From contig JACRNB010000002.1 of assembly GCA_016219425.1 (NCBI GenBank), positions 127,055-191,054 on the forward strand: DNA of 64,000 nt, in the 5' to 3' direction. Of this stretch, positions 1 through 64,000 are shown one piece after another. The notes beneath the pieces were generated by a model. It saw nothing but the letters and a program-made list of their open reading frames with translations, searched no databases and was not told where the DNA came from. A program made the position numbers and the translations under genes. This stretch comes from Betaproteobacteria bacterium (GTDB lineage: Bacteria > Pseudomonadota > Gammaproteobacteria > Burkholderiales > Thiobacillaceae). How positions within the stretch are numbered: position 1 is the stretch's first letter; the number at the start of each line of letters is the position of its first letter.

Positions 1-3000
1 GAAGGACGCCAAGATCAGGAGTTATATTAACCAGTAGATGAACGTTTTCCGGGGCTAATTCGCCCCGGCCTTATTGAAGGCCACCTTCCTCCAAGGCCCT
101 CTTCTGTAGTTCGTTGTTTTCCGGGGCTAATTCGCCCCGGCCTTATTGAAGGGTGTTAGGAATCTGAGTTAGGTTAGGCTCTTCTCCTGTTTTCCGGGGC
201 TAATTCGCCCCGGCCTTATTGAAGGTAGATCGACACGCCGATCTGCTGCGGCGCAATCCAGGTTTTCCGGGGCTAATTCGCCCCGGCCTTATTGAAGGAC
301 CCCCGTCTCCGTCCCAGAAAACGCAGTCTGCCCAGCGTTTTCCGGGGCTAATTCGCCCCGGCCTTATTGAAGGTCCGAAATCGTTCCCGTTGCCAGCGTC
401 CACTACCAGGTTTTCCGGGGCTAATTCGCCCCGGCCTTATTGAAGGAAGAGGCAAGGGAACGGTACGAGATGAGATATCTCGTTTTCCGGGGCTAATTCG
501 CCCCGGCCTTATTGAAGGGGTAATTGGCACCAATTACCTTAACCATTCTACCTGTTTTCCGGGGCTAATTCGCCCCGGCCTTATTGAAGGGCCAATGAAA
601 CCAATGGAGTACAGCCACCTAGGAGTTGTTTTCCGGGGCTAATTCGCCCCGGCCTTATTGAAGGATTCCAACCATGACGCCCAGCGGCTGGCTGTCCGTT
701 TGTTTTCCGGGGCTAATTCGCCCCGGCCTTATTGAAGGTCGACCGTCTGCGCCGTGGTCGGTCGGCTGCCTGGGGTTTTCCGGGGCTAATTCGCCCCGGC
801 CTTATTGAAGCCAGCCTGCGCCGCGAAGCTGCGACGGGCCAGGCTGCCGTTTTCCGGGGCTAATTCGCCCCGGCCTTATTGAAGCTCCGGCCTCCAGGGC
901 ACGCACCCGATAGCGCCGGTCGTTTTCCGGGGCTAATTCGCCCCGGCCTTATTGAAGCATCTCCAGCTGCTCGCCTTCCGGCTCCAGCAGTGCGCGTTTT
1001 CCGGGGCTAATTCGCCCCGGCCTTATTGAAGCCTGGCGGAGGCGGACCCGCGTGCCACCTCCGAACTGGTTTTCCGGGGCTAATTCGCCCCGGCCTTATT
1101 GAAGCGATGGATCAAAAATGAAAGTGATTGCTCAATATGTAGTTTTCCGGGGCTAATTCGCCCCGGCCTTATTGAAGCTTTTCAAGCCTTATGCAGTGTT
1201 GTTCGAAGTTACTGGTTTTCCGGGGCTAATTCGCCCCGGCCTTATTGAAGCGCGGCGCTCGATTGATGCTGCTGATTTTCCGCGCACGGTTTTCCGGGGC
1301 TAATTCGCCCCGGCCTTATTGAAGCGTCTACCCCTTCGGGGGACCAAACGCGAAGAAGGGCGTTTTCCGGGGCTAATTCGCCCCGGCCTTATTGAAGCTC
1401 GAGTACTTCCGCCTCAATCTGGATGGCGTTACCGGGTTTTCCGGGGCTAATTCGCCCCGGCCTTATTGAAGCGGCAGTCGGGGCGGGGTCATTGGCGGCG
1501 GGGGCCTGGTTTTCCGGGGCTAATTCGCCCCGGCCTTATTGAAGCAACCGCCGGGCTTCCTCGCTGCGACGACATTGCCAAGGTTTTCCGGGGCTAATTC
1601 GCCCCGGCCTTATTGAAGCATCGCCTCCAGGCTCATGCCGGCTTCGTGCGGGCAGGGTTTTCCGGGGCTAATTCGCCCCGGCCTTATTGAAGCTCGACGG
1701 TGCAGCAATGCTCCGGGCCATAAAGGTCGTTTTCCGGGGCTAATTCGCCCCGGCCTTATTGAAGCTTGGCCTTGAGGCGCGCCAGCATAGCCGCCAATTG
1801 GCGTTTTCCGGGGCTAATTCGCCCCGGCCTTATTGAAGCACGCCATCCGCGAGGAGCACGGCGTCGACGACGAGGGGGTTTTCCGGGGCTAATTCGCCCC
1901 GGCCTTATTGAAGCAAAATCTGGATGGATGCCGTGACTTTGCGCAGCCCCGTTTTCCGGGGCTAATTCGCCCCGGCCTTATTGAAGCGACATCCAGCTGG
2001 ATGGCGTCAACAAGCAAATCACCGGTTTTCCGTGGCTAATTCGCCCCGGCCTTATTGAAGCCGCGCGCCACCCAGACCATGGAGCTACCCGGAGCGCGGT
2101 TTTCCGGGGCTAATTCGCCCCGGCCTTATTGAAGCGCTGCTCAGGATCGCCGGTAATAATCTGCTGCTGGATGTTTTCCGGGGCTAATTCGCCCCGGCCT
2201 TATTGAAGCGCAATCAGGGCCAGTCGCACCAGTCGCCGGTATTCGGGTTTTCCGGGGCTAATTCGCCCCGGCCTTATTGAAGCGCCATGGGCTGGACCCA
2301 TTGACCGGATGGGGATTGCAGTTTTCCGGGGCTAATTCGCCCCGGCCTTATTGAAGCGCCGTGGCTCTGGTGCGGGAGTTTGGCGGGGTGCTGGAGTTTT
2401 CCGGGGCTAATTCGCCCCGGCCTTATTGAAGCATGTAGACGGTGATCGCTGCGGCCACAGAGATACGCGTTTTCCGGGGCTAATTCGCCCCGGCCTTATT
2501 GAAGCGCGATGTAGGCCTTGGCCAGATCATCGTCCACGCCATTGGTTTTCCGGGGCTAATTCGCCCCGGCCTTATTGAAGCTGGCCAGTCTTGGCAGCGG
2601 CTCATGCGCGCCCCCAGGTTTTCCGGGGCTAATTCGCCCCGGCCTTATTGAAGCGCGCGAGCAGCCGTAAGTTGACGCTGCTGGCCGTGGCGTTTTCCGG
2701 GGCTAATTCGCCCCGGCCTTATTGAAGCCTGGAGTGCCTGACCATCGGCGGCAAGTATTACGAGGTTTTCCGGGGCTAATTCGCCCCGGCCTTATTGAAG
2801 CTCCCAATATTTCTGGTAGTCCTCGGCCAGCGCGTTGTTTTCCGGGGCTAATTCGCCCCGGCCTTATTGAAGCTCAAGTAAAGCTGAAGCAGACCGCGGC
2901 AAGTGACGGTTTTCCGGGGCTAATTCGCCCCGGCCTTATTGAAGCTGCAGCCTATGCGGTCGGGATTCGCGGCGCATGGGTCGGGTTTTCCGGGGCTAAT

Positions 3001-3093
3001 TCGCCCCGGCCTTATTGAAGCGAGTGGAAAGGCGGCGTCGGCGATGTCGAAAGCAAGGTTTTCCGGGGCTAATTCGCCCCGGCCTTATTGAAA
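1..3093 (+). CRISPR. CRISPR array, 42 repeats, truncated at left window edge
   Basis: A 37-nt direct repeat begins GTTTTCC and ends TTATTGAAG plus one variable base. It contains the perfect hairpin CCGGGGCTAATTCGCCCCGG (7-bp arms, 6-nt loop). Repeat starts include 44, 116, 189, 262 and so on to 3058, about 72-74 bp apart, giving spacers of roughly 34-38 nt. Bases 1-5 (GAAGG) are the tail of another repeat, so the array continues leftward. The last repeat (3058-3093) has lost its final bases, which marks the distal end, and the ATTGAAG 3' end resembles the usual 5' handle of type I and III crRNAs. Transcription is therefore probably left to right, with leader and cas genes off the window. Repeats up to 702 end in G; repeats from 775 onward end in C. 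The repeat at 2025 has one G-to-T change at 2033. The subtype cannot be set without cas genes. Confidence 0.98.
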
Positions 3094-3450
3094 ACTGAAG
3101 AACGAAGCCGGCAGGATGCCGGCGCTACAGGGTTTTCAAGGATTGATTTTATGGCTAAGGATACGTTGATTAATTTGTCGTCCTGGCGGAAGCCGTGGCT
3201 CGGTGTTTGATTCCACTGGGTTCCAGTTTTTCCAGAATGACGGATTTTTATTTAATTAGCATCCACATAAGGCGACCTCGAAAACCCTGGATTCGCCCTT
3301 TCTGCGAAAGAGAGAATCCAGTGAAATCAACAACCTGGATTCCCGCGTTCGCGGGAATGACGGGTTTTTCGAGGCGCCCATAATTCCCCCCAACTTCGTT
3401 GAATTTGAATTTTCTGGCAGAGATGGACAAATGCAGGCGAGGCGCCTGCG
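3094..3450. other. Gene-free, repeat-rich interval after CRISPR array
   Basis: No convincing coding sequence is seen in this interval of about 357 bp. It holds a GC palindrome at 3106-3132 (GCCGGCAGGATGCCGGC followed by GCTACAG) that belongs to the same dispersed family as 19169-19234. It also holds an AT-rich stretch, a degenerate relic around 3217-3243 resembling the tail of the element at 3271-3378, and that element itself. At the right end a palindrome (CAGGCGAGGCGCCTG, 3434-3448) abuts the tcdA stop codon and could help terminate tcdA transcription. Confidence 0.7.
3271..3378. mobile_element. MITE-like element with terminal inverted repeats
   Basis: The 108-bp element begins GGCGACCTCGAAAACCC and ends GGGTTTTTCGAGGCGCC, which are imperfect inverted repeats of about 17 bp. 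The pentamer CATAA stands directly outside both ends (3266-3270 and 3379-3383), as expected for a target-site duplication. Inside are two hairpins: CTGGATTC paired with GAATCCAG, and ATTCCCGCG-TT-CGCGGGAAT. The latter resembles short repeats common in Neisseria and other betaproteobacteria. There is no coding capacity, so a transposase would have to act in trans. Confidence 0.65.
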
Positions 3451-4173
3451 CTACAAAAGCAGTATCCGCTGCACCACCGCCCCCGCCAGCATCAGCCCGA
3501 ACAGGGGTGGCAGATAGGAAATCGTGCCGTTGACCGCGCGCGCCCGGCCTTGCGAGGTGGGTTCCGGGGGGCGTGGCGGGCGGCCTTCTTCGTCTGACCA
3601 GACACACAGCACTCCCTTGGCAATGCCGCGCCGGCGCAGGCGCTTGCGTACTTCGCGCGCGAGCGGGTCTACCTCGGTCTTGCTGATGTCCGAGATGCGC
3701 ACCCGGCTGGCATCCAGCTTGTTGCCCGCCCCCATGCTGGCCGCCACGGGCAGGCCGCGCCGCCAGGCGGTCTCGATCAGGGCGAGCTTGCAGGAGAGGG
3801 AGTCGATGCAGTCCACCACCCAGTCGGCGTCTGCGGGCAGCAGGTCGGCGACGTTGTCCGGGGTGATGAAGTCGGTGCGTACCGTGAGTTGGCATTGCGG
3901 GTGGATGTCGCGGATGCGTTCCGCCATCACCTCCGCCTTGCCGCGGCCTACCGTGGAGAGCATGGCGGGCAGTTGGCGGTTGATGTTGGAGACGGCGACG
4001 GTGTCCATGTCCACCAGGGTGAGGCGACCTACGCCCGCGCGCGCCAGGGCTTCGGCGCACCAGGAGCCCACGCCGCCCAGGCCGGCCAGGAAGATGTGGG
4101 CCTGCGCGAGCCGTGCGATGCCGGCCTCGCCCACCAGGATCTCGCTGCGTTCGAACTGGGGTGGAACGCTCAT
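3451..4173 (-). CDS. tcdA: tRNA threonylcarbamoyladenosine dehydratase (TcdA/CsdL)
   Basis: The 240-residue protein belongs to the E1-like/ThiF superfamily. TcdA uses ATP to cyclise t6A37 of tRNA to ct6A. An N-terminal nucleotide-binding loop GLGGVGS lies near residue 32, followed by the adenylation-domain motif NINRQLPA and the MGAGNKLD segment typical of TcdA. The C-terminal hydrophobic stretch (about 220-240) fits the membrane-association tail of the E. coli enzyme. The stop codon TAG lies inside a palindromic repeat at 3434-3456, so the repeat may have fixed the C-terminus. It is the last gene before the CRISPR flank. Confidence 0.9.
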   Translation of the reverse strand: MSVPPQFERSEILVGEAGIARLAQAHIFLAGLGGVGSWCAEALARAGVGRLTLVDMDTVAVSNINRQLPAMLSTVGRGKAEVMAERIRDIHPQCQLTVRTDFITPDNVADLLPADADWVVDCIDSLSCKLALIETAWRRGLPVAASMGAGNKLDASRVRISDISKTEVDPLAREVRKRLRRRGIAKGVLCVWSDEEGRPPRPPEPTSQGRARAVNGTISYLPPLFGLMLAGAVVQRILLL

Positions 4174-4237
4174 GCGCGCCGCCCCGACTTTCGTAGGCGT
4201 CCGGTCATGGCGGGCGATTTCGGTGGATGCGGGTGCT

Positions 4238-4334
4238 GATCGCCCGGCGTAGCCGGGCTCCTACAGGAAGCATTCGCTATACGGCAGACCAGATGGCGCT
4301 GATCGCCCGGCATGCTCGGGCTCCTACGGGGGGG
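4238..4334. repeat. Two REP-like palindromes in the same orientation
   Basis: Two copies of a REP-like unit (GATCGCCCGGC, short loop, GCCGGGCTCCTAC) occur at 4238-4266 and 4301-4334. Each can form a GC-rich hairpin. The same family occurs as inverted pairs at 15427-15503, 27335-27420 and 61113-61196. This copy sits between ubiA and tcdA, both transcribed leftward. Confidence 0.85.
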
Positions 4335-4336
4335 CA

Positions 4337-5206
4337 TCAGCTTTTGACCAGGAAACTGGCGGCGATGCCGGCAAACACCGAGAAACCGAACCAGTTGTTG
4401 TGCAGGAAGGCCTTGAAGCAGAGGGTGCGGTCGCGGTCCTTGATCAGGCCGTAGTGGTAGCGCGCCACCCCTGCCGCGCCCAGCAGGCCCAGCCAGAATG
4501 GCCAGCGCAGGTGCAGTTGCCAGCCGACGATGCCCAGCAGCAGCAGGGCGCCGGCGTAGCACAGCATCACCGCCTTCACGTCGTTTGCGCCGAAGGTGAT
4601 GGCGGAGGTCTTGATGCCGATCTTGAGGTCGTCTTCGCGGTCCACCATGGCGTATTCGGTGTCGTAGGCCATGGCCCAGAGCACGTTGGCCAGCACCAGC
4701 AGCCAGGCCACCGGCGGGATGAATTCGAGATGCGCGGCCCAGGCCATGGGGATGCCGAAACCGAAGGCGATGCCGAGGTAGGCCTGGGGGATGGCGAGAA
4801 AACGCTTGGTGTAGGGGTAGGTGGCGGCGAGCAGGGCGGCGGCTACCGATAGCTGGATCAGCAGCGGGTTTTTCAAGGGCAGGATCATGAGGAAGGCGGC
4901 CAGGGCCAGTACGGCGGCCAGGATGAGAGCCTCTTTTTCGCTGACGCGGCCTGCGGCCAGGGGGCGGTTTTTGGTGCGTTCCACATGCAGGTCGAAGTGG
5001 CGGTCGGCGTAGTCGTTGACGACGCAGCCGGCGGAACGCATCAGCACCACGCCCAGGGCGAACACCCATAGCACCACCCAGTCCGGCTTGCCGGCGCTGG
5101 AGAGCCATAGGCCCCACAACGTGGGCCAGGCCAGGAGCAGGATGCCGATGGGCTTGTCCAGCCGCATCAGTTTTTCGTATTCGGAGAAGCGTTCGGTGAG
5201 GGTCAT
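4337..5206 (-). CDS. ubiA: 4-hydroxybenzoate octaprenyltransferase UbiA
   Basis: This is a 289-residue polytopic membrane enzyme that prenylates 4-hydroxybenzoate, the second committed step of ubiquinone synthesis. Both Asp-rich prenyl-diphosphate/Mg motifs are visible: NDYADRHFD near residue 65 and DTEYAMVDREDD near 190. The start MTLTERF is chosen because it overlaps the ubiC stop codon as ATGA (5203-5206), which suggests translational coupling. A longer in-frame reading upstream merely overlaps ubiC. The length matches the family (about 285-290). Confidence 0.95.
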   Translation of the reverse strand: MTLTERFSEYEKLMRLDKPIGILLLAWPTLWGLWLSSAGKPDWVVLWVFALGVVLMRSAGCVVNDYADRHFDLHVERTKNRPLAAGRVSEKEALILAAVLALAAFLMILPLKNPLLIQLSVAAALLAATYPYTKRFLAIPQAYLGIAFGFGIPMAWAAHLEFIPPVAWLLVLANVLWAMAYDTEYAMVDREDDLKIGIKTSAITFGANDVKAVMLCYAGALLLLGIVGWQLHLRWPFWLGLLGAAGVARYHYGLIKDRDRTLCFKAFLHNNWFGFSVFAGIAASFLVKS

Positions 5207-5754
5207 GGAGTCGTCTCGGTCAAGGTCTGCGTCGCGGGTAGAAAGACCTCCGTCACCATCAGGGCGCGGCCCTTGAGAACGAAGCGCGAGCGGCGCGCCC
5301 ACAGGGTTGCGGGCGCTGCGGGCAGGTGGAGCGCAGCGCGCCGGTAGAGCGGGTGGCGCCGGTCCAGCAGGCGGAATTCGAGTGGATGGCGGCGGATGCG
5401 CGGGTCCGCGAACAGGGCCGCGCCGAGGGGGCGGTGCCCCAGGCCGGAGAGGCCGACCCAGGGGCCGCGCAGACCGCCGCACGGGATCACGCTATGGGCG
5501 AACACCAGCGGGGTGTCGCCGCATAAAAGCAGCACCTCGCGCACCATGGCGAGCCGGCCCGGGTGCAGGTCGAGAGGGCGGAGTTCATCGTGCATGGGCT
5601 GTTCGAGTCGCTGCGACAGGCGTTGCACGCGGAAGCTCGGGCAGGCCAGCGTGAGGCGGCGGGTGAGGGAGCCGTGGTCGGTGAGCCAGGGGCGCCATGC
5701 GCCCGCTGTCCATGCCGATTGCCGCCATTTGCTGTCCATGCTGGTCCCGTGCAC
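5203..5754 (-). CDS. ubiC: Chorismate pyruvate-lyase UbiC
   Basis: The 183-residue protein matches UbiC, which removes pyruvate from chorismate to give 4-hydroxybenzoate, the substrate of the adjacent UbiA. Supporting segments are SLTRRL, the central VREVLLLCGD region, the PLG-LF motif around 108-115 and an RRS-F segment near the C-terminus. The start at 5754 may be slightly long, since an internal Met six residues in (MDSKWRQ) is also possible. It follows recG by 14 bp, in the conserved betaproteobacterial order recG-ubiC-ubiA. Confidence 0.88.
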   Translation of the reverse strand: MHGTSMDSKWRQSAWTAGAWRPWLTDHGSLTRRLTLACPSFRVQRLSQRLEQPMHDELRPLDLHPGRLAMVREVLLLCGDTPLVFAHSVIPCGGLRGPWVGLSGLGHRPLGAALFADPRIRRHPLEFRLLDRRHPLYRRAALHLPAAPATLWARRSRFVLKGRALMVTEVFLPATQTLTETTP

Positions 5755-5768
5755 CGAAAGAGGCCGAA

Positions 5769-8231
5769 TTATGCCCGCAGGTAGTCCAGTCCATTGGGCA
5801 GCCAGCGCGCGAGGTGGCGGGTGAGGGCTTCGGGATGCTGGTCCAGCAGTTCCGATGCCGCGTCCCGCGCCGCTTCCAGCAGATCCTGATCCGTCTCCAG
5901 GTCGGCGAAGCGCAGCATGGGCACGCCGCTCTGGCGCGCGCCCAGAAACTCGCCGGGGCCGCGCAGGCGCAGGTCTTCCCGTGCGATGGCGAAGCCGTCG
6001 GCGTTGGCCTTGATGATCTGGAGCCGCTTGCGGGCGGTCTCGGACAGCGGCTGGCCGTAGAGCAGCAGGCAGGTGGAGGCGCGCGCGCCCCGGCCCACCC
6101 GTCCGCGCAGTTGGTGCAGTTGGGCGAGGCCGTAGCGTTCGGCGTGTTCGATCACCATGAGGGCGGCGTTGGGCACGTCCACCCCCACTTCAATCACCGT
6201 GGTGGCCACCAGCAGGTGCAGTTCGCCCGCCTTGAAGGCGGCCATGACGGCGGCCTTGGCATCCGCCTTCATGCGTCCGTGGATCAGGCCGATGCGCAGG
6301 TCCGGCAGGGCTTCGACCAGCTCCGCATGGCTTTCCTCGGCGGCCTTGAGTTGCAGCTTTTCGGACTCTTCCACCAGGGGGCAGACCCAGTAGGCCTGGG
6401 CGCCGCTGCGGCAGTAGTCGTGCAGGCGGGCGACGACTTCGTCGCGCCGGGTGAGGGACATGACCTTGGTGGCCACGGGGGTGCGCCCCGGCGGCAACTG
6501 GTCGATGACCGAGACGTCGAGGTCCGCGTAGTAGCTCATGGCCAGGCTGCGCGGGATGGGGGTGGCGGACATCATGAGGAGGTGGGGCGTCATGCTCCCC
6601 TCCCCCCCCGGGGGAGGGGTTGGGGGTGAGGGAGCAACGGTGACATGCCGCCAGAGGTCTTCCAGCACCGCCTCCGTCTCTTGTAGTACTTGGTTGTTCC
6701 AGTACCGCAGGACATGAATCCCTTTCTGCTTCAGATAACGATCACGCTCGGAGTCCTGCTGTATCTGCTCAGCGTGTTGGCCGCCATCCAGTTCCACCGC
6801 CAGCTTTTTCTCGTGGCAGTAGAAATCGAGGAAATACGGCCCTATGGGTTTCTGGCGCTGGAATTTGCAGTCGGCCAGGCGTCTATCCCGCAGCAGGCTC
6901 CACATCAGGTGTTCGGCGTCGGTCTGGGTTTTTCTCAGGTCGCGGGCGAAGGCCAGGGTTCCTTCTGGGAGCGGGAGGTAGCGTTGCGGGGGGGGAGGCG
7001 TTGCTCCCTCACCCCCGGCCCCTCCCCCGGAGGGGGAGGGGAGAGAGCCTTTGTCCCGTAGCGCCAGGCGCTGGCCTACGCCGAAGCGGTGTTGTTCATC
7101 CACCACCACCAGGGCCAGATTGGGGAAGGCGACGCCGGCCTGGAACAGGGCGTGGGTGCCCACCGCCACCTGCACTTCTCCGGCGGCAATGGCGTCGATG
7201 GCGCGTTGCTTGGCCTTGCCCTTGAGCGCCCCCGCCAGCCAGGCGACGCGGATACCCAGCGGCGTGAGCCATTCGTCGAACTTGAAATAGAGCTGCTCCG
7301 CCAGGAGTTCCGTGGGGGCCATGACGGCGGCCTGAGCGCCTGCCGCCAGGGCGGGCAGCACGGACAGGACCGCCACCAGGGTCTTGCCGCTGCCCACATC
7401 GCCTTGCAACAGGCGGTGCATGGGGTGGGGCGCGGCCAGGTCTTTGCGAATCTCGCTCAGGGTGCGGCGCTGGGCGGCGGTGAGGGGGAAGGGCAGGGCG
7501 GCCAGGAGGCGTTCTCCCAGGCCGCCGTCATCCGCCAGTCGGGGGGCGGAGAGAACTTGGGATTCGCGCGCGCGCAGGCGCAGGGCGAGTTGTTGCGCCA
7601 GGAGTTCGTCGAACTTGAGCCGCTGCCAGGCGGGGTGGGCGCGGGATTCCAGGGCGGCCATGGCGTCCTCCGGCTCGGGCCGGTGCAGGCGTTCCAGGGC
7701 GGTGCGAAAGGGCGGGAGTTGATGGCGCTGGAGCAGGGTCTCGGGCAGGGTTTCAGCCAGATCGGCCTCGTTCAGTGCGCCTGCCACGGCGCGCCCGATG
7801 GCGTATTGGCTGAGCCCCGCCACGGCAGGGTAGACCGGGGTGAGGCGGTCAGGCAGGGGGGTGTCGGGGCGCACCACCCGCACCTTGGGGTGGACCATCT
7901 CGGCCCCGAAAAAGCCGGGGCGGATTTCCCCGAACAAACGCACCCTCGCGCCGGGTTTCAGTTGCGCCTGTTGGCTGGGGTAGAAGTGGAGCAGGCGGAA
8001 GTGGAGGGTGGCGCCGCTGCCTTCTTCCACCTGCACCACCATTTGTGGCCGCGGACGGCGCTGGACTTCGGCATGAGTGATGACGCCTTCCACTTGGACC
8101 ATCTCCCCCAGGCGGGCGTCGTGCAGGGGGGTGAGGCGGGTTTCGTCTTCGTAGCGCAGGGGCAGGTGCAGGATCAGTTCCGCCGGGGTCTTGTAGCCCA
8201 GGCGGCGGGCGATGTCCTGCGCGTCGGCCAT
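5769..8231 (-). CDS. recG: ATP-dependent DNA helicase RecG with in-frame DUF559 nuclease insertion
   Basis: RecG remodels stalled forks and branch-migrates junctions. The protein is 820 residues; without the insert it would be 669, the normal size. The wedge/OB domain occupies about 40-130. Walker A is GDVGSGKT (277-284), motif II is DEQH (378-381), motif III is MSATPIPR after residue 553, and the helicase C-domain runs to about 800. Residues 396-546 are foreign: two low-complexity Pro/Gly linkers encoded by 44-bp inverted repeats bracket a DUF559 domain (about 428-530). Its putative catalytic residues are E440, D469, E480 and D482, with H486 nearby. The insert lies in a loop between motifs II and III and keeps frame. 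Whether the helicase, the nuclease, or both are active cannot be told from sequence. Confidence 0.95.
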   Translation of the reverse strand: MADAQDIARRLGYKTPAELILHLPLRYEDETRLTPLHDARLGEMVQVEGVITHAEVQRRPRPQMVVQVEEGSGATLHFRLLHFYPSQQAQLKPGARVRLFGEIRPGFFGAEMVHPKVRVVRPDTPLPDRLTPVYPAVAGLSQYAIGRAVAGALNEADLAETLPETLLQRHQLPPFRTALERLHRPEPEDAMAALESRAHPAWQRLKFDELLAQQLALRLRARESQVLSAPRLADDGGLGERLLAALPFPLTAAQRRTLSEIRKDLAAPHPMHRLLQGDVGSGKTLVAVLSVLPALAAGAQAAVMAPTELLAEQLYFKFDEWLTPLGIRVAWLAGALKGKAKQRAIDAIAAGEVQVAVGTHALFQAGVAFPNLALVVVDEQHRFGVGQRLALRDKGSLPSPSGGGAGGEGATPPPPQRYLPLPEGTLAFARDLRKTQTDAEHLMWSLLRDRRLADCKFQRQKPIGPYFLDFYCHEKKLAVELDGGQHAEQIQQDSERDRYLKQKGIHVLRYWNNQVLQETEAVLEDLWRHVTVAPSPPTPPPGGEGSMTPHLLMMSATPIPRSLAMSYYADLDVSVIDQLPPGRTPVATKVMSLTRRDEVVARLHDYCRSGAQAYWVCPLVEESEKLQLKAAEESHAELVEALPDLRIGLIHGRMKADAKAAVMAAFKAGELHLLVATTVIEVGVDVPNAALMVIEHAERYGLAQLHQLRGRVGRGARASTCLLLYGQPLSETARKRLQIIKANADGFAIAREDLRLRGPGEFLGARQSGVPMLRFADLETDQDLLEAARDAASELLDQHPEALTRHLARWLPNGLDYLRA
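6594..7046 (-). mobile_element. Nuclease-bearing palindromic cassette inside recG
   Basis: Two 44-bp units lie at 6595-6638 and 7000-7043 in inverted orientation and match at 41 of 44 positions. Each consists of a GTTGCTCCCTCACCCCC arm facing inward and a GC hairpin (CCTCCCCC/GGGGGAGG type) facing outward. Between them is a DUF559 reading frame (Vsr-like PD-(D/E)XK fold). It has motifs TDAEHLMW, FLDF, VELDGGQH and the family-typical VLRYWNN. No ATG or GTG with a ribosome-binding site precedes the domain, so it appears to be made only as part of RecG. The total of 453 nt equals 151 codons. No intein splice motifs are seen. Confidence 0.85.
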
Positions 8232-8241
8232 GGGCGACGGA

Positions 8242-8622
8242 TCAGCCCAGCACCATCACGGCGTCGGCTTCCACCAAACCGCCGCGCGGGAGTTCCTTGA
8301 CGCCCACCGCAGCACGGGCCGGGTAGGGCTGGGTGAAGTACTGCGCCATGATTTCGTTGACCTTGGCGAAGTGGGTCAAGTCGGTGAGGAAGACGTTGAG
8401 TTTGACCACGTCCGCCAGGCTGCCTCCGGCGGCGGCGGCCACGGCCTTGAGGTTGCTGAAGACGCGGTGGATCTGGGCCTCGATGCCTTCCACCATCTGC
8501 ATGCTGGCGGGGTCCAGGCCGATCTGGCCGGACAGGTACACGGTGTCGCCCGCCTTGACGGCCTGGGAGTACGTGCCGATGGCGGCGGGGGCGTCGGGGG
8601 TGACGATGATGGTCTTGCTCAT
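8242..8622 (-). CDS. ridA: RidA family reactive imine/enamine deaminase
   Basis: This 126-residue YjgF/YER057c/UK114-family protein hydrolyses reactive 2-aminoacrylate and related enamines released by PLP enzymes. Family features seen are the N-terminal [11 protein letters not shown] segment, [10 protein letters not shown], and the C-terminal [18 protein letters not shown] block carrying the substrate-binding Arg and Glu. Length is standard. It lies 10 bp upstream of recG on the same strand, so the two are probably cotranscribed. Confidence 0.95.
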
Positions 8623-8685
8623 GAGTGCTCCAGAATGGGGAAACGGGCGAAGGCTAGCAAGAAACGCAGAGAAAGCGCAGACATG

Positions 8686-8711
8686 AAAAAAGGGGGCCGA
8701 AGCCCCCTTTT
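8686..8711 (-). terminator. Rho-independent terminator of fccAB
   Basis: On the minus strand GGGGGC-TTCG-GCCCCC forms a UUCG-capped stem followed by a run of six T. It lies 16 bp past the fccB stop and ends the fccA-fccB transcript. Its A-rich left side also makes it potentially bidirectional. Confidence 0.85.
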
Positions 8712-8726
8712 AAGCGCGCAGGGTGG

Positions 8727-10055
8727 TTAGCCCTTGGCGGTGAAGTTGTAGCTTTCCGGCAGCGCCAGGGTGTCGGCCCAGACGTTCTTGGCCCACGATT
8801 CCATGTAGGCGCCTTCCAGTTCGGACTCTTCCTTGGACACACCGTTGGCGTTCTTCGGGGGGACCAGAGACTGCTTGGCTTCATCCCAGCGGAACACGGT
8901 GGCGACGTGGAAGGCGGTGCCCATGCCGGTGCCGGAGTAGCAGGTGTTGGTCACCACGGGCGCCGGGTCAGGCGTGCGGCCATTGAAGATTTCGGACATG
9001 GCGTAGGCGCACATCTTGCCGGTGTTGTTGGCCACGGAGCCGGACTTCGGGAAGTTGGTCAGCGCAGAGTCGCCCAGGATGTGGACGTTCTTGACGACCT
9101 TGGACTCGAAGGTGCGGTAGTCGATGGTGCACCACTTGCCGCCGCTGCCGTCACGCACACCGGCCATGCCGCAGATCTCGGCGGCGCGCATCGGGGGCAC
9201 CACGTTGATCACATCGCCCTTGACGTCGTCGAACTCGGTGCTGACGACCATCTTCTTGGCGTCCACAGCCTTGGGCTGGTTGTTGGGACGGTAGTCGATC
9301 ATGGAGTTGTCGGTCTTGTAGCCGAAGTGCTTCTTCCAGGCGGCTTCGAACAGGCCCTTCTTGGAGGCTACGTCGGGGTTGCCGTCGAGGATGATGATCT
9401 TGGACTTGGGCTTGGCCTTCTTGAGGTAGCTGCCGACCATGCAGGCGCGCTCGTAGGGGCCGGGGGGGCAGCGGTACGGGGCCATGGGCACGGACATGAC
9501 GAAGGCGCCGCCGTCAGGCATGGCTTCCAGTTGCGCGCGCAGGGCGCCGGTCTGGTCGCGTCCGGCCTTCCAGGCGTGCTTGATGGTCTTCTGCGCTTCG
9601 GCGTCATAACCCTTGACGGCGTCGAACAGCAGTTCCACGCCGCCGGCCAGCACCAGCTTGTCGTAGGCGATGGTCTTGCCGCCGGCGGTGGTGACGGTCT
9701 GCTTGGCGCTGTCGATGGCGGTGACCTTGTCCTTGACCCAGGTGTCCACCAGCTTCTGGATGTGCACGTAGGGCAGTTCGATGTCGGCCATCTGGTTGAT
9801 GCCGGCCAGCACGGTGTTGGAGAAGGGGCAGGAGGTGAAGTGGTCGTTGGGTTCGATCACGGTCACATTCGCCTTGGGGTACCAGGCCTTCAGGTACTTG
9901 GCGAAGGTGGAACCGCCGAAACCGGCGCCGACGACGACGACATTGGGGGAGGCATTGCCGGAGGCATAGGTGGCGCAACCGGCCAGTCCGCTCACGGCGA
10001 CCGCACCCGCAGCGCCGGCGGAGACTTTCAGGAATTCGCGACGATCAATAGTCAT
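8727..10055 (-). CDS. fccB: Flavocytochrome c sulfide dehydrogenase, flavoprotein subunit
   Basis: The 442-residue FAD protein oxidises sulfide in the periplasm and passes electrons to the cytochrome subunit. A twin-arginine signal RREFLK starts at residue 5. The dinucleotide fold VVVGAGFGGS is near 40. DHFTSCPFSN carries Cys76, equivalent to the FAD-linking Cys of the Allochromatium enzyme. PYRCPPGPYER (Cys196) and the C-terminal NTCYSG carry the redox-active cysteine pair. The signal region contains LAGC (24-27), a lipobox, so the protein may be a membrane-tethered Tat lipoprotein, which is unusual. It follows fccA by 18 bp and both end at the terminator at 8686. Confidence 0.92.
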   Translation of the reverse strand: MTIDRREFLKVSAGAAGAVAVSGLAGCATYASGNASPNVVVVGAGFGGSTFAKYLKAWYPKANVTVIEPNDHFTSCPFSNTVLAGINQMADIELPYVHIQKLVDTWVKDKVTAIDSAKQTVTTAGGKTIAYDKLVLAGGVELLFDAVKGYDAEAQKTIKHAWKAGRDQTGALRAQLEAMPDGGAFVMSVPMAPYRCPPGPYERACMVGSYLKKAKPKSKIIILDGNPDVASKKGLFEAAWKKHFGYKTDNSMIDYRPNNQPKAVDAKKMVVSTEFDDVKGDVINVVPPMRAAEICGMAGVRDGSGGKWCTIDYRTFESKVVKNVHILGDSALTNFPKSGSVANNTGKMCAYAMSEIFNGRTPDPAPVVTNTCYSGTGMGTAFHVATVFRWDEAKQSLVPPKNANGVSKEESELEGAYMESWAKNVWADTLALPESYNFTAKG

Positions 10056-10073
10056 GTTATGGGCTCCTCGTGA

Positions 10074-10376
10074 TTACTTGATGGCCGCAAAGTACTTGGC
10101 CATGGCCGCGTACTCGGTTTCGTTGTAGCCGTTGGCGTGCTTGCCCATGACGGTGGCGCCGGGACGGGTGCCGTCGCGGAAGGCCTTCATCTGCTCGACA
10201 AAATATTTCTGGTCCATGCCAGCCAGGCTGGGGATGGCGCCGCGGCTCTTGCCTTCGGGACCATGACAGTAGGAACAGTTGGCGGCCATGAAACGGGCGC
10301 GGGGGTCGGCGTGGGCCGTAGCAACGGCGCCAGCCATACCCGCGAGCAGCAGGGCGACAGCAAGGGATTTCTTCAT
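10074..10376 (-). CDS. fccA: Small monoheme cytochrome c subunit of sulfide dehydrogenase
   Basis: This 100-residue exported cytochrome has a Sec signal peptide (MKKSLAVALLLAGMAG, cleavage near AHA-DP at about 23), one CSYCH heme site at 34-38 and a Met-containing C-terminal segment (TVMGKH) suited to the sixth heme ligand. The start at 10376 is preferred because GGAGGAG stands 6 nt upstream; an in-frame ATG four codons earlier would overlap that site. It precedes fccB and is probably its electron acceptor. A single heme resembles the small Chlorobium-type subunit rather than the diheme form. Confidence 0.88.
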   Translation of the reverse strand: MKKSLAVALLLAGMAGAVATAHADPRARFMAANCSYCHGPEGKSRGAIPSLAGMDQKYFVEQMKAFRDGTRPGATVMGKHANGYNETEYAAMAKYFAAIK

Positions 10377-10388
10377 ATGCTCCTCCAA

Positions 10389-10412
10389 GAAAGAAAAAGA
10401 CGGCGAACCGTC
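10389..10412 (-). terminator. Small TTCG hairpin with T-rich tail ahead of fccA
   Basis: Minus strand: GACGG-TTCG-CCGTC followed by TTTTTCTTTC, only 13 nt before the fccA start codon. The 5-bp stem is short. It could end hemH transcripts or act as an attenuator in the fccA leader. Confidence 0.4.
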
Positions 10413-10444
10413 GGCTTGAAACAGGGATCTGTAACCGGGCCAGC

Positions 10445-10458
10445 TTGATTTTGGTCAA
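10445..10458 (-). promoter_or_regulatory. FNR/Anr-like binding site upstream of fccA
   Basis: TTGATTTTGGTCAA matches the FNR-type consensus TTGAT-N4-ATCAA with one mismatch. Its center is about 75 bp upstream of the fccA start. Oxygen-responsive control of sulfide dehydrogenase is a reasonable inference. No FNR regulator with the N-terminal cysteine cluster is in this window, and no strong -10 was identified. Confidence 0.4.
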
Positions 10459-10539
10459 GGGCTGGTAAGGCCTGCGGATAGTGGCATGGGCGTTTTTTAC
10501 CAGTCAACAAGCGAACTCTAATATTGGCGCGGTTTCTAG

Positions 10540-11640
10540 CTAATTTTTTGCTCCCAAGGCCAGTGCCCGCTGGGTTCGCATTTTCAGGTCGCTCCCCGCC
10601 TCGGTTTCCGTCCGCTCCAGCCATCCGTTCAACTGGGATTGCGCCAGGTCGGCCAGGGCGCTGATCCAGAGGGGGCGCTCGTTCAGGGCCGGGATGTGGC
10701 GGTATTCGCCGCCCCCTGCGCTCAGGAACGTCGCCTTGCCTTCCATGCCGATCTCTTCCAGGGTTTCCAGGCAGTCGGCGACGAAACCGGGGCACACCAC
10801 ATCGACTCGCCGAGTCTTCTGGCGTCCCAGTTCTTCCAGGGTCTTGTCGGTGTAGGGCGAGAGCCATTCCGCTGCGCCGAAGCGGGACTGGAAGGTGATG
10901 CGGTAGTGCTCTTCTTTCAGGTTCAGCGCTTCCGCCAGCAGGCGGCCCGTCTTGCGGCATTCGCAATGGTAGGGGTCGCCCAGGTCCAGGGTGCGGCGCG
11001 GGACGCCGTGGAAGCTCATCACCAGTATTTCGGGACGGCCATGTTCGGCCCAGTACACCTCGATGCTCTGGCGCAGGGCGGCGATGTAGCCGGGGTGGTC
11101 GTGGAAGTGGCGCAGTGTGCGCACGTCCGGCGGCGTGCGGGTCTTGAGCAGGGCCTGCCAGACCGCGTCCAGGGCGGAGCCGGAACTGCTGGCGGCGTAT
11201 TGGGGGTAGAGGGGCAGCACCAACAGGCGGTCAACGCCTTGCGCTTTCATGGACTGAATCCGGCTGGCTACCGAGGGCTGGCCGTAGCGCATGGCCCAGT
11301 CCACCACTACGGTTTCTGGCAGGCGACGCGCCAGTTCTTCTCCCAGCAGTTGAGCCTGGCGCTGGGTGTGGTGCATGAGGGGAGAGCCTTCGGGACGCCA
11401 GATGCTGGCGTACTTTTCCGCCGATTTCTTCGGGCGGGTGACCAGGATGATGCCGTGCAGGATGAGCCACCAGATCGGGCGGGGGATCTCCACCACCCGG
11501 CGGTCCCACAGGAATTCCCGCAGGTACGGACGCACGGCCTGGGCGGTGGGGGCGGCAGGGGTGCCCAGGTTGATGAGCAGGATGCCGGTACGCGCGTCCT
11601 GCTTGTGGCTGAAGGGGGGTTCGGGGAGGTAGTGGGGCAT
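10540..11640 (-). CDS. hemH: Ferrochelatase HemH
   Basis: The 366-residue enzyme inserts Fe2+ into protoporphyrin IX in the last step of protoheme synthesis. Family signatures are LLINLGTP near residue 21, SFHGVPRR with the catalytic His, and GPGF-like [16 protein letters not shown] with the conserved Glu. Length is normal. The start [14 protein letters not shown] fits betaproteobacterial HemH; a longer in-frame reading upstream is only translated heptamer repeat. The ATG borrows its first two bases from the last repeat unit (11639-11645) and no Shine-Dalgarno is visible ahead of it, so translation initiation is unusual. Confidence 0.93.
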
Positions 11641-11774
11641 TTCGGATTTCGGATGTCGGATTTCGGATGTCGGATGTCGGATGTCGGATTTCGGATTTCG
11701 GATTTCGGATTTCGGATTTCGGGGGACGCGGCGCAGCCGCACATATCCGAAATCCGAAATCCGAAATCCGAAAT
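11639..11774. repeat. Heptamer tandem array with inverted partner between hrcA and hemH
   Basis: On the plus strand twelve units of ATTTCGG or ATGTCGG run from 11639 to 11722. A 24-bp spacer containing GCGGC-GCA-GCCGC follows, then four inverted units (CCGAAAT) at 11747-11774. The four inverted units pair perfectly with 11695-11722, giving a 28-bp stem in RNA or DNA. The block fills nearly the whole hrcA-hemH gap: it begins 4 nt after the hrcA stop and runs into the hemH start codon. Confidence 0.95.
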
Positions 11775-11778
11775 CGCC

Positions 11779-12795
11779 TCAGTGATAGGAGAGCGCGTTG
11801 GAGAGCAGGCGCGCGGTGATGTCAACGATGGGAATGACGCGCTCATAGGCCATGCGGGTGGGGCCGATTACGCCGAGGGTGCCGACCACTTCGCCGTTCG
11901 CTTCGTAGGGGGCGGCGATGACGCTGCATTCGTCCAGGGGGGCGACGCCGGATTCCGCGCCGATGAAGATCTGCACGCCGTTGGCGGCGTGGCCCACGTC
12001 CATGAGTTGCAGCAGTTCCGTCTTCTGTTCGAACAGGCCGAACAGTTCCCGCAGCCGGGCCATATTGGAGAGCAGGTCGGAGGCGCCCAGCAGATTGCGC
12101 TCGCCGGAGAGGACGTAGGCCTTGTCGCCGCTGAAGGCGTCGGCGCCGGTGGCGACCACCAGTTCCATGAGAGAGCTGATGTCGGTCTTCAGTTCGGATA
12201 ATTCCTGGGCCAGACGAGGTTGCACCTGCTCGAAGGAAAGGCCGGCAAAGTGCTGGTTGAAATAGTTGGCGGCGCGGACCAGTTGGCTGGGGTCATAGGC
12301 CCGATCCGTGACGATGACCCGGTTTTGCACCTCACCGTCGGCGGTGACCATGATGAGCAGGATGCGCTTGTCCGACAGGGTGAGGAATTCGATCTGGCGT
12401 ATCCCCAGGCTGCGGCGTTTGGGAGTGAGCACCACGCCGGCGTAGGCGGTGAGTTCAGCCAGCAGGTGGGAGGCGGTGGCGACCAGACGTTGCGGGTCAT
12501 CCGGGGCCAGGGTGGACTCCATCTGGCGCATCTCGCCCTGGGCCAGGGGTTTCACCGTGAGCAGGCTATCCACGAACAGACGGTAGCCGCGCGGGGTGGG
12601 GATGCGTCCGGCGGAGGTGTGGGGGCTGGTGATGAAGCCGCCTTCCTCCAGGTCCGACATGATGTTGCGGATGGAGGCGGGGGAGAGATTGAGCCCCGTG
12701 TGCTTGGACAGTGTGCGCGAGCCCACGGGCTGGCCGTCCTCGATATAGCGTTCGACGAGGAACTTGAGCAGGATGCGCGCGCGGTCGTTGAGCAT
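11779..12795 (-). CDS. hrcA: Heat-inducible transcription repressor HrcA
   Basis: The 338-residue protein is HrcA, repressor of CIRCE-controlled chaperone genes (groE, dnaK) whose folding depends on GroEL. The winged-helix N-terminus (about 1-75) includes PVGSRTLSK and [14 protein letters not shown], and [10 protein letters not shown] follows at about 60. GAF-like and dimerisation segments occupy the rest, ending with [18 protein letters not shown]. It is divergent from nadK, a conserved betaproteobacterial arrangement. I see no CIRCE inverted repeat upstream of it in this window. Confidence 0.96.
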
Positions 12796-12880
12796 GGTGG
12801 TCAGGCTTCTACAGGAGTACCGCGGATTACGGGAGAAATCACGGCGGCCTGTCGGGAAATGGGCGCCGGGAACCGGCGGC

Positions 12881-12886
12881 TATAAT
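12881..12886 (+). promoter_or_regulatory. -10 box for nadK (very short leader)
   Basis: A perfect TATAAT lies 8 nt before the nadK ATG. A start site about 7 nt downstream would fall within a base or two of the start codon, and no Shine-Dalgarno precedes it. The nadK mRNA may therefore be leaderless. No convincing -35 is present. Confidence 0.5.
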
Positions 12887-12894
12887 TTCACGCC

Positions 12895-13770
12895 ATGAAA
12901 GCAGATTTCAAGACCATTGCCCTGGTGGGCAAATACAACAACAGCCCGGCCAGTTCCGGGGTGCTCACCCGCCTTGCGGAATTTCTCCAGAAACGCGGCC
13001 ATTCCGTGCTCCTTTCGGCGCACACCGCTGACACCTGTTCCATCCAGGATTTTCGTGTTTCCACCCTGAACGAGATCGGTCGGGTGGCGGATCTGGCCAT
13101 CGTGCTGGGCGGGGATGGCACCTTGCTGCATGTGGCCCGCACCCTGGTGGACCATCAGGTGCCCATGATCGGCATCAACCAGGGGCGGCTGGGTTTTCTC
13201 GCGGATGTTTCCATCGACACCATGTTCTCCACCCTGCAGGAGATGCTGGACGGGAAGTACACGGCGGAAGACCGCGTCATGATCGAATCCAGCGTGGAGC
13301 GGAGCGATGACATCCTGATCGCCGCCTACGCCTTCAATGACGTGGTGGTGAGCAAGAGCACCATGGGCCGGCTGATCGAGTTCGAGGTCTACATCGACAA
13401 CCAGTTCGTCTACAGCCAGCGCGCCGATGGCCTGGTGGTGGCGTCCCCCACCGGCTCCACCGCCTATGCCATGTCCGCCGGCGGCCCCATCCTCCATCCC
13501 ACCCTGGAGGCCTTTGTCATGGTGCCGATCTGTCCCCACACGCTTTCCGCCCGCCCCATCGCGGTCAACAGCCACGCCGAGATCGAGATCAACCTGATCC
13601 ACGCCATGGATGCGCGGGTCCACTTTGACGGTCAGCGTCACGCCGACCTGCAGGTGGGAGACCGGGTCATCGTGCGGCGCGGCAAAAACCCCGTGCGCCT
13701 GCTCCACCCGGAAGGTCACAACTACTACGACACCCTGCGCCAGAAGCTGCACTGGGGCGAAAAGCTCTAG
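12895..13770 (+). CDS. nadK: NAD kinase
   Basis: The 291-residue cytosolic enzyme phosphorylates NAD to NADP. The signature GGDGTLLHVAR is near residue 70, NQGRLGFLAD near 100, and the conserved TGSTAYAMSAGGP block near 190. Length is typical. It is divergent from hrcA and sits 2 bp upstream of recN on the same strand, so nadK-recN is probably an operon driven from the -10 at 12881. Confidence 0.96.
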   Translation: MKADFKTIALVGKYNNSPASSGVLTRLAEFLQKRGHSVLLSAHTADTCSIQDFRVSTLNEIGRVADLAIVLGGDGTLLHVARTLVDHQVPMIGINQGRLGFLADVSIDTMFSTLQEMLDGKYTAEDRVMIESSVERSDDILIAAYAFNDVVVSKSTMGRLIEFEVYIDNQFVYSQRADGLVVASPTGSTAYAMSAGGPILHPTLEAFVMVPICPHTLSARPIAVNSHAEIEINLIHAMDARVHFDGQRHADLQVGDRVIVRRGKNPVRLLHPEGHNYYDTLRQKLHWGEKL

Positions 13771-13772
13771 CC

Positions 13773-15431
13773 ATGCTGTTATCTCTTGCCCTGACCGACT
13801 TCGTTCTGGTGGAGCGCCTGGAACTGAACCTGCTCCCCGGCTTTGGCGTGCTCACCGGCGAGACCGGCGCCGGCAAGTCCATCCTGCTGGATGCCATTGC
13901 CCTGGTGCTGGGGGAACGGGCCGAGGCGGGAGTGGTGCGGGAAGGCGCCAGCCGCGCCGAGATCGCCGCCGAGTTTGATATCCCCGGCGGATTGCGCGGC
14001 TGGCTGGAAGAAAACGATCTGGCCGGGGAGGACGATGTTCTGCTCCTGCGCCGGGTGGTGGAGGCCACGGGGCGTTCCCGCGCCTTCATCAATGGCCGTT
14101 CCGCCACCGCCCAGCAACTCAAGGAAGCGGGCGCGTTCCTGGTGGATATCCACGGCCAGCATGCGCATTACTCCCTGCTCAAGGCCGCCGAACAACGTCG
14201 TCTGCTGGACGAATACGCCGGCAGCCAGCCCGAGGTCCAGGCTACCGCCGAGGCCTTCCGCACCTGGCGCACTGCCGCCGAACGCCGGCGTCTGGCCGCG
14301 AGCCATGCCGGCGAGGCGGAGGCGGAGCGGGAACGCCTGGAGTGGACCGTGCGTGAACTGACCGCCCTGGAATTCACCGTGGAGGGCTGGCAGTCCATCC
14401 AGGACGAGCATCGACGTCTGGCTCATGCCGCCGAACTGATCCAGGGCGCCCAGGCCGTGGCCGGGCTGCTGGAAGGGGAGGAGGAGGGCGCACTGGCGCG
14501 CCTGCGCCTCGCCCGCGGCAATCTGGCGGATCTGGCGGAGATCGACCCCGCCTTGAGCGAACGCCTGGACACCTTGCAAGGGGCCATCGACGGCCTGCAT
14601 GACACGGCGCGGGAGCTGACCCGCTATGCCGAGCGCATGGAGCTGGATGACGCCCGGCTGGCGGAACTGGAGGCGCGTATCGCCGCCATTCAGGCGGCTG
14701 CCCGCAAATTCCGTCTGCGCCCGGAGGAGATTCCCGAGCATCTGGCCCAGGCCCGCGCACAGCGGGAAGAACTGGGTGCGAGCGCGGACCTGGAGGCCCT
14801 GGCCCGGGCGGAGGCGGAGGCGGAGGCCTCCTGGCGTCAACGGGCCGAGGCGCTCTCCTGCAAGCGCAAGGCGGCGGCCAGCCGACTGGAGCAGGCCGCC
14901 ACCGACGCCATGCAGCAACTGGCCATGAAGGGCGGTTGTTTCGGCATCGCCTTGCTCCCTTGCGATGCGGCGGCCCACGGACAGGAGGAGGTGGAGTTCC
15001 AGGTCTTGCCCCATGCCGGCCAGGGGCTGAAACCGCTTGCAAAAACGGCTTCCGGCGGCGAGTTGTCGCGCATTGGCCTGGTCTTGCAGACCGTGCTGTC
15101 CGGCGTCAGCGGCGCGCCCACCCTGATCTTCGACGAGGTCGATGCCGGCATCGGCGGCGGTGTGGCGGAGATTGTCGGGCGGCTGCTATCCGACCTGGGG
15201 TCAAGCCGCCAGGTGTTGTGCGTCACCCATCTGCCCCAGGTGGCGGCGTGCGCCGCCTGGCACTGTCAGGTGAGCAAGGAAACCGTGGCCGGAAGCGCCC
15301 GCTCCCGGGTGGAAGCGCTCGATGCCGCGGCGCGGGTGGGAGAGATCGCGCGCATGCTGGGGGGCGTCAGGATCACCGAGGCGACGCGCCAGCACGCGGC
15401 GGAGATGCTGGGGACGCCTACGCCTCGGTAG
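13773..15431 (+). CDS. recN: DNA repair protein RecN
   Basis: This 552-residue SMC-like ATPase acts in double-strand-break repair. Walker A GETGAGKS starts near residue 29, the HGQHAH segment is near 126, a coiled coil runs over about 160-350 with a short loop, and the C-terminal ATPase half carries SGGELSRIGL and the Walker B LIFDEVDAGIGG near 455. The stop TAG (15429-15431) lies inside a REP-like repeat, which appears to have set the C-terminus. It follows nadK closely. Confidence 0.96.
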   Translation: MLLSLALTDFVLVERLELNLLPGFGVLTGETGAGKSILLDAIALVLGERAEAGVVREGASRAEIAAEFDIPGGLRGWLEENDLAGEDDVLLLRRVVEATGRSRAFINGRSATAQQLKEAGAFLVDIHGQHAHYSLLKAAEQRRLLDEYAGSQPEVQATAEAFRTWRTAAERRRLAASHAGEAEAERERLEWTVRELTALEFTVEGWQSIQDEHRRLAHAAELIQGAQAVAGLLEGEEEGALARLRLARGNLADLAEIDPALSERLDTLQGAIDGLHDTARELTRYAERMELDDARLAELEARIAAIQAAARKFRLRPEEIPEHLAQARAQREELGASADLEALARAEAEAEASWRQRAEALSCKRKAAASRLEQAATDAMQQLAMKGGCFGIALLPCDAAAHGQEEVEFQVLPHAGQGLKPLAKTASGGELSRIGLVLQTVLSGVSGAPTLIFDEVDAGIGGGVAEIVGRLLSDLGSSRQVLCVTHLPQVAACAAWHCQVSKETVAGSARSRVEALDAAARVGEIARMLGGVRITEATRQHAAEMLGTPTPR

Positions 15432-15503
15432 GAGCCCGGCTGTGCCGGGCGATCAGGATTGCTGAACAGCCTCGCCCGGCACAGCCGGGCTCTTACGAGG
15501 GGG
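15427..15503. repeat. Inverted REP pair between convergent recN and fur
   Basis: The left copy (15427-15454, GGTAGGAGCCCGGC then GCCGGGCGATC) and the right inverted copy (15472-15503) flank a short spacer and can fold as one large hairpin. The recN TAG is within the left copy and the fur TAA within the right copy. The pair probably acts as a bidirectional terminator. Confidence 0.9.
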
Positions 15504-15945
15504 GTGGCTCCGCGGTCTTGCCGCCGTGTCCGGGACAGCCCTCCCGGGTGCATTCCACATAAAGCGTGAGGGCGTGTTCCGCCAGCTTGAAACCGCGTTC
15601 TGCGGCAATGGCGTTCTGGCGGCGTTCGATCTCTTCGTCGTAGAACTCTTCCACCTTGCCGCAGTGGATGCACAACAGGTGGTCGTGATGGCGTCCCTGG
15701 TTGAGCTCGTACACCGACTTGTCGTTGTCGAAGTGCTGCCGCACCAGGAGTCCCGCCTGTTCAAACTGGGTCAGCACCCGGTAGACCGTGGCCAGACCCA
15801 CATCCAGCCCTTCCGCCACCAGCATGCGGTACACATCGTCGGCGGTGAGGTGGCGCCGTTCCGATTTCTCGAACAGCGCCAGGATCTTCATGCGCGGGCC
15901 GGTGACTTTGAGGCCTATGGTGCGGAGTTGCTGGGAGCTTGCCAT
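15493..15945 (-). CDS. fur: Ferric uptake regulator Fur
   Basis: The 150-residue Fe2+-dependent repressor has a winged-helix N-domain (KVTGPRMKILALFE near 14 and VGLATVYRVLTQFE near 50). The dimerisation/metal domain carries HHDHLLCIHCGKVEEF near 90 (His/Cys ligands). The start MASSQQLRTIG agrees with family N-termini; a longer upstream reading crosses the intergenic region. The stop lies in a REP element. It is divergent from bamE with a 17-bp palindrome between them. Confidence 0.95.
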   Translation of the reverse strand: MASSQQLRTIGLKVTGPRMKILALFEKSERRHLTADDVYRMLVAEGLDVGLATVYRVLTQFEQAGLLVRQHFDNDKSVYELNQGRHHDHLLCIHCGKVEEFYDEEIERRQNAIAAERGFKLAEHALTLYVECTREGCPGHGGKTAEPPPS

Positions 15946-15969
15946 GCGGATGTCGAGGGGGTGGGGATG

Positions 15970-15986
15970 CGCGCTATCATAGCGCG
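15970..15986. promoter_or_regulatory. Perfect 17-bp palindrome in fur-bamE gap
   Basis: CGCGCTATCATAGCGCG has perfect 8-bp arms around a central C. It lies 25 bp upstream of fur and 33 bp upstream of bamE. The TATCAT core could be a -10 element for bamE, so the dyad may be an operator. It does not resemble a Fur box. Confidence 0.45.
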
Positions 15987-16018
15987 GCTTCCAATCCCGT
16001 CCCGACCCTCCTGCGCGT

Positions 16019-17229
<1,211 letters not shown>

Positions 17230-17241
17230 CGCCCCGGCGGG

Positions 17242-17270
17242 GTTGAAACCTTCCCCGCCGCCCCCAGTTT
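17242..17270 (+). promoter_or_regulatory. Heat-shock (sigma-32-like) promoter for htpG
   Basis: GTTGAAA (17242-17248) and CCCCCAGTTT (17261-17270) resemble the sigma-32 consensus CTTGAAA and CCCCATNT with 12-13 nt between them. They lie 30-60 bp upstream of htpG, as expected for this chaperone. Confidence 0.5.
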
Positions 17271-17300
17271 CTCCCCCGCTTTCCACTAGGGAGAAATCGC

Positions 17301-19157
<1,857 letters not shown>

Positions 19158-19168
19158 TGCTGGGTCAG

Positions 19169-19234
19169 TAGCGCCGGCATCCCTGCCGGCTCTTTGGGGT
19201 GTCCAGGAAGGAGCCGGCAGGGATGCCGGCGCTA
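19169..19234. repeat. 24-bp perfect inverted repeat between htpG and amtB
   Basis: The arms at 19169-19192 and 19211-19234 are exact reverse complements (TAGCGCCGGCATCCCTGCCG then GCTC). Each arm is itself a hairpin (GCCGGCAT...TGCCGGC). A single copy of the same family is at 3106-3132. The position between convergent genes suggests a bidirectional transcript end. Confidence 0.9.
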
Positions 19235-19239
19235 CAGGC

Positions 19240-20442
19240 TTACCAGTTGGTTTCCCGCTCTGGCGAGGCGGAGATCTTGTGGATGGAGAGGTCGGCGCCG
19301 TTGAACTCCTCTTCGGCATCCAGACGCAGGCCCATGGCGGCCTTGATGCCGCCATAGACCACCGCGCCGCCGATCAGGGCCACGCCCACACCGGCCAGGG
19401 TGCCCACCAGTTGTGCGCCAAAGGTCACGCCGCCCATGCCGCCGAAGGCTTGCAGGCCGAAGATGCCGGCGGCGATCCCTCCCCAGGCGCCGCACAAACC
19501 GTGCAGAGGCCACACCCCCAGCACATCGTCGATCTTCCAGCGGTTCTGGGTGATGGTGAACATCACCACGAACAGCACCCCTGCCACCGCGCCGGTGACC
19601 AGTGCGCCGATGGGATGCATCAGGTCGGAACCCGCGCACACCGCCACCAGCCCCGCCAGCGGGCCGTTGTGGATGAAGCCGGGGTCGTTCTTGCCGATTA
19701 CCAGCGCCGCCAGGGTGCCGCCCACCATGGCCATGAGGGAGTTCACCGCCACCAGTCCGGAGATGGCCTCCAACTTCTGCGCCGACATCACGTTGAAGCC
19801 GAACCAGCCCACCGTCAGCACCCACGCCCCCAGGGCCAGGAAGGGAATGCTGGAAGGCGGATGCGCGGAGACCATGCCATCGTTGCGGTAACGGCCTCGG
19901 CGCGCGCCCAGCAGCAGCACGGCGGGCAGCGCGATCCAGCCGCCCACGGCATGCACCACGACGGAACCGGCGAAGTCATGCAGTTCCGCGCCGAACGAGG
20001 CATTGAGCCAGGCCTGGAAGCCCATGTTCTTGTTCCATACCAACCCTTCGAAGAAGGGATAGACAAAGCCCACCAGCAGAAAGGTGGCGATGAGTTGGGG
20101 ATTGAACCGGGCGCGTTCTGCGATGCCGCCGGAGACGATGGCGGGGATGGCGGCGGCGAAGGTAAGGAGGAAGAAGAACTTGACCAGGTCATAACCGTTC
20201 TTCTGCGCCAGCACGCTGGCGCCGGAATAGAAATCCACGCCGTAGGCGATGCTGTAGCCGATGAAGAAATAGGCGATGGTGGAGACCGAGAAGTCGGTGA
20301 GGATTTTTACCAGGGCGTTGACCTGGTTTTTCCGGCGAACCGTGCCCAGTTCGAGGAAGGCAAAACCGGAATGCATAGCCAGCACCATGATCGCGCCCAA
20401 GAGGACGAATAGGGTATCGGCGCCGGTGGCGAGGTTGTTCAT
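19240..20442 (-). CDS. amtB: Ammonium transporter AmtB
   Basis: The 400-residue polytopic ammonium channel has about eleven hydrophobic segments. Family motifs are FLELGTVRRKNQVN near 30, the HDFAGSVVVHAVGG block near 157 with one pore histidine, and the late GLCGAWGG segment. The start MNNLATGADTLF at 20442 has AGGAG 9 nt upstream; a longer reading would run over the promoter. No glnK is adjacent, although the two genes are usually paired. A sigma-54 promoter and an NtrC site upstream indicate nitrogen control. Confidence 0.93.
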   Translation of the reverse strand: MNNLATGADTLFVLLGAIMVLAMHSGFAFLELGTVRRKNQVNALVKILTDFSVSTIAYFFIGYSIAYGVDFYSGASVLAQKNGYDLVKFFFLLTFAAAIPAIVSGGIAERARFNPQLIATFLLVGFVYPFFEGLVWNKNMGFQAWLNASFGAELHDFAGSVVVHAVGGWIALPAVLLLGARRGRYRNDGMVSAHPPSSIPFLALGAWVLTVGWFGFNVMSAQKLEAISGLVAVNSLMAMVGGTLAALVIGKNDPGFIHNGPLAGLVAVCAGSDLMHPIGALVTGAVAGVLFVVMFTITQNRWKIDDVLGVWPLHGLCGAWGGIAAGIFGLQAFGGMGGVTFGAQLVGTLAGVGVALIGGAVVYGGIKAAMGLRLDAEEEFNGADLSIHKISASPERETNW

Positions 20443-20473
20443 GGGGTTCTCCTGAATTGACGTGGTGCGGAAA

Positions 20474-20488
20474 GCAAGTGCCGTGCCT
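20474..20488 (-). promoter_or_regulatory. Sigma-54 promoter of amtB
   Basis: Minus strand reads AGGCACGGCACTTGC: GG and GC elements 10 nt apart, matching the -24/-12 consensus (TGGCAC-N5-TTGC). Transcription would begin near 20462, about 20 nt before the start codon and just ahead of its ribosome-binding site. Confidence 0.75.
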
Positions 20489-20540
20489 TGTATTGGTGCG
20501 CGTAACACCTTGATTTTTCGTGGGCATGGGGTGATGCACC

Positions 20541-20570
20541 AAAACAAAACGCCCCGGAGCGGGGCGTTTG
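20541..20570 (-). terminator. Rho-independent terminator after tatC
   Basis: Minus strand: AAACGCCCC, 5-nt loop, GGGGCGTTT, continuing into TTTTGTTTT. It is positioned 35 bp beyond the tatC stop and should end the his-hinT-tat transcript before the amtB promoter. Confidence 0.8.
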
Positions 20571-20579
20571 TGGTTTATT

Positions 20580-20596
20580 TGCACAACATTGGTGCG
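20580..20596. promoter_or_regulatory. NtrC-type enhancer site for amtB
   Basis: TGCACAACATTGGTGCG closely matches the NtrC consensus TGCACC-N5-GGTGCA. It lies about 100 bp upstream of the sigma-54 promoter, a normal enhancer distance. A further half-site TGCACCAAAA is at 20534-20543. Confidence 0.65.
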
Positions 20597-20604
20597 CTGT
20601 GGCG

Positions 20605-21423
20605 CTATTTGGTGTCCTGAGTCTCGATGCGGTCCAGTTCCGCGTCCATCTCGTTCATGGACATGGGCTTGTAGGCCTCCGGGTCTTCGCGCGGTTCCTG
20701 GGCGGCGCGGTTTTTCACCAGCCAGCCGGCGACGATGACGCCCAGTTCGTAGAGCAGCCAAAGCGGCACGGCCAGCATGATCTGGGACACCACATCGGGC
20801 GGGGTGAAGATGGCGCCGATGACAAACGCGCCGACGACGACGTAGGGGCGCGCTTCCTTGAATTTCTCGACTTCCACCATGCCCATGAGGGCCAGGCTGA
20901 TCACGACGATGGGCACCTCGAAGGTGACGCCGAAGGCCAGGAACATGGTGATGGCGAAATCCAGGTAGGCGTTGATGTCGGGCATCACCGCCACGCCCTC
21001 GGGCGCGACCTTGGCCATGAAGCCGAATACCACGGGAAATACCAGGAAGTAGGCGAAGGCCATGCCGCAAGCAAACAGAAACACGCTCGCCACCACCAGA
21101 GGCAGGACGAATTTCTTTTCGTGGTGGTACAGGCCCGGCGCGATGAAGGACCAGATCTGATAAAGGATGTAGGGCAGGGCGATGAGGAAGGCCGCCATCA
21201 TCGCCACCTTGACCGGCACGAAGAAGGGCGTGACCACGCCGGTGGCGATCATCTGGCCGCCATGCGGGAGTTCGGAGAGGACCGGGCGGGCAAGCAGGGA
21301 ATACAGATCGTTGGCCCAGGGAAACAGGCAGACGAACACCACGATCCAGGCGATGGCGGAGCGCAGCAGGCGATCGCGCAACTCGATCAGATGGGTGATG
21401 AAGGTTTCGTGGCCGTCGATCAT
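20605..21423 (-). CDS. tatC: Sec-independent translocase subunit TatC
   Basis: The 272-residue polytopic core of the Tat pathway recognises twin-arginine signals. N-terminal FITHLIELRDRLLRSA (about 6-21) is the TatC signature, and six hydrophobic spans follow, with FELGVI-type and TPPDVVSQIMLAVP near 205. The C-terminal tail (about 240-272) is hydrophilic. The stop is followed by a terminator. Substrates nearby include FccB and possibly the exported cyclophilin. Confidence 0.95.
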   Translation of the reverse strand: MIDGHETFITHLIELRDRLLRSAIAWIVVFVCLFPWANDLYSLLARPVLSELPHGGQMIATGVVTPFFVPVKVAMMAAFLIALPYILYQIWSFIAPGLYHHEKKFVLPLVVASVFLFACGMAFAYFLVFPVVFGFMAKVAPEGVAVMPDINAYLDFAITMFLAFGVTFEVPIVVISLALMGMVEVEKFKEARPYVVVGAFVIGAIFTPPDVVSQIMLAVPLWLLYELGVIVAGWLVKNRAAQEPREDPEAYKPMSMNEMDAELDRIETQDTK

Positions 21424-21427
21424 GGGG

Positions 21428-21928
21428 TCAGGCGCTCGCTTCGCGCGGGGCGGCGGGAGAGGTCTCCGCGACGCTCACGGGGGGAGGCGCAGCTTCGATG
21501 GTCTCCGCGTCGGCGGGTTGCGGCAGGGTCTCCGCCATGAGCGGGGAGCCATCGGGCGATTCGGTCGGCGTTTCCCGCAATTTCTCCCACTCCCGCAACG
21601 CCACGCCCTCGTCCGTGGCGCCCATGGCCTGCATGACCTTGCTGATGGAAGCCGTCTCCTGCTGCACAGCGCCTTCCACGCCCTGGGCCGTCTCGGAGGC
21701 GAGGATCTCGTATTTCTGGGCCGAGTCCTTCATCTCCGTCTGCATCTTGCGCAGTTCTTCCAGACGGATATCGCGGTCGATGTCCTGCTTGACCTGGGAG
21801 ACGTAGCGGTTCATGCGCCCGATCCACTGGCCTGCCGTGCGCGCCACCTTGGGCAGGCGCTCCGGGCCGATGACGATCAGGGCGACGATGCCGATGACGA
21901 GAAGTTCTGTGAAGGCGATATCAAACAT
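21428..21928 (-). CDS. tatB: Sec-independent translocase protein TatB
   Basis: The 166-residue protein has one N-terminal membrane helix ([20 protein letters not shown]), the [15 protein letters not shown] hinge, an amphipathic/coiled-coil segment (about 30-100) and a disordered Pro/Ala/Glu-rich tail. TatB hands substrates to TatC. It is 4 bp from tatC. Confidence 0.93.
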
Positions 21929-22022
21929 GGTGAGGGCGAGTAGCAGGTGGCTTGTAGTGGGGGGCTGGTAGTTGGCGGCGCGCTGATCCAGAGCCGCCCG
22001 CTACGAACTGCCGGCTACAAGT

Positions 22023-22244
22023 TCATCCTTGCTGCTTGTTCTTCACCTCGCCCTCGATGGTTGCGCCGTCGGTGTCATTGCGGGGCAGTTCCGTGGGTTT
22101 GTTCTTTTCCTCGGCCATGGCGTCCTTGAAGTTTTTCACCGCGCCGCCCAGGTCGCCGCCGATGTTGCGCAGCTTCTTGGTGCCGAATACCAGCAGGACG
22201 ATGACCAGAACGATGACCCAATGCCAGATGCTGAAACTTCCCAT
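22023..22244 (-). CDS. tatA: Sec-independent translocase protein TatA
   Basis: The 73-residue pore-forming Tat subunit has an N-terminal helix [20 protein letters not shown], an FGTKKL hinge, an amphipathic helix [12 protein letters not shown] and an acidic/basic tail. The start at 22244 is set by the conserved N-terminus and by GAGAG upstream. It lies between hinT and tatB. A 94-bp gap to tatB shows no clear promoter. Confidence 0.94.
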
Positions 22245-22263
22245 TGCTCTCTCCTCAAAAAAT

Positions 22264-22602
22264 TCACATGGGGCGGGGTTTGCCGCCGCCAAAGACGTGG
22301 ACGTGCAGGTGGAAGACCTCCTGTCCCCCCCCTCTGCCGGTGTTGATGACGGTGCGGAAGCCATCCGTCAGCCCCTGCTCTTTGGCCAGGGTCGGGGCCA
22401 ACATCAGGATGCGGCCCAGCAGCATCTCGTGGCGCGCATGAGCGTCCGCCAGGGAGGCGATGTGCTCCTTGGGGATGATCATGAAATGCACCGGAGCCAC
22501 CGGATGGATGTCGTGAAAGGCGAGGACGTCGCTGTCCTCGTACACCTTGCGGCAGGGGATCTCGCCCGCCGCGATCTTGCAGAAGATGCAGTCGCTGCTC
22601 AT
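22264..22602 (-). CDS. hinT: HIT-family purine nucleoside phosphoramidase HinT
   Basis: The 112-residue histidine-triad protein hydrolyses AMP-lysine and other aminoacyl adenylates. It has N-terminal [12 protein letters not shown] and the catalytic HLHVHVF triad near residue 100. The start overlaps the hisE stop as ATGA, so it belongs to the his-tat operon, a common betaproteobacterial linkage. Confidence 0.94.
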
Positions 22603-22925
22603 GCCGACTCCTTGCGGGAATTCTTCTCTTCAATGCCGGAGAGGCCTTCGCGCCGCGCCAGCTCGGCGAGTATCTCATCCGGGTGGATGCCCTGTTGCGC
22701 CAGCAGGACCAGGGAGTGGAACCACAGGTCGGCGGTCTCGTAGACCACCTTCTCGCGCACACCGTCCTTGGCCGCCATGATGGTCTCCGCCGCCTCTTCC
22801 GCCACCTTCTTGAGGATGGCGTCCAGGCCCTTGGCGTAGAGCTTGGCCACGTAGGACGACTGCGGGTCGGCGCTTTTGCGCGCCTCCAGCGTATCGGCCA
22901 GACGGGAGAGGATGTCCTGGCTCAT
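22599..22925 (-). CDS. hisE: Phosphoribosyl-ATP pyrophosphatase HisE
   Basis: The 108-residue enzyme hydrolyses phosphoribosyl-ATP to phosphoribosyl-AMP, step two of histidine synthesis. The MazG-like all-alpha motifs [16 protein letters not shown] (about 39-54) and [13 protein letters not shown] carry the metal ligands. The start MSQDILSRL overlaps the hisI stop by 4 bp (ATGA); longer readings are out of place over hisI. Confidence 0.95.
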
Positions 22926-23311
22926 TTGGCGTAGATCTCGTGGGGGTCTTTCAGCACCGGCTCCGCCGCCACCCACTGACCGTCTTCAAGCTTCTGGAAG
23001 AAGCAGCTTTTGCGGCCCGTGTGGCAGGCGATGCCGCCGGTCTGCTCGATCTTCATGAGGACTACATCCTCGTCGCAATCCAGGCGGATTTCCTTGACCT
23101 TCTGCGTGTGGCCGGACTCCTCGCCCTTGTGCCACAGCTTTTTGCGCGAGCGCGACCAGTACACCGCCTCGCCGGTCTCCACGGTACGTTTCAACGCCTC
23201 GCGGTTCATCCACGCCACCATGAGGATGTCACCGCTCACCGCATCCTGGGCGATGGCGGGGACCAGGCCATCGTCGGACCAGTTCACCTTGTTGAGCCAG
23301 CTTTCATTCAC
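22922..23311 (-). CDS. hisI: Phosphoribosyl-AMP cyclohydrolase HisI
   Basis: The 129-residue enzyme opens the purine ring of phosphoribosyl-AMP in step three of histidine synthesis. Motifs are [10 protein letters not shown] near 36, [20 protein letters not shown] and DCDEDVVL, with Zn-ligand Cys in [13 protein letters not shown]. The start is GTG at 23311 and overlaps the hisF stop as GTGA, a translational coupling site. No ATG in frame would retain the N-terminus. Confidence 0.93.
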
Positions 23312-24078
23312 AGCCGCACCTCGATGCCCTGTTCCTGCATGTGGCGTTTGGCCTGTTCCACGGTGTATTCGCCAAAGTGGAAGATGCTGGCTGCCAGCAC
23401 CGCGTCGGCGCCGGCGATCTTCACGCCGTCGGCCAGGTGTTGCAGGTTGCCGACGCCGCCGCTGGCGATCACCGGGATGTCGAGCGCGTCGGAGATGGCG
23501 CGGGTGAGATTGAGGTCGAAGCCGATCTTGGCCCCGTCGCGGTCCATGCTCGTCAGCAGGATCTCGCCTGCGCCCAGGGCCTGCATCTTTTGCGCCCATT
23601 CCACCGCGTCCAGGCCGGTGGGCTTGCGTCCGCCGTGGGTGAAGATCTCCCACTTGGGGGCGGCGCCCCACACCGTCTGCTTGGCGTCGATGGCGACCAC
23701 GATGCACTGGCTGCCGAAGCGGTCGGAGCAGTCCTGCACCAGTTGCGGGTTGAATACGGCGGCGGTGTTGATGGAGACCTTGTCGGCCCCGGCGTGGAGC
23801 AGACGGCGCACATCCTCCACGGCGCGCACCCCGCCGCCCACGGTGAGGGGGATGAAGACCTGGGCCGCCACGGCTTCGATGATGTGCAGGATCAGGTCGC
23901 GGTTGTCGGAGGTGGCGGTGATGTCGAGAAAGGTGAGTTCGTCCGCACCCTGCTCGTCATAGCGCCGCGCGATCTCCACCGGGTCGCCGGCGTCGCGCAG
24001 GTTGACGAAGTTGACGCCCTTGACCACGCGACCGGCGGTCACATCGAGACAGGGGATGATGCGTTTGGCCAGGCTCAT
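23308..24078 (-). CDS. hisF: Imidazole glycerol phosphate synthase cyclase subunit HisF
   Basis: The 256-residue TIM-barrel works with HisH to make imidazole glycerol phosphate and AICAR. N-terminal [19 protein letters not shown] with the catalytic Asp11, the second Asp in VAIDAKQT, and phosphate loops VGGGVR and ASGGVGNL are all present. It overlaps hisI and follows hisA by 34 bp. Confidence 0.97.
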
Positions 24079-24112
24079 ACGCAGGATGCGGTGAGCAAAG
24101 CGAACCGCATCA

Positions 24113-24859
24113 TCACTTCTGACCGCACAGTTCGTCTGCCAAAGCCTGCGCCGCAGTGAAGTCCATGGCGCCCTCGTAGATGGCGCGTCCGGTGATGGCG
24201 CCCATGATGCCTTCGTCGGCCACGGCGCACAGGCGCTTCACGTCTTCCAGATTGGTGACGCCGCCGCTGGCGATGCCCGGAATGCTGAGCGCCTGGGCCA
24301 GTTTCACGGTGGCCTCGATGTTGACGCCGGAGAGCATGCCGTCGCGCCCGATGTCGGTGTAGACCACGCCTTCCACGCCGTAATCCTCGAAGCGCTTGGC
24401 CAGGTCGATGACATCGTGGTGCGTCACCTTGGACCAGCCCTCCACCGCCACTTTGCCTTCCTTGGCGTCCAGGCCGACGATGATGTGGCCGGGGAAGGCG
24501 GTGCAGGCGTCGTGCAGGAAACCGGGGTTCTTCACCGCCGCGCTGCCGATGATGACGTAGGTGATGCCGTCATCCAGGTAGCGTTCGATGGTGTCCAGGT
24601 CGCGGATGCCGCCGCCCAGTTGCACCGGGATCTCGTCGCCCAGTTCATCGACGATGGCCTTGATCGCCGCCTCATTCACCGGCTTGCCGGCGAAGGCGCC
24701 GTTGAGGTCCACCAGATGGATGCGGCGCGCGCCGCTGGCCAGCCACTTTTCGGCCATCTCCGCCGGGTTGGCGGAAAACACCGTGGCGCTGTCCATTTCG
24801 CCTTGTTTCAGGCGTACGCAGTGGCCGTCTTTCAAATCAATTGCGGGGATGATGAGCAT
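24113..24859 (-). CDS. hisA: ProFAR isomerase HisA
   Basis: The 248-residue TIM-barrel isomerase converts ProFAR to PRFAR. Catalytic Asp8 is in [15 protein letters not shown] and the second Asp in [14 protein letters not shown] near 170. Phosphate loops QLGGGIRD and ASGGVTNL are intact. It lies 6 bp after hisH. Confidence 0.97.
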
Positions 24860-24865
24860 GGGGTG

Positions 24866-25513
24866 TTACCTCGAACCGTCCCAGGTGATGAAATTTTTCA
24901 GCAGTTGCAGTCCCGCCTCGGCGCTTTTCTCCGGGTGGAACTGGCATGCAAACAGGTTGTCGCGCGCCACCGCGCTGGTGAAGGCGAACGGGTAGTCGGT
25001 CTGGCCCGCCGTCACCGCCGCCTCGGCAGGGTCGCAGTAATAGCTGTGTACGAAGTAGAAGCGCGCGCCGTCGTCGATGCCGCGCCAGAGCGGGTGGGGC
25101 TGGGTCTGGCGCACGTTGTTCCAGCCCATGTGCGGCACCTTCAGTTTCGCGCCTGTCGGGTCGCGCATTTGGGCGGCGGGAAAGCGGCGCACCTCGCCGG
25201 GCATCAGCCCCAGGCAGGGGGTATTGCCCTCTTCGGAATGGCGAAACAGAACCTGGAGCCCCATGCAGATGCCCAGAAAGGGCTTGTTCAGAGCGGCCTC
25301 GCGGATCACCTCGGTGAGGCCGTGGGCGGCGATCTCCTTCATGCAGTCCGGCGCCGCGCCCTGACCGGGGAAGACCACGCGATCCGCCCCGGCGATGGCC
25401 TGGGCGTCGTCCGTCACCAAAACCGTTGCGTCAGGCGCGACATGCTCCAGCGCCTTGGCGACGGAATGCAGGTTCCCCATGCCGTAGTCCACCACGGCAA
25501 TCCGTTGCGTCAT
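24866..25513 (-). CDS. hisH: Imidazole glycerol phosphate synthase glutaminase subunit HisH
   Basis: This 215-residue class I glutamine amidotransferase feeds ammonia to HisF. The nucleophile Cys is in FLGICMGLQVLF near 85 and the His-Glu dyad in CQFHPEKSAEAG near 195. The start ATG shares its last base with the hisB stop (TAATG-type overlap at 25513). Confidence 0.96.
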   Translation of the reverse strand: MTQRIAVVDYGMGNLHSVAKALEHVAPDATVLVTDDAQAIAGADRVVFPGQGAAPDCMKEIAAHGLTEVIREAALNKPFLGICMGLQVLFRHSEEGNTPCLGLMPGEVRRFPAAQMRDPTGAKLKVPHMGWNNVRQTQPHPLWRGIDDGARFYFVHSYYCDPAEAAVTAGQTDYPFAFTSAVARDNLFACQFHPEKSAEAGLQLLKNFITWDGSR

Positions 25514-26100
25514 TACAGGGAGCCCTTGGTGGAAGGCGTCACATCGCCCATGCGCGCGTCCGCTTCCAGCGCCATGCGCAGGGCGCGGCCAAAGGCCTTG
25601 AACACGGTCTCGGCCTGATGGTGGGCGTTGACCCCGCGCAGGTTGTCGATGTGCAGCGTCACCCCGGCGTGGTTGACGAAGCCCTGGAAGAACTCGGAGA
25701 ACAGGTCCACGTCGAACTCGCCGATGCGGGCGCGGGTGAAGGCGACATGGAACTCCAGGCCGGGCCGGCCCGAGAGGTCGATCACCACGCGCGACAGGGC
25801 CTCGTCCAGCGGTACATAGGCGTGGCCGTAACGGCGAATGCCCTTCTTGTCGCCCACGGCCTGCGCGAAGGCCTGGCCCAGGGTGATGCCGATGTCTTCA
25901 GCGGTGTGGTGCGCGTCGATGTGGAGATCGCCCTTGGCCTCAATCTCGATATCGACGAGACCGTGGCGCGCCACCTGGTCCAGCATGTGTTCGAGAAAGG
26001 GCAACCCGGTATCGAGGCGGCAGCGGCCCGTGCCGTCCAGGTTGAGGACGACGCGAATCTGGGTTTCCAGGGTGTTACGGGAGACTTCGGTTTGCCGCAT
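25513..26100 (-). CDS. hisB: Imidazoleglycerol-phosphate dehydratase HisB
   Basis: The 195-residue monofunctional dehydratase carries Mn-binding HHTAEDIGI near 70 and [10 protein letters not shown] near 165, plus [16 protein letters not shown] near 35. It is the first gene of the leftward his-hinT-tat transcript. The N-terminal phosphatase domain seen in enteric HisB is absent, as usual outside enterics. hisC is divergent from it across 169 bp. Confidence 0.97.
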
Positions 26101-26269
26101 GGATGGACCGTGTAGTGCAGGCGCTGGTAGGCGTTATGGGGCGTTGGCGGACGGGAAAATCGGGGGGCATGATAGCATCCTGCCCGCTTCCGCCAGCGTC
26201 TGTTTCCAGTCTGTTTCAGACATTTCCTCCCTCGGACCCCCTTCCGCAAAGTTGCCTCGCCATCCTGCC

Positions 26270-27334
26270 ATGAGCCGATTCTGGAGCCCCGTCGTCACTG
26301 CTCTCACCCCTTACGTTCCGGGCGAGCAACCCAAACTGCCTGACCTCATCAAGCTCAACACCAACGAGAACCCCTACCCGCCGTCCCCGCGCGTGCTGGA
26401 GGCATTGCGCGGCGAGGTGGGCGACGCCCTGCGCCTCTACCCCGACCCCAATGCCGACCGCCTCAAGGCCGCCATTGCCGCCCAGCACGGCCTGCTTCCG
26501 AGCCAGGTGTTCGTCGGCAACGGTTCCGACGAGGTGCTGGGTCATGCCTTCCTGGGCCTGCTCAAGCACGACGCGCCGCTGTTGTTCCCGGATATCAGCT
26601 ACAGCTTCTATCCCGTCTACTGCGGCTTGTATGGCATTGAGGGCCGTACTGTGGCGCTGGACGACGCCTTTGCGATCCAGGTGGACGATTACCTCAACGC
26701 CCCCGCCTGCGGCGGCATCATCTTCCCCAACCCCAACGCCCCCACCGGGCGGCTCCTGGCATTGGAGGAGATCGAACGCCTGCTGGCCGGACGCCCGGAC
26801 GCGCCGGTGGTGGTGGATGAGGCCTACATCGACTTTGGCGGGAAAAGCGCCATCTCCCTCGTCAACGATCACCCCAACCTGCTGGTGGTGCAGACCCTGT
26901 CCAAGTCCCGCTCTCTGGCGGGCCTGCGGGTGGGATTTGCGGTGGGCCATGCGGACCTGATCGAGGCCCTGGAGCGGGTCAAGAACAGCTTCAACTCCTA
27001 TCCGCTCGACCGCCTCGCCCTGGCCGGCGCGGTGGCCGCCATCGAAGACACGGGGCACTTCGAGCGCACCCGCCGCGCCGTCATCGCCAGCCGCGAGCAG
27101 TTGAGCGCCGATCTGGCCGGGCTGGGGTTTGAGGTCATTCCCTCCAGCGCCAATTTCGTTTTCGCGCGCCATCCCGACCGGGACGCGGGCGAATTGGCCG
27201 TTGCCCTGCGCACGCGCAGCATCATCGTGCGCCACTTCCGCCAGCCTCGTATCGAGCAGTACCTGCGCATCACCATCGGCACGGATGCGCAATGCGCCGC
27301 CCTGGCGGGGGCGCTACGGGAGATCCTGGCGTAA
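26270..27334 (+). CDS. hisC: Histidinol-phosphate aminotransferase HisC
   Basis: The 354-residue PLP enzyme of fold type I converts imidazole-acetol phosphate to histidinol phosphate. It shows [12 protein letters not shown] near 30, [12 protein letters not shown] near 185 and the PLP lysine in [14 protein letters not shown] near 215. The start MSRFWSPVV is preferred; an in-frame extension overlaps the hisB promoter region. It is divergent from the rest of the his cluster and separate from hisG-hisD. It ends at a REP pair. Confidence 0.95.
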
Positions 27335-27420
27335 CCCCGTAGGAGCCCGGCTGTGCCGGGCGATGCGCGGGTCACAGGGGCGCAGCGGGATCGCCCGGCA
27401 CAGCCGGGCTCCTACGGGGG
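27335..27420. repeat. Inverted REP pair between convergent hisC and ABC exporter
   Basis: The copies at 27335-27364 and 27389-27420 are inverted REP units (GTAGGAGCCCGGC and mirror) with a 24-bp spacer. The pair starts directly after the hisC TAA and could terminate both convergent transcripts. Confidence 0.9.
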
Positions 27421-27438
27421 CGGGGTACGGGTTGGCGT

Positions 27439-29226
27439 TCACTCTTCCCGCAACTGCATGCGCCACAGGCTGGCATAACGCCCGTCCTGCGCCAGCAGCG
27501 ATTCATGGTTGCCGCGTTCGGCAATGCGGCCTTCCTCCAGCACCAATATCTCGTCCGCATCCACCACGGTGGAAAGCCGGTGGGCGATGACCAGGGTGCT
27601 GCGGTTTTCCGAGATGCGCGCCAGTTCCGCCTGGATGGCTTGTTCCGTGGCGGAATCCAGGGACGAGGTGGCCTCGTCGAATACCAGGATGGGCGGGTTC
27701 TTCAACACGGCGCGGGCGATGGCGACGCGCTGTTTTTCGCCGCCGGAGAGTTTCAGTCCGCGTTCTCCCACCATGGATTCCACCCCGTCCGGCAGGCTGG
27801 CGATGAAGGCGTCCAGGTGGGCGGCGCGAGCGGCTTCGAGCACTTCTTCGCGGCTGGCGTCGGGGCGGCCATAGGCGAGGTTGTGGTACAGGGTGTCGTT
27901 GAATAGCACGGTGTCCTGGGGAACCATGCCGATGGCGCGGCGCAGGCTGGTTTGCGTCACCCGGCGGATGTCCTGGCCGTCGATGCGGATGCCGCCGCCG
28001 GCGACGTCATAAAAGCGGAACAGCAGGCGCGACAGAGTGGATTTGCCCGCGCCGCTGGCCCCCACCACCGCGACCTTGCGTCCCGCCGGGATGACGAAGC
28101 TGACGCCCCGCAGGATGGGCCGGCGCGGGTCATAGGCGAAGGTCACGTCTTCAAAGCGCACTTCGGCCTGGGCCACCGCCAGGGGCTTGGCGTCCGGGGC
28201 GTCCTCGATCTCGGGCTTGCGGTGCAGGAGCTTGAACAGCTTCTCCATGTCGGTGAGCGCGTTGCGGATCTCGCGGTACACCGTGCCCAGGAAGTTGAGC
28301 GGGATGAACAGTTGCAGCAGGTAGGCGTTCACCAGCACCAGGTCGCCCAGGGTCATGCTGCCATTCGTCACGCCCTGGGCCGCCAGGGCCATCATCGCTG
28401 TCACCCCCAGGGCGATGATGAAAGACTGGCCGCCGTTCAACCACGCCAGGGAGATCTCGGAACGCACCGCCGCCTCTTCCGCCTGATGCAGGTCGTCCTT
28501 CAGGCGCCGCGCCTCGTAGGCCTCGTTGTTGAAGTACTTCACCGTCTCGTAGTTGAGCAGGCTGTCCACGGCGCGGGCATTGGCGCGGGTGTCGGTCTCG
28601 TTCATGGCGCGGCGGAACTGGAGCCGCCAGTTGGTCACCAGCACGGTGAACAGGATGTAGAGCGCCAGGGTGGCCAGGGTGATGAGGCCGAAACCCGGGT
28701 CGTATTTCACGAACAGGATGCCGGCCACCATGAGGATCTCCAGCAGGGTGGGGGCGATGTTGAACAGCGAGAAGTTGATCAGGAAGCGGATCGAGCGCGC
28801 GCCCCGGTCGATCTCCATGGCCACGCCGCCGGTGCGGCGCTCCAGGTGGAAGCGCAGGGATTGGGCGTGAAGTTGCTGGAATACATCGTGAACCACGCCG
28901 CGCATGGCGCGTTGCAGTACGCGGGCGAAGAGGGCGTCGCGCAGTTCCGTCAGCGCGGTGTTGCCGAAGCGCAGCGCGCCGTAGAGCAGGATCAGTCCCA
29001 GCGGCAGGATCAGGGCGGTGGAGGGATGTTGCAGGCCGTCCACGATCTCTTTCAGCACCAGCGGCACGGTGACGTTGGCGAGTTTTGCGCCCAAGAGCAG
29101 CCCGAAGGCGGTAAGGACGCGCCCCTTGTACTGCCAGATGTAGGGGAACAGGGCGAGTGCGGCGCGCCATTGGCTGGCGGTGATGCGCGGCGCCATGGTG
29201 TCGGCGCTGAGACGGTGGTGGGTCAT
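27439..29226 (-). CDS. Atm1-type heavy-metal/glutathione ABC exporter
   Basis: This 595-residue half-transporter fuses a six-helix membrane domain (about 20-320) to an ATPase. The signature LNYETVKYFNNEAYE near 225 is characteristic of Atm1/ABCB7/HMT1 proteins, which export glutathione-linked metal or sulfur species. ATPase motifs are GASGAGKST near 395, LSGGEKQRVAIA near 500 and LVFDEATSSLD near 522. It works as a homodimer in the inner membrane. The gene stands alone between hisC and a PhnD-like gene. Confidence 0.9.
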   Translation of the reverse strand: MTHHRLSADTMAPRITASQWRAALALFPYIWQYKGRVLTAFGLLLGAKLANVTVPLVLKEIVDGLQHPSTALILPLGLILLYGALRFGNTALTELRDALFARVLQRAMRGVVHDVFQQLHAQSLRFHLERRTGGVAMEIDRGARSIRFLINFSLFNIAPTLLEILMVAGILFVKYDPGFGLITLATLALYILFTVLVTNWRLQFRRAMNETDTRANARAVDSLLNYETVKYFNNEAYEARRLKDDLHQAEEAAVRSEISLAWLNGGQSFIIALGVTAMMALAAQGVTNGSMTLGDLVLVNAYLLQLFIPLNFLGTVYREIRNALTDMEKLFKLLHRKPEIEDAPDAKPLAVAQAEVRFEDVTFAYDPRRPILRGVSFVIPAGRKVAVVGASGAGKSTLSRLLFRFYDVAGGGIRIDGQDIRRVTQTSLRRAIGMVPQDTVLFNDTLYHNLAYGRPDASREEVLEAARAAHLDAFIASLPDGVESMVGERGLKLSGGEKQRVAIARAVLKNPPILVFDEATSSLDSATEQAIQAELARISENRSTLVIAHRLSTVVDADEILVLEEGRIAERGNHESLLAQDGRYASLWRMQLREE

Positions 29227-29279
29227 GGGGCGGCGGCGGGTTCGGATGGGGTCGGATTATCCGCCGCCGCCGCGCCGGG

Positions 29280-30101
29280 TCAGGCGGTGTTGTTGCGCCG
29301 GTTGAAGGCTGCAATGCGACGCAGGACGTTGTAGTCGCTGGCGGTGACCGGGGTGAAGTGTTCCACCTTGACGTGGTAGACGCGGTCCAGCGCAGCAAGG
29401 GTATCGACGGAGAGTTTGCCCAGTACGTTCACCAGCTGTTCCCGCGCTTCTTCGTCCACGCGCTGCGGGTGCGCCAGGAGGGTGAAGTCTGGCGTTTCCG
29501 GCAGCTTGACGATGACGCGGTAGGCCGGGTCTTCCGCCTGAAGTTTCTGGAACGCAGCCGGGCGCACCGTGACGGCGTCCGCCAGGCCGTAACGCACGGC
29601 ATCGACCGCTGCATCCTGGGTACGCGCGTAGGTGTATTTGAGGTTGCGGCCTGCGCTGACCTCGACGCTGTATTCCCCCACCTGGGCCAGCCAACTTCCT
29701 GGATCAGGCATGGATACGGTGTTGACCGATTGCAGTGGCAACTTGCTTACGACCATGCCTTTTGCGAGCTTGGCCACCCGCACGAGCGGGACGTAGCCCG
29801 CCTCAATGTAGAGCGCCGCACTGGTGGCCGGGCCGTAGACCAGATCGGGGCCTTCCGCTACAGCGCCCGCATTGAATACGTTCAAGGTGCGTATCAGGGT
29901 GACCGAGGGGCGCACGCCCAGCAGACGCTCCATCTCGTCGCGCAGGGGTTTGACTCCGGCGATGAAATCCGCTGCCGAGACGTCCGCCTTGCCGGTTCCG
30001 GGGTAGGTAAGGAGCTTGTACGAGGGTTTGTTGCCGGGCGATGCGTACACCCGGGTACTGGCGAGTGCGAGAAGTGCTGCAAGAAAGGTGCGGCGTTCCA
30101 T
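29280..30101 (-). CDS. PhnD/SsuA-type periplasmic binding protein (orphan)
   Basis: The 273-residue exported protein has a signal peptide (MERRTFLAALLALASTRVYA, cleavage near 20) and a two-lobe binding fold of the phosphate/phosphonate type. DLVYGPATSAALYIE near 90 and the DAVRYGLADAVTVRP segment near 175 are typical. The start at 30101 has GGAGG upstream. No ABC permease or ATPase is adjacent, so the ligand is unknown; it may supply a distant transporter or act as a sensor input. Confidence 0.75.
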   Translation of the reverse strand: MERRTFLAALLALASTRVYASPGNKPSYKLLTYPGTGKADVSAADFIAGVKPLRDEMERLLGVRPSVTLIRTLNVFNAGAVAEGPDLVYGPATSAALYIEAGYVPLVRVAKLAKGMVVSKLPLQSVNTVSMPDPGSWLAQVGEYSVEVSAGRNLKYTYARTQDAAVDAVRYGLADAVTVRPAAFQKLQAEDPAYRVIVKLPETPDFTLLAHPQRVDEEAREQLVNVLGKLSVDTLAALDRVYHVKVEHFTPVTASDYNVLRRIAAFNRRNNTA

Positions 30102-30206
30102 GGTTGCCTCCGAGGCGAGATTGCTGTTGTCGCCGCCATTTGGCGGCGGCGGCAGTGTATCGGTGGAGGCTCTGCCTAGGTTGTGACGCACTTCACTTGA
30201 TGGATG

Positions 30207-30710
30207 TCATTTACCGTCACGCAGTAGTTTGAACAGCGCCCGGCTGGATTTGGGCGGTTTGCCGTCCGCCGCCTCTTTGCGGGCGTTGCGGATGAGTTGG
30301 CGCATCTGCTGGATGTCGGATTCAGGGTGTTCCGCCAGCCATAGGGTGAGGGCGTCGTCGTCCGTCAACAGGCGCTCGCGCCAGCGTTCGATGGCGTGGA
30401 AGGCGGCTTTGGCGGCATCGGATTCGCCCTTGATTTCGGCGATCTGTTCGGCAATCTCGTCCGCTTCGATGTTGCGCATGATCTTGCCGATGAGCTGCAT
30501 CTGGCGGCGGATGGCGCCATGGCTGGTGATGCGCTGGGCCTCCAGCACGGCGGTGAGGAGGTTGTCCGGCAGGATCATGCGTTGCAGACGCTCGCGCGAG
30601 AGCTTGACCAGTTCGGCGCCCAGGTCCTGCAAGGCGTTGGACTCCCGTTTGCGTTGCGATTTGCTGGGGAGGAGATCGGCGTCTTCCGGGGTGTCTTCGT
30701 GGTGGTCCAT
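30207..30710 (-). CDS. darP: Ribosome biogenesis factor DarP (YjgA, DUF615)
   Basis: The 167-residue, highly charged all-alpha protein matches DUF615/YjgA, which associates with late 50S precursors. Characteristic segments are KSQRKRESNALQDLG near 17, LPDNLLTAVLEAQRI near 47 and RQMQLIGKIMR near 68. It is divergent from pmbA across 66 bp, a widespread arrangement in beta- and gammaproteobacteria. Confidence 0.93.
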   Translation of the reverse strand: MDHHEDTPEDADLLPSKSQRKRESNALQDLGAELVKLSRERLQRMILPDNLLTAVLEAQRITSHGAIRRQMQLIGKIMRNIEADEIAEQIAEIKGESDAAKAAFHAIERWRERLLTDDDALTLWLAEHPESDIQQMRQLIRNARKEAADGKPPKSSRALFKLLRDGK

Positions 30711-30776
30711 TCGGGCAGGGAGGGGGTGGCAGGGCGGTTATCATAGCGGCCCCTCGAACTTCGCCTGGAATCTCCC

Positions 30777-32117
30777 GTGTCCGCCAGCCCTTTCAGCTTT
30801 ACCCGCGCCGAACTGCAAGACCTCGCCGCCCAGTGTCTGGACATGGCCAAGGCCGGGGGCGGGACCGCCGCGGAGGTGGAGGTTTCCGAAGGCAGCGGCC
30901 TGTCCGTGAGCGTGCGTCACGCCGAGGTGGAGACCATCGAGCACAACCGCGACAAGGGGGTGGGCGTCACGGTCTACCTGGGCCAGCGCCGCGGCCACGC
31001 CAGCACTTCGGATTTTTCCCGTGACGCCCTGGCGCGTACCGTGGAGAAGGCCCTCGCCATCGCGCGTTACACCGCCGAGGATGATTGCGCCGGTTTGGCG
31101 GAACCGGCGTTGCTGGCCCGCGCCGCACCGGACCTGGACCTCTACCGCCCGTGGGAGGTCTCCGTGGAGCAGGCGGTGGAACTGGCCCGTGCTTGCGAGG
31201 CCGCCGCGCTGGGGGTGGATGCGCGCATCAGCAATTCCGAGGGCGGTTCGCTCTCCACGCAGTCTTCCCACTTCATCTACGCCAACAGCCACGGTTTCAG
31301 CGACGGCTACCCGAGCAGCCGACAGAGCCTGTCCTGCGCGGTGATCGCCGAGGCGAACGGGGCCATGCAGCGCGATTACTGGTACACCTCGGCGCGTGGC
31401 GCGGACGATCTGGAGACGCCGGATGCCGTGGGCCGGCGCGCGGGGGAGCGCACCCTGCGCCGCCTGAATGCGCGCCGCCTGTCCACGCGCCAGTGCCCGG
31501 TGCTGTTCGAGGCGCCCATCGCCACCGGTCTCATCGCCAGCTACGTCTCTGCGGTCTCCGGCGGCCATCTCTATCGCAAGTCCAGTTTTCTGCTCGACAG
31601 CCTGGGAAGCCAGGTCTTTCCGTCGTTCTTCCAGTTGCAGGAGCGGCCCTTCCTGCCGCGCGGGCTGGCCTCGTCCCCGTTTGACAACGAGGGTGTGGCG
31701 GCCCGTGACCGCGACGTGGTGCAGGACGGGGTGGTGCAGGGTTATTTCCTCTCCACCTACAGCGCGCGCAAGCTGGGGATGCAGAGCACCGGCAATGCCG
31801 GCGGCAATCACAACCTCATCGTTCCTTCCACCGGAGAGGACTTCGACGCCCTGGTGAAAAAGATGGGCCGCGGCTTGTTGGTGACGGAACTGCTGGGGCA
31901 GGGCGCCAACATGGTGACCGGCGATTACTCGCGCGGTGCGGCGGGGTTCTGGGTGGAGGACGGCGAGATTGCGTATCCGGTGGAGGAAATCACCATCGCC
32001 GGCAATCTCAAGGACATGCTGCGCGGCATCGTTGCCGTGGGGTCGGACGTGGAGACCAGGGGGTCGCGCCGGGTGGGGTCCATCCTGATCGACCGGATGA
32101 CGCTGGCAGGGGAGTAG
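30777..32117 (+). CDS. pmbA: Metalloprotease-related protein PmbA (TldE)
   Basis: The 446-residue PmbA/TldE forms a heterodimer with TldD that degrades unfolded or leader peptides (microcin maturation, CcdA turnover). TldE lacks the zinc site carried by TldD. Family segments are EVEVSEGSGLSVSVR near 35, the SSFLLDSLG region and DFDALVKKMGRGLLVTELLG near 360. The start is GTG at 30777. Its stop abuts the msrA stop with no gap. Confidence 0.93.
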   Translation: MSASPFSFTRAELQDLAAQCLDMAKAGGGTAAEVEVSEGSGLSVSVRHAEVETIEHNRDKGVGVTVYLGQRRGHASTSDFSRDALARTVEKALAIARYTAEDDCAGLAEPALLARAAPDLDLYRPWEVSVEQAVELARACEAAALGVDARISNSEGGSLSTQSSHFIYANSHGFSDGYPSSRQSLSCAVIAEANGAMQRDYWYTSARGADDLETPDAVGRRAGERTLRRLNARRLSTRQCPVLFEAPIATGLIASYVSAVSGGHLYRKSSFLLDSLGSQVFPSFFQLQERPFLPRGLASSPFDNEGVAARDRDVVQDGVVQGYFLSTYSARKLGMQSTGNAGGNHNLIVPSTGEDFDALVKKMGRGLLVTELLGQGANMVTGDYSRGAAGFWVEDGEIAYPVEEITIAGNLKDMLRGIVAVGSDVETRGSRRVGSILIDRMTLAGE

Positions 32118-32648
32118 TCAGCCCTTCAGCCGCTGTGCGAACAGGTTTTTGAATTTCGCCAGCTTGGGCGCCACCACGGCCTGGCAATAGGGCTGGTTTG
32201 GGTTCCGTTCGAAATAACCCTGGTGGTAGTCCTCTGCGGGCCAGAAGGTGGCGGCCTCCGTGATTTCGGTGACGATGGGGGAGGGGAACGCGGCTTCGGC
32301 AGTCAGGCGCGCGATCATGGCCTGCGCCAGCGTGCGCTGTTCCGGGGTATGGCAGAACACGGCGGAGCGGTACTGCGTGCCGATGTCGTGGCCCTGGCGG
32401 TTGAGTGTGGTGGGGTCGTGCAGGGCGAAGAAGACGCTCAGGAGTTCGTCGTAGCGGATTTGCTCAGGGTCGAAAACCACCTGCACCACTTCGGCGTGGC
32501 CGCTTGCGCCGCTACAGACCTGTTCGTAGCTGGGGCGCTCGCGGCGCCCGCCCATGTAGCCGGAAACCGCACTTTCCACGCCGCGCAGGCGCTGGAAGGC
32601 GGCCTCCAGGCACCAGAAACAGCCGCCGGCGAAGGTGGCTATTTCCAC
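32118..32648 (-). CDS. msrA: Peptide methionine sulfoxide reductase MsrA
   Basis: The 176-residue repair enzyme reduces methionine-S-sulfoxide. The catalytic GCFWCLEAAF is at 9-18, with GYMGG, YDELLSVFFALHDPT and AEDYHQGYF also present. There is no signal peptide, so it is cytosolic. It follows the cyclophilin gene by 4 bp on the same strand and is convergent with pmbA. Confidence 0.96.
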   Translation of the reverse strand: MEIATFAGGCFWCLEAAFQRLRGVESAVSGYMGGRRERPSYEQVCSGASGHAEVVQVVFDPEQIRYDELLSVFFALHDPTTLNRQGHDIGTQYRSAVFCHTPEQRTLAQAMIARLTAEAAFPSPIVTEITEAATFWPAEDYHQGYFERNPNQPYCQAVVAPKLAKFKNLFAQRLKG

Positions 32649-32652
32649 GGGT

Positions 32653-33267
32653 TCAGCCGGCGGCGGCCTCGACGAGCTCGGCGCGCTCGATCACCACGTT
32701 TTCCACGGGCACGTCCTGGTGGCCGGCGCGCATGCCGGTGCGCACCTTGCGAATGCGGTCCACCACGTCCTGGCCTTCCGTCACCTTGCCGAACACGCAG
32801 TAGCCATAGCTCTGGGCGTTGGGGGCGCGGTAGTTGAGGAAGTCGTTGTCCGCGACGTTGATGAAGAACTGGGCGGTGGCGGAGTGCGGGTCGGGGGTGC
32901 GCGCCATGGCTACGGTGTAGGCCAGGTTTTTGAGGCCGTTGCTGGCTTCGTTGTTGATCGGGGCGCGGGTGTCTTTCTGTTGCATGTCGGGGGTGAAGCC
33001 GCCGCCCTGGATCATGAAGCCGTCGATGACGCGGTGGAAGATGGTGCCGTTGTAGTGACCATCCCGTGCGTATTGCAGGAAATTGGCGACGGAATCGGGT
33101 GCGGCCTTGGCGTCGAGTTCCAGGGTGATGGGGCCGAAGTTGGTGTGCAGAATGACCATGGGGTTCTTTCGTTTCTTGGGGGCGGAATAGGCCAGACCGC
33201 CCAGCGGGGCGGTCAGTGCGAGGAGGGATGCGCGGAGCAGGAAGGTACGACGGTTAACGTTGGGCAT
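32653..33267 (-). CDS. Exported cyclophilin-type peptidyl-prolyl isomerase
   Basis: The 204-residue protein consists of a Tat-like signal ([14 protein letters not shown] at 5-18) and a PpiB-type cyclophilin domain with [22 protein letters not shown] and [10 protein letters not shown]. The start at 33267 overlaps the upstream transpeptidase gene by 14 bp and gives the export signal. An internal ATG ([10 protein letters not shown]) would give a standard cytosolic PpiB of about 167 residues, so dual products are possible. It sits in an envelope gene group. Confidence 0.85.
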
Positions 33268-34483
33268 AGTTTGTCGGTCGGTCGATGGATTTTTCCAGGG
33301 CGACGCGCCATTGGCCGTTTTGCATTTGCCAGTACAGGCGCTTGCTGGTGACGCCATTGTGCTTGTCGCTGCTGTAGTGCTGGGTGAACTCGGTGTAGGC
33401 CATGTCGTCGCCGGGGTAGAGGTACAGGCTGACATCCTTCAGTTCCACCTTGATCCAGTCCTTGTCCTGGATGTTGCGGCGCTTGCTGTCGGCCCAGCCA
33501 CGGCCCGCATTGGCAAAGAAGTCGGTGTGATAGTGGGCCAGGAAGCGTTCAGCGTCGCGCGCTTCCCAGTCGCCCTTCCAGGCCTCCAGACGCTTGAGCA
33601 GGGCCTCGCGCGCTTCCTGCCAGGCGGCGCGATCCACCCAGTCGGCGCGGGCGGCGAGGATGAGCGGGGTGGCGCCGGGTTGCACCCACTGGCTCAACTC
33701 CTGCAAGTCGGGGTTGCTCACCACCACGCAACCATCCGAGGAGCGCGGCGGGCGGCTGTAGGTGTCGGACGGCACGCCATGCAGCCAGATGCCGTGGCCG
33801 CTACGCCCCTGGGCGCGGTCCCACTCGTTGGGGTAGTTGAGCGGGAAGGCGCCCGCGCCGTAGAAGTCGGTGAGTTGTTTCTTGGGAAGTTGATCCGAGA
33901 CCTGATAGACGCCCATGGGGGTGCGTTTGTCGCCTTCGTTGCGTTTGTCGGTGCCGTTCTTGCCGATGGTCATGTAGTAGTCGCGCTTGAGCAGCGGTTC
34001 GCCATCGACGTTTTCAAACAGGTACAGGCGCGCACGGGAGGCGTCCGCGAGCAGGGCGTAGGGCTGATTCCGGGCCATTTGCAGGATCTGGCGCGGCAGC
34101 ATGTCGGGACCGGGCTGGTCGATATAGCGCATCAGGCGAACCCGCGCCTCGTCGCGCAGATCGGTCAGTGATTGCGGCGAGGCCTTCGCCACGGCCCCCA
34201 GGTTGGACAGGGGCTTGGCGCGGGCCATCAACAGGTCGCCGCGGATCAGGTGCGCCAGCTTGAAGTCGGGGCGCATGGAGATGACCCGGTCCACTTCATG
34301 CAGGGCTTCGTTCAGCCGGTTTGAGCGGATGTCCTGAAGGGTCTTGGCGATCAGGGCGTCCGGCGAGGGAGTCAGGCGAACCGTTTCCAGCGAGGCCAGT
34401 TGGATACGCGGTTCCGCCGCCTCTACCGCAGTAATGCCAAATCCGGTCAGGAGAAGGGAGAGCAGCGCGAAAACCCTGCGCAC
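33254..34483 (-). CDS. L,D-transpeptidase with C-terminal NTF2-like domain
   Basis: The 409-residue exported protein has a signal peptide (about 1-22), a helical repeat-like region (about 35-120) and a YkuD catalytic domain (about 140-285). The domain carries HGVPSDTYS and SSDGCVVV, including the nucleophile Cys. A C-terminal SnoaL/DUF4440-like domain (about 290-405) follows. L,D-transpeptidases crosslink peptidoglycan or attach proteins to it. The C-terminal domain is shared with the next gene upstream. It overlaps the cyclophilin start. Confidence 0.88.
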
Positions 34484-34484
34484 C

Positions 34485-35780
34485 TCAGTATTCCTCCGTG
34501 ATCTTCCAGCCTTCGCCCTGTTTTTTCATGACCAGGGTTTTGGTGGTGGTGTTGTCCAGCAGGTTGGAGGCGTAGTGCTGGCGGAACTTGGCCTTGGCGA
34601 CCACGCCGCCCTTGAGGGTGACGCGCAGGTCCGAGACCTCCACCTTGATGGACTGCGCCCGGCTGATGCGGTCCCGGCGCTCCGCTTCCCAGACGGCGCG
34701 TTTCTTGCCCTTGGCCGGTTTGAAGCTGGCGCCGTAGTGGGAAAGGTAGGCGTCCACATCCTGTGCGCTCCAGGCGGCGGCCCAGGCCCGTATGTCGTAC
34801 TCGGCGGAGGCCGCCGGATCCTTGGGGCGCTTGCCGGCAGGCTTGGCCGACTCGGGCTTCTTCTCCTGAACGGCGGGGGCTGCGGGTTTGGGCGGCTCTG
34901 CGGCCTTTGCCGGTTCCGTTACGTTTACGGCGGGCTCTGGAGGTTTGGGAGGCGTGGGTGGGGTGGGGGGCTTGGGGGCCTCGGCCACTTTCACCGGCTC
35001 ACTTGGCTTGGCGGGGGCGGCAGGTTTGCCGGACGCCGCCGGAGTTGCGGGAACGACTTCCTTCACCACATCCGGGACGGGGGGCTTGGCAGGCGCCGCG
35101 GGTAGTACTGCATCTGCCGATTTGGCTTCATCCCCTTTGCCGCCAGGCTGCGCCACTTCCGGCGCCGGTGCAGGCTCCTGGGGTTGCACGACCGGTTTTG
35201 CGGCGGGTTTCGGCGGAACCTTGAGCTTGGACTTGACCACGTCCTGTACCCGGGGGGCAGGACTGAACAGGTCGCGGATCATGGCCAGCTTGGTCTGCGC
35301 CGAGACGTTGGTGTTGTCGAGTTGCAGGGCCTTGTCGTAGGCCTGGGACGCCATCTTGGCGTAGATGTCGCCCAGGTTCTCGTGTGCGGTGGCGTAGCTG
35401 GGATGGGTGCGGATGGCCATCTCCAGGCTTTGCTTGGCGCGGTCGTAATTGCCCTGGGCTGCATAAAGGACGGCAAGGTTGTTGTAGGGCTCTGGCAGTT
35501 CCGGGTAATCGTCCGAGAGGTCGTTGAAGACCTTGATGGCTTCGGGCGCGCGGTTGAGTTCGGTGAGGATCAGCCCCTTGAGGAAACGTCCCTGAGGGTC
35601 TTTGGGGCTGCCGGCGAGGAAGCCATTGACCTTCTCCAGAGCCACGGTATGGCGTCCCTGACGGAAGGCCTGGTTCGCGTCCTGCACGCTTGCCGGCGAG
35701 GCCAACGCAACAGCGGGAAGCCAGGCGGCGAGGAGGAGTGCGGTAAATCGGGGAAGGGTCATCTGTGCTATGCTTTTCAC
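34485..35780 (-). CDS. Exported TPR protein with Pro-rich linker and NTF2-like domain
   Basis: The 431-residue protein has a signal peptide (cleavage near ALA-SP at 27) and three or four TPR units (about 30-165; [19 protein letters not shown] and the [13 protein letters not shown] region). A Pro/Ala/Lys linker (about 185-325) follows, then a C-terminal domain (about 330-431) homologous to that of the neighbouring transpeptidase. The start is GTG at 35780; an ATG at 35762 is equally plausible and neither has a clear ribosome-binding site. It ends 1 bp before the transpeptidase gene and probably scaffolds cell-wall enzymes. Confidence 0.8.
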
Positions 35781-35867
35781 GGTAATTTGCAGTTAAAGCC
35801 CAGGCGGATTCTAGCCTCCGGGCGAGCCAAATCAAAACACTCTCCAGCCTGCCTGGGCCCCCTATCC

Positions 35868-37529
35868 ATGAGTGACAACTCCCCTGTTCAGCACTTCATT
35901 CGCGCCGTTATCGAATCGGATCTCAAAGAGGGTAAACACCGGTCGGTTTTGACCCGTTTTCCGCCTGAACCGAACGGTTATCTGCATATTGGTCACGCCA
36001 AGTCGATCTGCCTGAATTTCGGCCTGGCTCTGGACTATCAGGGCGCCTGCAATCTGCGCTTCGACGACACCAACCCGGAGAAGGAGAGCGATGAATATGC
36101 GCAATCCATCCAGGACGATGTGCGTTGGCTCGGTTTCCAGTGGAACGGCGAGGTGCGCTGGGCGTCGGACTACTTCCAGTCGTTGTACGACTACGCCGAG
36201 ACTCTCATTGACAAGGGGCTGGCCTATGTCTGCGACCTGACGTTCGAGGAGATGCGCGCGTATCGCGGCACCCTGACCGAAGCGGGGCGCAACAGCCCGT
36301 ATCGCGAACGCAGTCCGGCGGAGAGCCTGGATCTGTTCCGGCGCATGAAGGCGGGGGAGTTCGCGGACGGTTCCCGCACCCTGCGCGCGAAGATCGACAT
36401 GGCCAGCCCCAACATCAACCTGCGCGACCCGGTGATCTACCGCATCAAGCGCGCCCACCACATCCGCACCGGGGACCAGTGGTGTATTTACCCGATGTAC
36501 GACTACACCCACTGCATCTCGGATGCGCTGGAAGGCATCACCCACTCCCTCTGCACCCTGGAGTTTGAAGACCACCGCCCGCTCTATGACTGGGTGCTGG
36601 ACCGACTGGGTACGCCCTGCCACCCGCAGCAGATCGAGTTTTCCCGCCTGGAACTGCATTACACCGTCACCTCCAAGCGCAAGCTGCTGCAACTGGTGAA
36701 TCAGGGCCTCGTGTCCGGCTGGGACGATCCGCGCATGCCCACCATTCACGGCATGCGCCGGCGCGGTTACACCCCGGCGGGCATCCGCGAGTTTGCGCGC
36801 CGCATCGGCATCTCAAAATCGGAGAACGTGGTGGACATGGCGGTGCTGGAATCGGCCATCCGCGACGATCTGGAAAGCGCCGTGCCGCGTGTGATGGCGG
36901 TGTTGAACCCCCTCAAGGTGGTGCTGACCAATTACGAACAGGGCGTCACCGCCAGCCGTTCCGCCGGGTTTCACCCCAACCACCCCGAGTTCGGCGAGCG
37001 CGACGTGCCCATCCACCGCGAGATCTGGATCGAACAGGATGATTTCGCCGAAACCCCGCCCCTCGGCTGGCAGCGTCTTACCCCCGGCGGCGAGGTGCGC
37101 CTGCGCTATTCCTACGTCATCCGCTGCGACGAGGTGGTGAAGGGGGCGAACGGCGAGGTGGCGGAACTGCGTTGCAGCATCGACCACGACACCCTGGGCA
37201 AGAACCCGGCGGGGCGCAAGGTGAAGGGCGTGATCCACTGGCTTTCCGCCGCCCACGCCCTGGCGACCGAGGTGAGGCTGTACGACCGCCTGTTCACCGA
37301 CCCGGAACCCGATGGCCACAAGGATCGCGACTTCCTGGAGTTCCTGAACCCCGTTTCGCTCAAGACCGTGCAGGGTTGGGTGGAGGCGTGCGTTGTGGCG
37401 GCAGCGTCGGAGACCCGCTATCAGTTCGAGCGCCTGGGCTATTTCTGCACCGACCGGCACGACCATCAGCCCGGCGCCAAGCCCGTGTTCAACCGCACGG
37501 TGGGTCTGAAAGACTCCTGGGCGAAGTGA
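35868..37529 (+). CDS. glnS: Glutamine-tRNA ligase
   Basis: The 553-residue class I synthetase charges tRNA-Gln. The HIGH-type motif is in [16 protein letters not shown] near 32-47, DDTNPEKES near 66, and the KMSKS-type motif in [10 protein letters not shown] near 267. The C-terminal half forms the anticodon-binding beta-barrels. The start [10 protein letters not shown] fits the family; longer readings are antisense to the TPR gene. cysS follows after 2 bp. Confidence 0.97.
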
Positions 37530-37531
37530 CC

Positions 37532-38905
37532 ATGCTGACGCTGCACAACTCGCTCAGCCGCCAGAAAGAGGCGTTCATTCCCATCGAGCCGGGCAAGGTG
37601 CGCATGTATGTCTGCGGCATGACCGTGTACGACTACTGCCACCTGGGCCACGCACGGGTGCTGGTGGTGTTCGACATGATCACGCGCTGGCTGCGCGCCT
37701 CGGGCTACGAGGTCACCTACGTCCGCAACATTACCGACATCGACGACAAGATCATCCGGCGCGCACAGGACAACGGCGAGCCGTTCACGGCCCTGACCCA
37801 GCGCTTCATCGACGCCATGCACGCCGACAGCATCGCCCTGGGCGTGTTGCCGCCAGACCACGAGCCGCGCGCCACGGAATACGTCGGCAAGATGCTGGGC
37901 ATGATCCAGATGCTGATCGAGCGCGGCCATGCCTACGCCGCCGCCAATGGGGATGTGTACTACGCCGTGGGCAGCTTTCCGACCTATGGCCGGCTATCCG
38001 GAAAGTCGCTGGAAGACCTGCGCGCCGGCGAGCGGGTGGAGGTGGACCCGCACAAGCGCGATCCCATGGATTTCGTGCTGTGGAAGGCGGCCAAGCCGGG
38101 CGAGCCGTCCTGGCCGTCACCCTGGGGCGCGGGTCGCCCCGGATGGCACATCGAATGTTCGGCCATGGGCTCCGACCTGCTCGGACGCCACTTCGACATC
38201 CACGGCGGCGGGCAGGATCTCCAGTTCCCACACCATGAGAACGAGATCGCCCAGAGCGAGGGCGCGCATGACTGCCGCTTCGTCAACTACTGGCTGCACA
38301 ACGGCTTCGTGCGCGTGGACGACGAGAAGATGTCCAAGTCCCTGGGCAACTTCTTCACCATCCGCGAGGTGCTGGAGAGATACGACGCGGAAGTGGTCCG
38401 CTTCTTCATCCTGCGCGCCCACTATCGCAGCCCGCTGAACTATTCCGACCAGCATCTGGACGATGCCAAAACGGCCTTGACCCGGCTCTACACGGCCCTG
38501 CGCGGTATGGTGGCGGAAGAGGGTGCGGCGGACTGGTCCAGTGTCCATGGAACCCGCTTCAAGGCGGCCATGGACGATGATTTCAATACGCCGGAGGCGC
38601 TGGCCGTGCTGTTCGATCTGGCGACGGACCTGAACCGTTCGCGCGATCCGGCGACGGCGGGCCAACTCAAGGCTCTGGCGGGTGTGCTTGGTCTGCTGGA
38701 TCGCAACCCGGATGATTTTCTTCAGGCGGGTCCGGAGGGCGAGGGCGCCTATACGGCAGAGCGCATCGAGGCCTTGATCCAGGAGCGTCTGGCGGCGCGC
38801 AAGGCCAGGGATTTTCAGCGTTCCGACGCCATTCGCGATGAGCTCAAGGCGGCGGGCATTGCACTGGAAGATTCGCCGCAGGGCACCTTGTGGCGACGTA
38901 GCTGA
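37532..38905 (+). CDS. cysS: Cysteine-tRNA ligase
   Basis: The 457-residue class I synthetase carries [17 protein letters not shown] (HIGH region and zinc Cys near 27), [27 protein letters not shown] near 230 and KMSKSLGNF near 265. The start ATG is 2 bp after the glnS stop, so glnS-cysS form an operon ended by the terminator at 38923. Confidence 0.97.
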
Positions 38906-38922
38906 TCCGACCGTCGGAATAG

Positions 38923-38950
38923 AAAAAGGCCGCCCGAGAGCGGCCTTTTT
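38923..38950. terminator. Bidirectional terminator between cysS and repeat-protein gene
   Basis: AAAAAGGCCGC, 6-nt loop, GCGGCCTTTTT. It has T-runs on both strands and lies between convergent genes ending at 38905 and 38965. Confidence 0.9.
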
Positions 38951-38964
38951 CCATCCGGGGAGGA

Positions 38965-39783
38965 TTACTTCTTGGCCGGAGCAGCGGGTGCAGCAGGAGC
39001 GGCAGCCGGAGCGGTAACGCCGGGGATCTGGAACATCTGGGTCCAGGCGTTCGGGTCGAAGAAGTTGAAGTTGCCGGCAGGAACCGTCCAGTTGGGCATG
39101 GCGATGGGAGCAGCAGCGGCAGGAGCGGCTACAGCGCCCGGAACCATGGAGTAGGGTGCAGTTGCGAAGCCCTTCCACATGTCACCGTAGGAGCTGGGGT
39201 TCATGGAGGCGCCGGCCCAGCCCATGTACAGGTTGGGATTGATCGGGGCCATCATGAGCTGCATGGCGCGCGGGTCCATCGGAGCCGTCATCCACTTCAT
39301 GTACACGTTCGGGTTGATGGAGTTCGTCAGCATGGACATGACCTTGGGGTCCATCGGCGACATCGCCCAGCGCATCAGCTTGCCCGGATCGGACAGCTGG
39401 GTCAGCAGGGCGGTGTAGAAGTTGGGGTCCATGGAAGCGGCCAGCCACTTCATGTAGACATTCGGGTCGGCGAACTGGGCCATGTTGGTGTAGGCGCCAG
39501 GCTGGGTCATGGAGTTCATCATGTTCAGCCAGTTACCCGGATCCATCATGTTGTTGCCCATGGTGGTGTAGAAGCCAGGCTCGGTCACGGCGTTCATAAA
39601 GGGCACGAACACCTTGGGATCCTTGTAGGCGGACATGTTCTTGGTCATGTCGGTCATGCGGGCCAGCCAAGCTTCAGGGGTTTGGGGAACAGCGGGGGCG
39701 GCAGCGGGAGCAGCGGCGCCATTGGCAAAGGCGGCGGGAGCGGCAGCGACCAGCAGAGCAGCAACCAGGGATTTCACTTTCAT
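38965..39783 (-). CDS. Exported Met-rich protein with twelve 13-residue DP repeats (function unknown)
   Basis: I do not recognise this 272-residue protein. It has a Sec signal peptide (cleavage near AFA-NG at 20), an Ala/Pro linker, then twelve tandem units of 12-13 residues. Their [D/E/Q/N]P starts fall at residues 55, 68, 81, 94, 106, 119, 132, 145, 157, 170, 182 and 195. Consensus is [DN]P-x-x-[YFWM]-x-x-[MW]-x-x-x-[MIT]; examples are DPNVYMKWLAASM and NPNVYMKWMTAPM. A Pro/Ala tail contains a thirteenth partial unit (DPNAWTQMFQI). There is no Cys and little charge. The SD AGGAGA precedes the ATG, and an AT-rich promoter region lies upstream. The regular period suggests a solenoid or fibre; Met richness could mean metal binding or oxidant scavenging. 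Confidence 0.85.
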   Translation of the reverse strand: MKVKSLVAALLVAAAPAAFANGAAAPAAAPAVPQTPEAWLARMTDMTKNMSAYKDPKVFVPFMNAVTEPGFYTTMGNNMMDPGNWLNMMNSMTQPGAYTNMAQFADPNVYMKWLAASMDPNFYTALLTQLSDPGKLMRWAMSPMDPKVMSMLTNSINPNVYMKWMTAPMDPRAMQLMMAPINPNLYMGWAGASMNPSSYGDMWKGFATAPYSMVPGAVAAPAAAAPIAMPNWTVPAGNFNFFDPNAWTQMFQIPGVTAPAAAPAAPAAPAKK

Positions 39784-39935
39784 TGGAATCTCTCCTTCAC
39801 AGTGGGGTGGGTTTGTGGCGAAAGAAGAATATCAAAATATCCTAATTCTTATGCGATATTGTTACCCTCCTGGCCGGCAGCCTTTTGGGCCGCGTGGCGT
39901 GTGTGCAACTTGGGTAATTCGACATAGGCTGAGCA

Positions 39936-40400
39936 ATGACCCGGTCTGAAACCTATCCCGCATCCGCTCACCTTGGAGTGGTCGGCTGGAACCACAAGGA
40001 GTGGGTCGGCGGTTTTTTTCCTGGGGACATGCCCGAAGACTGGCGTCTGACTTATTTCAATACTCAGTTTGGTTTTGTGTATTTGTCCCGCGAGGAGTGG
40101 CTGAAGGCGGGGCATGAGGAGTGGAGGCGATGGGGGGCTGAGTGCCATGACCAGTTTCTGTTCTTGCTGGAAGCGTCGCCAGAAGACGTGATGCCGCACG
40201 AGTTGGAAGGGCGGTGCAAGAGGGTTGAGGCGGGGTGTGAAGACGTCATATGGTTTGATCGCAACACGGATCTGAAGCGCTTGGCGAGCGCTCTGCGTGA
40301 ACGCAGCCAAGGCGTGACATGGCTCATATCGCGGGACGCCGACCTCGGCCAGATTGGTCGGGTTCGCACCCTGCTCGAACTTTTGGGCGTGAACGCCTGA
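39936..40400 (+). CDS. Short protein resembling the N-terminal part of DUF72/YecE
   Basis: The 154-residue protein begins like DUF72 proteins: a GVVGWNHKEWVGGFFP segment, then DWRLTYFNTQFGFVYLS, which mirrors their GTSGW...FYP...YF motif order. It is much shorter than the family (about 240-280) and its later part does not keep the barrel motifs I would expect. It may be a degenerate or specialised relative. There is no signal peptide. It precedes mlaF by 36 bp; a TAAAAT at 40401-40406 could serve mlaF. Confidence 0.6.
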   Translation: MTRSETYPASAHLGVVGWNHKEWVGGFFPGDMPEDWRLTYFNTQFGFVYLSREEWLKAGHEEWRRWGAECHDQFLFLLEASPEDVMPHELEGRCKRVEAGCEDVIWFDRNTDLKRLASALRERSQGVTWLISRDADLGQIGRVRTLLELLGVNA

Positions 40401-40436
40401 TAAAATCTGCCGGCTTACTTGGGACGTAGAATTATC

Positions 40437-41237
40437 TTGTCTGAAAATCTAATTGAAATCAGTGACTTGTCGTTCACTTATGGCGGGCGGATGGTGCTCA
40501 AGGGGGTCAATCTGACCGCTCGGCGCGGTCAGGTGATTGCCATCATGGGCAACTCGGGTTGCGGCAAAACCACCCTGCTCCGACTCATCGGCGGCGCCCT
40601 CAAACCCACTACCGGAACCTTGATGGTGGATGGCGTCAACATCGGCGAACTGGATCAGGACGCGCTCTACGACATGCGTCGCCGTATGGGCATGCTGTTC
40701 CAGTTCGGCGCGTTGTTCACCGACATGACCGTGTACGAGAACGTGGCCTTCCAGTTGCGTGAACACACCGACCTGCCGGAACCGATGATCCGCGACCTGG
40801 TGTTGATGAAGCTCCATGCAGTCGGCCTGCGCGGCGCTCACAACCTGATGCCATCCGAACTGTCCGGCGGCATGGCGCGACGTGTGGCGTTGGCTCGTTC
40901 AATTGCTCTGGACCCCATGTTGATCATGTATGACGAGCCGTTTGCGGGTTTGGACCCGATCTCGCTGGGCGTCACCGGCAACCTCATCCGGCGCCTGACC
41001 GATGCGCTCGGGATGACCTCCATCGTGGTCACCCATGACGTGCAGGAGTCCTTGAAGATTGTGGATTACGTCTACTTCGTGTCCGAGGGCGTGATTGAGG
41101 CGCACGGCACGGCGGCGGAGATCAAGGCGTCTGATCTGCCCTTCGTACACCAGTTTGTGCATGGCGAAGAGGATGGCCCGGTTCCCTTCCATTACCCGGC
41201 GCAGTCCTACGGTACTGATTTGGGGTTGTCAGCATGA
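40437..41237 (+). CDS. mlaF: Phospholipid transport ABC ATPase MlaF
   Basis: The 266-residue ATPase of the Mla system moves phospholipids between inner and outer membranes to keep lipid asymmetry. Walker A is GNSGCGKTT, the signature SELSGGMARRVALA and Walker B LIMYDEPFAGLD. The start is taken as TTG at 40437 (M-SENLIEI), which matches the family N-terminus; another TTG six codons earlier is possible, and no ATG exists in frame nearby. Its stop overlaps the mlaE ATG by 4 bp. Confidence 0.94.
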   Translation: MSENLIEISDLSFTYGGRMVLKGVNLTARRGQVIAIMGNSGCGKTTLLRLIGGALKPTTGTLMVDGVNIGELDQDALYDMRRRMGMLFQFGALFTDMTVYENVAFQLREHTDLPEPMIRDLVLMKLHAVGLRGAHNLMPSELSGGMARRVALARSIALDPMLIMYDEPFAGLDPISLGVTGNLIRRLTDALGMTSIVVTHDVQESLKIVDYVYFVSEGVIEAHGTAAEIKASDLPFVHQFVHGEEDGPVPFHYPAQSYGTDLGLSA

Positions 41238-42028
41238 TCGCCAGCATCCGCTCCGTACTGCAAAAGATTGGCCACCGCGTTATCGACTCGGTTTGGCGCA
41301 TGGGGTTTGCCGGTCGTTTCTTTCTGCTCACCCTGATGCATTCCGGAACCTGCTTCCGGCGCTTTCACCTGATCCTGCGCGAGGTCTTTTCCGCCGGGGT
41401 GCTGTCGTTGATCATCATCCTGGTGTCCGGGTTGTTCGTCGGCATGGTGCTGGGCCTGCAAGGGTTCGAGACCTTGCAAACCTACGGTTCCGAAGAAGCG
41501 TTGGGCATCCTCGTGGCCAAGTCTCTCGTGATGGAACTGGGCCCCGTGGTCGCGGCCCTGCTGTTTGCCAGCCGCGCCGGTTCCGCCATCACGGCGGAGA
41601 TCGGTCTGATGAAGGCCACCGAGCAGATCGCTGCAATGGAGATGATGGCGGTGGACCCCATCGCCCGTGTGGTGGCGCCCCGCTTCTGGGGCGCGGTCAT
41701 CTCCATGCCTCTGCTGGCGGCATTGTTCTCAGCCATGGGCATCTTTGGCGGCTATCTGGTCGGCGTGGTGCTGATCGGCGTGGACAATGGTTCCTTCTGG
41801 TCCCAGATGCAGGCTGCGGTCAGTTTTGACCGTGACATCCTCAACGGCGTCATCAAGAGCGTGGTGTTCGGCGTGGCAGTGACCACCATTGCCTTGTTCG
41901 AAGGCTTTGACGCCCCGCCCACGGCGGAGGGCGTCTCCCGCGCCACCACGCGCACAGTCGTTACTTCCTCCCTGGCCATCCTTGGCCTGGATTTCATCTT
42001 GACCGCATTCATGTTCCGCGGAGTTTGA
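41234..42028 (+). CDS. mlaE: Phospholipid transport permease MlaE
   Basis: The 264-residue MlaE/YrbE permease has about five or six hydrophobic spans. Family segments are FSAGVLSLIIILVSGLFVGM near 55, MELGPVVAALLFASRAGSA near 98 and TEIGLMKATEQI-type coupling residues. It partners MlaF, MlaD and MlaB in the inner membrane. It overlaps mlaF and is 3 bp from mlaD. Confidence 0.95.
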   Translation: MIASIRSVLQKIGHRVIDSVWRMGFAGRFFLLTLMHSGTCFRRFHLILREVFSAGVLSLIIILVSGLFVGMVLGLQGFETLQTYGSEEALGILVAKSLVMELGPVVAALLFASRAGSAITAEIGLMKATEQIAAMEMMAVDPIARVVAPRFWGAVISMPLLAALFSAMGIFGGYLVGVVLIGVDNGSFWSQMQAAVSFDRDILNGVIKSVVFGVAVTTIALFEGFDAPPTAEGVSRATTRTVVTSSLAILGLDFILTAFMFRGV

Positions 42029-42031
42029 TTT

Positions 42032-42517
42032 ATGCAGCGCACCATTCTTGACCTCTGGGTAGGCATCTTCGTCGTGGCCGGTCTGGCCGCCATTCTTTTT
42101 CTCGCCCTCAAAGTGGGCAATATGGCCGGGTTCGAAAACGGGCAGACCTATAGCCTGAAAGCCGGTTTTGACAACATTGGCGGTCTCAAACCCCGCGCCC
42201 CGATCAAGAGCGCCGGCGTGGTGGTAGGTCGGGTAGGCGAGATCGGCTTTGACAACCAGAGCTACGAGGCAACCGTTACCCTCAACCTGGACAGTCGTTA
42301 CCAATTTCCCAAGGACACCAGCGCGGCGATCATGACCTCTGGCCTGCTGGGCGAGCAGTACATCTCCCTTGAGGCCGGCGGCGACGAGAAGAAACTGGGG
42401 AACGGGGACCGCCTGAAGATCACACAGGGCGCCGTGGTTCTGGAAAACCTGATTGGTCAGTTCTTGTACAACAAGGCTGACGAAGGAAAGAGCAAGGACA
42501 AGGCGGGCAGCCTCTGA
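42032..42517 (+). CDS. mlaD: MCE-domain phospholipid-binding protein MlaD
   Basis: The 161-residue protein has one N-terminal membrane anchor (about 8-28) and an MCE domain (about 38-120; FDNIGGLKPRAPIKSAGVVVG, then YISLEAGG). MlaD forms the hexameric periplasmic ring on MlaFE that receives lipid from MlaC. Length and position are standard. Confidence 0.95.
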   Translation: MQRTILDLWVGIFVVAGLAAILFLALKVGNMAGFENGQTYSLKAGFDNIGGLKPRAPIKSAGVVVGRVGEIGFDNQSYEATVTLNLDSRYQFPKDTSAAIMTSGLLGEQYISLEAGGDEKKLGNGDRLKITQGAVVLENLIGQFLYNKADEGKSKDKAGSL

Positions 42518-42553
42518 CTTGCATCACGAATGAATTGAGCGGAAGGAATTGAA

Positions 42554-43177
42554 ATGAAGTTTGGCATGCATCTTGTCCTGGCCTTGTTTTTGGCCACCCT
42601 CTCGACGGGATCTGGGGCGGTGGTGGATACATCCCCGGATGTCCTGGCAAAGAACGTCACCAATGACGTGCTCCGCATCGTCAAGCAGGACAAGGACATC
42701 AAGAACGGAAACCGCAAGAAGGTCCAGTCGCTGGTTGAGGACAAGGTTCTTCCCATCTTCGATTTCCGCCAGATGACGCAGCAGGCCGTGGGCAAAAACT
42801 GGTCCAAGGCCACTGCGGACCAACAGCAGGATCTGGTGGCTGAATTCCGCACCCTGCTCGTGCGCACCTACTCTTCCGCCCTGGCCAGCGTGTCGGACTA
42901 CAACATCGAGTTCAAGCCGATGAAGGTGGCTCCCGGTGACGACGATGTCACCATCAACACCGAGGTCAGCAAACCGGGCGCGCCCCCCATCCCGATTGAT
43001 TACCGCATGGCCAAGCAGGAGCACGGATGGAAAGTGGTGGACGTCAAGGTGGAAGGCGCCAGTCTGGTGCGCGTCTATCGCACCACCTTTGATTCCGAAG
43101 TACGGCGCGGCGGTATCGAAGGCCTGCTGGGAGCGCTACAGCGCCGGAACCAAAAGACCGCCGAGGGGATGCGCTGA
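42554..43177 (+). CDS. mlaC: Periplasmic phospholipid-binding protein MlaC
   Basis: The 207-residue Ttg2D/MlaC-family shuttle has a signal peptide (about 1-22), then VLPIFDFRQMTQQAVGKNW near 65 and WKVVDVKVEGASLVRVYR near 160. It carries lipid between MlaA and MlaD. GGAAGGA stands upstream of the ATG. Its stop overlaps the mlaB start by one base (TGATG). Confidence 0.95.
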   Translation: MKFGMHLVLALFLATLSTGSGAVVDTSPDVLAKNVTNDVLRIVKQDKDIKNGNRKKVQSLVEDKVLPIFDFRQMTQQAVGKNWSKATADQQQDLVAEFRTLLVRTYSSALASVSDYNIEFKPMKVAPGDDDVTINTEVSKPGAPPIPIDYRMAKQEHGWKVVDVKVEGASLVRVYRTTFDSEVRRGGIEGLLGALQRRNQKTAEGMR

Positions 43178-43440
43178 TGCGGGTCGAGTCCGGTATCGCT
43201 TTCCTGGATGGCGATCTGACCTTGCCCCAGGCCACACGCCTGCTGGCCGAGTGCGAGCAGGCCTACCAATCCGGCATCGCTGTATTTGATTTGTCCGGGG
43301 CGGGGGCGCTGGATTCCTCCGCCATCAGCCTGATGCTTTCCTTGCGTCGCAACGCCGCAGGCAGGCCGCTGGAATTTCGCAACATCCCTGACGGACTCGT
43401 CAGTCTGGCCCGGCTCTACGGCGTCGTAGACCACTTCTAA
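43177..43440 (+). CDS. mlaB: STAS-domain protein MlaB
   Basis: The 87-residue STAS protein binds and stabilises the MlaF ATPase. FDLSGAGALDSSAISLMLSL near 40 is the STAS core. It is translationally coupled to mlaC and is the last mla gene; the following ABC exporter starts 21 bp later. Confidence 0.9.
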   Translation: MRVESGIAFLDGDLTLPQATRLLAECEQAYQSGIAVFDLSGAGALDSSAISLMLSLRRNAAGRPLEFRNIPDGLVSLARLYGVVDHF

Positions 43441-43460
43441 GCTTCGCCTTCCCCCCCCGT

Positions 43461-44414
43461 ATGAACCCCGCCGTCCGCGTCCGCGGCCTGGAGAAGCATT
43501 TCCCCCGCGTCCATGCCCTGCGCGGGGTGGATCTGGAGATCGCCGCAGGCGAGTTCTTTGCCCTGCTGGGCCCCAACGGCGCGGGCAAGACCACCCTCAT
43601 CAGCCTCCTTGCCGGCCTCACCCGCGCCAGCGCCGGCAGTGCGGAGATCATGGGCTACGACGTCGTCAGCCAATACCGCGAAGCGCGCCGCAACCTGGGC
43701 GTGGTGCCGCAGGAACTGGTGTTCGACCCCTTCTTCACCGTGCGCGAAAGCCTGCAATTCCAGTCCGGCTACTTCGGCCTTAAACACAACGACGCCTGGA
43801 TCGACGAACTGCTGGAACACCTGGGCCTCACCGACAAGGCCGACACCAACATGCGCCGTCTCTCCGGCGGCATGAAGCGGCGCGCCCTGGTGGCCCAGGC
43901 CCTGGTTCACAAGCCGCCGGTCATCGTCCTGGACGAACCCACCGCCGGGGTGGACGTGGAGTTGCGCCAGTCGCTCTGGGCCTTCATCCGCAGCCTCAAC
44001 CGGCAGGGCCACACCATCCTGCTCACCACGCACTACCTGGAAGAGGCCGAGACCCTGTGCGAGCGCGTCGCCATGCTCAAGGAAGGCCGCATCGTTGCGC
44101 TCGACCGCACCGCCAACCTGCTCAAGGCCGGGGCCGAGCGCCGCCTGGAGCTGGAACTTGACGGCCCCCTGCCGGCGTTTCTCACTCCCCGCCTCAAAGG
44201 GCGCGAGGGCGAACGCTACCTGCTCGACCTGCCCGACTACGGAGAACTGGAAGGCATCCTCGCCGGCCTGCGCGAGGCGGGGGTCACGGTGCGGGAGATG
44301 AACGTGCGCCAGGCTGATCTGGAGGATGTGTTTCTGAGCGTGATGGGGAGGCCCCCCGAGGGGGCTCTTCCCTCACCCCCAGCCCCTCTCCCAGAGGGGG
44401 AGGGGAGCGCATGA
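43461..44414 (+). CDS. YadG-type ABC exporter ATPase with repeat-derived C-terminus
   Basis: The 317-residue ATPase shows GPNGAGKTTL near 37, RLSGGMKRRALVAQ near 132 and VIVLDEPTAGVD near 155. It pairs with the ABC-2 permease downstream; homologous pairs sit in this position in many betaproteobacteria. The substrate is unknown. The last 18 or so residues (ALPSPPAPLPEGEGSA) are encoded by a solo copy of the palindromic repeat found in recG. The stop overlaps the permease ATG as ATGA. Confidence 0.9.
   Translation: MNPAVRVRGLEKHFPRVHALRGVDLEIAAGEFFALLGPNGAGKTTLISLLAGLTRASAGSAEIMGYDVVSQYREARRNLGVVPQELVFDPFFTVRESLQFQSGYFGLKHNDAWIDELLEHLGLTDKADTNMRRLSGGMKRRALVAQALVHKPPVIVLDEPTAGVDVELRQSLWAFIRSLNRQGHTILLTTHYLEEAETLCERVAMLKEGRIVALDRTANLLKAGAERRLELELDGPLPAFLTPRLKGREGERYLLDLPDYGELEGILAGLREAGVTVREMNVRQADLEDVFLSVMGRPPEGALPSPPAPLPEGEGSA
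44365..44407 (+). repeat. Solo copy of the recG-type palindromic repeat at ABC ATPase 3' end
   Basis: The unit CCCTCACCCCCAGCCCCTCT with hairpin CAGAGGGGGAGGGGAG matches the recG right-hand unit at 35 of 38 positions (44370-44407). It is read in the same frame as in recG (CCC-TCA-CCC). There is no nuclease payload. Confidence 0.88.
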
Positions 44415-45166
44415 CCGGCTTCCTCACCCTGCTGAAAAAGGAAGTCCTGCGCTTCTGGAAGGTGCTGCTCCAGACCGTGGCCGCGCCCATCCTCACGGCG
44501 CTGCTCTACCTGCTCATCTTCTCGCATGTGCTGGAGGCGCATGTGCAGGTCTATCCCGGCGTCGGCTACACCGCCTTCCTGATGCCGGGGCTGATCATGA
44601 TGTCCCTGCTCCAGAACGCCTTCGCCAACGCCTCGTCCAGCCTGATCCAGTCCAAGATCACCGGCAACATCGTGTTCATCCTGCTGCCGCCGATCTCGCA
44701 CCTGGAGTTCTTTTCGGCCTACCTGATCGCCTCGATGCTGCGCGGGCTGGCGGTGGGCTTCGGGGTCATGGTCGTGGGCATGCTGTTCACCCCGCTGCCC
44801 ATGGCGCACCCGGCCTGGGTGCTGACCTACGCCCTCCTTTCCGGCGCGGCGTTCGGCGCCATCGGCATCCTCGCCGGCATCTGGGCCGACAAGTTCGACC
44901 ACCTTTCCGGGGTGCAGAACTTCGTCATCATGCCGCTCACCTTCCTCTCCGGCGTGTTTTATTCCATCCACTCCCTGCCCGTGTTCTGGCAGACGGTCTC
45001 CCACTTCAACCCGGTCTTCTACATGATCGACGGCTTCCGCTACGGCTTCTTCGGCATGGCCGACGTCAGCCCCTGGCAGGGCCTCGCCGCGGTCCTGCCC
45101 TGCACCCTGGTCCTGGCCGGCGCGGCTTGGTGGATGATCCGCTCGGGTTATAAACTCCGGCACTGA
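44411..45166 (+). CDS. ABC-2 type permease (YadH-like)
   Basis: The 251-residue inner-membrane permease has six hydrophobic spans and the ABC-2 motif PLTFLSGVFYSIHSLP near 178-192. It completes the exporter with the ATPase encoded just upstream, overlapping by 4 bp. A stretch FNPVFYMIDGFRYGFFG near 205 is typical of YadH/NodJ-type proteins. Substrate unknown. Confidence 0.9.
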   Translation: MTGFLTLLKKEVLRFWKVLLQTVAAPILTALLYLLIFSHVLEAHVQVYPGVGYTAFLMPGLIMMSLLQNAFANASSSLIQSKITGNIVFILLPPISHLEFFSAYLIASMLRGLAVGFGVMVVGMLFTPLPMAHPAWVLTYALLSGAAFGAIGILAGIWADKFDHLSGVQNFVIMPLTFLSGVFYSIHSLPVFWQTVSHFNPVFYMIDGFRYGFFGMADVSPWQGLAAVLPCTLVLAGAAWWMIRSGYKLRH

Positions 45167-45183
45167 TTTTTCAGGAAATTCAA

Positions 45184-46684
<1,501 letters not shown>

Positions 46685-46715
46685 AGCCCCCATCTCACCG
46701 GGAAGAAGGATTCAC

Positions 46716-46985
46716 ATGCCAACCATCTCTGCGTTCTTTGGGCTCGTGGTGTACATGTACTTCTTCGATGATGAACGCCACCATTTGCCCCATATCCACG
46801 TGAAGTATCAAGGCCAGGAAGCCAGCTTCTCGATCCGGGACGGCGCGTTGATCCGGGGTGAACTGCCCCAGGCTAAGTCCCGCTTGGTGCAGGCCTGGAT
46901 CGAGATTCGGCGCGAAGAGTTGATGGCAGACTGGGAACTGGCTTCCAATGGCCAAACTCCTTTCCCCATCGACCCCTTACGTTGA
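46716..46985 (+). CDS. DUF4160 protein (possible toxin-antitoxin-like pair member)
   Basis: The 89-residue protein matches DUF4160: MPTISAFFGLVVYMYF, then HHLPHIHVKYQG and the ARFSI-like EASFSIRDG segment. It is followed after 8 bp by a DUF2442 gene, a pairing often seen in mobile or toxin-antitoxin-like loci. Codon use is more AT-rich and less biased than in murA and hisG on either side, which supports recent acquisition. The SD AGAAGGA is good. Biochemical role unknown. Confidence 0.82.
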   Translation: MPTISAFFGLVVYMYFFDDERHHLPHIHVKYQGQEASFSIRDGALIRGELPQAKSRLVQAWIEIRREELMADWELASNGQTPFPIDPLR

Positions 46986-46993
46986 GGTGCGTG

Positions 46994-47353
46994 ATGATCC
47001 GGGTGACTCAAGCCATTCCACAGCCAGATTTCTCTTTGCGACTGACGTTTTCCAACGGCGAACAGCGCCGATTTGATGTCCAGCCTTATCTAGGCAAAGG
47101 TGTATTTGCAAAGTTGAAGGACATCAATTTCTTCAGTCGCGTTCGTGTCGTGGGAGGCACGGTGGAGTGGCCCGACCAAATCGACTTATGCCCGGATACG
47201 CTGTATGAGAAATCGGAATTGCTTCAAGTGACCGAGCAGCCAGCGCACTTGACTCCCCAAGGTCCGCGAAAACCAGGCTCTGCGCTTGGGCAAGTGCTTG
47301 TTTTCGCCAATGACTCCGATTCCATCCCAACCGATATGGCGGACTACAGCTAG
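46994..47353 (+). CDS. DUF2442 protein, partner of DUF4160
   Basis: The 119-residue protein has a DUF2442 domain over about 1-85 (LRLTFSNGEQRRFDVQPYL, a FSRVRVVGGTVEWPDQIDL segment) and a C-terminal extension. In-frame TTG (46982) and GTG (46991) also precede the chosen ATG; GAGG lies 7 nt before the ATG. The pair interrupts the usual murA-hisG linkage. After it, 47354-47481 shows no gene. Confidence 0.8.
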   Translation: MIRVTQAIPQPDFSLRLTFSNGEQRRFDVQPYLGKGVFAKLKDINFFSRVRVVGGTVEWPDQIDLCPDTLYEKSELLQVTEQPAHLTPQGPRKPGSALGQVLVFANDSDSIPTDMADYS

Positions 47354-47481
47354 TGTTTCTCCGTTCTTGTAACTATTCCCGTATCAAGTTTCTCCATGCC
47401 TTTCCGGCAGGAAAACTCGCCCTCGTCTCGGCGGATGCTGTCTTGTCCGACTACGGCGTGCGGCGCATCTGGTAGCCCGAC

Positions 47482-48138
47482 ATGACCCAAATCACCCTCG
47501 CCCTCTCCAAGGGCCGCATCTTCGAAGAAACCCTGCCGCTGCTGGCCGCTGCCGGCATCACCCCGAGTGAGAGTCCGGAGTCGTCGCGCAAGCTCATCCT
47601 CGGCACCAACCGGCCCGACGTGCGCCTCATCATCGTGCGCGCCAGCGACGTGCCCACCTACGTGCAGCACGGCGCGGCGGACCTGGGCATCGCGGGCAAG
47701 GATGTGCTGGTGGAACACGGCGGCGAAGGGCTGTATCAGCCGGTGGACCTCAACATCGCCAAGTGCCGCATGATGGTCGCCACCCCGGTGGGGTTCGACT
47801 ACGAAGGCTCGGTCAAGCGCGGTGCGCGCCTGCGCGTGGCCACCAAGTACACCTCCACGGCGCGCCTGCACTTCGCGCAAAAGGGCGTACACATCGACCT
47901 CATCAAGCTCTACGGCTCCATGGAACTGGCCCCCCTGGTGGGCCTCTCCGACGTGATCGTGGACCTGGTCTCCACCGGCGGCACCCTCAAGGCCAACAAT
48001 CTGGTGGCGGTGGAGGAGATCATGCCGATCAGCTCCCGCCTGGTGGTGAACGAGGCCTCGCTCAAGCTCAAGCACGCCCTGATCCAGCCGGTGATCGACG
48101 CCTTCCGGCAGGCTTGCGGCAGTGCAACATCGGTATAA
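47482..48138 (+). CDS. hisG: ATP phosphoribosyltransferase HisG (short form)
   Basis: The 218-residue short-form HisG catalyses the first step of histidine synthesis and normally needs the regulatory subunit HisZ, which is not in this window. Family segments are [33 protein letters not shown] near 57 and [14 protein letters not shown] near 155. hisD follows after 20 bp. Confidence 0.96.
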
Positions 48139-48158
48139 TCCTGAAATTAATCAGTCAC

Positions 48159-49478
48159 ATGGACGCAGCCATGACCGCCCCGACCCTTACCCGTCTGAAT
48201 GCCGCCGATGCGGATTTTCGTCCGCAACTGGCGCAGCTCCTGGCCTTCAACGACGCCACCGACAGCGCGGTGGGGAATGCGGTTTCGGAGATTCTGGCCG
48301 CCGTGAAACAGCGCGGTGATGCGGCAGTGATGGAATACACCGCCCGCTTCGACCGTCTCAACGCCCCCGACATGGCGGCCCTGGAACTCACCCAGGCCGA
48401 CCTCCACGCCGCCATTGAGAAACTGCCCTTGCGCCTGGAACAGGCGCTGCGTCAGGCCGCCCAGCGCGTGCGCCAGTACCACGAGCGCCAGCGCCAGGAG
48501 TCCTGGACCTACACCGAAGCGGACGGCACGGTGCTGGGCCAGCAGGTCACGCCGCTGGACCGCGTGGGCCTCTACGTCCCCGGCGGCAAGGCGGCCTATC
48601 CCTCCTCGGTGCTGATGAACGCCATCCCCGCCAAGGTGGCGGGGGTGCAGGAACTCATCATGGTCGTGCCCACGCCGGACGGCGTGCGCAACGACATGGT
48701 GCTGGCGGCGGCGGCCATCGCCGGGGTGGACCGGGTGTTCACCATCGGCGGCGCGCAGGCGGTGGCGGCGCTGGCCTACGGCACGGCCAGCATCCCCCAG
48801 GTGGACAAGATCGTCGGCCCCGGCAACGCCTACGTGGCGGAGGCCAAGCGCCGGGTGTTCGGCATCGTCGGCATCGACATGATCGCCGGGCCGTCGGAGA
48901 TCCTGGTGATCTGCGACGGCCAGACCGACCCGGACTGGATCGCCATGGACCTGTTCTCCCAGGCCGAGCATGACGAACTGGCGCAATCCATCCTCATCAG
49001 CCCGGATGCCGCCTTTCTGGACGCGGTGCAGACCAGCGTGAACAAGCTGCTGCCCACCCTGCCGCGCCAGGAGGTGATCGCCGCCTCCATCGGCAACCGC
49101 GGCGGCCTGATCCTGTGCAAAGACCTGGCCGAGGCCGCCGAGATCGCCAACGCCATCGCCCCGGAACACCTGGAACTGTCGGTGGCGGACCCCACTGCCA
49201 TGCTGCCGTTGATCCGCCACGCCGGGGCCATCTTCATGGGCCGCAACACCTGCGAGGCGCTGGGCGACTACTGCGCCGGCCCCAACCATGTGCTGCCCAC
49301 CTCCCGCACCGCCCGCTTCTCCTCACCCCTGGGGGTGTACGACTTCCAGAAGCGCTCCAGCCTGATCCACGTCTCCGACGCCGGGGCGCAGACCCTGGGC
49401 GAGATCGCCGCGGCCCTGGCCTACGGCGAAGGGCTCCAGGCGCACGGGCGTTCGGCGGAATTCCGCATGGGGCGCTGA
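48159..49478 (+). CDS. hisD: Histidinol dehydrogenase HisD
   Basis: The 439-residue zinc enzyme oxidises histidinol to histidine in two steps. [20 protein letters not shown] near 140, [12 protein letters not shown] near 222 and [11 protein letters not shown] (zinc/catalytic residues) near 265 are intact, with NHVLPT near 375. Two in-frame ATGs (48159, 48171) compete; the first is used here. A TATAAT lies at 48133-48138 at the hisG end and might give an internal promoter. Confidence 0.96.
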
Positions 49479-49494
49479 ACGCTGCGGCGCTGTC

Positions 49495-49926
49495 TCAGCG
49501 CGTAACGATCACGCCCCGCATGGGGGCGAGCAGGGCCAGCAAGTCGTCCTTCTCGCGGGCGGAGACGCCGGACTTGTCCAGGGCCTTCACCAGGTCTTCC
49601 ACCAGGGCGTTGAAATGGGTGTCGTTGAGGCCCATGTCGAGGTGGACCGTCTTCATGTCGCGCCCCGTGTATTGGCAGGGGCCGCCGGTGCTGACGCAGA
49701 AGAACTCCGCCAGCCACCGTTTCATCTTCGGGCGGTTGGCGCGGGCGAAAAACCCTCTGATGCGGGCGTCGGCTTCGATGTTGGCGACGAAGTGGTCCAC
49801 CACCGTCTCGATTGCGGGCAGGCTGCCGAGTCGCTCATACAGGTTGGGCTCGGACAGGGTGCGCGGACTGGCGCAGCCGAACAGGGCGAGGGTCAGAACG
49901 AGGATGCTCAGGGTGCGTGGCGGCAT
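49495..49926 (-). CDS. Truncated-hemoglobin-like lipoprotein
   Basis: The 143-residue protein has a lipoprotein signal (MPPRTLSILVLTLALFGC, Cys18) fused to a group 1 truncated-globin domain (about 28-140). LYERLGSLPAIETVVDHFV is the A/B-helix signature and HLDMGLNDTHFNALV carries the proximal heme His. Export and lipidation of a small globin are unusual, and suggest an envelope role in O2 or NO binding. It is a single gene between hisD and xerD. Confidence 0.85.
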   Translation of the reverse strand: MPPRTLSILVLTLALFGCASPRTLSEPNLYERLGSLPAIETVVDHFVANIEADARIRGFFARANRPKMKRWLAEFFCVSTGGPCQYTGRDMKTVHLDMGLNDTHFNALVEDLVKALDKSGVSAREKDDLLALLAPMRGVIVTR

Positions 49927-49977
49927 GGGGGGCTCCTGCGGGAAGAGGGCGATAAGGTACAGCGCTTTGCCGCGAAT

Positions 49978-50892
49978 TCACCCGCGCGGGTGATGTTTCG
50001 CGTGCAAGTCCTTGAGCCGTTCGCGCGCGACATAGGTGTAGATCTGCGTGGTGGCGATGTCCGCGTGGCCAAGCAGCATCTGCACCACGCGCAGGTCGGC
50101 GCCGTGGTTGATCAAATGGGTGGCGAAGGCGTGGCGCAGGGTGTGGGGCGAGAGCTTTTTCAGATCAATCCCTGCGTGCAGGCCATAGCGCTTGATCAGG
50201 TACCAGAACATCTGCCGCGTCATGGGCGCCGCACGTTCGGTGACGAACAGGGCCTCGCTGCCGCGTCCGTTCAGCAGCACGGGGCGCGCCTCCCGCGCAT
50301 AGCGTTCGATCCACTCCAGCGCCTCTTCCCCGAGGGGAACCAGCCGTTCCTTGCTGCCCTTGCCGAAGATGCGCACCACGCCATCGGTCAGGCTGACCGC
50401 GGCATAAGGCAGGCTGATCAACTCCGTGACCCGGAAACCGGCGGCGTAGAGGGCCTCCAGCATGGCCTTGTCGCGCAGGCCCAGGGGCGTGTCCACATCC
50501 GGGGCCGCCAGCAGGGAGACCACTTCCGTTTCCGATAGCGTCTTGGGCAGGGGCTTGGGCAGGCGCGGCGGGTCCACGGTGAGGGTGGGGTCGTCCGCGC
50601 GCCGCCCCTCGCGCAGGAGCCAGCGGTGGTAGCGCTTGATGGCGGAAAGCTGCCGCGCCAGGCTGCGCGCCTTGATCCCCGCTTCCAGCAGACGGTGGGC
50701 GAGAAAGGCCTGGATGTCGTTGCGGTCTGCGTCGGCGGGTTGGATGTCCCGTTGCGCCAGCCAGGTGAAGAGCTGGGAGAGGTCGCGCCGGTAGCTTTCC
50801 AGGGAGTGCGGCGCGAGGCCGTCTTCCAGCCAGAGCGCGTCGTTGAAGCGGTCCAGCTCGGCCTGGAAGTCCGCCTCAGAGGGCGCGCTCAT
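49978..50892 (-). CDS. xerD: Site-specific tyrosine recombinase XerD
   Basis: The 304-residue recombinase acts with XerC at dif to resolve chromosome dimers. A SAM-like core-binding domain (about 15-100) precedes the catalytic domain with Arg in AAGFRVTELISL, Lys in GKGSKERLVPLG, HTLRHAFATHL, GHADIATTQIYT and the nucleophile Tyr. The start at 50892 fits the XerD N-terminus and overlaps ogt. Size and motifs favour housekeeping XerD over a phage integrase. Confidence 0.93.
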   Translation of the reverse strand: MSAPSEADFQAELDRFNDALWLEDGLAPHSLESYRRDLSQLFTWLAQRDIQPADADRNDIQAFLAHRLLEAGIKARSLARQLSAIKRYHRWLLREGRRADDPTLTVDPPRLPKPLPKTLSETEVVSLLAAPDVDTPLGLRDKAMLEALYAAGFRVTELISLPYAAVSLTDGVVRIFGKGSKERLVPLGEEALEWIERYAREARPVLLNGRGSEALFVTERAAPMTRQMFWYLIKRYGLHAGIDLKKLSPHTLRHAFATHLINHGADLRVVQMLLGHADIATTQIYTYVARERLKDLHAKHHPRG

Positions 50893-51349
50893 GCCGCAGC
50901 AGCCAGCGTTTGATGTCCTGCGAGTAGCCGGTGCGGCTGTGCATGAAACCGCCCAGGCCGCCATCGGCGGCGATCACGCGATGACAGGGGATGACGATGG
51001 GCAGCGGGTTGTCGCCCACCGCCTGGCCCACGGCGCGCGGCGCGCTGCCGATCTGCGCCGCGATCTGGCCGTAGCTCAGGGTCTGGCCGGAGGGGATGCC
51101 CAGCAACGCCTGCCACACCCGTTGCCGGAACGGGGTTCCGGCAGGCGCCAGGGGGAGATCAATGGGGTGCTGCGGGTCGGCGTAGTAGGCGTCCAGCTCG
51201 CGGGCGATCCGGGCGATCAGGGGGAGACCGGACGCCTGGGCGGGAGTCCCCGGCGGCAGGAATTCCAGCCCGGTGACGGCATCCCCCGTCACGCGCACCC
51301 CCATAGCGCCGAAGGGGGCGGGGAGGATGGCGTCGTAGGGGCGCTGCAT
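50876..51349 (-). CDS. ogt: Methylated-DNA-protein cysteine methyltransferase Ogt
   Basis: The 157-residue suicide enzyme repairs O6-alkylguanine. The acceptor Cys is in NPLPIVIPCHRVIAADG, preceded by GQTLSYGQIAAQIG (helix-turn-helix). The start MQRPYDAILPAPFG at 51349 overlaps the oxygenase stop by one base (TGATG). Its 3' end overlaps xerD by 17 bp, so three genes are tightly coupled. Confidence 0.94.
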   Translation of the reverse strand: MQRPYDAILPAPFGAMGVRVTGDAVTGLEFLPPGTPAQASGLPLIARIARELDAYYADPQHPIDLPLAPAGTPFRQRVWQALLGIPSGQTLSYGQIAAQIGSAPRAVGQAVGDNPLPIVIPCHRVIAADGGLGGFMHSRTGYSQDIKRWLLRHERAL

Positions 51350-52455
51350 CAGAGATGGGGCTCGATCATCCGCCGCAGCCACTCGTGGAAATGCACCATG
51401 CCGTCCTCGGTGGGCGACTGGTACGGGCCTTCCTGGCTGATGCCCTGCTCGAACAGCGCCTTGCGGCCCTTGTGCATGCCGTAGCAGATGTCGTCATCCT
51501 CGATCGCGGTCTCGCGGTAGGCCGCCTGTTCCGCCTCGATGAACTCGCGCTCGAACAGGGCGATGTCCTCGGGGTAGTAGAACTCGACCACGTTGAGGCA
51601 GGAGTCGATGCCGGTGGGGATGATGTTGCTCACCACCAGGGTGTGCGGATACCACTCCACCATCAGCGTCGGGTAGTAGGTGAGCCAGATCGCGCCGTAG
51701 GCCGGGTCGCGCCCCTCGCGGTAGCGCTTCACCTGCTCGGACCAGCGCTGGTACACCGGGCTGCCGGGGCGCGCCAGATGATCGTTCACGCCCACGGTCT
51801 GCACGGAATACATCTCGCCGTATTCCCACTTCAACTCGTCGCAGTTGACGAACTGGCCCAGGCCGGGGTGGTAGGGGACGACGTGGTAGTCCTCCAGATA
51901 GACCTCGATGAAGGTCTTCCAGTTGAACTTGTATTCGGTGATCTGGGTGCTGTCGTACTGGTAGCCGCTGAAGTCCAGGTCCGCCTTCACGCCCAGCTTC
52001 GCCAGATCGGTATGCACGTCGCGCGGGCCGGCGAAGAGCAGGCCGTTCCAGTTCTGGAGCGCGCTCTTGTTCAGGTGCAGGCAGGGGTTGTGAGGAAAGT
52101 GCGGCGCACCCAGCAACTGGCCCTGGGTGTCGTAGGTCCAGCGGTGGAAGGGGCAGACGATGTTCTGCGCGTTGCCGCGTCCCTGGAGCATCTGCGCCTG
52201 GCGGTGGCGGCAGACGTTGGAGAGCAGCTCAACGCCGTTGGGGTTGTTCACCAGCATCTTGCCGCCGTCGTGCAGCCAGTCGAGCACGTGAAAATCGCCG
52301 GAACCGGGGGTCATCAGCTCGTGGCCGACGTAGTTGGCGCCCTGCTTGAACAGGAGTTGCATCTCCAGTTCATAAATCTTCGGATCAAAGTACCAGTGCA
52401 CCGGCAAGGCGGGGGAAACCTTGTTCAGCAGTGCGGACGAGTCGAGTTCGGACAT
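51349..52455 (-). CDS. Rieske-type ring-hydroxylating oxygenase alpha subunit
   Basis: The 368-residue protein has a Rieske 2Fe-2S site (CRHRQ near 82 and CPFH 18 residues on). The catalytic domain carries the mononuclear iron ligands, with EVYLEDYHVVPYHPGL near 190 fitting the D/E-x2-H-x4-H pattern. Related enzymes hydroxylate aromatic acids, betaines or carnitine-like quaternary amines. No reductase or beta subunit is adjacent and the substrate is not evident. It is the first gene of a unit with ogt and xerD. Confidence 0.88.
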   Translation of the reverse strand: MSELDSSALLNKVSPALPVHWYFDPKIYELEMQLLFKQGANYVGHELMTPGSGDFHVLDWLHDGGKMLVNNPNGVELLSNVCRHRQAQMLQGRGNAQNIVCPFHRWTYDTQGQLLGAPHFPHNPCLHLNKSALQNWNGLLFAGPRDVHTDLAKLGVKADLDFSGYQYDSTQITEYKFNWKTFIEVYLEDYHVVPYHPGLGQFVNCDELKWEYGEMYSVQTVGVNDHLARPGSPVYQRWSEQVKRYREGRDPAYGAIWLTYYPTLMVEWYPHTLVVSNIIPTGIDSCLNVVEFYYPEDIALFEREFIEAEQAAYRETAIEDDDICYGMHKGRKALFEQGISQEGPYQSPTEDGMVHFHEWLRRMIEPHL

Positions 52456-52561
52456 GACCCCATTCCATCCAAAAAAGTCAATAAAAACAAAGGGAAATGA
52501 AACGCAGGGCGGGGATTATGCCCCCGCCTTCCCCCCCCCGGCAAGGCGACTTGAACCTGTG

Positions 52562-53353
52562 TTATGGCGGCATTGCGGCCAGGGCGGCCAGCTCTTCCGC
52601 GGAAAAACCGGCGGCCTTGCGAGCGGCCTCGTTGAACGGGGGGCGGGGGCGCGGCATGCCGGGGGCGCTGACCAGTTCCTGAAAGGCGGACAACGCCTCC
52701 AGCCCGCGCTGGCGGCACAGCCAGCGGAACCAGCGGTCGCCAGCGGCCACATGGCCGATCTCGTCGCGCAGGATGATGTCGAGGATGGCCGCCCCGGCCC
52801 GGTCGCCATAGCCCGTGAGTTTTCTCTGGATATCCGGGGTCACGTCCAGGCCCCTGGCCTCCATCAGACGGGGTGCCAGGGCCATGCGGGCAAGGGGGTC
52901 ATGGGCCGTCTTCCGGGCCAGTTCCCACAGCCCGGCGTGGGCGGGGAAGTCGCCGTAGTCCCGTCCCAGCGTGCGCAGGTGTTCGCGCAGAAGGCGGAAG
53001 TGATAGGCCTCCTCCGCCGCCACCTGGAGCCAGTCGCCGTAAAACTCTGGCGGAAGCTCCGGAAAGCGTTGCACCGCGTCCAGAGCCAGATGGATGGCAT
53101 TGAACTCGATATGGGTCAGGGCATGGATCAGGGCGGCGTGGTTTTCCGGGCTGCTGAGTTGACGCCGCGGCATGGAGCGCGGGTCCGCCAGTTCGGGCCG
53201 GGGCGGCAGCCCGCAGAGATCGCTGGGCGCGCCGAAGTCCTCCAGGCGCAAACGCCCCGCCTGCCAGTCTTCATACAGGCGGGCCGCGCCTTCCAGCTTG
53301 TTCTCGATGTCGCGTTCGGCCAGTACGGCGCGGGCTGCCGCGAACAGGTTCAT
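52562..53353 (-). CDS. DUF455 ferritin-like protein
   Basis: The 263-residue all-alpha protein matches DUF455 of the ferritin-like superfamily. Putative di-iron ligands are in THIEFNAIHLALD, AAEEAYHFRLLREHL and LRDEIGHVAAGDRWF. Function is unproven; relatives may be diiron oxidases. It follows a nitroreductase gene by 5 bp, so the two redox proteins are likely cotranscribed. Confidence 0.85.
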   Translation of the reverse strand: MNLFAAARAVLAERDIENKLEGAARLYEDWQAGRLRLEDFGAPSDLCGLPPRPELADPRSMPRRQLSSPENHAALIHALTHIEFNAIHLALDAVQRFPELPPEFYGDWLQVAAEEAYHFRLLREHLRTLGRDYGDFPAHAGLWELARKTAHDPLARMALAPRLMEARGLDVTPDIQRKLTGYGDRAGAAILDIILRDEIGHVAAGDRWFRWLCRQRGLEALSAFQELVSAPGMPRPRPPFNEAARKAAGFSAEELAALAAMPP

Positions 53354-53358
53354 GGTTG

Positions 53359-53967
53359 TCAGCGGTGCTCGACCAGATCGGACAGGGGCAGTCTTTGTTT
53401 GGTCGGGGGGGCGTCCGCGCAGACGCCGAAGGCCAGCACCAGGGCAACTTCATGGCGCGAAGGGTCGATGTCCAGTTGCTGCCGCACCGCTTCGGCCACG
53501 AAACCGCCGATGGGGCAGGAGTCGATGCCGATGGCGCTGGCGGCGGTCATCATGTTGGCGGCGGCGATATGGCACTGGGTCACGCTCCAGGCGGGCACAT
53601 CCACCGCGCCGTAGAAGCCGCGATAGTTGGCCAGGGCCGGGGCGTAGGCCGCGCCGGGGTACTCCCGCGCCAGCAGGGCTTGCAGATAGGGCGCGTCCGG
53701 ATGCAGTTCGGCAATCTTGGCCAGGATCACCACCAGGGCGCTGGCGCTACCCACCTGGGGCTGGTTGAAACAGGCTTCCTGCATGGCCTGTTTGTCCTGG
53801 GCCGAGGTCAGCACCAGAAATTTCCACTGCTCCAGACCGAAGGAAGAAGGGGAGAGCCGTCCGGCCTCCAGGATGTAGTCCAGGTCCGCACGGGACAGGG
53901 CTTGGTCAGCCTGAAAAAGGTGGCAGGCATGGCGACGGTGGAAGATTTCAAGGAGCTGTTGTCTCAT
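53359..53967 (-). CDS. Nitroreductase-family NAD(P)H oxidoreductase
   Basis: The 202-residue FMN protein has the nitroreductase fold: RRHACHLFQ at the N-terminus, the LSPSSFGLEQWKFLVLT segment for FMN binding, and IGIDSCPIGGF near 148. It resembles the NfnB/YfkO group. The physiological substrate is unknown. It starts the short operon with the DUF455 gene. Confidence 0.88.
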   Translation of the reverse strand: MRQQLLEIFHRRHACHLFQADQALSRADLDYILEAGRLSPSSFGLEQWKFLVLTSAQDKQAMQEACFNQPQVGSASALVVILAKIAELHPDAPYLQALLAREYPGAAYAPALANYRGFYGAVDVPAWSVTQCHIAAANMMTAASAIGIDSCPIGGFVAEAVRQQLDIDPSRHEVALVLAFGVCADAPPTKQRLPLSDLVEHR

Positions 53968-54292
53968 GGCGACCGTTCGTTGGAATTTGAACCGCCATTT
54001 TAACCGAGTGAATCAGTCATCTATGACCGCCTTGCCGGACGATTTCAGGCTTCTCCTCCATGGTCACGATCACGGCAGGGTCCGGCTGCCGCGACGAGTT
54101 CCATCTGGCCGATGACCATCCGGCCCGTCCGGAGCGGCTGAAAAACCTGCGCCGCGCCATGACTGGACAAGCCCCGGAAGGCGACAGTAATCTGGGGGCG
54201 GACCGGGACAAGGTAAAAGCCGGCCTTGGCCCCTGAAACGAACCGGATTCCGCCTGGTTCCCCCCCTCATCCGCTCATCAGAGACCTCAACC
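53968..54292 (+). other. Intergenic region with one doubtful small reading frame
   Basis: This 325-bp gap separates the leftward nitroreductase gene from the rightward regulator. A 58-codon frame (ATG 54060 to TGA 54236) encodes a hydrophilic peptide containing CRDEFHLADDHPARPERLKN. It lacks a good ribosome-binding site and I recognise no family. No strong promoter was found. Confidence 0.3.
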
Positions 54293-54982
54293 GTGATCGA
54301 TCCACAAATACTGCGCATGCAGGGCACCTTGTTTGCCTCGCTGGGAGAGGAGGAGATTGCCGCCATCCTGGCCCTGGCCCAGAGCGTCCACTACCCCGCG
54401 CGCAAGGTCATCTTCCGAGAGGGCGAGCCGGGGGATCATCTGCTGGTGGTGCTGGAAGGACGGGTCAAGGTCAGCCTCACGTCTGCGGAGGGCAAGGAGG
54501 CCATCCTGAGTCTCATGGGGCCCGGCGAGGCGTTGGGGGAAGTCGCCCTGCTGGATGGCGAATCCCGCAGCGCCACGGTGACCGCCATGGAAGACTGTTC
54601 CTGCCTGGTGATCTGGCGGCGCGACTTTCTGCCCATGCTGGAGAAATATCCCCAACTCGCCTTGAAACTGCTGGAGGCCATGGCGCATCGGCTGCGTTCC
54701 GCCAGTGATCTCGTCGGCAGCCTCAGTTTCCTGCATCTCCCCGCGCGTCTGGCCCGTATCCTCATCAACCTTGGTCAGCACTACGGGCGTGTGATGTCGG
54801 AGGGCATCCAGATCAACCTCAAACTTTCCCAGGAAGAACTCGGCAATCTGGCGGGCGTTTCCCGTGAGAGCGTAAATCGTCAGTTGCGCGCCTGGGAAGA
54901 AGAGGGGGTCATCGACGTGAAGCATGGCGTGCTGACCTTGAAAAAGTCCGATGTGCTGTTTCGCGTCTCGCTATCGACCTGA
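54293..54982 (+). CDS. Crp/Fnr-family transcription regulator
   Basis: The 229-residue protein has a cyclic-nucleotide-type sensor barrel (about 15-125; EGEPGDHLLVVLEGRVKV, LGEVALLDGESRSATV), a dimer helix, and a C-terminal winged helix (about 155-215) with LSQEELGNLAGVSRESVNRQL as recognition region. It lacks the N-terminal cysteines of FNR, and the second phosphate-binding motif is close to CRP type (GESRSA). The start is GTG at 54293. The DUF11 gene downstream (68 bp) may be a target. Confidence 0.92.
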   Translation: MIDPQILRMQGTLFASLGEEEIAAILALAQSVHYPARKVIFREGEPGDHLLVVLEGRVKVSLTSAEGKEAILSLMGPGEALGEVALLDGESRSATVTAMEDCSCLVIWRRDFLPMLEKYPQLALKLLEAMAHRLRSASDLVGSLSFLHLPARLARILINLGQHYGRVMSEGIQINLKLSQEELGNLAGVSRESVNRQLRAWEEEGVIDVKHGVLTLKKSDVLFRVSLST

Positions 54983-55050
54983 ACACGGTTGGTTCCGTAA
55001 CGAAGGCTCTGCAAGATTCGTCATTACCGTTTTTTACAAGGAGAACATCC

Positions 55051-56682
55051 ATGCGTCGTACCTCGCTTTCTTTGATCCTCGCCGGCCTCTTCGCCGGTGG
55101 CAGCATGCTTGCCCAGGCTGCCGAGGCCCCCTACTACAACCCCGCCAACTCCGCCAGCAGCTCCGGCTACACCGTCGGCCACGATCTGTACAAGACCATC
55201 GGCTGCCCCGGCCAGCCCCTGCTGGGCGCTTCCTGCGTCGCCCCGCCCGCCCCGGCCCCGGTTGTCGTGGCGCCCAAGGTCGCGGCCCCCGTCGCCCAGT
55301 CCGCTTCCGTGCTCTACATCCCCACCGGCATGCGTGAAAGCAGCGCCCTGATGATCGAGCGCTTCGCCCCCGCCGAAGTGGTGGCCGGCCAGCCCTTCAA
55401 CTACACCATCAAGGCCACCAACCTGATCAACACCCCCCTGTCCGAAGTGACGGTGGAAGACCAGTGCAGCAGCAACTTCAAGACCCTGCTCTCCAGCCCC
55501 GACGCCAAGCGTCCTTCCGACACCCAGTTGCTCTGGGAACTGGGCGATCTGGCCGGCAAGGAGTCCAAGACCATCACCGTGAACGGCATGGTGACGGACG
55601 CCGCCGGCGCCAAGAACTGCATGTCCGGCAACTACGACCAGAAGTCCTGCATGCCCTTCAAGGTGGTGGAGCCCAAGCTGGCCCTGAAGATGGTCGCCCC
55701 CGTCGAAGTCATGCGTTGCGACGCCATCCCCCTGGCCTACACCGTGACCAACCCCGGTTCCGGCGCCACCCGCGGTGCGGCCCTGAACCAGGCCCTGCCC
55801 GCCGGCATCAGCCTGAAGGACGGCAATGGCCAGACCAATCTGGGCGACCTCGCCCCCGGCGCATCGCAGGAACTGCGCGCCACCGTGATGGCCTCCGCCC
55901 CCGGCGTCTACCAGTTCAACCCCGTAGCCACCGCCTCCGGCGACCAGAAGGCCGGCGCCAGCGCCACCACCAAGGTGACTCAGCCCGCCCTCAAGCTTTC
56001 CAAGCAGGCCGCCGACTCCATCATCCTGGGTCGTGAAGTCAGCTATGACATCACCGTCACCAACACCGGCAACGCGGTCGCCCGCAATCTGGTGCTGGAA
56101 GATGTGGTGACCGGCGGCAGCGCCAGCGCCATCTCCGACGGCGGCAAGGCCGACGCCAATGGCCGCATCACCTGGAACCTGCCGGAACTGGCTGCCGGTC
56201 AATCCCGTACCGTCAAGGTCACGGTGAAGCCCAGCGGCGCCGGTAGCGTGGCCAGCAATGCCAAGGCCAGCGCCTATTGCGCCGATGCCGCCGCCGCTGC
56301 CGCCAAGACCGCCGTGGTGGGCGTACCCGCAGTGTTGCTGGAAGTGATCGACGTGGTGGACCCCCTGGAAGTGGGCAAGGAAACCACCTTCATCATCACC
56401 GCCACCAACCAGGGCACCGCCACCGACATCAACGTTCGCATCGTGGCGGATCTGGAAAACAGCATGGAGTACGTCTCCGCTGGCGGCGCAACCGAGAACA
56501 AGGGTGCGGGCCGTCGCGTTGAATTCGCGCCCCTGCCCACCCTGGCCCCCGGCGCCAAGGCGGAATGGCGTGTGACGGCCAAGGCCCTGGCCGCGGACGA
56601 CCACCGTCTCACCGTCAACATGAACAGCGATCTGCGCAAGCGTCCTGTCATGGAGACCGAGTCCACCACGCTGTACAAGTAA
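55051..56682 (+). CDS. Exported DUF11/OmcB-like surface protein
   Basis: The 543-residue protein has a signal peptide (cleavage near AQA-AEA at 24), a Pro/Ala segment (about 64-85) and about four Ig-like DUF11 units (roughly 95-205, 210-305, 310-425, 430-540). Typical phrases are YTIKATNLINTPLSEVTVED, YTVTNPGSGATRGAAL and ITVTNTGNAVARNLVLED. Cysteines cluster in unit one (EDQCSSN, KNCMSGNYDQKSCM), which recalls disulfide-linked envelope proteins such as chlamydial OmcB. A strong SD (AAGGAG), uniform codon use and a strong terminator suggest high expression. Confidence 0.85.
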   Translation: MRRTSLSLILAGLFAGGSMLAQAAEAPYYNPANSASSSGYTVGHDLYKTIGCPGQPLLGASCVAPPAPAPVVVAPKVAAPVAQSASVLYIPTGMRESSALMIERFAPAEVVAGQPFNYTIKATNLINTPLSEVTVEDQCSSNFKTLLSSPDAKRPSDTQLLWELGDLAGKESKTITVNGMVTDAAGAKNCMSGNYDQKSCMPFKVVEPKLALKMVAPVEVMRCDAIPLAYTVTNPGSGATRGAALNQALPAGISLKDGNGQTNLGDLAPGASQELRATVMASAPGVYQFNPVATASGDQKAGASATTKVTQPALKLSKQAADSIILGREVSYDITVTNTGNAVARNLVLEDVVTGGSASAISDGGKADANGRITWNLPELAAGQSRTVKVTVKPSGAGSVASNAKASAYCADAAAAAAKTAVVGVPAVLLEVIDVVDPLEVGKETTFIITATNQGTATDINVRIVADLENSMEYVSAGGATENKGAGRRVEFAPLPTLAPGAKAEWRVTAKALAADDHRLTVNMNSDLRKRPVMETESTTLYK

Positions 56683-56708
56683 GCAAGCAAGCCGTAGCTG
56701 CACCCTGC

Positions 56709-56739
56709 AACGGGCCTCCTTCGGGAGGCCCGTTTTTTT
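56709..56739 (+). terminator. Rho-independent terminator of DUF11 gene
   Basis: ACGGGCCTCC-TTCG-GGAGGCCCGT followed by seven T, 27 bp past the stop codon. The UUCG cap and 10-bp stem make it very strong. Confidence 0.95.
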
Positions 56740-56763
56740 GCGCGCACGGTTTCCTGCCTGGGC

Positions 56764-58059
56764 CTACTTGGGTCTGCCCACGCTGTAGCGGAGGCTGGAT
56801 GTCTCCTTGTCCCCCCGTTCGATCCAGGCCAGATGCAGATTCCCCGCCTCGTCCAGCCACAGCGCCGGATCGGTCTGTTTGGCCGGGCCGGCGGCGGGAG
56901 GCGGGGCGATGTTTTCGGCGTAACCCTCGCCCTGGGGCCAGGTGAGCCAGATGTCTGCGGAGCCGTCCCGGTCATCATCCCAAGCCGTTGCCAGCGCACC
57001 GCCGGGGTTGCCGGCGGCGGCGACATGCCACTGCGCGATGGCGTCGCCAAAGCTGTCCTGCAACTTGGCGTTCTTGCCGAAGGTCCATTGCGCCCCCGGC
57101 TCGGGAACAGCGCCCGAGCCGCCCCCCACGGGGGCCAAGTCGTTCTTGGGACGGCCCGGCGAACGACTTGAACCCTGATCGCGGCTTACCGCGCCGAACA
57201 CGTCGTACCCGGAGAGGAAATCCCGTTTGTCCAGCCACACCACGGCCAGATCCGGGCCGAAGGCCGCGAGGGCAGGGCGCATGGCCCCGGTCCCGCGCCC
57301 CAGCCCCCCCGCCGCCTTGCCCGTGGGGTTCTGGCTCACGCGCAGGGGGGCGCTCCAGGTTTGCCCATCGCGGCTATGGCTGGCGTAGATCACGGTATGA
57401 CCGTGGCGGCGGTCTTCCCACGCCAGGTGTACCGCACCGGGGGTGACGGCCAGGGCCGGATACATCTGGTCATCCACCGGAGGGGTCGGGTCTACCGGCT
57501 GCGGCGCTTCGGCGTACAGCAGGTCTCCTTGCCGAGTCAGGCAACTGCGCCACAGCCGGCGCCAGCGGCCCTCCGTGGCGCTCCAGGCGACATGAATGCC
57601 CAGGGTGGCGTGTCGGCGCAGCACGGCATGGCCCCCCGCCGGGGCCAGGGTGACGGCGGGGCGCACACCGCGCGCATCGGCCACGGCGACGCGCACGCCG
57701 CCCTCGTCCTCCCACGCCAGCAGGAAACGGCTGGCGTCCAGAGGCGCAACGGAGGGGTCAAAGCATTCCCCCTGGCCGAACGGAAGATCGCGGAAAGGGG
57801 CCTCGCCCTGTTTCAGCGCCAGGTGGCAGCGGGCCAGCCCCGTATCGGACCAGGCCAGGGCGACATGGGGCCCGGAAACGGCCAAGGCCTGACGCCCGGA
57901 GGCGTCCAGGTGGTGGAACACGCCGGTTTGGGCGGGGGCGACTACCTCCGCAGCCCCCCACTGCCATTGGGCATGTGCGGGAAGCGGGGGAAGGGCCAGG
58001 GAGAAAAGCGCAGCGCCCATGCCGGCAATGCGCCGGAAAACACGGCAGATCCCGCTCAC
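56764..58059 (-). CDS. Exported sialidase-like beta-propeller protein
   Basis: The 431-residue protein has a signal peptide (about 1-30, PLPAHA) and repeated blades with Asp-box-like motifs (SRDGQTWSAPL near 233) and repeated AWEDRR, VWLDKRD and AWDDDRDG phrases. These place it in the sialidase/neuraminidase propeller superfamily. Catalytic Arg triads of true sialidases are not evident, so it is more likely a binding or scaffold protein. The start is GTG at 58059, overlapping the thioredoxin stop (GTGA). Confidence 0.75.
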   Translation of the reverse strand: MSGICRVFRRIAGMGAALFSLALPPLPAHAQWQWGAAEVVAPAQTGVFHHLDASGRQALAVSGPHVALAWSDTGLARCHLALKQGEAPFRDLPFGQGECFDPSVAPLDASRFLLAWEDEGGVRVAVADARGVRPAVTLAPAGGHAVLRRHATLGIHVAWSATEGRWRRLWRSCLTRQGDLLYAEAPQPVDPTPPVDDQMYPALAVTPGAVHLAWEDRRHGHTVIYASHSRDGQTWSAPLRVSQNPTGKAAGGLGRGTGAMRPALAAFGPDLAVVWLDKRDFLSGYDVFGAVSRDQGSSRSPGRPKNDLAPVGGGSGAVPEPGAQWTFGKNAKLQDSFGDAIAQWHVAAAGNPGGALATAWDDDRDGSADIWLTWPQGEGYAENIAPPPAAGPAKQTDPALWLDEAGNLHLAWIERGDKETSSLRYSVGRPK

Positions 58060-58550
58060 GACTTGCCCCCCAGAAACTGCATCAAGGTCTGGGTTTCATA
58101 GTGCTTGCCGCGCACATAGCGGTCGTAGTCCAGGAAGTCCTGCACCGTCTTGAAGCCCGGAACCTTGGCCACCATGCGCCCCTCCGGGGTCATGAACACG
58201 AACAAGGGCGTGGCAAAGGCCCCCAGGCGCGCGCCCAGCTCCGCCTCCGTGACCCGCTCGCCGCTGGGCAGGCGCAGGCGCTTGCCGCCTTCGGCATCCA
58301 CATAGATCAGCACATAGTTCTCGCTGAAGAGCTTGTTGAGCCCGGCGTCCGCGAAGGTCTTGCGGTTGACGTGATCGCACCAGGCGCAGCCATAACGGCC
58401 AAAGTACAGCAGGATCGGCTTGCCCTCCGCCCTGGCCTGAGCCAGCCCGGAATCGTGGCCCTGGAAGGGATAACCGGGCGGTGGATCGGCCCGGGCCGCA
58501 TTACCCAGGGTCAGTGCAAGGGCCAGGAGGGCGTGGTAAACAAGACGCAT
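58056..58550 (-). CDS. Periplasmic thioredoxin-fold protein (SoxW-like)
   Basis: The 164-residue exported protein has a signal peptide (MRLVYHALLALALTLGNAARA, about 21) and a thioredoxin fold with CAWC at 55-58 and a late cis-Pro segment ATPLFVFM. It resembles SoxW/DsbE-like reductases associated with sulfur oxidation or cytochrome maturation. The start at 58550 has AGGAG upstream. It is coupled to the propeller gene, so it may keep that protein or its partners reduced. Confidence 0.82.
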   Translation of the reverse strand: MRLVYHALLALALTLGNAARADPPPGYPFQGHDSGLAQARAEGKPILLYFGRYGCAWCDHVNRKTFADAGLNKLFSENYVLIYVDAEGGKRLRLPSGERVTEAELGARLGAFATPLFVFMTPEGRMVAKVPGFKTVQDFLDYDRYVRGKHYETQTLMQFLGGKS

Positions 58551-58613
58551 GGCGGGGCTCCTTTTCGAGTCCCGCCATGCTCTTGTCCAGGACGAAAAAA
58601 AGGAAGTCCACGC

Positions 58614-59180
58614 ATGTACCAGTCCGCTTATGAGGTTGCCCGTATCGGCATCGTCTCCATCAGTGACCGCGCCAGCAGCGGCGTGTACGAAGACAAGGGC
58701 CTGCCCGCGCTCAAGGAGTGGCTCGCCGCAGCCCTGCACAACCCGCTGGAATTTGTGGAACGGCTGATCCCGGACGAGCAGCCAGGCATCGAAGCGGTAT
58801 TGAAGGAACTGGCGGAAACCTGCTGCCTGGTGCTCACCACCGGCGGCACCGGCCCCGCCCCCCGCGACGTCACCCCGGAGGCCACCCTGGCGGTGGCGGA
58901 CAAGGTCTTGCCGGGTTTCGGCGAGCAGATGCGGGCGGTAAGCCTGAAATATGTCCCCACCGCCATCCTCTCGCGTCAGACGGGAGTGGTGCGGGGCGCG
59001 TGTCTGATCCTCAACCTGCCGGGCCAGCCCAAGGCCATCAAGGAAACCCTGGACGGCGTGTTTGCGGCAGTGCCCTACTGCGTGGACCTGATAGGCGGCG
59101 CGTATCTGGAAACGCGGGAGGAAGTGGTGAAGGCGTTTCGGCCCAAATCGGCGCTGAGACCTGCAAATCCGGAACGCTAG
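58614..59180 (+). CDS. mogA: Molybdopterin adenylyltransferase MogA
   Basis: The 188-residue MogA/MoaB-fold enzyme adenylylates molybdopterin before Mo insertion. IGIVSISDRASSGVYEDKG near 11, LTTGGTGPAPRDVTPEAT near 75 and the NLPGQPKAIKE segment near 140 are diagnostic. The start has AGGAAG upstream. It is divergent from the thioredoxin gene and is the only Mo-cofactor gene in the window. Confidence 0.94.
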   Translation: MYQSAYEVARIGIVSISDRASSGVYEDKGLPALKEWLAAALHNPLEFVERLIPDEQPGIEAVLKELAETCCLVLTTGGTGPAPRDVTPEATLAVADKVLPGFGEQMRAVSLKYVPTAILSRQTGVVRGACLILNLPGQPKAIKETLDGVFAAVPYCVDLIGGAYLETREEVVKAFRPKSALRPANPER

Positions 59181-59208
59181 AAGAAGTATTTTTCCCGACC
59201 GCGGAAGC

Positions 59209-59727
59209 TCACCCCCGCAATGTCTCCACCAGCACATTCGCCGCCGCGCCCAGCCGTTCCGACAGGATCAGGATGATCTGGGTGAGGATCTTGTTGGCCA
59301 GCACCGGGTCTTGTCGCAGCAGCAGTTCCATACCGCCGCGGGTGAGGGTGGCGAAGGTCACGGGTTCCAGCGTGATGCAGTCGGCGCTGCGCGGGGCGGC
59401 GTTGAACAGGGACATCTCGCCCAGGGTGCAGCCGGGGCCGATCTGCGCCAACAGCGCGCGACTGCCATCCTGACGATGCTTGCAAATCTCCATGCGCCCC
59501 TCGATCAGGAGCAGGAGAAACCCGCTGGCGTCCCCTTCCTTGATCAGCAGCGTTCCCGTCGGCGCCCGGTAGCACTGCATCATCCCGGCCAGGTACTCCG
59601 CTTCTTCGTGGCTGATGCGGGAAAAGATGGAGTCGTGCCCCATCAAGGCCTCGATCTGGGCGAGAAAACCGCGCCCATCGCCCAGGGCTTCCGCCTGGGC
59701 CAGAAACCGACCATCCAGAACGAGCAT
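59209..59727 (-). CDS. Cyclic nucleotide-binding domain protein without HTH
   Basis: The 172-residue protein is almost only a cNMP-binding barrel (about 35-145; IKEGDASGFLLLLIEGRMEI, LGEMSLFNAAPRSADC) with N- and C-terminal helices and no DNA-binding domain. The phosphate-binding Arg is present (PRSAD). It may be an effector or inhibitor of a partner rather than a transcription factor. It lies 23 bp before the outer-membrane factor gene. Confidence 0.85.
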   Translation of the reverse strand: MLVLDGRFLAQAEALGDGRGFLAQIEALMGHDSIFSRISHEEAEYLAGMMQCYRAPTGTLLIKEGDASGFLLLLIEGRMEICKHRQDGSRALLAQIGPGCTLGEMSLFNAAPRSADCITLEPVTFATLTRGGMELLLRQDPVLANKILTQIILILSERLGAAANVLVETLRG

Positions 59728-59750
59728 GTGCGCCTCCTTTTACGGGCTGA

Positions 59751-61217
59751 CTACGGGTGCAGAGGGACGATGTCCCCGCCTGCGTTCTTCAGCAACGTCA
59801 CCGCCGCCCCGGCCCGGCGCGACCATAGCGTGGTCACGCTGCGCGCAGCGGCAAGCTCGCTGGTGCGGGCGCTGATCACCTCCAGCGCGCTCGCCATGCC
59901 GGCGCGGTAACGCTCTTCGGCAATGGTGCGGGCGCGCCGGGCGGTGGAAAGGGCGTCCTCCTGCGCCGTGGCCTCCTGCTCCAGCAGGCGCGCGGCGGCG
60001 AGGGCGTCTTCCACCTCCTGAAAGGCCGTGAGCACGGTCTGGCGATACCCGGCGGCGGCCTGATCGCGGCTCGCGCGGGCGCTCTCCCGCGCCGCCTCGC
60101 GCGCGCCGGCGTCGAACAGGGTGAGGGCCAGAGTGGGGCCCAGAGACCACACCCGGCCAGGCAGTTCCAGCAGGTTGGACAGACGCGCGCTCTTCACCCC
60201 CGCGCTGGCCCCGAGTTCCAGGCTGGGGAACCACGCGGTCTGCGCCACGCCCAGGCGGGCGTTGGCGGCGGCCACGCGGCGTTCGGCGGCGGCGATGTCG
60301 GGCCGGCGTTGCAACAAGGCGGAGGGAAGCAGGGCAGGGGGGGCGGGGAGTAGGCCCAGCCCCTTGATCTCGGGCGTCTGGAATTCCCCGCCCAGAAGCG
60401 CGGCGAGGGCGTGATGCAGTTGCGCGCGCTCCAGTTCCGCCGCGCTGATCTGGGCGCGCGCGGTATGCACTTGGGTCTCCGCCTGGGCCACGTCCAGAGG
60501 CGAGGCCACGCCGCCCTGGAGGCGGTTGCGCGTGAGCGCCAGAAAGCGTTCCTGAGCGGCCAGGGTGTCCTGCAACAACCGGATCTGCGTCCCGGCGGCG
60601 CGCCAGGCCAGCCAGGTCTGGGCCAGGCTGGCCTGGATCGACAGTCGCGCTGCGGCCAGGTCGGCGGCGCTGGCTTCGGCCCCGGCCTCGGCGGCGCTGA
60701 TCCCCAGGCGGACGCGGTCCCACAGGTCGATCTCCCAGGTGGCGCTGACCCCCAGGGCGTGGCTGCCGGAAACCGCCCCGGCGCTGCGCGCACGGCTGCT
60801 GGAGGCGCTGGCGGAAACGCCGGGCAGACGCTCCGCACTGGCGCTGTCGAGGGCGGCGCGGGCGATGCGGTAGGCGGCTTCCGCCTGTTTCAGGGTCTGG
60901 TTGTCCAGCGCCACGCGCGCTTGCAGGCGATCCAGTTCCGGGTCGCCGAAGGCCTTCCACCAGTCCGCGCCGACCGGGGTGATGTCGCCCTTGCTCGCCA
61001 GCCAGCGGACGCCGTCCGGGCTGAACTGGGCCGGAACGGCCAGGGCGGGCCGCTCATGCACGGGAGGGACGGCGCAGGCGGCGAGGAAACACGCAAGGAA
61101 CGTGATCCACAGGTAGGAGCCCGGCTGTGCCGGGCGATCCCCCGCGTGGCCATGCTGCCGTCGTATCGCCCGGCAGAGCCGGGCTCCTACAGGGGGTCGT
61201 GGAGATTCGTGGTTCAT
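59751..61217 (-). CDS. RND efflux outer-membrane factor (NodT/OprM-type lipoprotein)
   Basis: The 488-residue TolC-like channel has two OEP domains with long coiled coils (about 80-480; [36 protein letters not shown] near 280). The N-terminus is odd: residues 8-35 are translated from an inverted REP pair and precede the lipoprotein signal ending LAAC (Cys48). The start at 61217 is supported by an ATGA overlap with the pump gene, so the REP sequence lies inside the coding region. It works with the RND pump encoded upstream. Confidence 0.9.
61113..61196. repeat. Inverted REP pair inside the outer-membrane factor gene
   Basis: The copies at 61113-61139 and 61166-61196 (GTAGGAGCCCGGC and mirror) are members of the family seen at 4238, 15427 and 27335. 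Here they are translated, in a frame that avoids the TAG in GTAGGAG, as part of the n-region before the signal peptide core. Confidence 0.88.
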
Positions 61218-64000
61218 AAGGTCACGGCCTGCTCGGGTTCAAGAATCGGACGGAAGCGGGCGCGCTCGCGCCAGGTCCGCAGTTTGTCCATGTACAGATA
61301 CACCACCGGCGTCGTGTACAGGGTCAGGATCTGGCTCACCAGCAGGCCGCCGACGATGGCCAGACCGAGCGGGTTGCGCAGTTCCGCGCCGTCGCCGTGG
61401 CCCAAGGCCAGGGGCAATGCGCCGAAGCTGGCGGCCAGGGTGGTCATGAGGATGGGCCGGAAGCGCAGACGCGCAGCGTGGTAGATCGCCTGCGCCGCGC
61501 TGGCGCGGGTGCGGCGCTGATAGCCGATGGCGAAGTCGATCATGAGGATGGCGTTCTTCTTGACGATGCCGATCAGGAGCACGATGCCGATCATGGCGAT
61601 GATGTCGAACTGGGTATCGAACGCCATCAGCGCCAGCAGCGCGCCCACCCCGGCGGAGGGCAGGGTGGAGAGGATGGTGATGGGGTGGATCAGGCTCTCG
61701 TAGAGCACGCCGAGCACGATGTACACCGTCACCAGCGCCGCCAGGATCAACCACGGCTGCGATTCCAGCGAACTCTTGAACGCCTTGGCCGTGCCCTGAA
61801 ACCCGCCCTGCACCGAGGTGGGGACGCCGATCTGCGCCAGGGCCGTCTGGATCGCCGCGGCGGCGTCGCCCAAGGACTTGCCGGGGGCCAGGTTGAAGCT
61901 GATGGTGGTGGCGGGAAACGGCCCCTGGTGGTTCACCGCCAGCGGCGTGTTGGCCTCTTCCACATACGCGATGTCGGCCAGCGCCACCTGCTCGCCGCCG
62001 GGGGTGGAAAGCCAGAAAGAACGCAGGGTCTCCGGGTGCGTGAGCCACTCCGGCGCGAGTTCCATCACCACGCGGTACTGGTTGAGCGGGTGGTAGATCA
62101 CCGACACCAGGCGCTGGCCGAAGGCGCTGTTGAGCGCGCCGTCCACCGCACGCATGGTCAGGCCCAGGCTCGCCATGCGCTCGCGGTCGAACACCAGACG
62201 GGTTTGCAGCCCCCTGTCCTTCTGGTCGCTGGACACGTCCGCCAGTTCCGGCAGTTCCGACAGCGCCTTGCGGATGCGCGGCTCCCAGGTGCGCAGGTCG
62301 GTCAGGCGGTCGGCCTGGAGGGTGTACTGGTACTGGGAATCGGAAGGGCGTCCGCCGATGCGCACGTCCTGCACCGGGGTGAGAAACAGTTTCGCCCCCG
62401 GTTCGTGCGCCAGCTTGCCGCGCAGGCGGTTGACGATCTGGTCGGCGCTGGCGCGGCGTTCGGCCAGGGGTTTGAGGGTGGCGAACATGAAGCCGGAATT
62501 GCGCGCCGCGCCGCCGGTGAAGCCCACCACCGTCTCCACATCGGGGTCGCGTTGCACGGCGGCCATCAGGTTCTTCATCTTCTGCTGCATGGCCTGGAAC
62601 GAGATGCCCTGGTCCGCCTGCACGCTGCCCGCCAGACGGCCCGTGTCCTGCTGCGGGAAGAAGCCCTTGGCGACCACGCCGTAGAGATGGATGTTGAGGG
62701 CGATGGTGGCGACCAGCACCCCCAGCACGATGGGGGCATGGCGCAAGGACCACGCCAGACTGGCGCGGTAGCCGGATTTGAGGCGCTTGAGGAGGCGGGC
62801 GGGGAAGGGCGGGCGGTGGCGGTTTTGGATGCGTTGCTCCCTCATCCCCATCCCTTCCCCCGAGGGGGGAAGGGGGTTGGAACCCTCCCCCTCCGGGGGA
62901 GGGCAGGGTGAGGGAGCAACGCATCCCCCCCGCCGCCGTCCTCCTTCCGGCCCGCGCCCCTTCAGCCAATGCGCCGCCAGCATCGGCGTCAGGGTCAGCG
63001 ACACCACCATGGACACCAGGATCGCCGCCGACAGCGTCACCGCAAATTCGCGGAACAAGCGCCCGAGGATGCCGCCCATGAACAGGATGGGAATGAACAC
63101 CGCCACCAGCGAAAGGCTGATGGTCACCACGGTGAAGCCGATCTCGCGCACGCCCGTCAGCGCCGCCTGGAACGGCTCCATGCCCGCCTCCAGGTGACGC
63201 ATGATGTTTTCGGTGACGACGATGGCGTCATCCACCACGAAGCCGGTCGCCACGGTCAGGGCCATGAGCGAGAGGTTGTCCAGGCTGTAGCCGCACAGAT
63301 ACATCACGCCGTAGGTCGAGATCAGCGACACCGGCACGGCGATGCTGGGGATCAGCGCCGCGCGCACCCGGCGCAGGAACAGGAACACCACCAGGATCAC
63401 CAGCCCGACCGCGATGGACAGGGTGCGCTCCACCTCGCGCAGGGAACCGCGGATGGTGGCGGTGCGGTCCATCACCGGCTCCAGCGTGATCGCCTGCGGG
63501 ATGGTTGCGCGCAACATGGGCAGCAGCGCGCGCACGCTGTCCACGGTCTCCAGGATGTTGGCGCCGGGCTGGCGGTAGAGGATCAGCAGCACCGCCGGAC
63601 GCCCCACGCCGCCGCGATAGACCGAGCCGAAATGGCGCACGTCCTGCACCGAATCGACCACCTCGCCCACATCAGTCAGGCGCACTGCCGCGCCGTTGCG
63701 ATAGCGCAGGATGAGCGAACCAAAGCCCGCCGCGTCCTTGAGTTGGTCGTTGGCCCCGATCTGCCAGCGTCGCGCCCCATCCTCCACCGCGCCCAGGGGG
63801 CGGTAGACGTTGGCGTTGACGAGGGTGGTGCGCACGTTCTCCAGAGAGAGGCCGGCGTGGTTCAACGCCGTCGGGTTCAGTTCCACCCGCACCGCCGGCA
63901 GCGCGCCGCCGCCGATGCGCACCTCGCCGATGCCCGTCACCTGCGCCAGACGTTGCGCCAGCACGGTGGAGGCGGCGTCGTACACCTGCGCGCGCGTCAT
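61214..64000 (-). CDS. RND multidrug efflux pump (MdtB/MdtC-like), 5' end beyond window
   Basis: At least 928 residues of an AcrB-family proton antiporter are seen; the N-terminal part, including the first membrane helix, lies beyond the right edge. The first Met in the window is probably internal. The proton relay [10 protein letters not shown], the [12 protein letters not shown] segment and the second-half [14 protein letters not shown] are typical of MdtB/C. In the central loop between the two halves, about 30 residues ([20 protein letters not shown] and neighbours) come from a double copy of the recG-type repeat. The stop overlaps the outer-membrane factor start (ATGA). Confidence 0.92.
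62831..62922. repeat. Double copy of the recG-type palindromic repeat inside the RND gene
   Basis: Unit A (62833-62876) and inverted unit B (62883-62920) meet hairpin to hairpin, with GCGTTGCTCCCTCA and its exact complement as outer ends (62831-62844 and 62909-62922). In recG the two units have the opposite arrangement with the nuclease between them. The insertion keeps the pump frame open and lies in the cytoplasmic connecting loop. Confidence 0.88.

Follow-up and report, generated by a model that had tools for sequence, protein, structure and literature searches.

The recG gene of the betaproteobacterial DNA studied here carries an in-frame cassette in which a DUF559 nuclease domain lies between two inverted copies of a REP-type palindrome, and this insert is probably a homing-like nuclease element that is translated as part of host proteins. 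It is one of many such cases, which suggest a type of mobile element not described so far that lives unspliced inside host proteins. Support is good for the anatomy of the cassette, its partnership with REPs and its recurrence, whereas we infer that its nuclease cuts and that it is copied. In the window, i.e., the whole stretch of 64,000 nucleotides analysed, the following features make up the chimera.

5769 to 8231, minus strand: recG chimera of 820 aa (NCBIfam NF008166, 1015.7 bits against a cut-off of 864, matched in two stretches)
6594 to 7046, minus strand: inserted cassette of 453 bp (151 codons), arranged as REP - DUF559 - inverted REP and placed in frame within the loop between RecG motifs II and III
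6999 to 7043, minus strand: outer cassette end towards the 5' side of RecG, with the hairpin outward and the GGTGAGGG tail inward (inverted repeat I1)
6595 to 6639, minus strand: outer cassette end towards the 3' side of RecG, the inverse of the 5'-side end (inverted repeat I1)
6645 to 6953, minus strand: DUF559 nuclease domain, Vsr-like PD-(D/E)XK / EDxHD-type, RecG residues 427-529 (Pfam PF04480, E 3.6e-37)
6786 to 6914, minus strand: stretch that contains the four putative catalytic residues, E440, D469, E480 and D482 in chimera numbering (invariant in the alignment, catalytic role by analogy)

An earlier note on this DNA had described a complete DUF559 domain set in frame into the RecG core, and the matches of both NF008166 and PF04480 on the 820-aa ORF bear this out, the latter profile scoring 127 bits against a curated cut-off of 20.6. 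Besides DUF559, only an overlapping MTES_1575 nuclease profile was found in the cassette, with no transposase domain among its Pfam matches. The insert sits between DEQH and SATP, which we take to be helicase motifs II and III of RecG, and its removal leaves 820-151 = 669 residues, the length that had been given for a normal RecG. The inverted ends are present as described, though each measures 45 nt with 42/45 positions (93%) complementary instead of 44 bp with 41 matches; their inverted-repeat alignment score is 36, whereas 20 shuffles reached 11 at most, and five of the six reading frames are stop-free in each arm. ATG, GTG and TTG are absent from the 30 codons before DUF559 and from its first six, so that the insert indeed has no visible start codon of its own. 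Among the matches listed for the own genome, this ORF is the only full-length RecG, the others being partial matches to helicase or DUF559 segments.

RecG was searched in 40 relatives, 29 of which yielded a RecG locus that could be compared at the loop. None of these 29 carries DUF559 between motifs II and III, and their DEQH-SATP distance is 26-67 residues versus 177 in the window, meaning that the insert-free site looked for in relatives does exist. By reading, the loop of one relative (L035) contains one palindrome-encoded peptide and that of another (L036) two, both free of the nuclease; together with the variable length, this shows that the loop is permissive and accepts nuclease-free palindromes as well. 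With a nuclease in frame between inverted ends and relatives lacking the insert, the segment has the selfish or domesticated look attributed to it before.

The position of the insert between essential helicase motifs could speak for its removal from RNA or protein in the manner of an intron or intein, a possibility that the earlier note had left beside that of a true chimera. The Rfam search over 6300-7300 returned four matches, all below the gathering score and none of them an intron, which speaks against a group I or II intron, and no intein or Hint splicing domain was among the 8 Pfam families (E 0.001) or the NCBIfam families listed (25 of 46), which speaks against an intein. Since, in addition, host and nuclease parts of orthologous fusions appear to be under purifying selection within one single open frame and the RecG loop is naturally variable, we consider removal highly improbable and favour the chimera.

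Further support for a chimera that is translated comes from other fusions. In all seven genomes with the nuclease in methionyl-tRNA synthetase (MetRS), the chimera is the sole match above the cut-off of the MetRS model. The embedded DUF559 domains gave dN/dS values of 0.02-0.24 in 8 of 12 pairs, dS being undefined in the other four and above 1 (saturated) in five of the eight; the unsaturated pairs (dS <1) showed 0.08, 0.16 and 0.24, near the host values, while the linkers were looser. The embedded nucleases thus look to be under purifying selection. An ATG near the domain start was found in 9 of the 34 embedded copies but in 75 of the remaining 88 (p 1e-9; nine of 134 rows, namely L085, L113, L123, L129, L134, L136, L237, L240 and L244, are omitted), and in none of three terminal fusions, which were counted apart. 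As ATG is mostly missing, the embedded nucleases apparently rely on translation of the host gene. On these selection and sole-copy arguments, the chimera is likely translated and used in frame.

A search for further DUF559 frames with such inverted ends found them on a large scale, in many unrelated genes. Within the genus, 13 of 23 genomes gave 23 DUF559 matches in total, 19 of which were kept as full-length copies, window included, after four weak ones had been dropped (G004, G009:C101, G019:C5, G012:C71). Five of the 19 lie in frame in a host protein identified by HMM, namely RecG, CobT, HsdR, an Eco57I/MmeI-type methylase and YgiQ, whereas loci L166, L169 and L176 revealed no host protein by HMM. 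At the level of the order, DUF559 was detected at E 1e-10 in 109 of 399 genomes. From these, 33 regions were selected for long open frames before the host search, and 24 of them showed a host protein by HMM, the hosts including YgiQ, an AsnB-type amidotransferase, MetRS, HsdM, MnmG, LipB, TatD, PrmC, MiaA, DnaG and a HODM-like protein. A long open frame does not always mean a fusion, given that nine of the 33 regions are without a host; no host domain was found in eight of the 33 (L215, L218, L219, L238, L241, L245, L246 and L247), and in L244 a PP-loop gene reads into DUF559, but a TAG interrupts the DUF559 match. In a separate set of 80 DUF559 loci from genome contigs, 16 had frames of at least 240 aa, and 12 of the 13 tested have a host, the hosts being HsdR, HsdM, MmeI-like, Eco57I-type and N6_N4 methylases and HisF. 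L085 showed no host Pfam domain and owes its tree label PglX to reading, as do L123, L134 and L136 their host labels, which were not assigned by HMM.

The profile of the host is split into two stretches around DUF559 in CobT, YgiQ, one LipB, AsnB and MnmG, revealing true interior insertions in several hosts, while TatD, the other LipB (L243), PrmC, MiaA and HisF represent terminal fusions. Inverted arms scoring at least 18 were found at 30 of the 80 contig-set loci versus none of 294 shifted positions in the same loci (maximum 12), and at 12 of the 19 genus copies, window included; 50 of the 80 loci stay below 18, and many copies look free-standing. The sense frame of DUF559 is open together with 450 nt on each side at 12 of 94 loci, the other five frames together at one of 94 (L168, also open in sense); apart from the window, none of the 94 loci was chosen by frame length, and five of the 80 contig-set loci were dropped as being near a contig end.

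The notion that the element targets branched-DNA machinery is unsupported, because its hosts are functionally diverse (CobT, LipB, MetRS, HisF and AsnB), and the same diversity led us to reject a targeting specific to RecG or to repair. Recurrence also bears on the quality of the assembly at 6594-7046. Short-read assembly could be misled by repeats of 45 nt, but the frame is intact, and the architecture recurs in genomes assembled into one to three contigs (G203, G044 and G062) as well as in seven MetRS genes that span four families; an assembly or prediction artefact is therefore extremely improbable. Searches of plasmids gave three short partial matches and those of phages two distant ones, with no mobile vector for the cassette among them.

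The arms belong to a dispersed repeat family. Their pattern (up to 3 mismatches) has 75 matches in the 3.1 Mb of the own genome and the reversed pattern none, so that dispersed cognate REPs, one of the features by which a REPtron or RAYT is recognised, accompany the cassette. By inspection, the repeat consists of a hairpin and a tail, type A being GGGGTGAGGG. A second family, type B, has the form CCCCCCTTT..AAAGGGGGG with a GGGGATT tail and flanks another set of DUF559 genes. By HMM, no type-B copy was found in a gene interior, and two (in PrmC and MiaA) are terminal. One further type-A REP lies in the window.

44370 to 44408, plus strand: type-A REP by pattern match, encoding the C-terminal peptide of ORF 43461-44414

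By reading, this ORF resembles an ABC transporter ATPase. In the own genome, 16 of 30 REPs tested lie in an open frame of 600 nt, compared to 47 of 60 random points nearby; since REPs are rarer in open frames than random points, coding insertion appears to be tolerated and not preferred.

In the cassettes, the tail points to the nuclease and the hairpin away from it. The strict type-A pattern matched on both sides at 19 of 34 embedded loci, on one side only at 7 and on neither side at 8, the repeats of these 7 and 8 loci being divergent or of other types. An inward-facing type-A copy is present on both sides at 18 of the 19 loci, L221 being the exception, and some embedded loci carry additional type-A copies in either direction. 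This bears on the idea of DUF559 as a host-encoded guardian, which cuts extruded or mismatched palindromes and clusters with REPs by binding them, while the REPs spread otherwise. It would agree with the Vsr-like fold, itself weak, and with the existence of REP-rich genomes without DUF559, but leaves unexplained the set inward orientation of the ends at 18 of the 19 loci just mentioned, the recurrence in unrelated genes and the missing start codons, and we regard it as very improbable.

On the scale of genomes, a net count of at least six type-A REPs was reached in 55 of 109 genomes with DUF559 versus 18 of 290 without it (odds ratio 15.4, p 7e-22; 399 genomes, kinship ignored), two of the 18 belonging to the same genus. 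The REPs might instead belong to TnpA-REP (RAYT) transposases, with DUF559 being moved as cargo. RAYT (PF01797) does correlate with the same measure, though more weakly than DUF559 (odds ratio 6.0), and genomes lacking DUF559 are REP-rich in 17 of 143 cases with RAYT versus 1 of 147 without. A PF01797 match is thus present in 17 of the 18 REP-rich genomes without DUF559, and RAYT may therefore have a part. Among the 169 RAYT-less genomes, however, 9 of 22 with DUF559 are REP-rich as compared to 1 of 147 without. In the genus, REPs of type A or B lie within 500 nt of 16 of 19 DUF559 copies but of none of 31 RAYT loci, 16 of which have their own, unrelated inverted repeats, several with GTAG, and the two RAYTs of the own genome are sited away from the cassette, with other repeats. 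RAYT is accordingly rejected as the owner of types A and B only in part, in view of its own correlation with REPs. The cassette itself is no REPtron, as between its REPs there are DUF559 and MTES_1575 profiles only and no Y1 HUH transposase gene. As REP type moreover tracks the nuclease clade (see below), the passenger scenario is quite improbable.

The DUF559 tree comprises 133 rows and 108 columns, one of 134 rows (<85 residues) having been dropped, and 64 of its 129 inner branches are poorly supported. All 15 type-B rows nevertheless group in a single clade (SH-aLRT 96), and one change of the A/B label is needed on the tree, as against a mean of 14.4 with type B shuffled, none of 500 shuffles being as low. 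The own genome holds both types, the window and L181 being type A and L179 type B, and so does G019, which indicates that REP type tracks the nuclease and not the host genome.

Tree neighbours are frequently found in different genes. Within a clade of five rows containing the YgiQ copies (91), the nested CobT copy of the genus branches next to its YgiQ copy (support 89), and one HsdM copy has as its sister an HsdR copy from another family (96). A double entry into YgiQ finds no support in that single clade. Repeated entry into one gene does seem to have happened in other cases, MetRS, LipB and HsdM each appearing in two places of the tree and HsdR in three, with many forks being weak. The CobT loop of the genus, compared by eye, is repeat-free in L280, holds one repeat in L279 and the full cassette in L278, with identical outer boundaries in L278 and L279; the L279 loop may represent either the state before entry or that after loss. 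In the window's own genome (L284), the CobT loop carries tandem repeat pairs, and in other genomes type-B pairs. The YgiQ loop is similar to it, the window's own YgiQ carrying a repeat pair there, so occupied, REP-only and empty states have all been seen in these two loops. No target-site duplication was noticed by eye at the RecG and CobT junctions, for which the comparison had no near-identical empty site, and no insertion polymorphism between strains was seen. From the tree and the occupied versus empty loops, we infer that the cassette has moved.

Movement in the past would also be compatible with a domesticated fusion, in which a nuclease landed, was kept for a benefit to the host (DNA repair, defence or palindrome protection) and is no longer mobile. 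The groups in MetRS, MnmG, AsnB and TatD look vertically inherited, which fits domestication as well, as do the apparent selection on embedded copies, the many restriction-modification genes among the hosts and the Caulobacter DUF559 protein VsrA, which is reported to be responsible for an SOS response and has been proposed as a VSP repair enzyme (PMC12907096). On the other hand, CobT, LipB, HisF, MetRS and AsnB share no common function, near copies occur in different genes (CobT and YgiQ of the genus; HsdM and HsdR), and REPs but no nuclease are found in loops of sister species. We consider domestication unlikely, although it should be kept in mind, and prefer the homing-like element.

The four residues E440, D469, E480 and D482, named before as putative catalytic residues that remain, are invariant in all 52 aligned sequences (window and 51 relatives). 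An AlphaFold2 model of the nuclease (mean pLDDT 82) matched 3hrl (E 3e-8) and 3r3p, the catalytic domain of I-Bth0305I (Foldseek 2.1e-4, TM 0.63/0.75), the latter being also reached by profile from DUF559 (1.4e-4), so the fold is related to that of a known homing enzyme; the match to Vsr was weak (0.03). The model also resembles mitoribosomal proteins not annotated as nucleases (9i05, 7.5e-4), and the fold by itself is hence no proof of cutting. By analogy, the nuclease may cleave DNA and mobilise itself. VsrA, a described DUF559 member, is reported to cause an SOS response in cells that lack a solitary methylase (PMC12907096).

Several known systems share features with the cassette. Inteins with homing endonucleases place a nuclease in frame in conserved proteins, with the host providing expression; the cassette does the same, but has no splicing domain, and its nuclease is expected to remain in the product. 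Rickettsia palindromic elements (RPE) are short palindromes in frame in conserved genes, and palindromes of this kind, in frame and with uninserted orthologues, were found in the RecG, CobT and YgiQ loops. In-frame intragenic REPs in conserved genes, often as dimers, are described by Di Nocera 2013 (PMC3733652), where it is also stated that no dedicated transposase is known for CGTC-class REPs. The cassette differs from RPE and intragenic REPs in that its two inverted palindromes enclose a complete nuclease; by inspection, its repeats are neither GTAG- nor CGTC-tagged, and they track the nuclease clade. A REPtron is introduced there as a RAYT (TnpA-REP) gene with flanking REPs (PMC3733652) and resembles the cassette in having a single gene between inverted REPs as well as many dispersed REPs and REP pairs. 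Its enzyme is a Y1 HUH protein, however, in contrast to the PD-(D/E)XK/EDxHD-like nuclease of the cassette, and the RAYT repeats of the genus differ. I-Bth0305I, described as a group I intron homing enzyme with extra DNA-binding regions (PMC3943268), shares the EDxHD catalytic-domain fold, but here neither an intron nor an extra domain was found. The DUF559 family (PRK09767) and Vsr are related to the cassette nuclease by sequence family and fold, though VsrA is presented as a stand-alone protein (PMC12907096). Among the titles and abstract openings listed from an open-access collection, there was no description of REP-bounded DUF559 cassettes or of an in-frame lifestyle of the family; bioRxiv and most subscription journals lay outside this search, and a prior description may exist elsewhere.

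Taken as a homing-like element, the cassette consists of the gene for a DUF559 nuclease and, on either side of it in inverse orientation, a copy of the REP-type palindrome that belongs to this nuclease. Because its reading frame is free of stops, it can occupy, in frame, permissive loops or linkers of conserved proteins and would be transcribed and translated within the host protein without splicing. The homing-enzyme fold, the matched inverted ends and the element-like distribution suggest that the nuclease recognises its own REP DNA, as hairpin or duplex, and nicks or breaks it; repair from the cassette copy would then lead to spread, as in homing. REP pairs without a nuclease may be non-autonomous relatives, and copies in conserved genes might persist because imprecise loss would harm the host gene. 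Whether DUF559 proteins are, in a broader sense, dedicated mobility enzymes of whole REP families, with clade-specific REP recognition and spread by break repair, forming a translated homing element that does not splice and has evolved for life within proteins, is in our view an even bet.

If this is true, a mobile element would be able to inhabit essential genes without splicing, by being readable as protein, and coding palindromes of the RPE and CGTC type would gain the sort of enzyme that they reportedly lack. It would also explain odd chimeras, such as nucleases in MetRS, RecG or LipB, which one might otherwise take for functional fusions, and the pairing of nuclease and REP would be directly testable in vitro.

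The genome that holds the window carries two further DUF559 copies, one on contig C16 (locus L179) with ends formed by palindromes of type B and one on contig C10 (locus L181) with ends of type A, the family that also bounds the window cassette. In the same genome, in-frame REP pairs without a nuclease were found in the CobT loop (L284, contig C8) and in the YgiQ loop (L253/L269, contig C16), and it is these same loops of the two host proteins that are occupied by full cassettes in relatives.

At two further loci, L217 and L220, both AsnB-type amidotransferase genes, several in-frame palindromes form an array adjoining the cassette. Repeats were also located in the window itself:

13-3094, CRISPR-like array in which a unit of 36-37 nt recurs about 42 times
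44370-44408, type-A palindrome coding for the final residues of an ORF

This ORF reads like an ABC transporter ATPase, judged by its sequence, and the palindrome stops shortly ahead of the start codon of the next gene, an ATG at 44411.

The repeat of the CRISPR-like array is GTTTTCCGGGGCTAATTCGCCCCGGCCTTATTGAAG, with a spacing of 72-75 nt. Beside it, at 3195-3383, six-frame ORFs include peptides such as IPAFAGMTG and VIPANAGIQ, which suggest a further dispersed repeat family.
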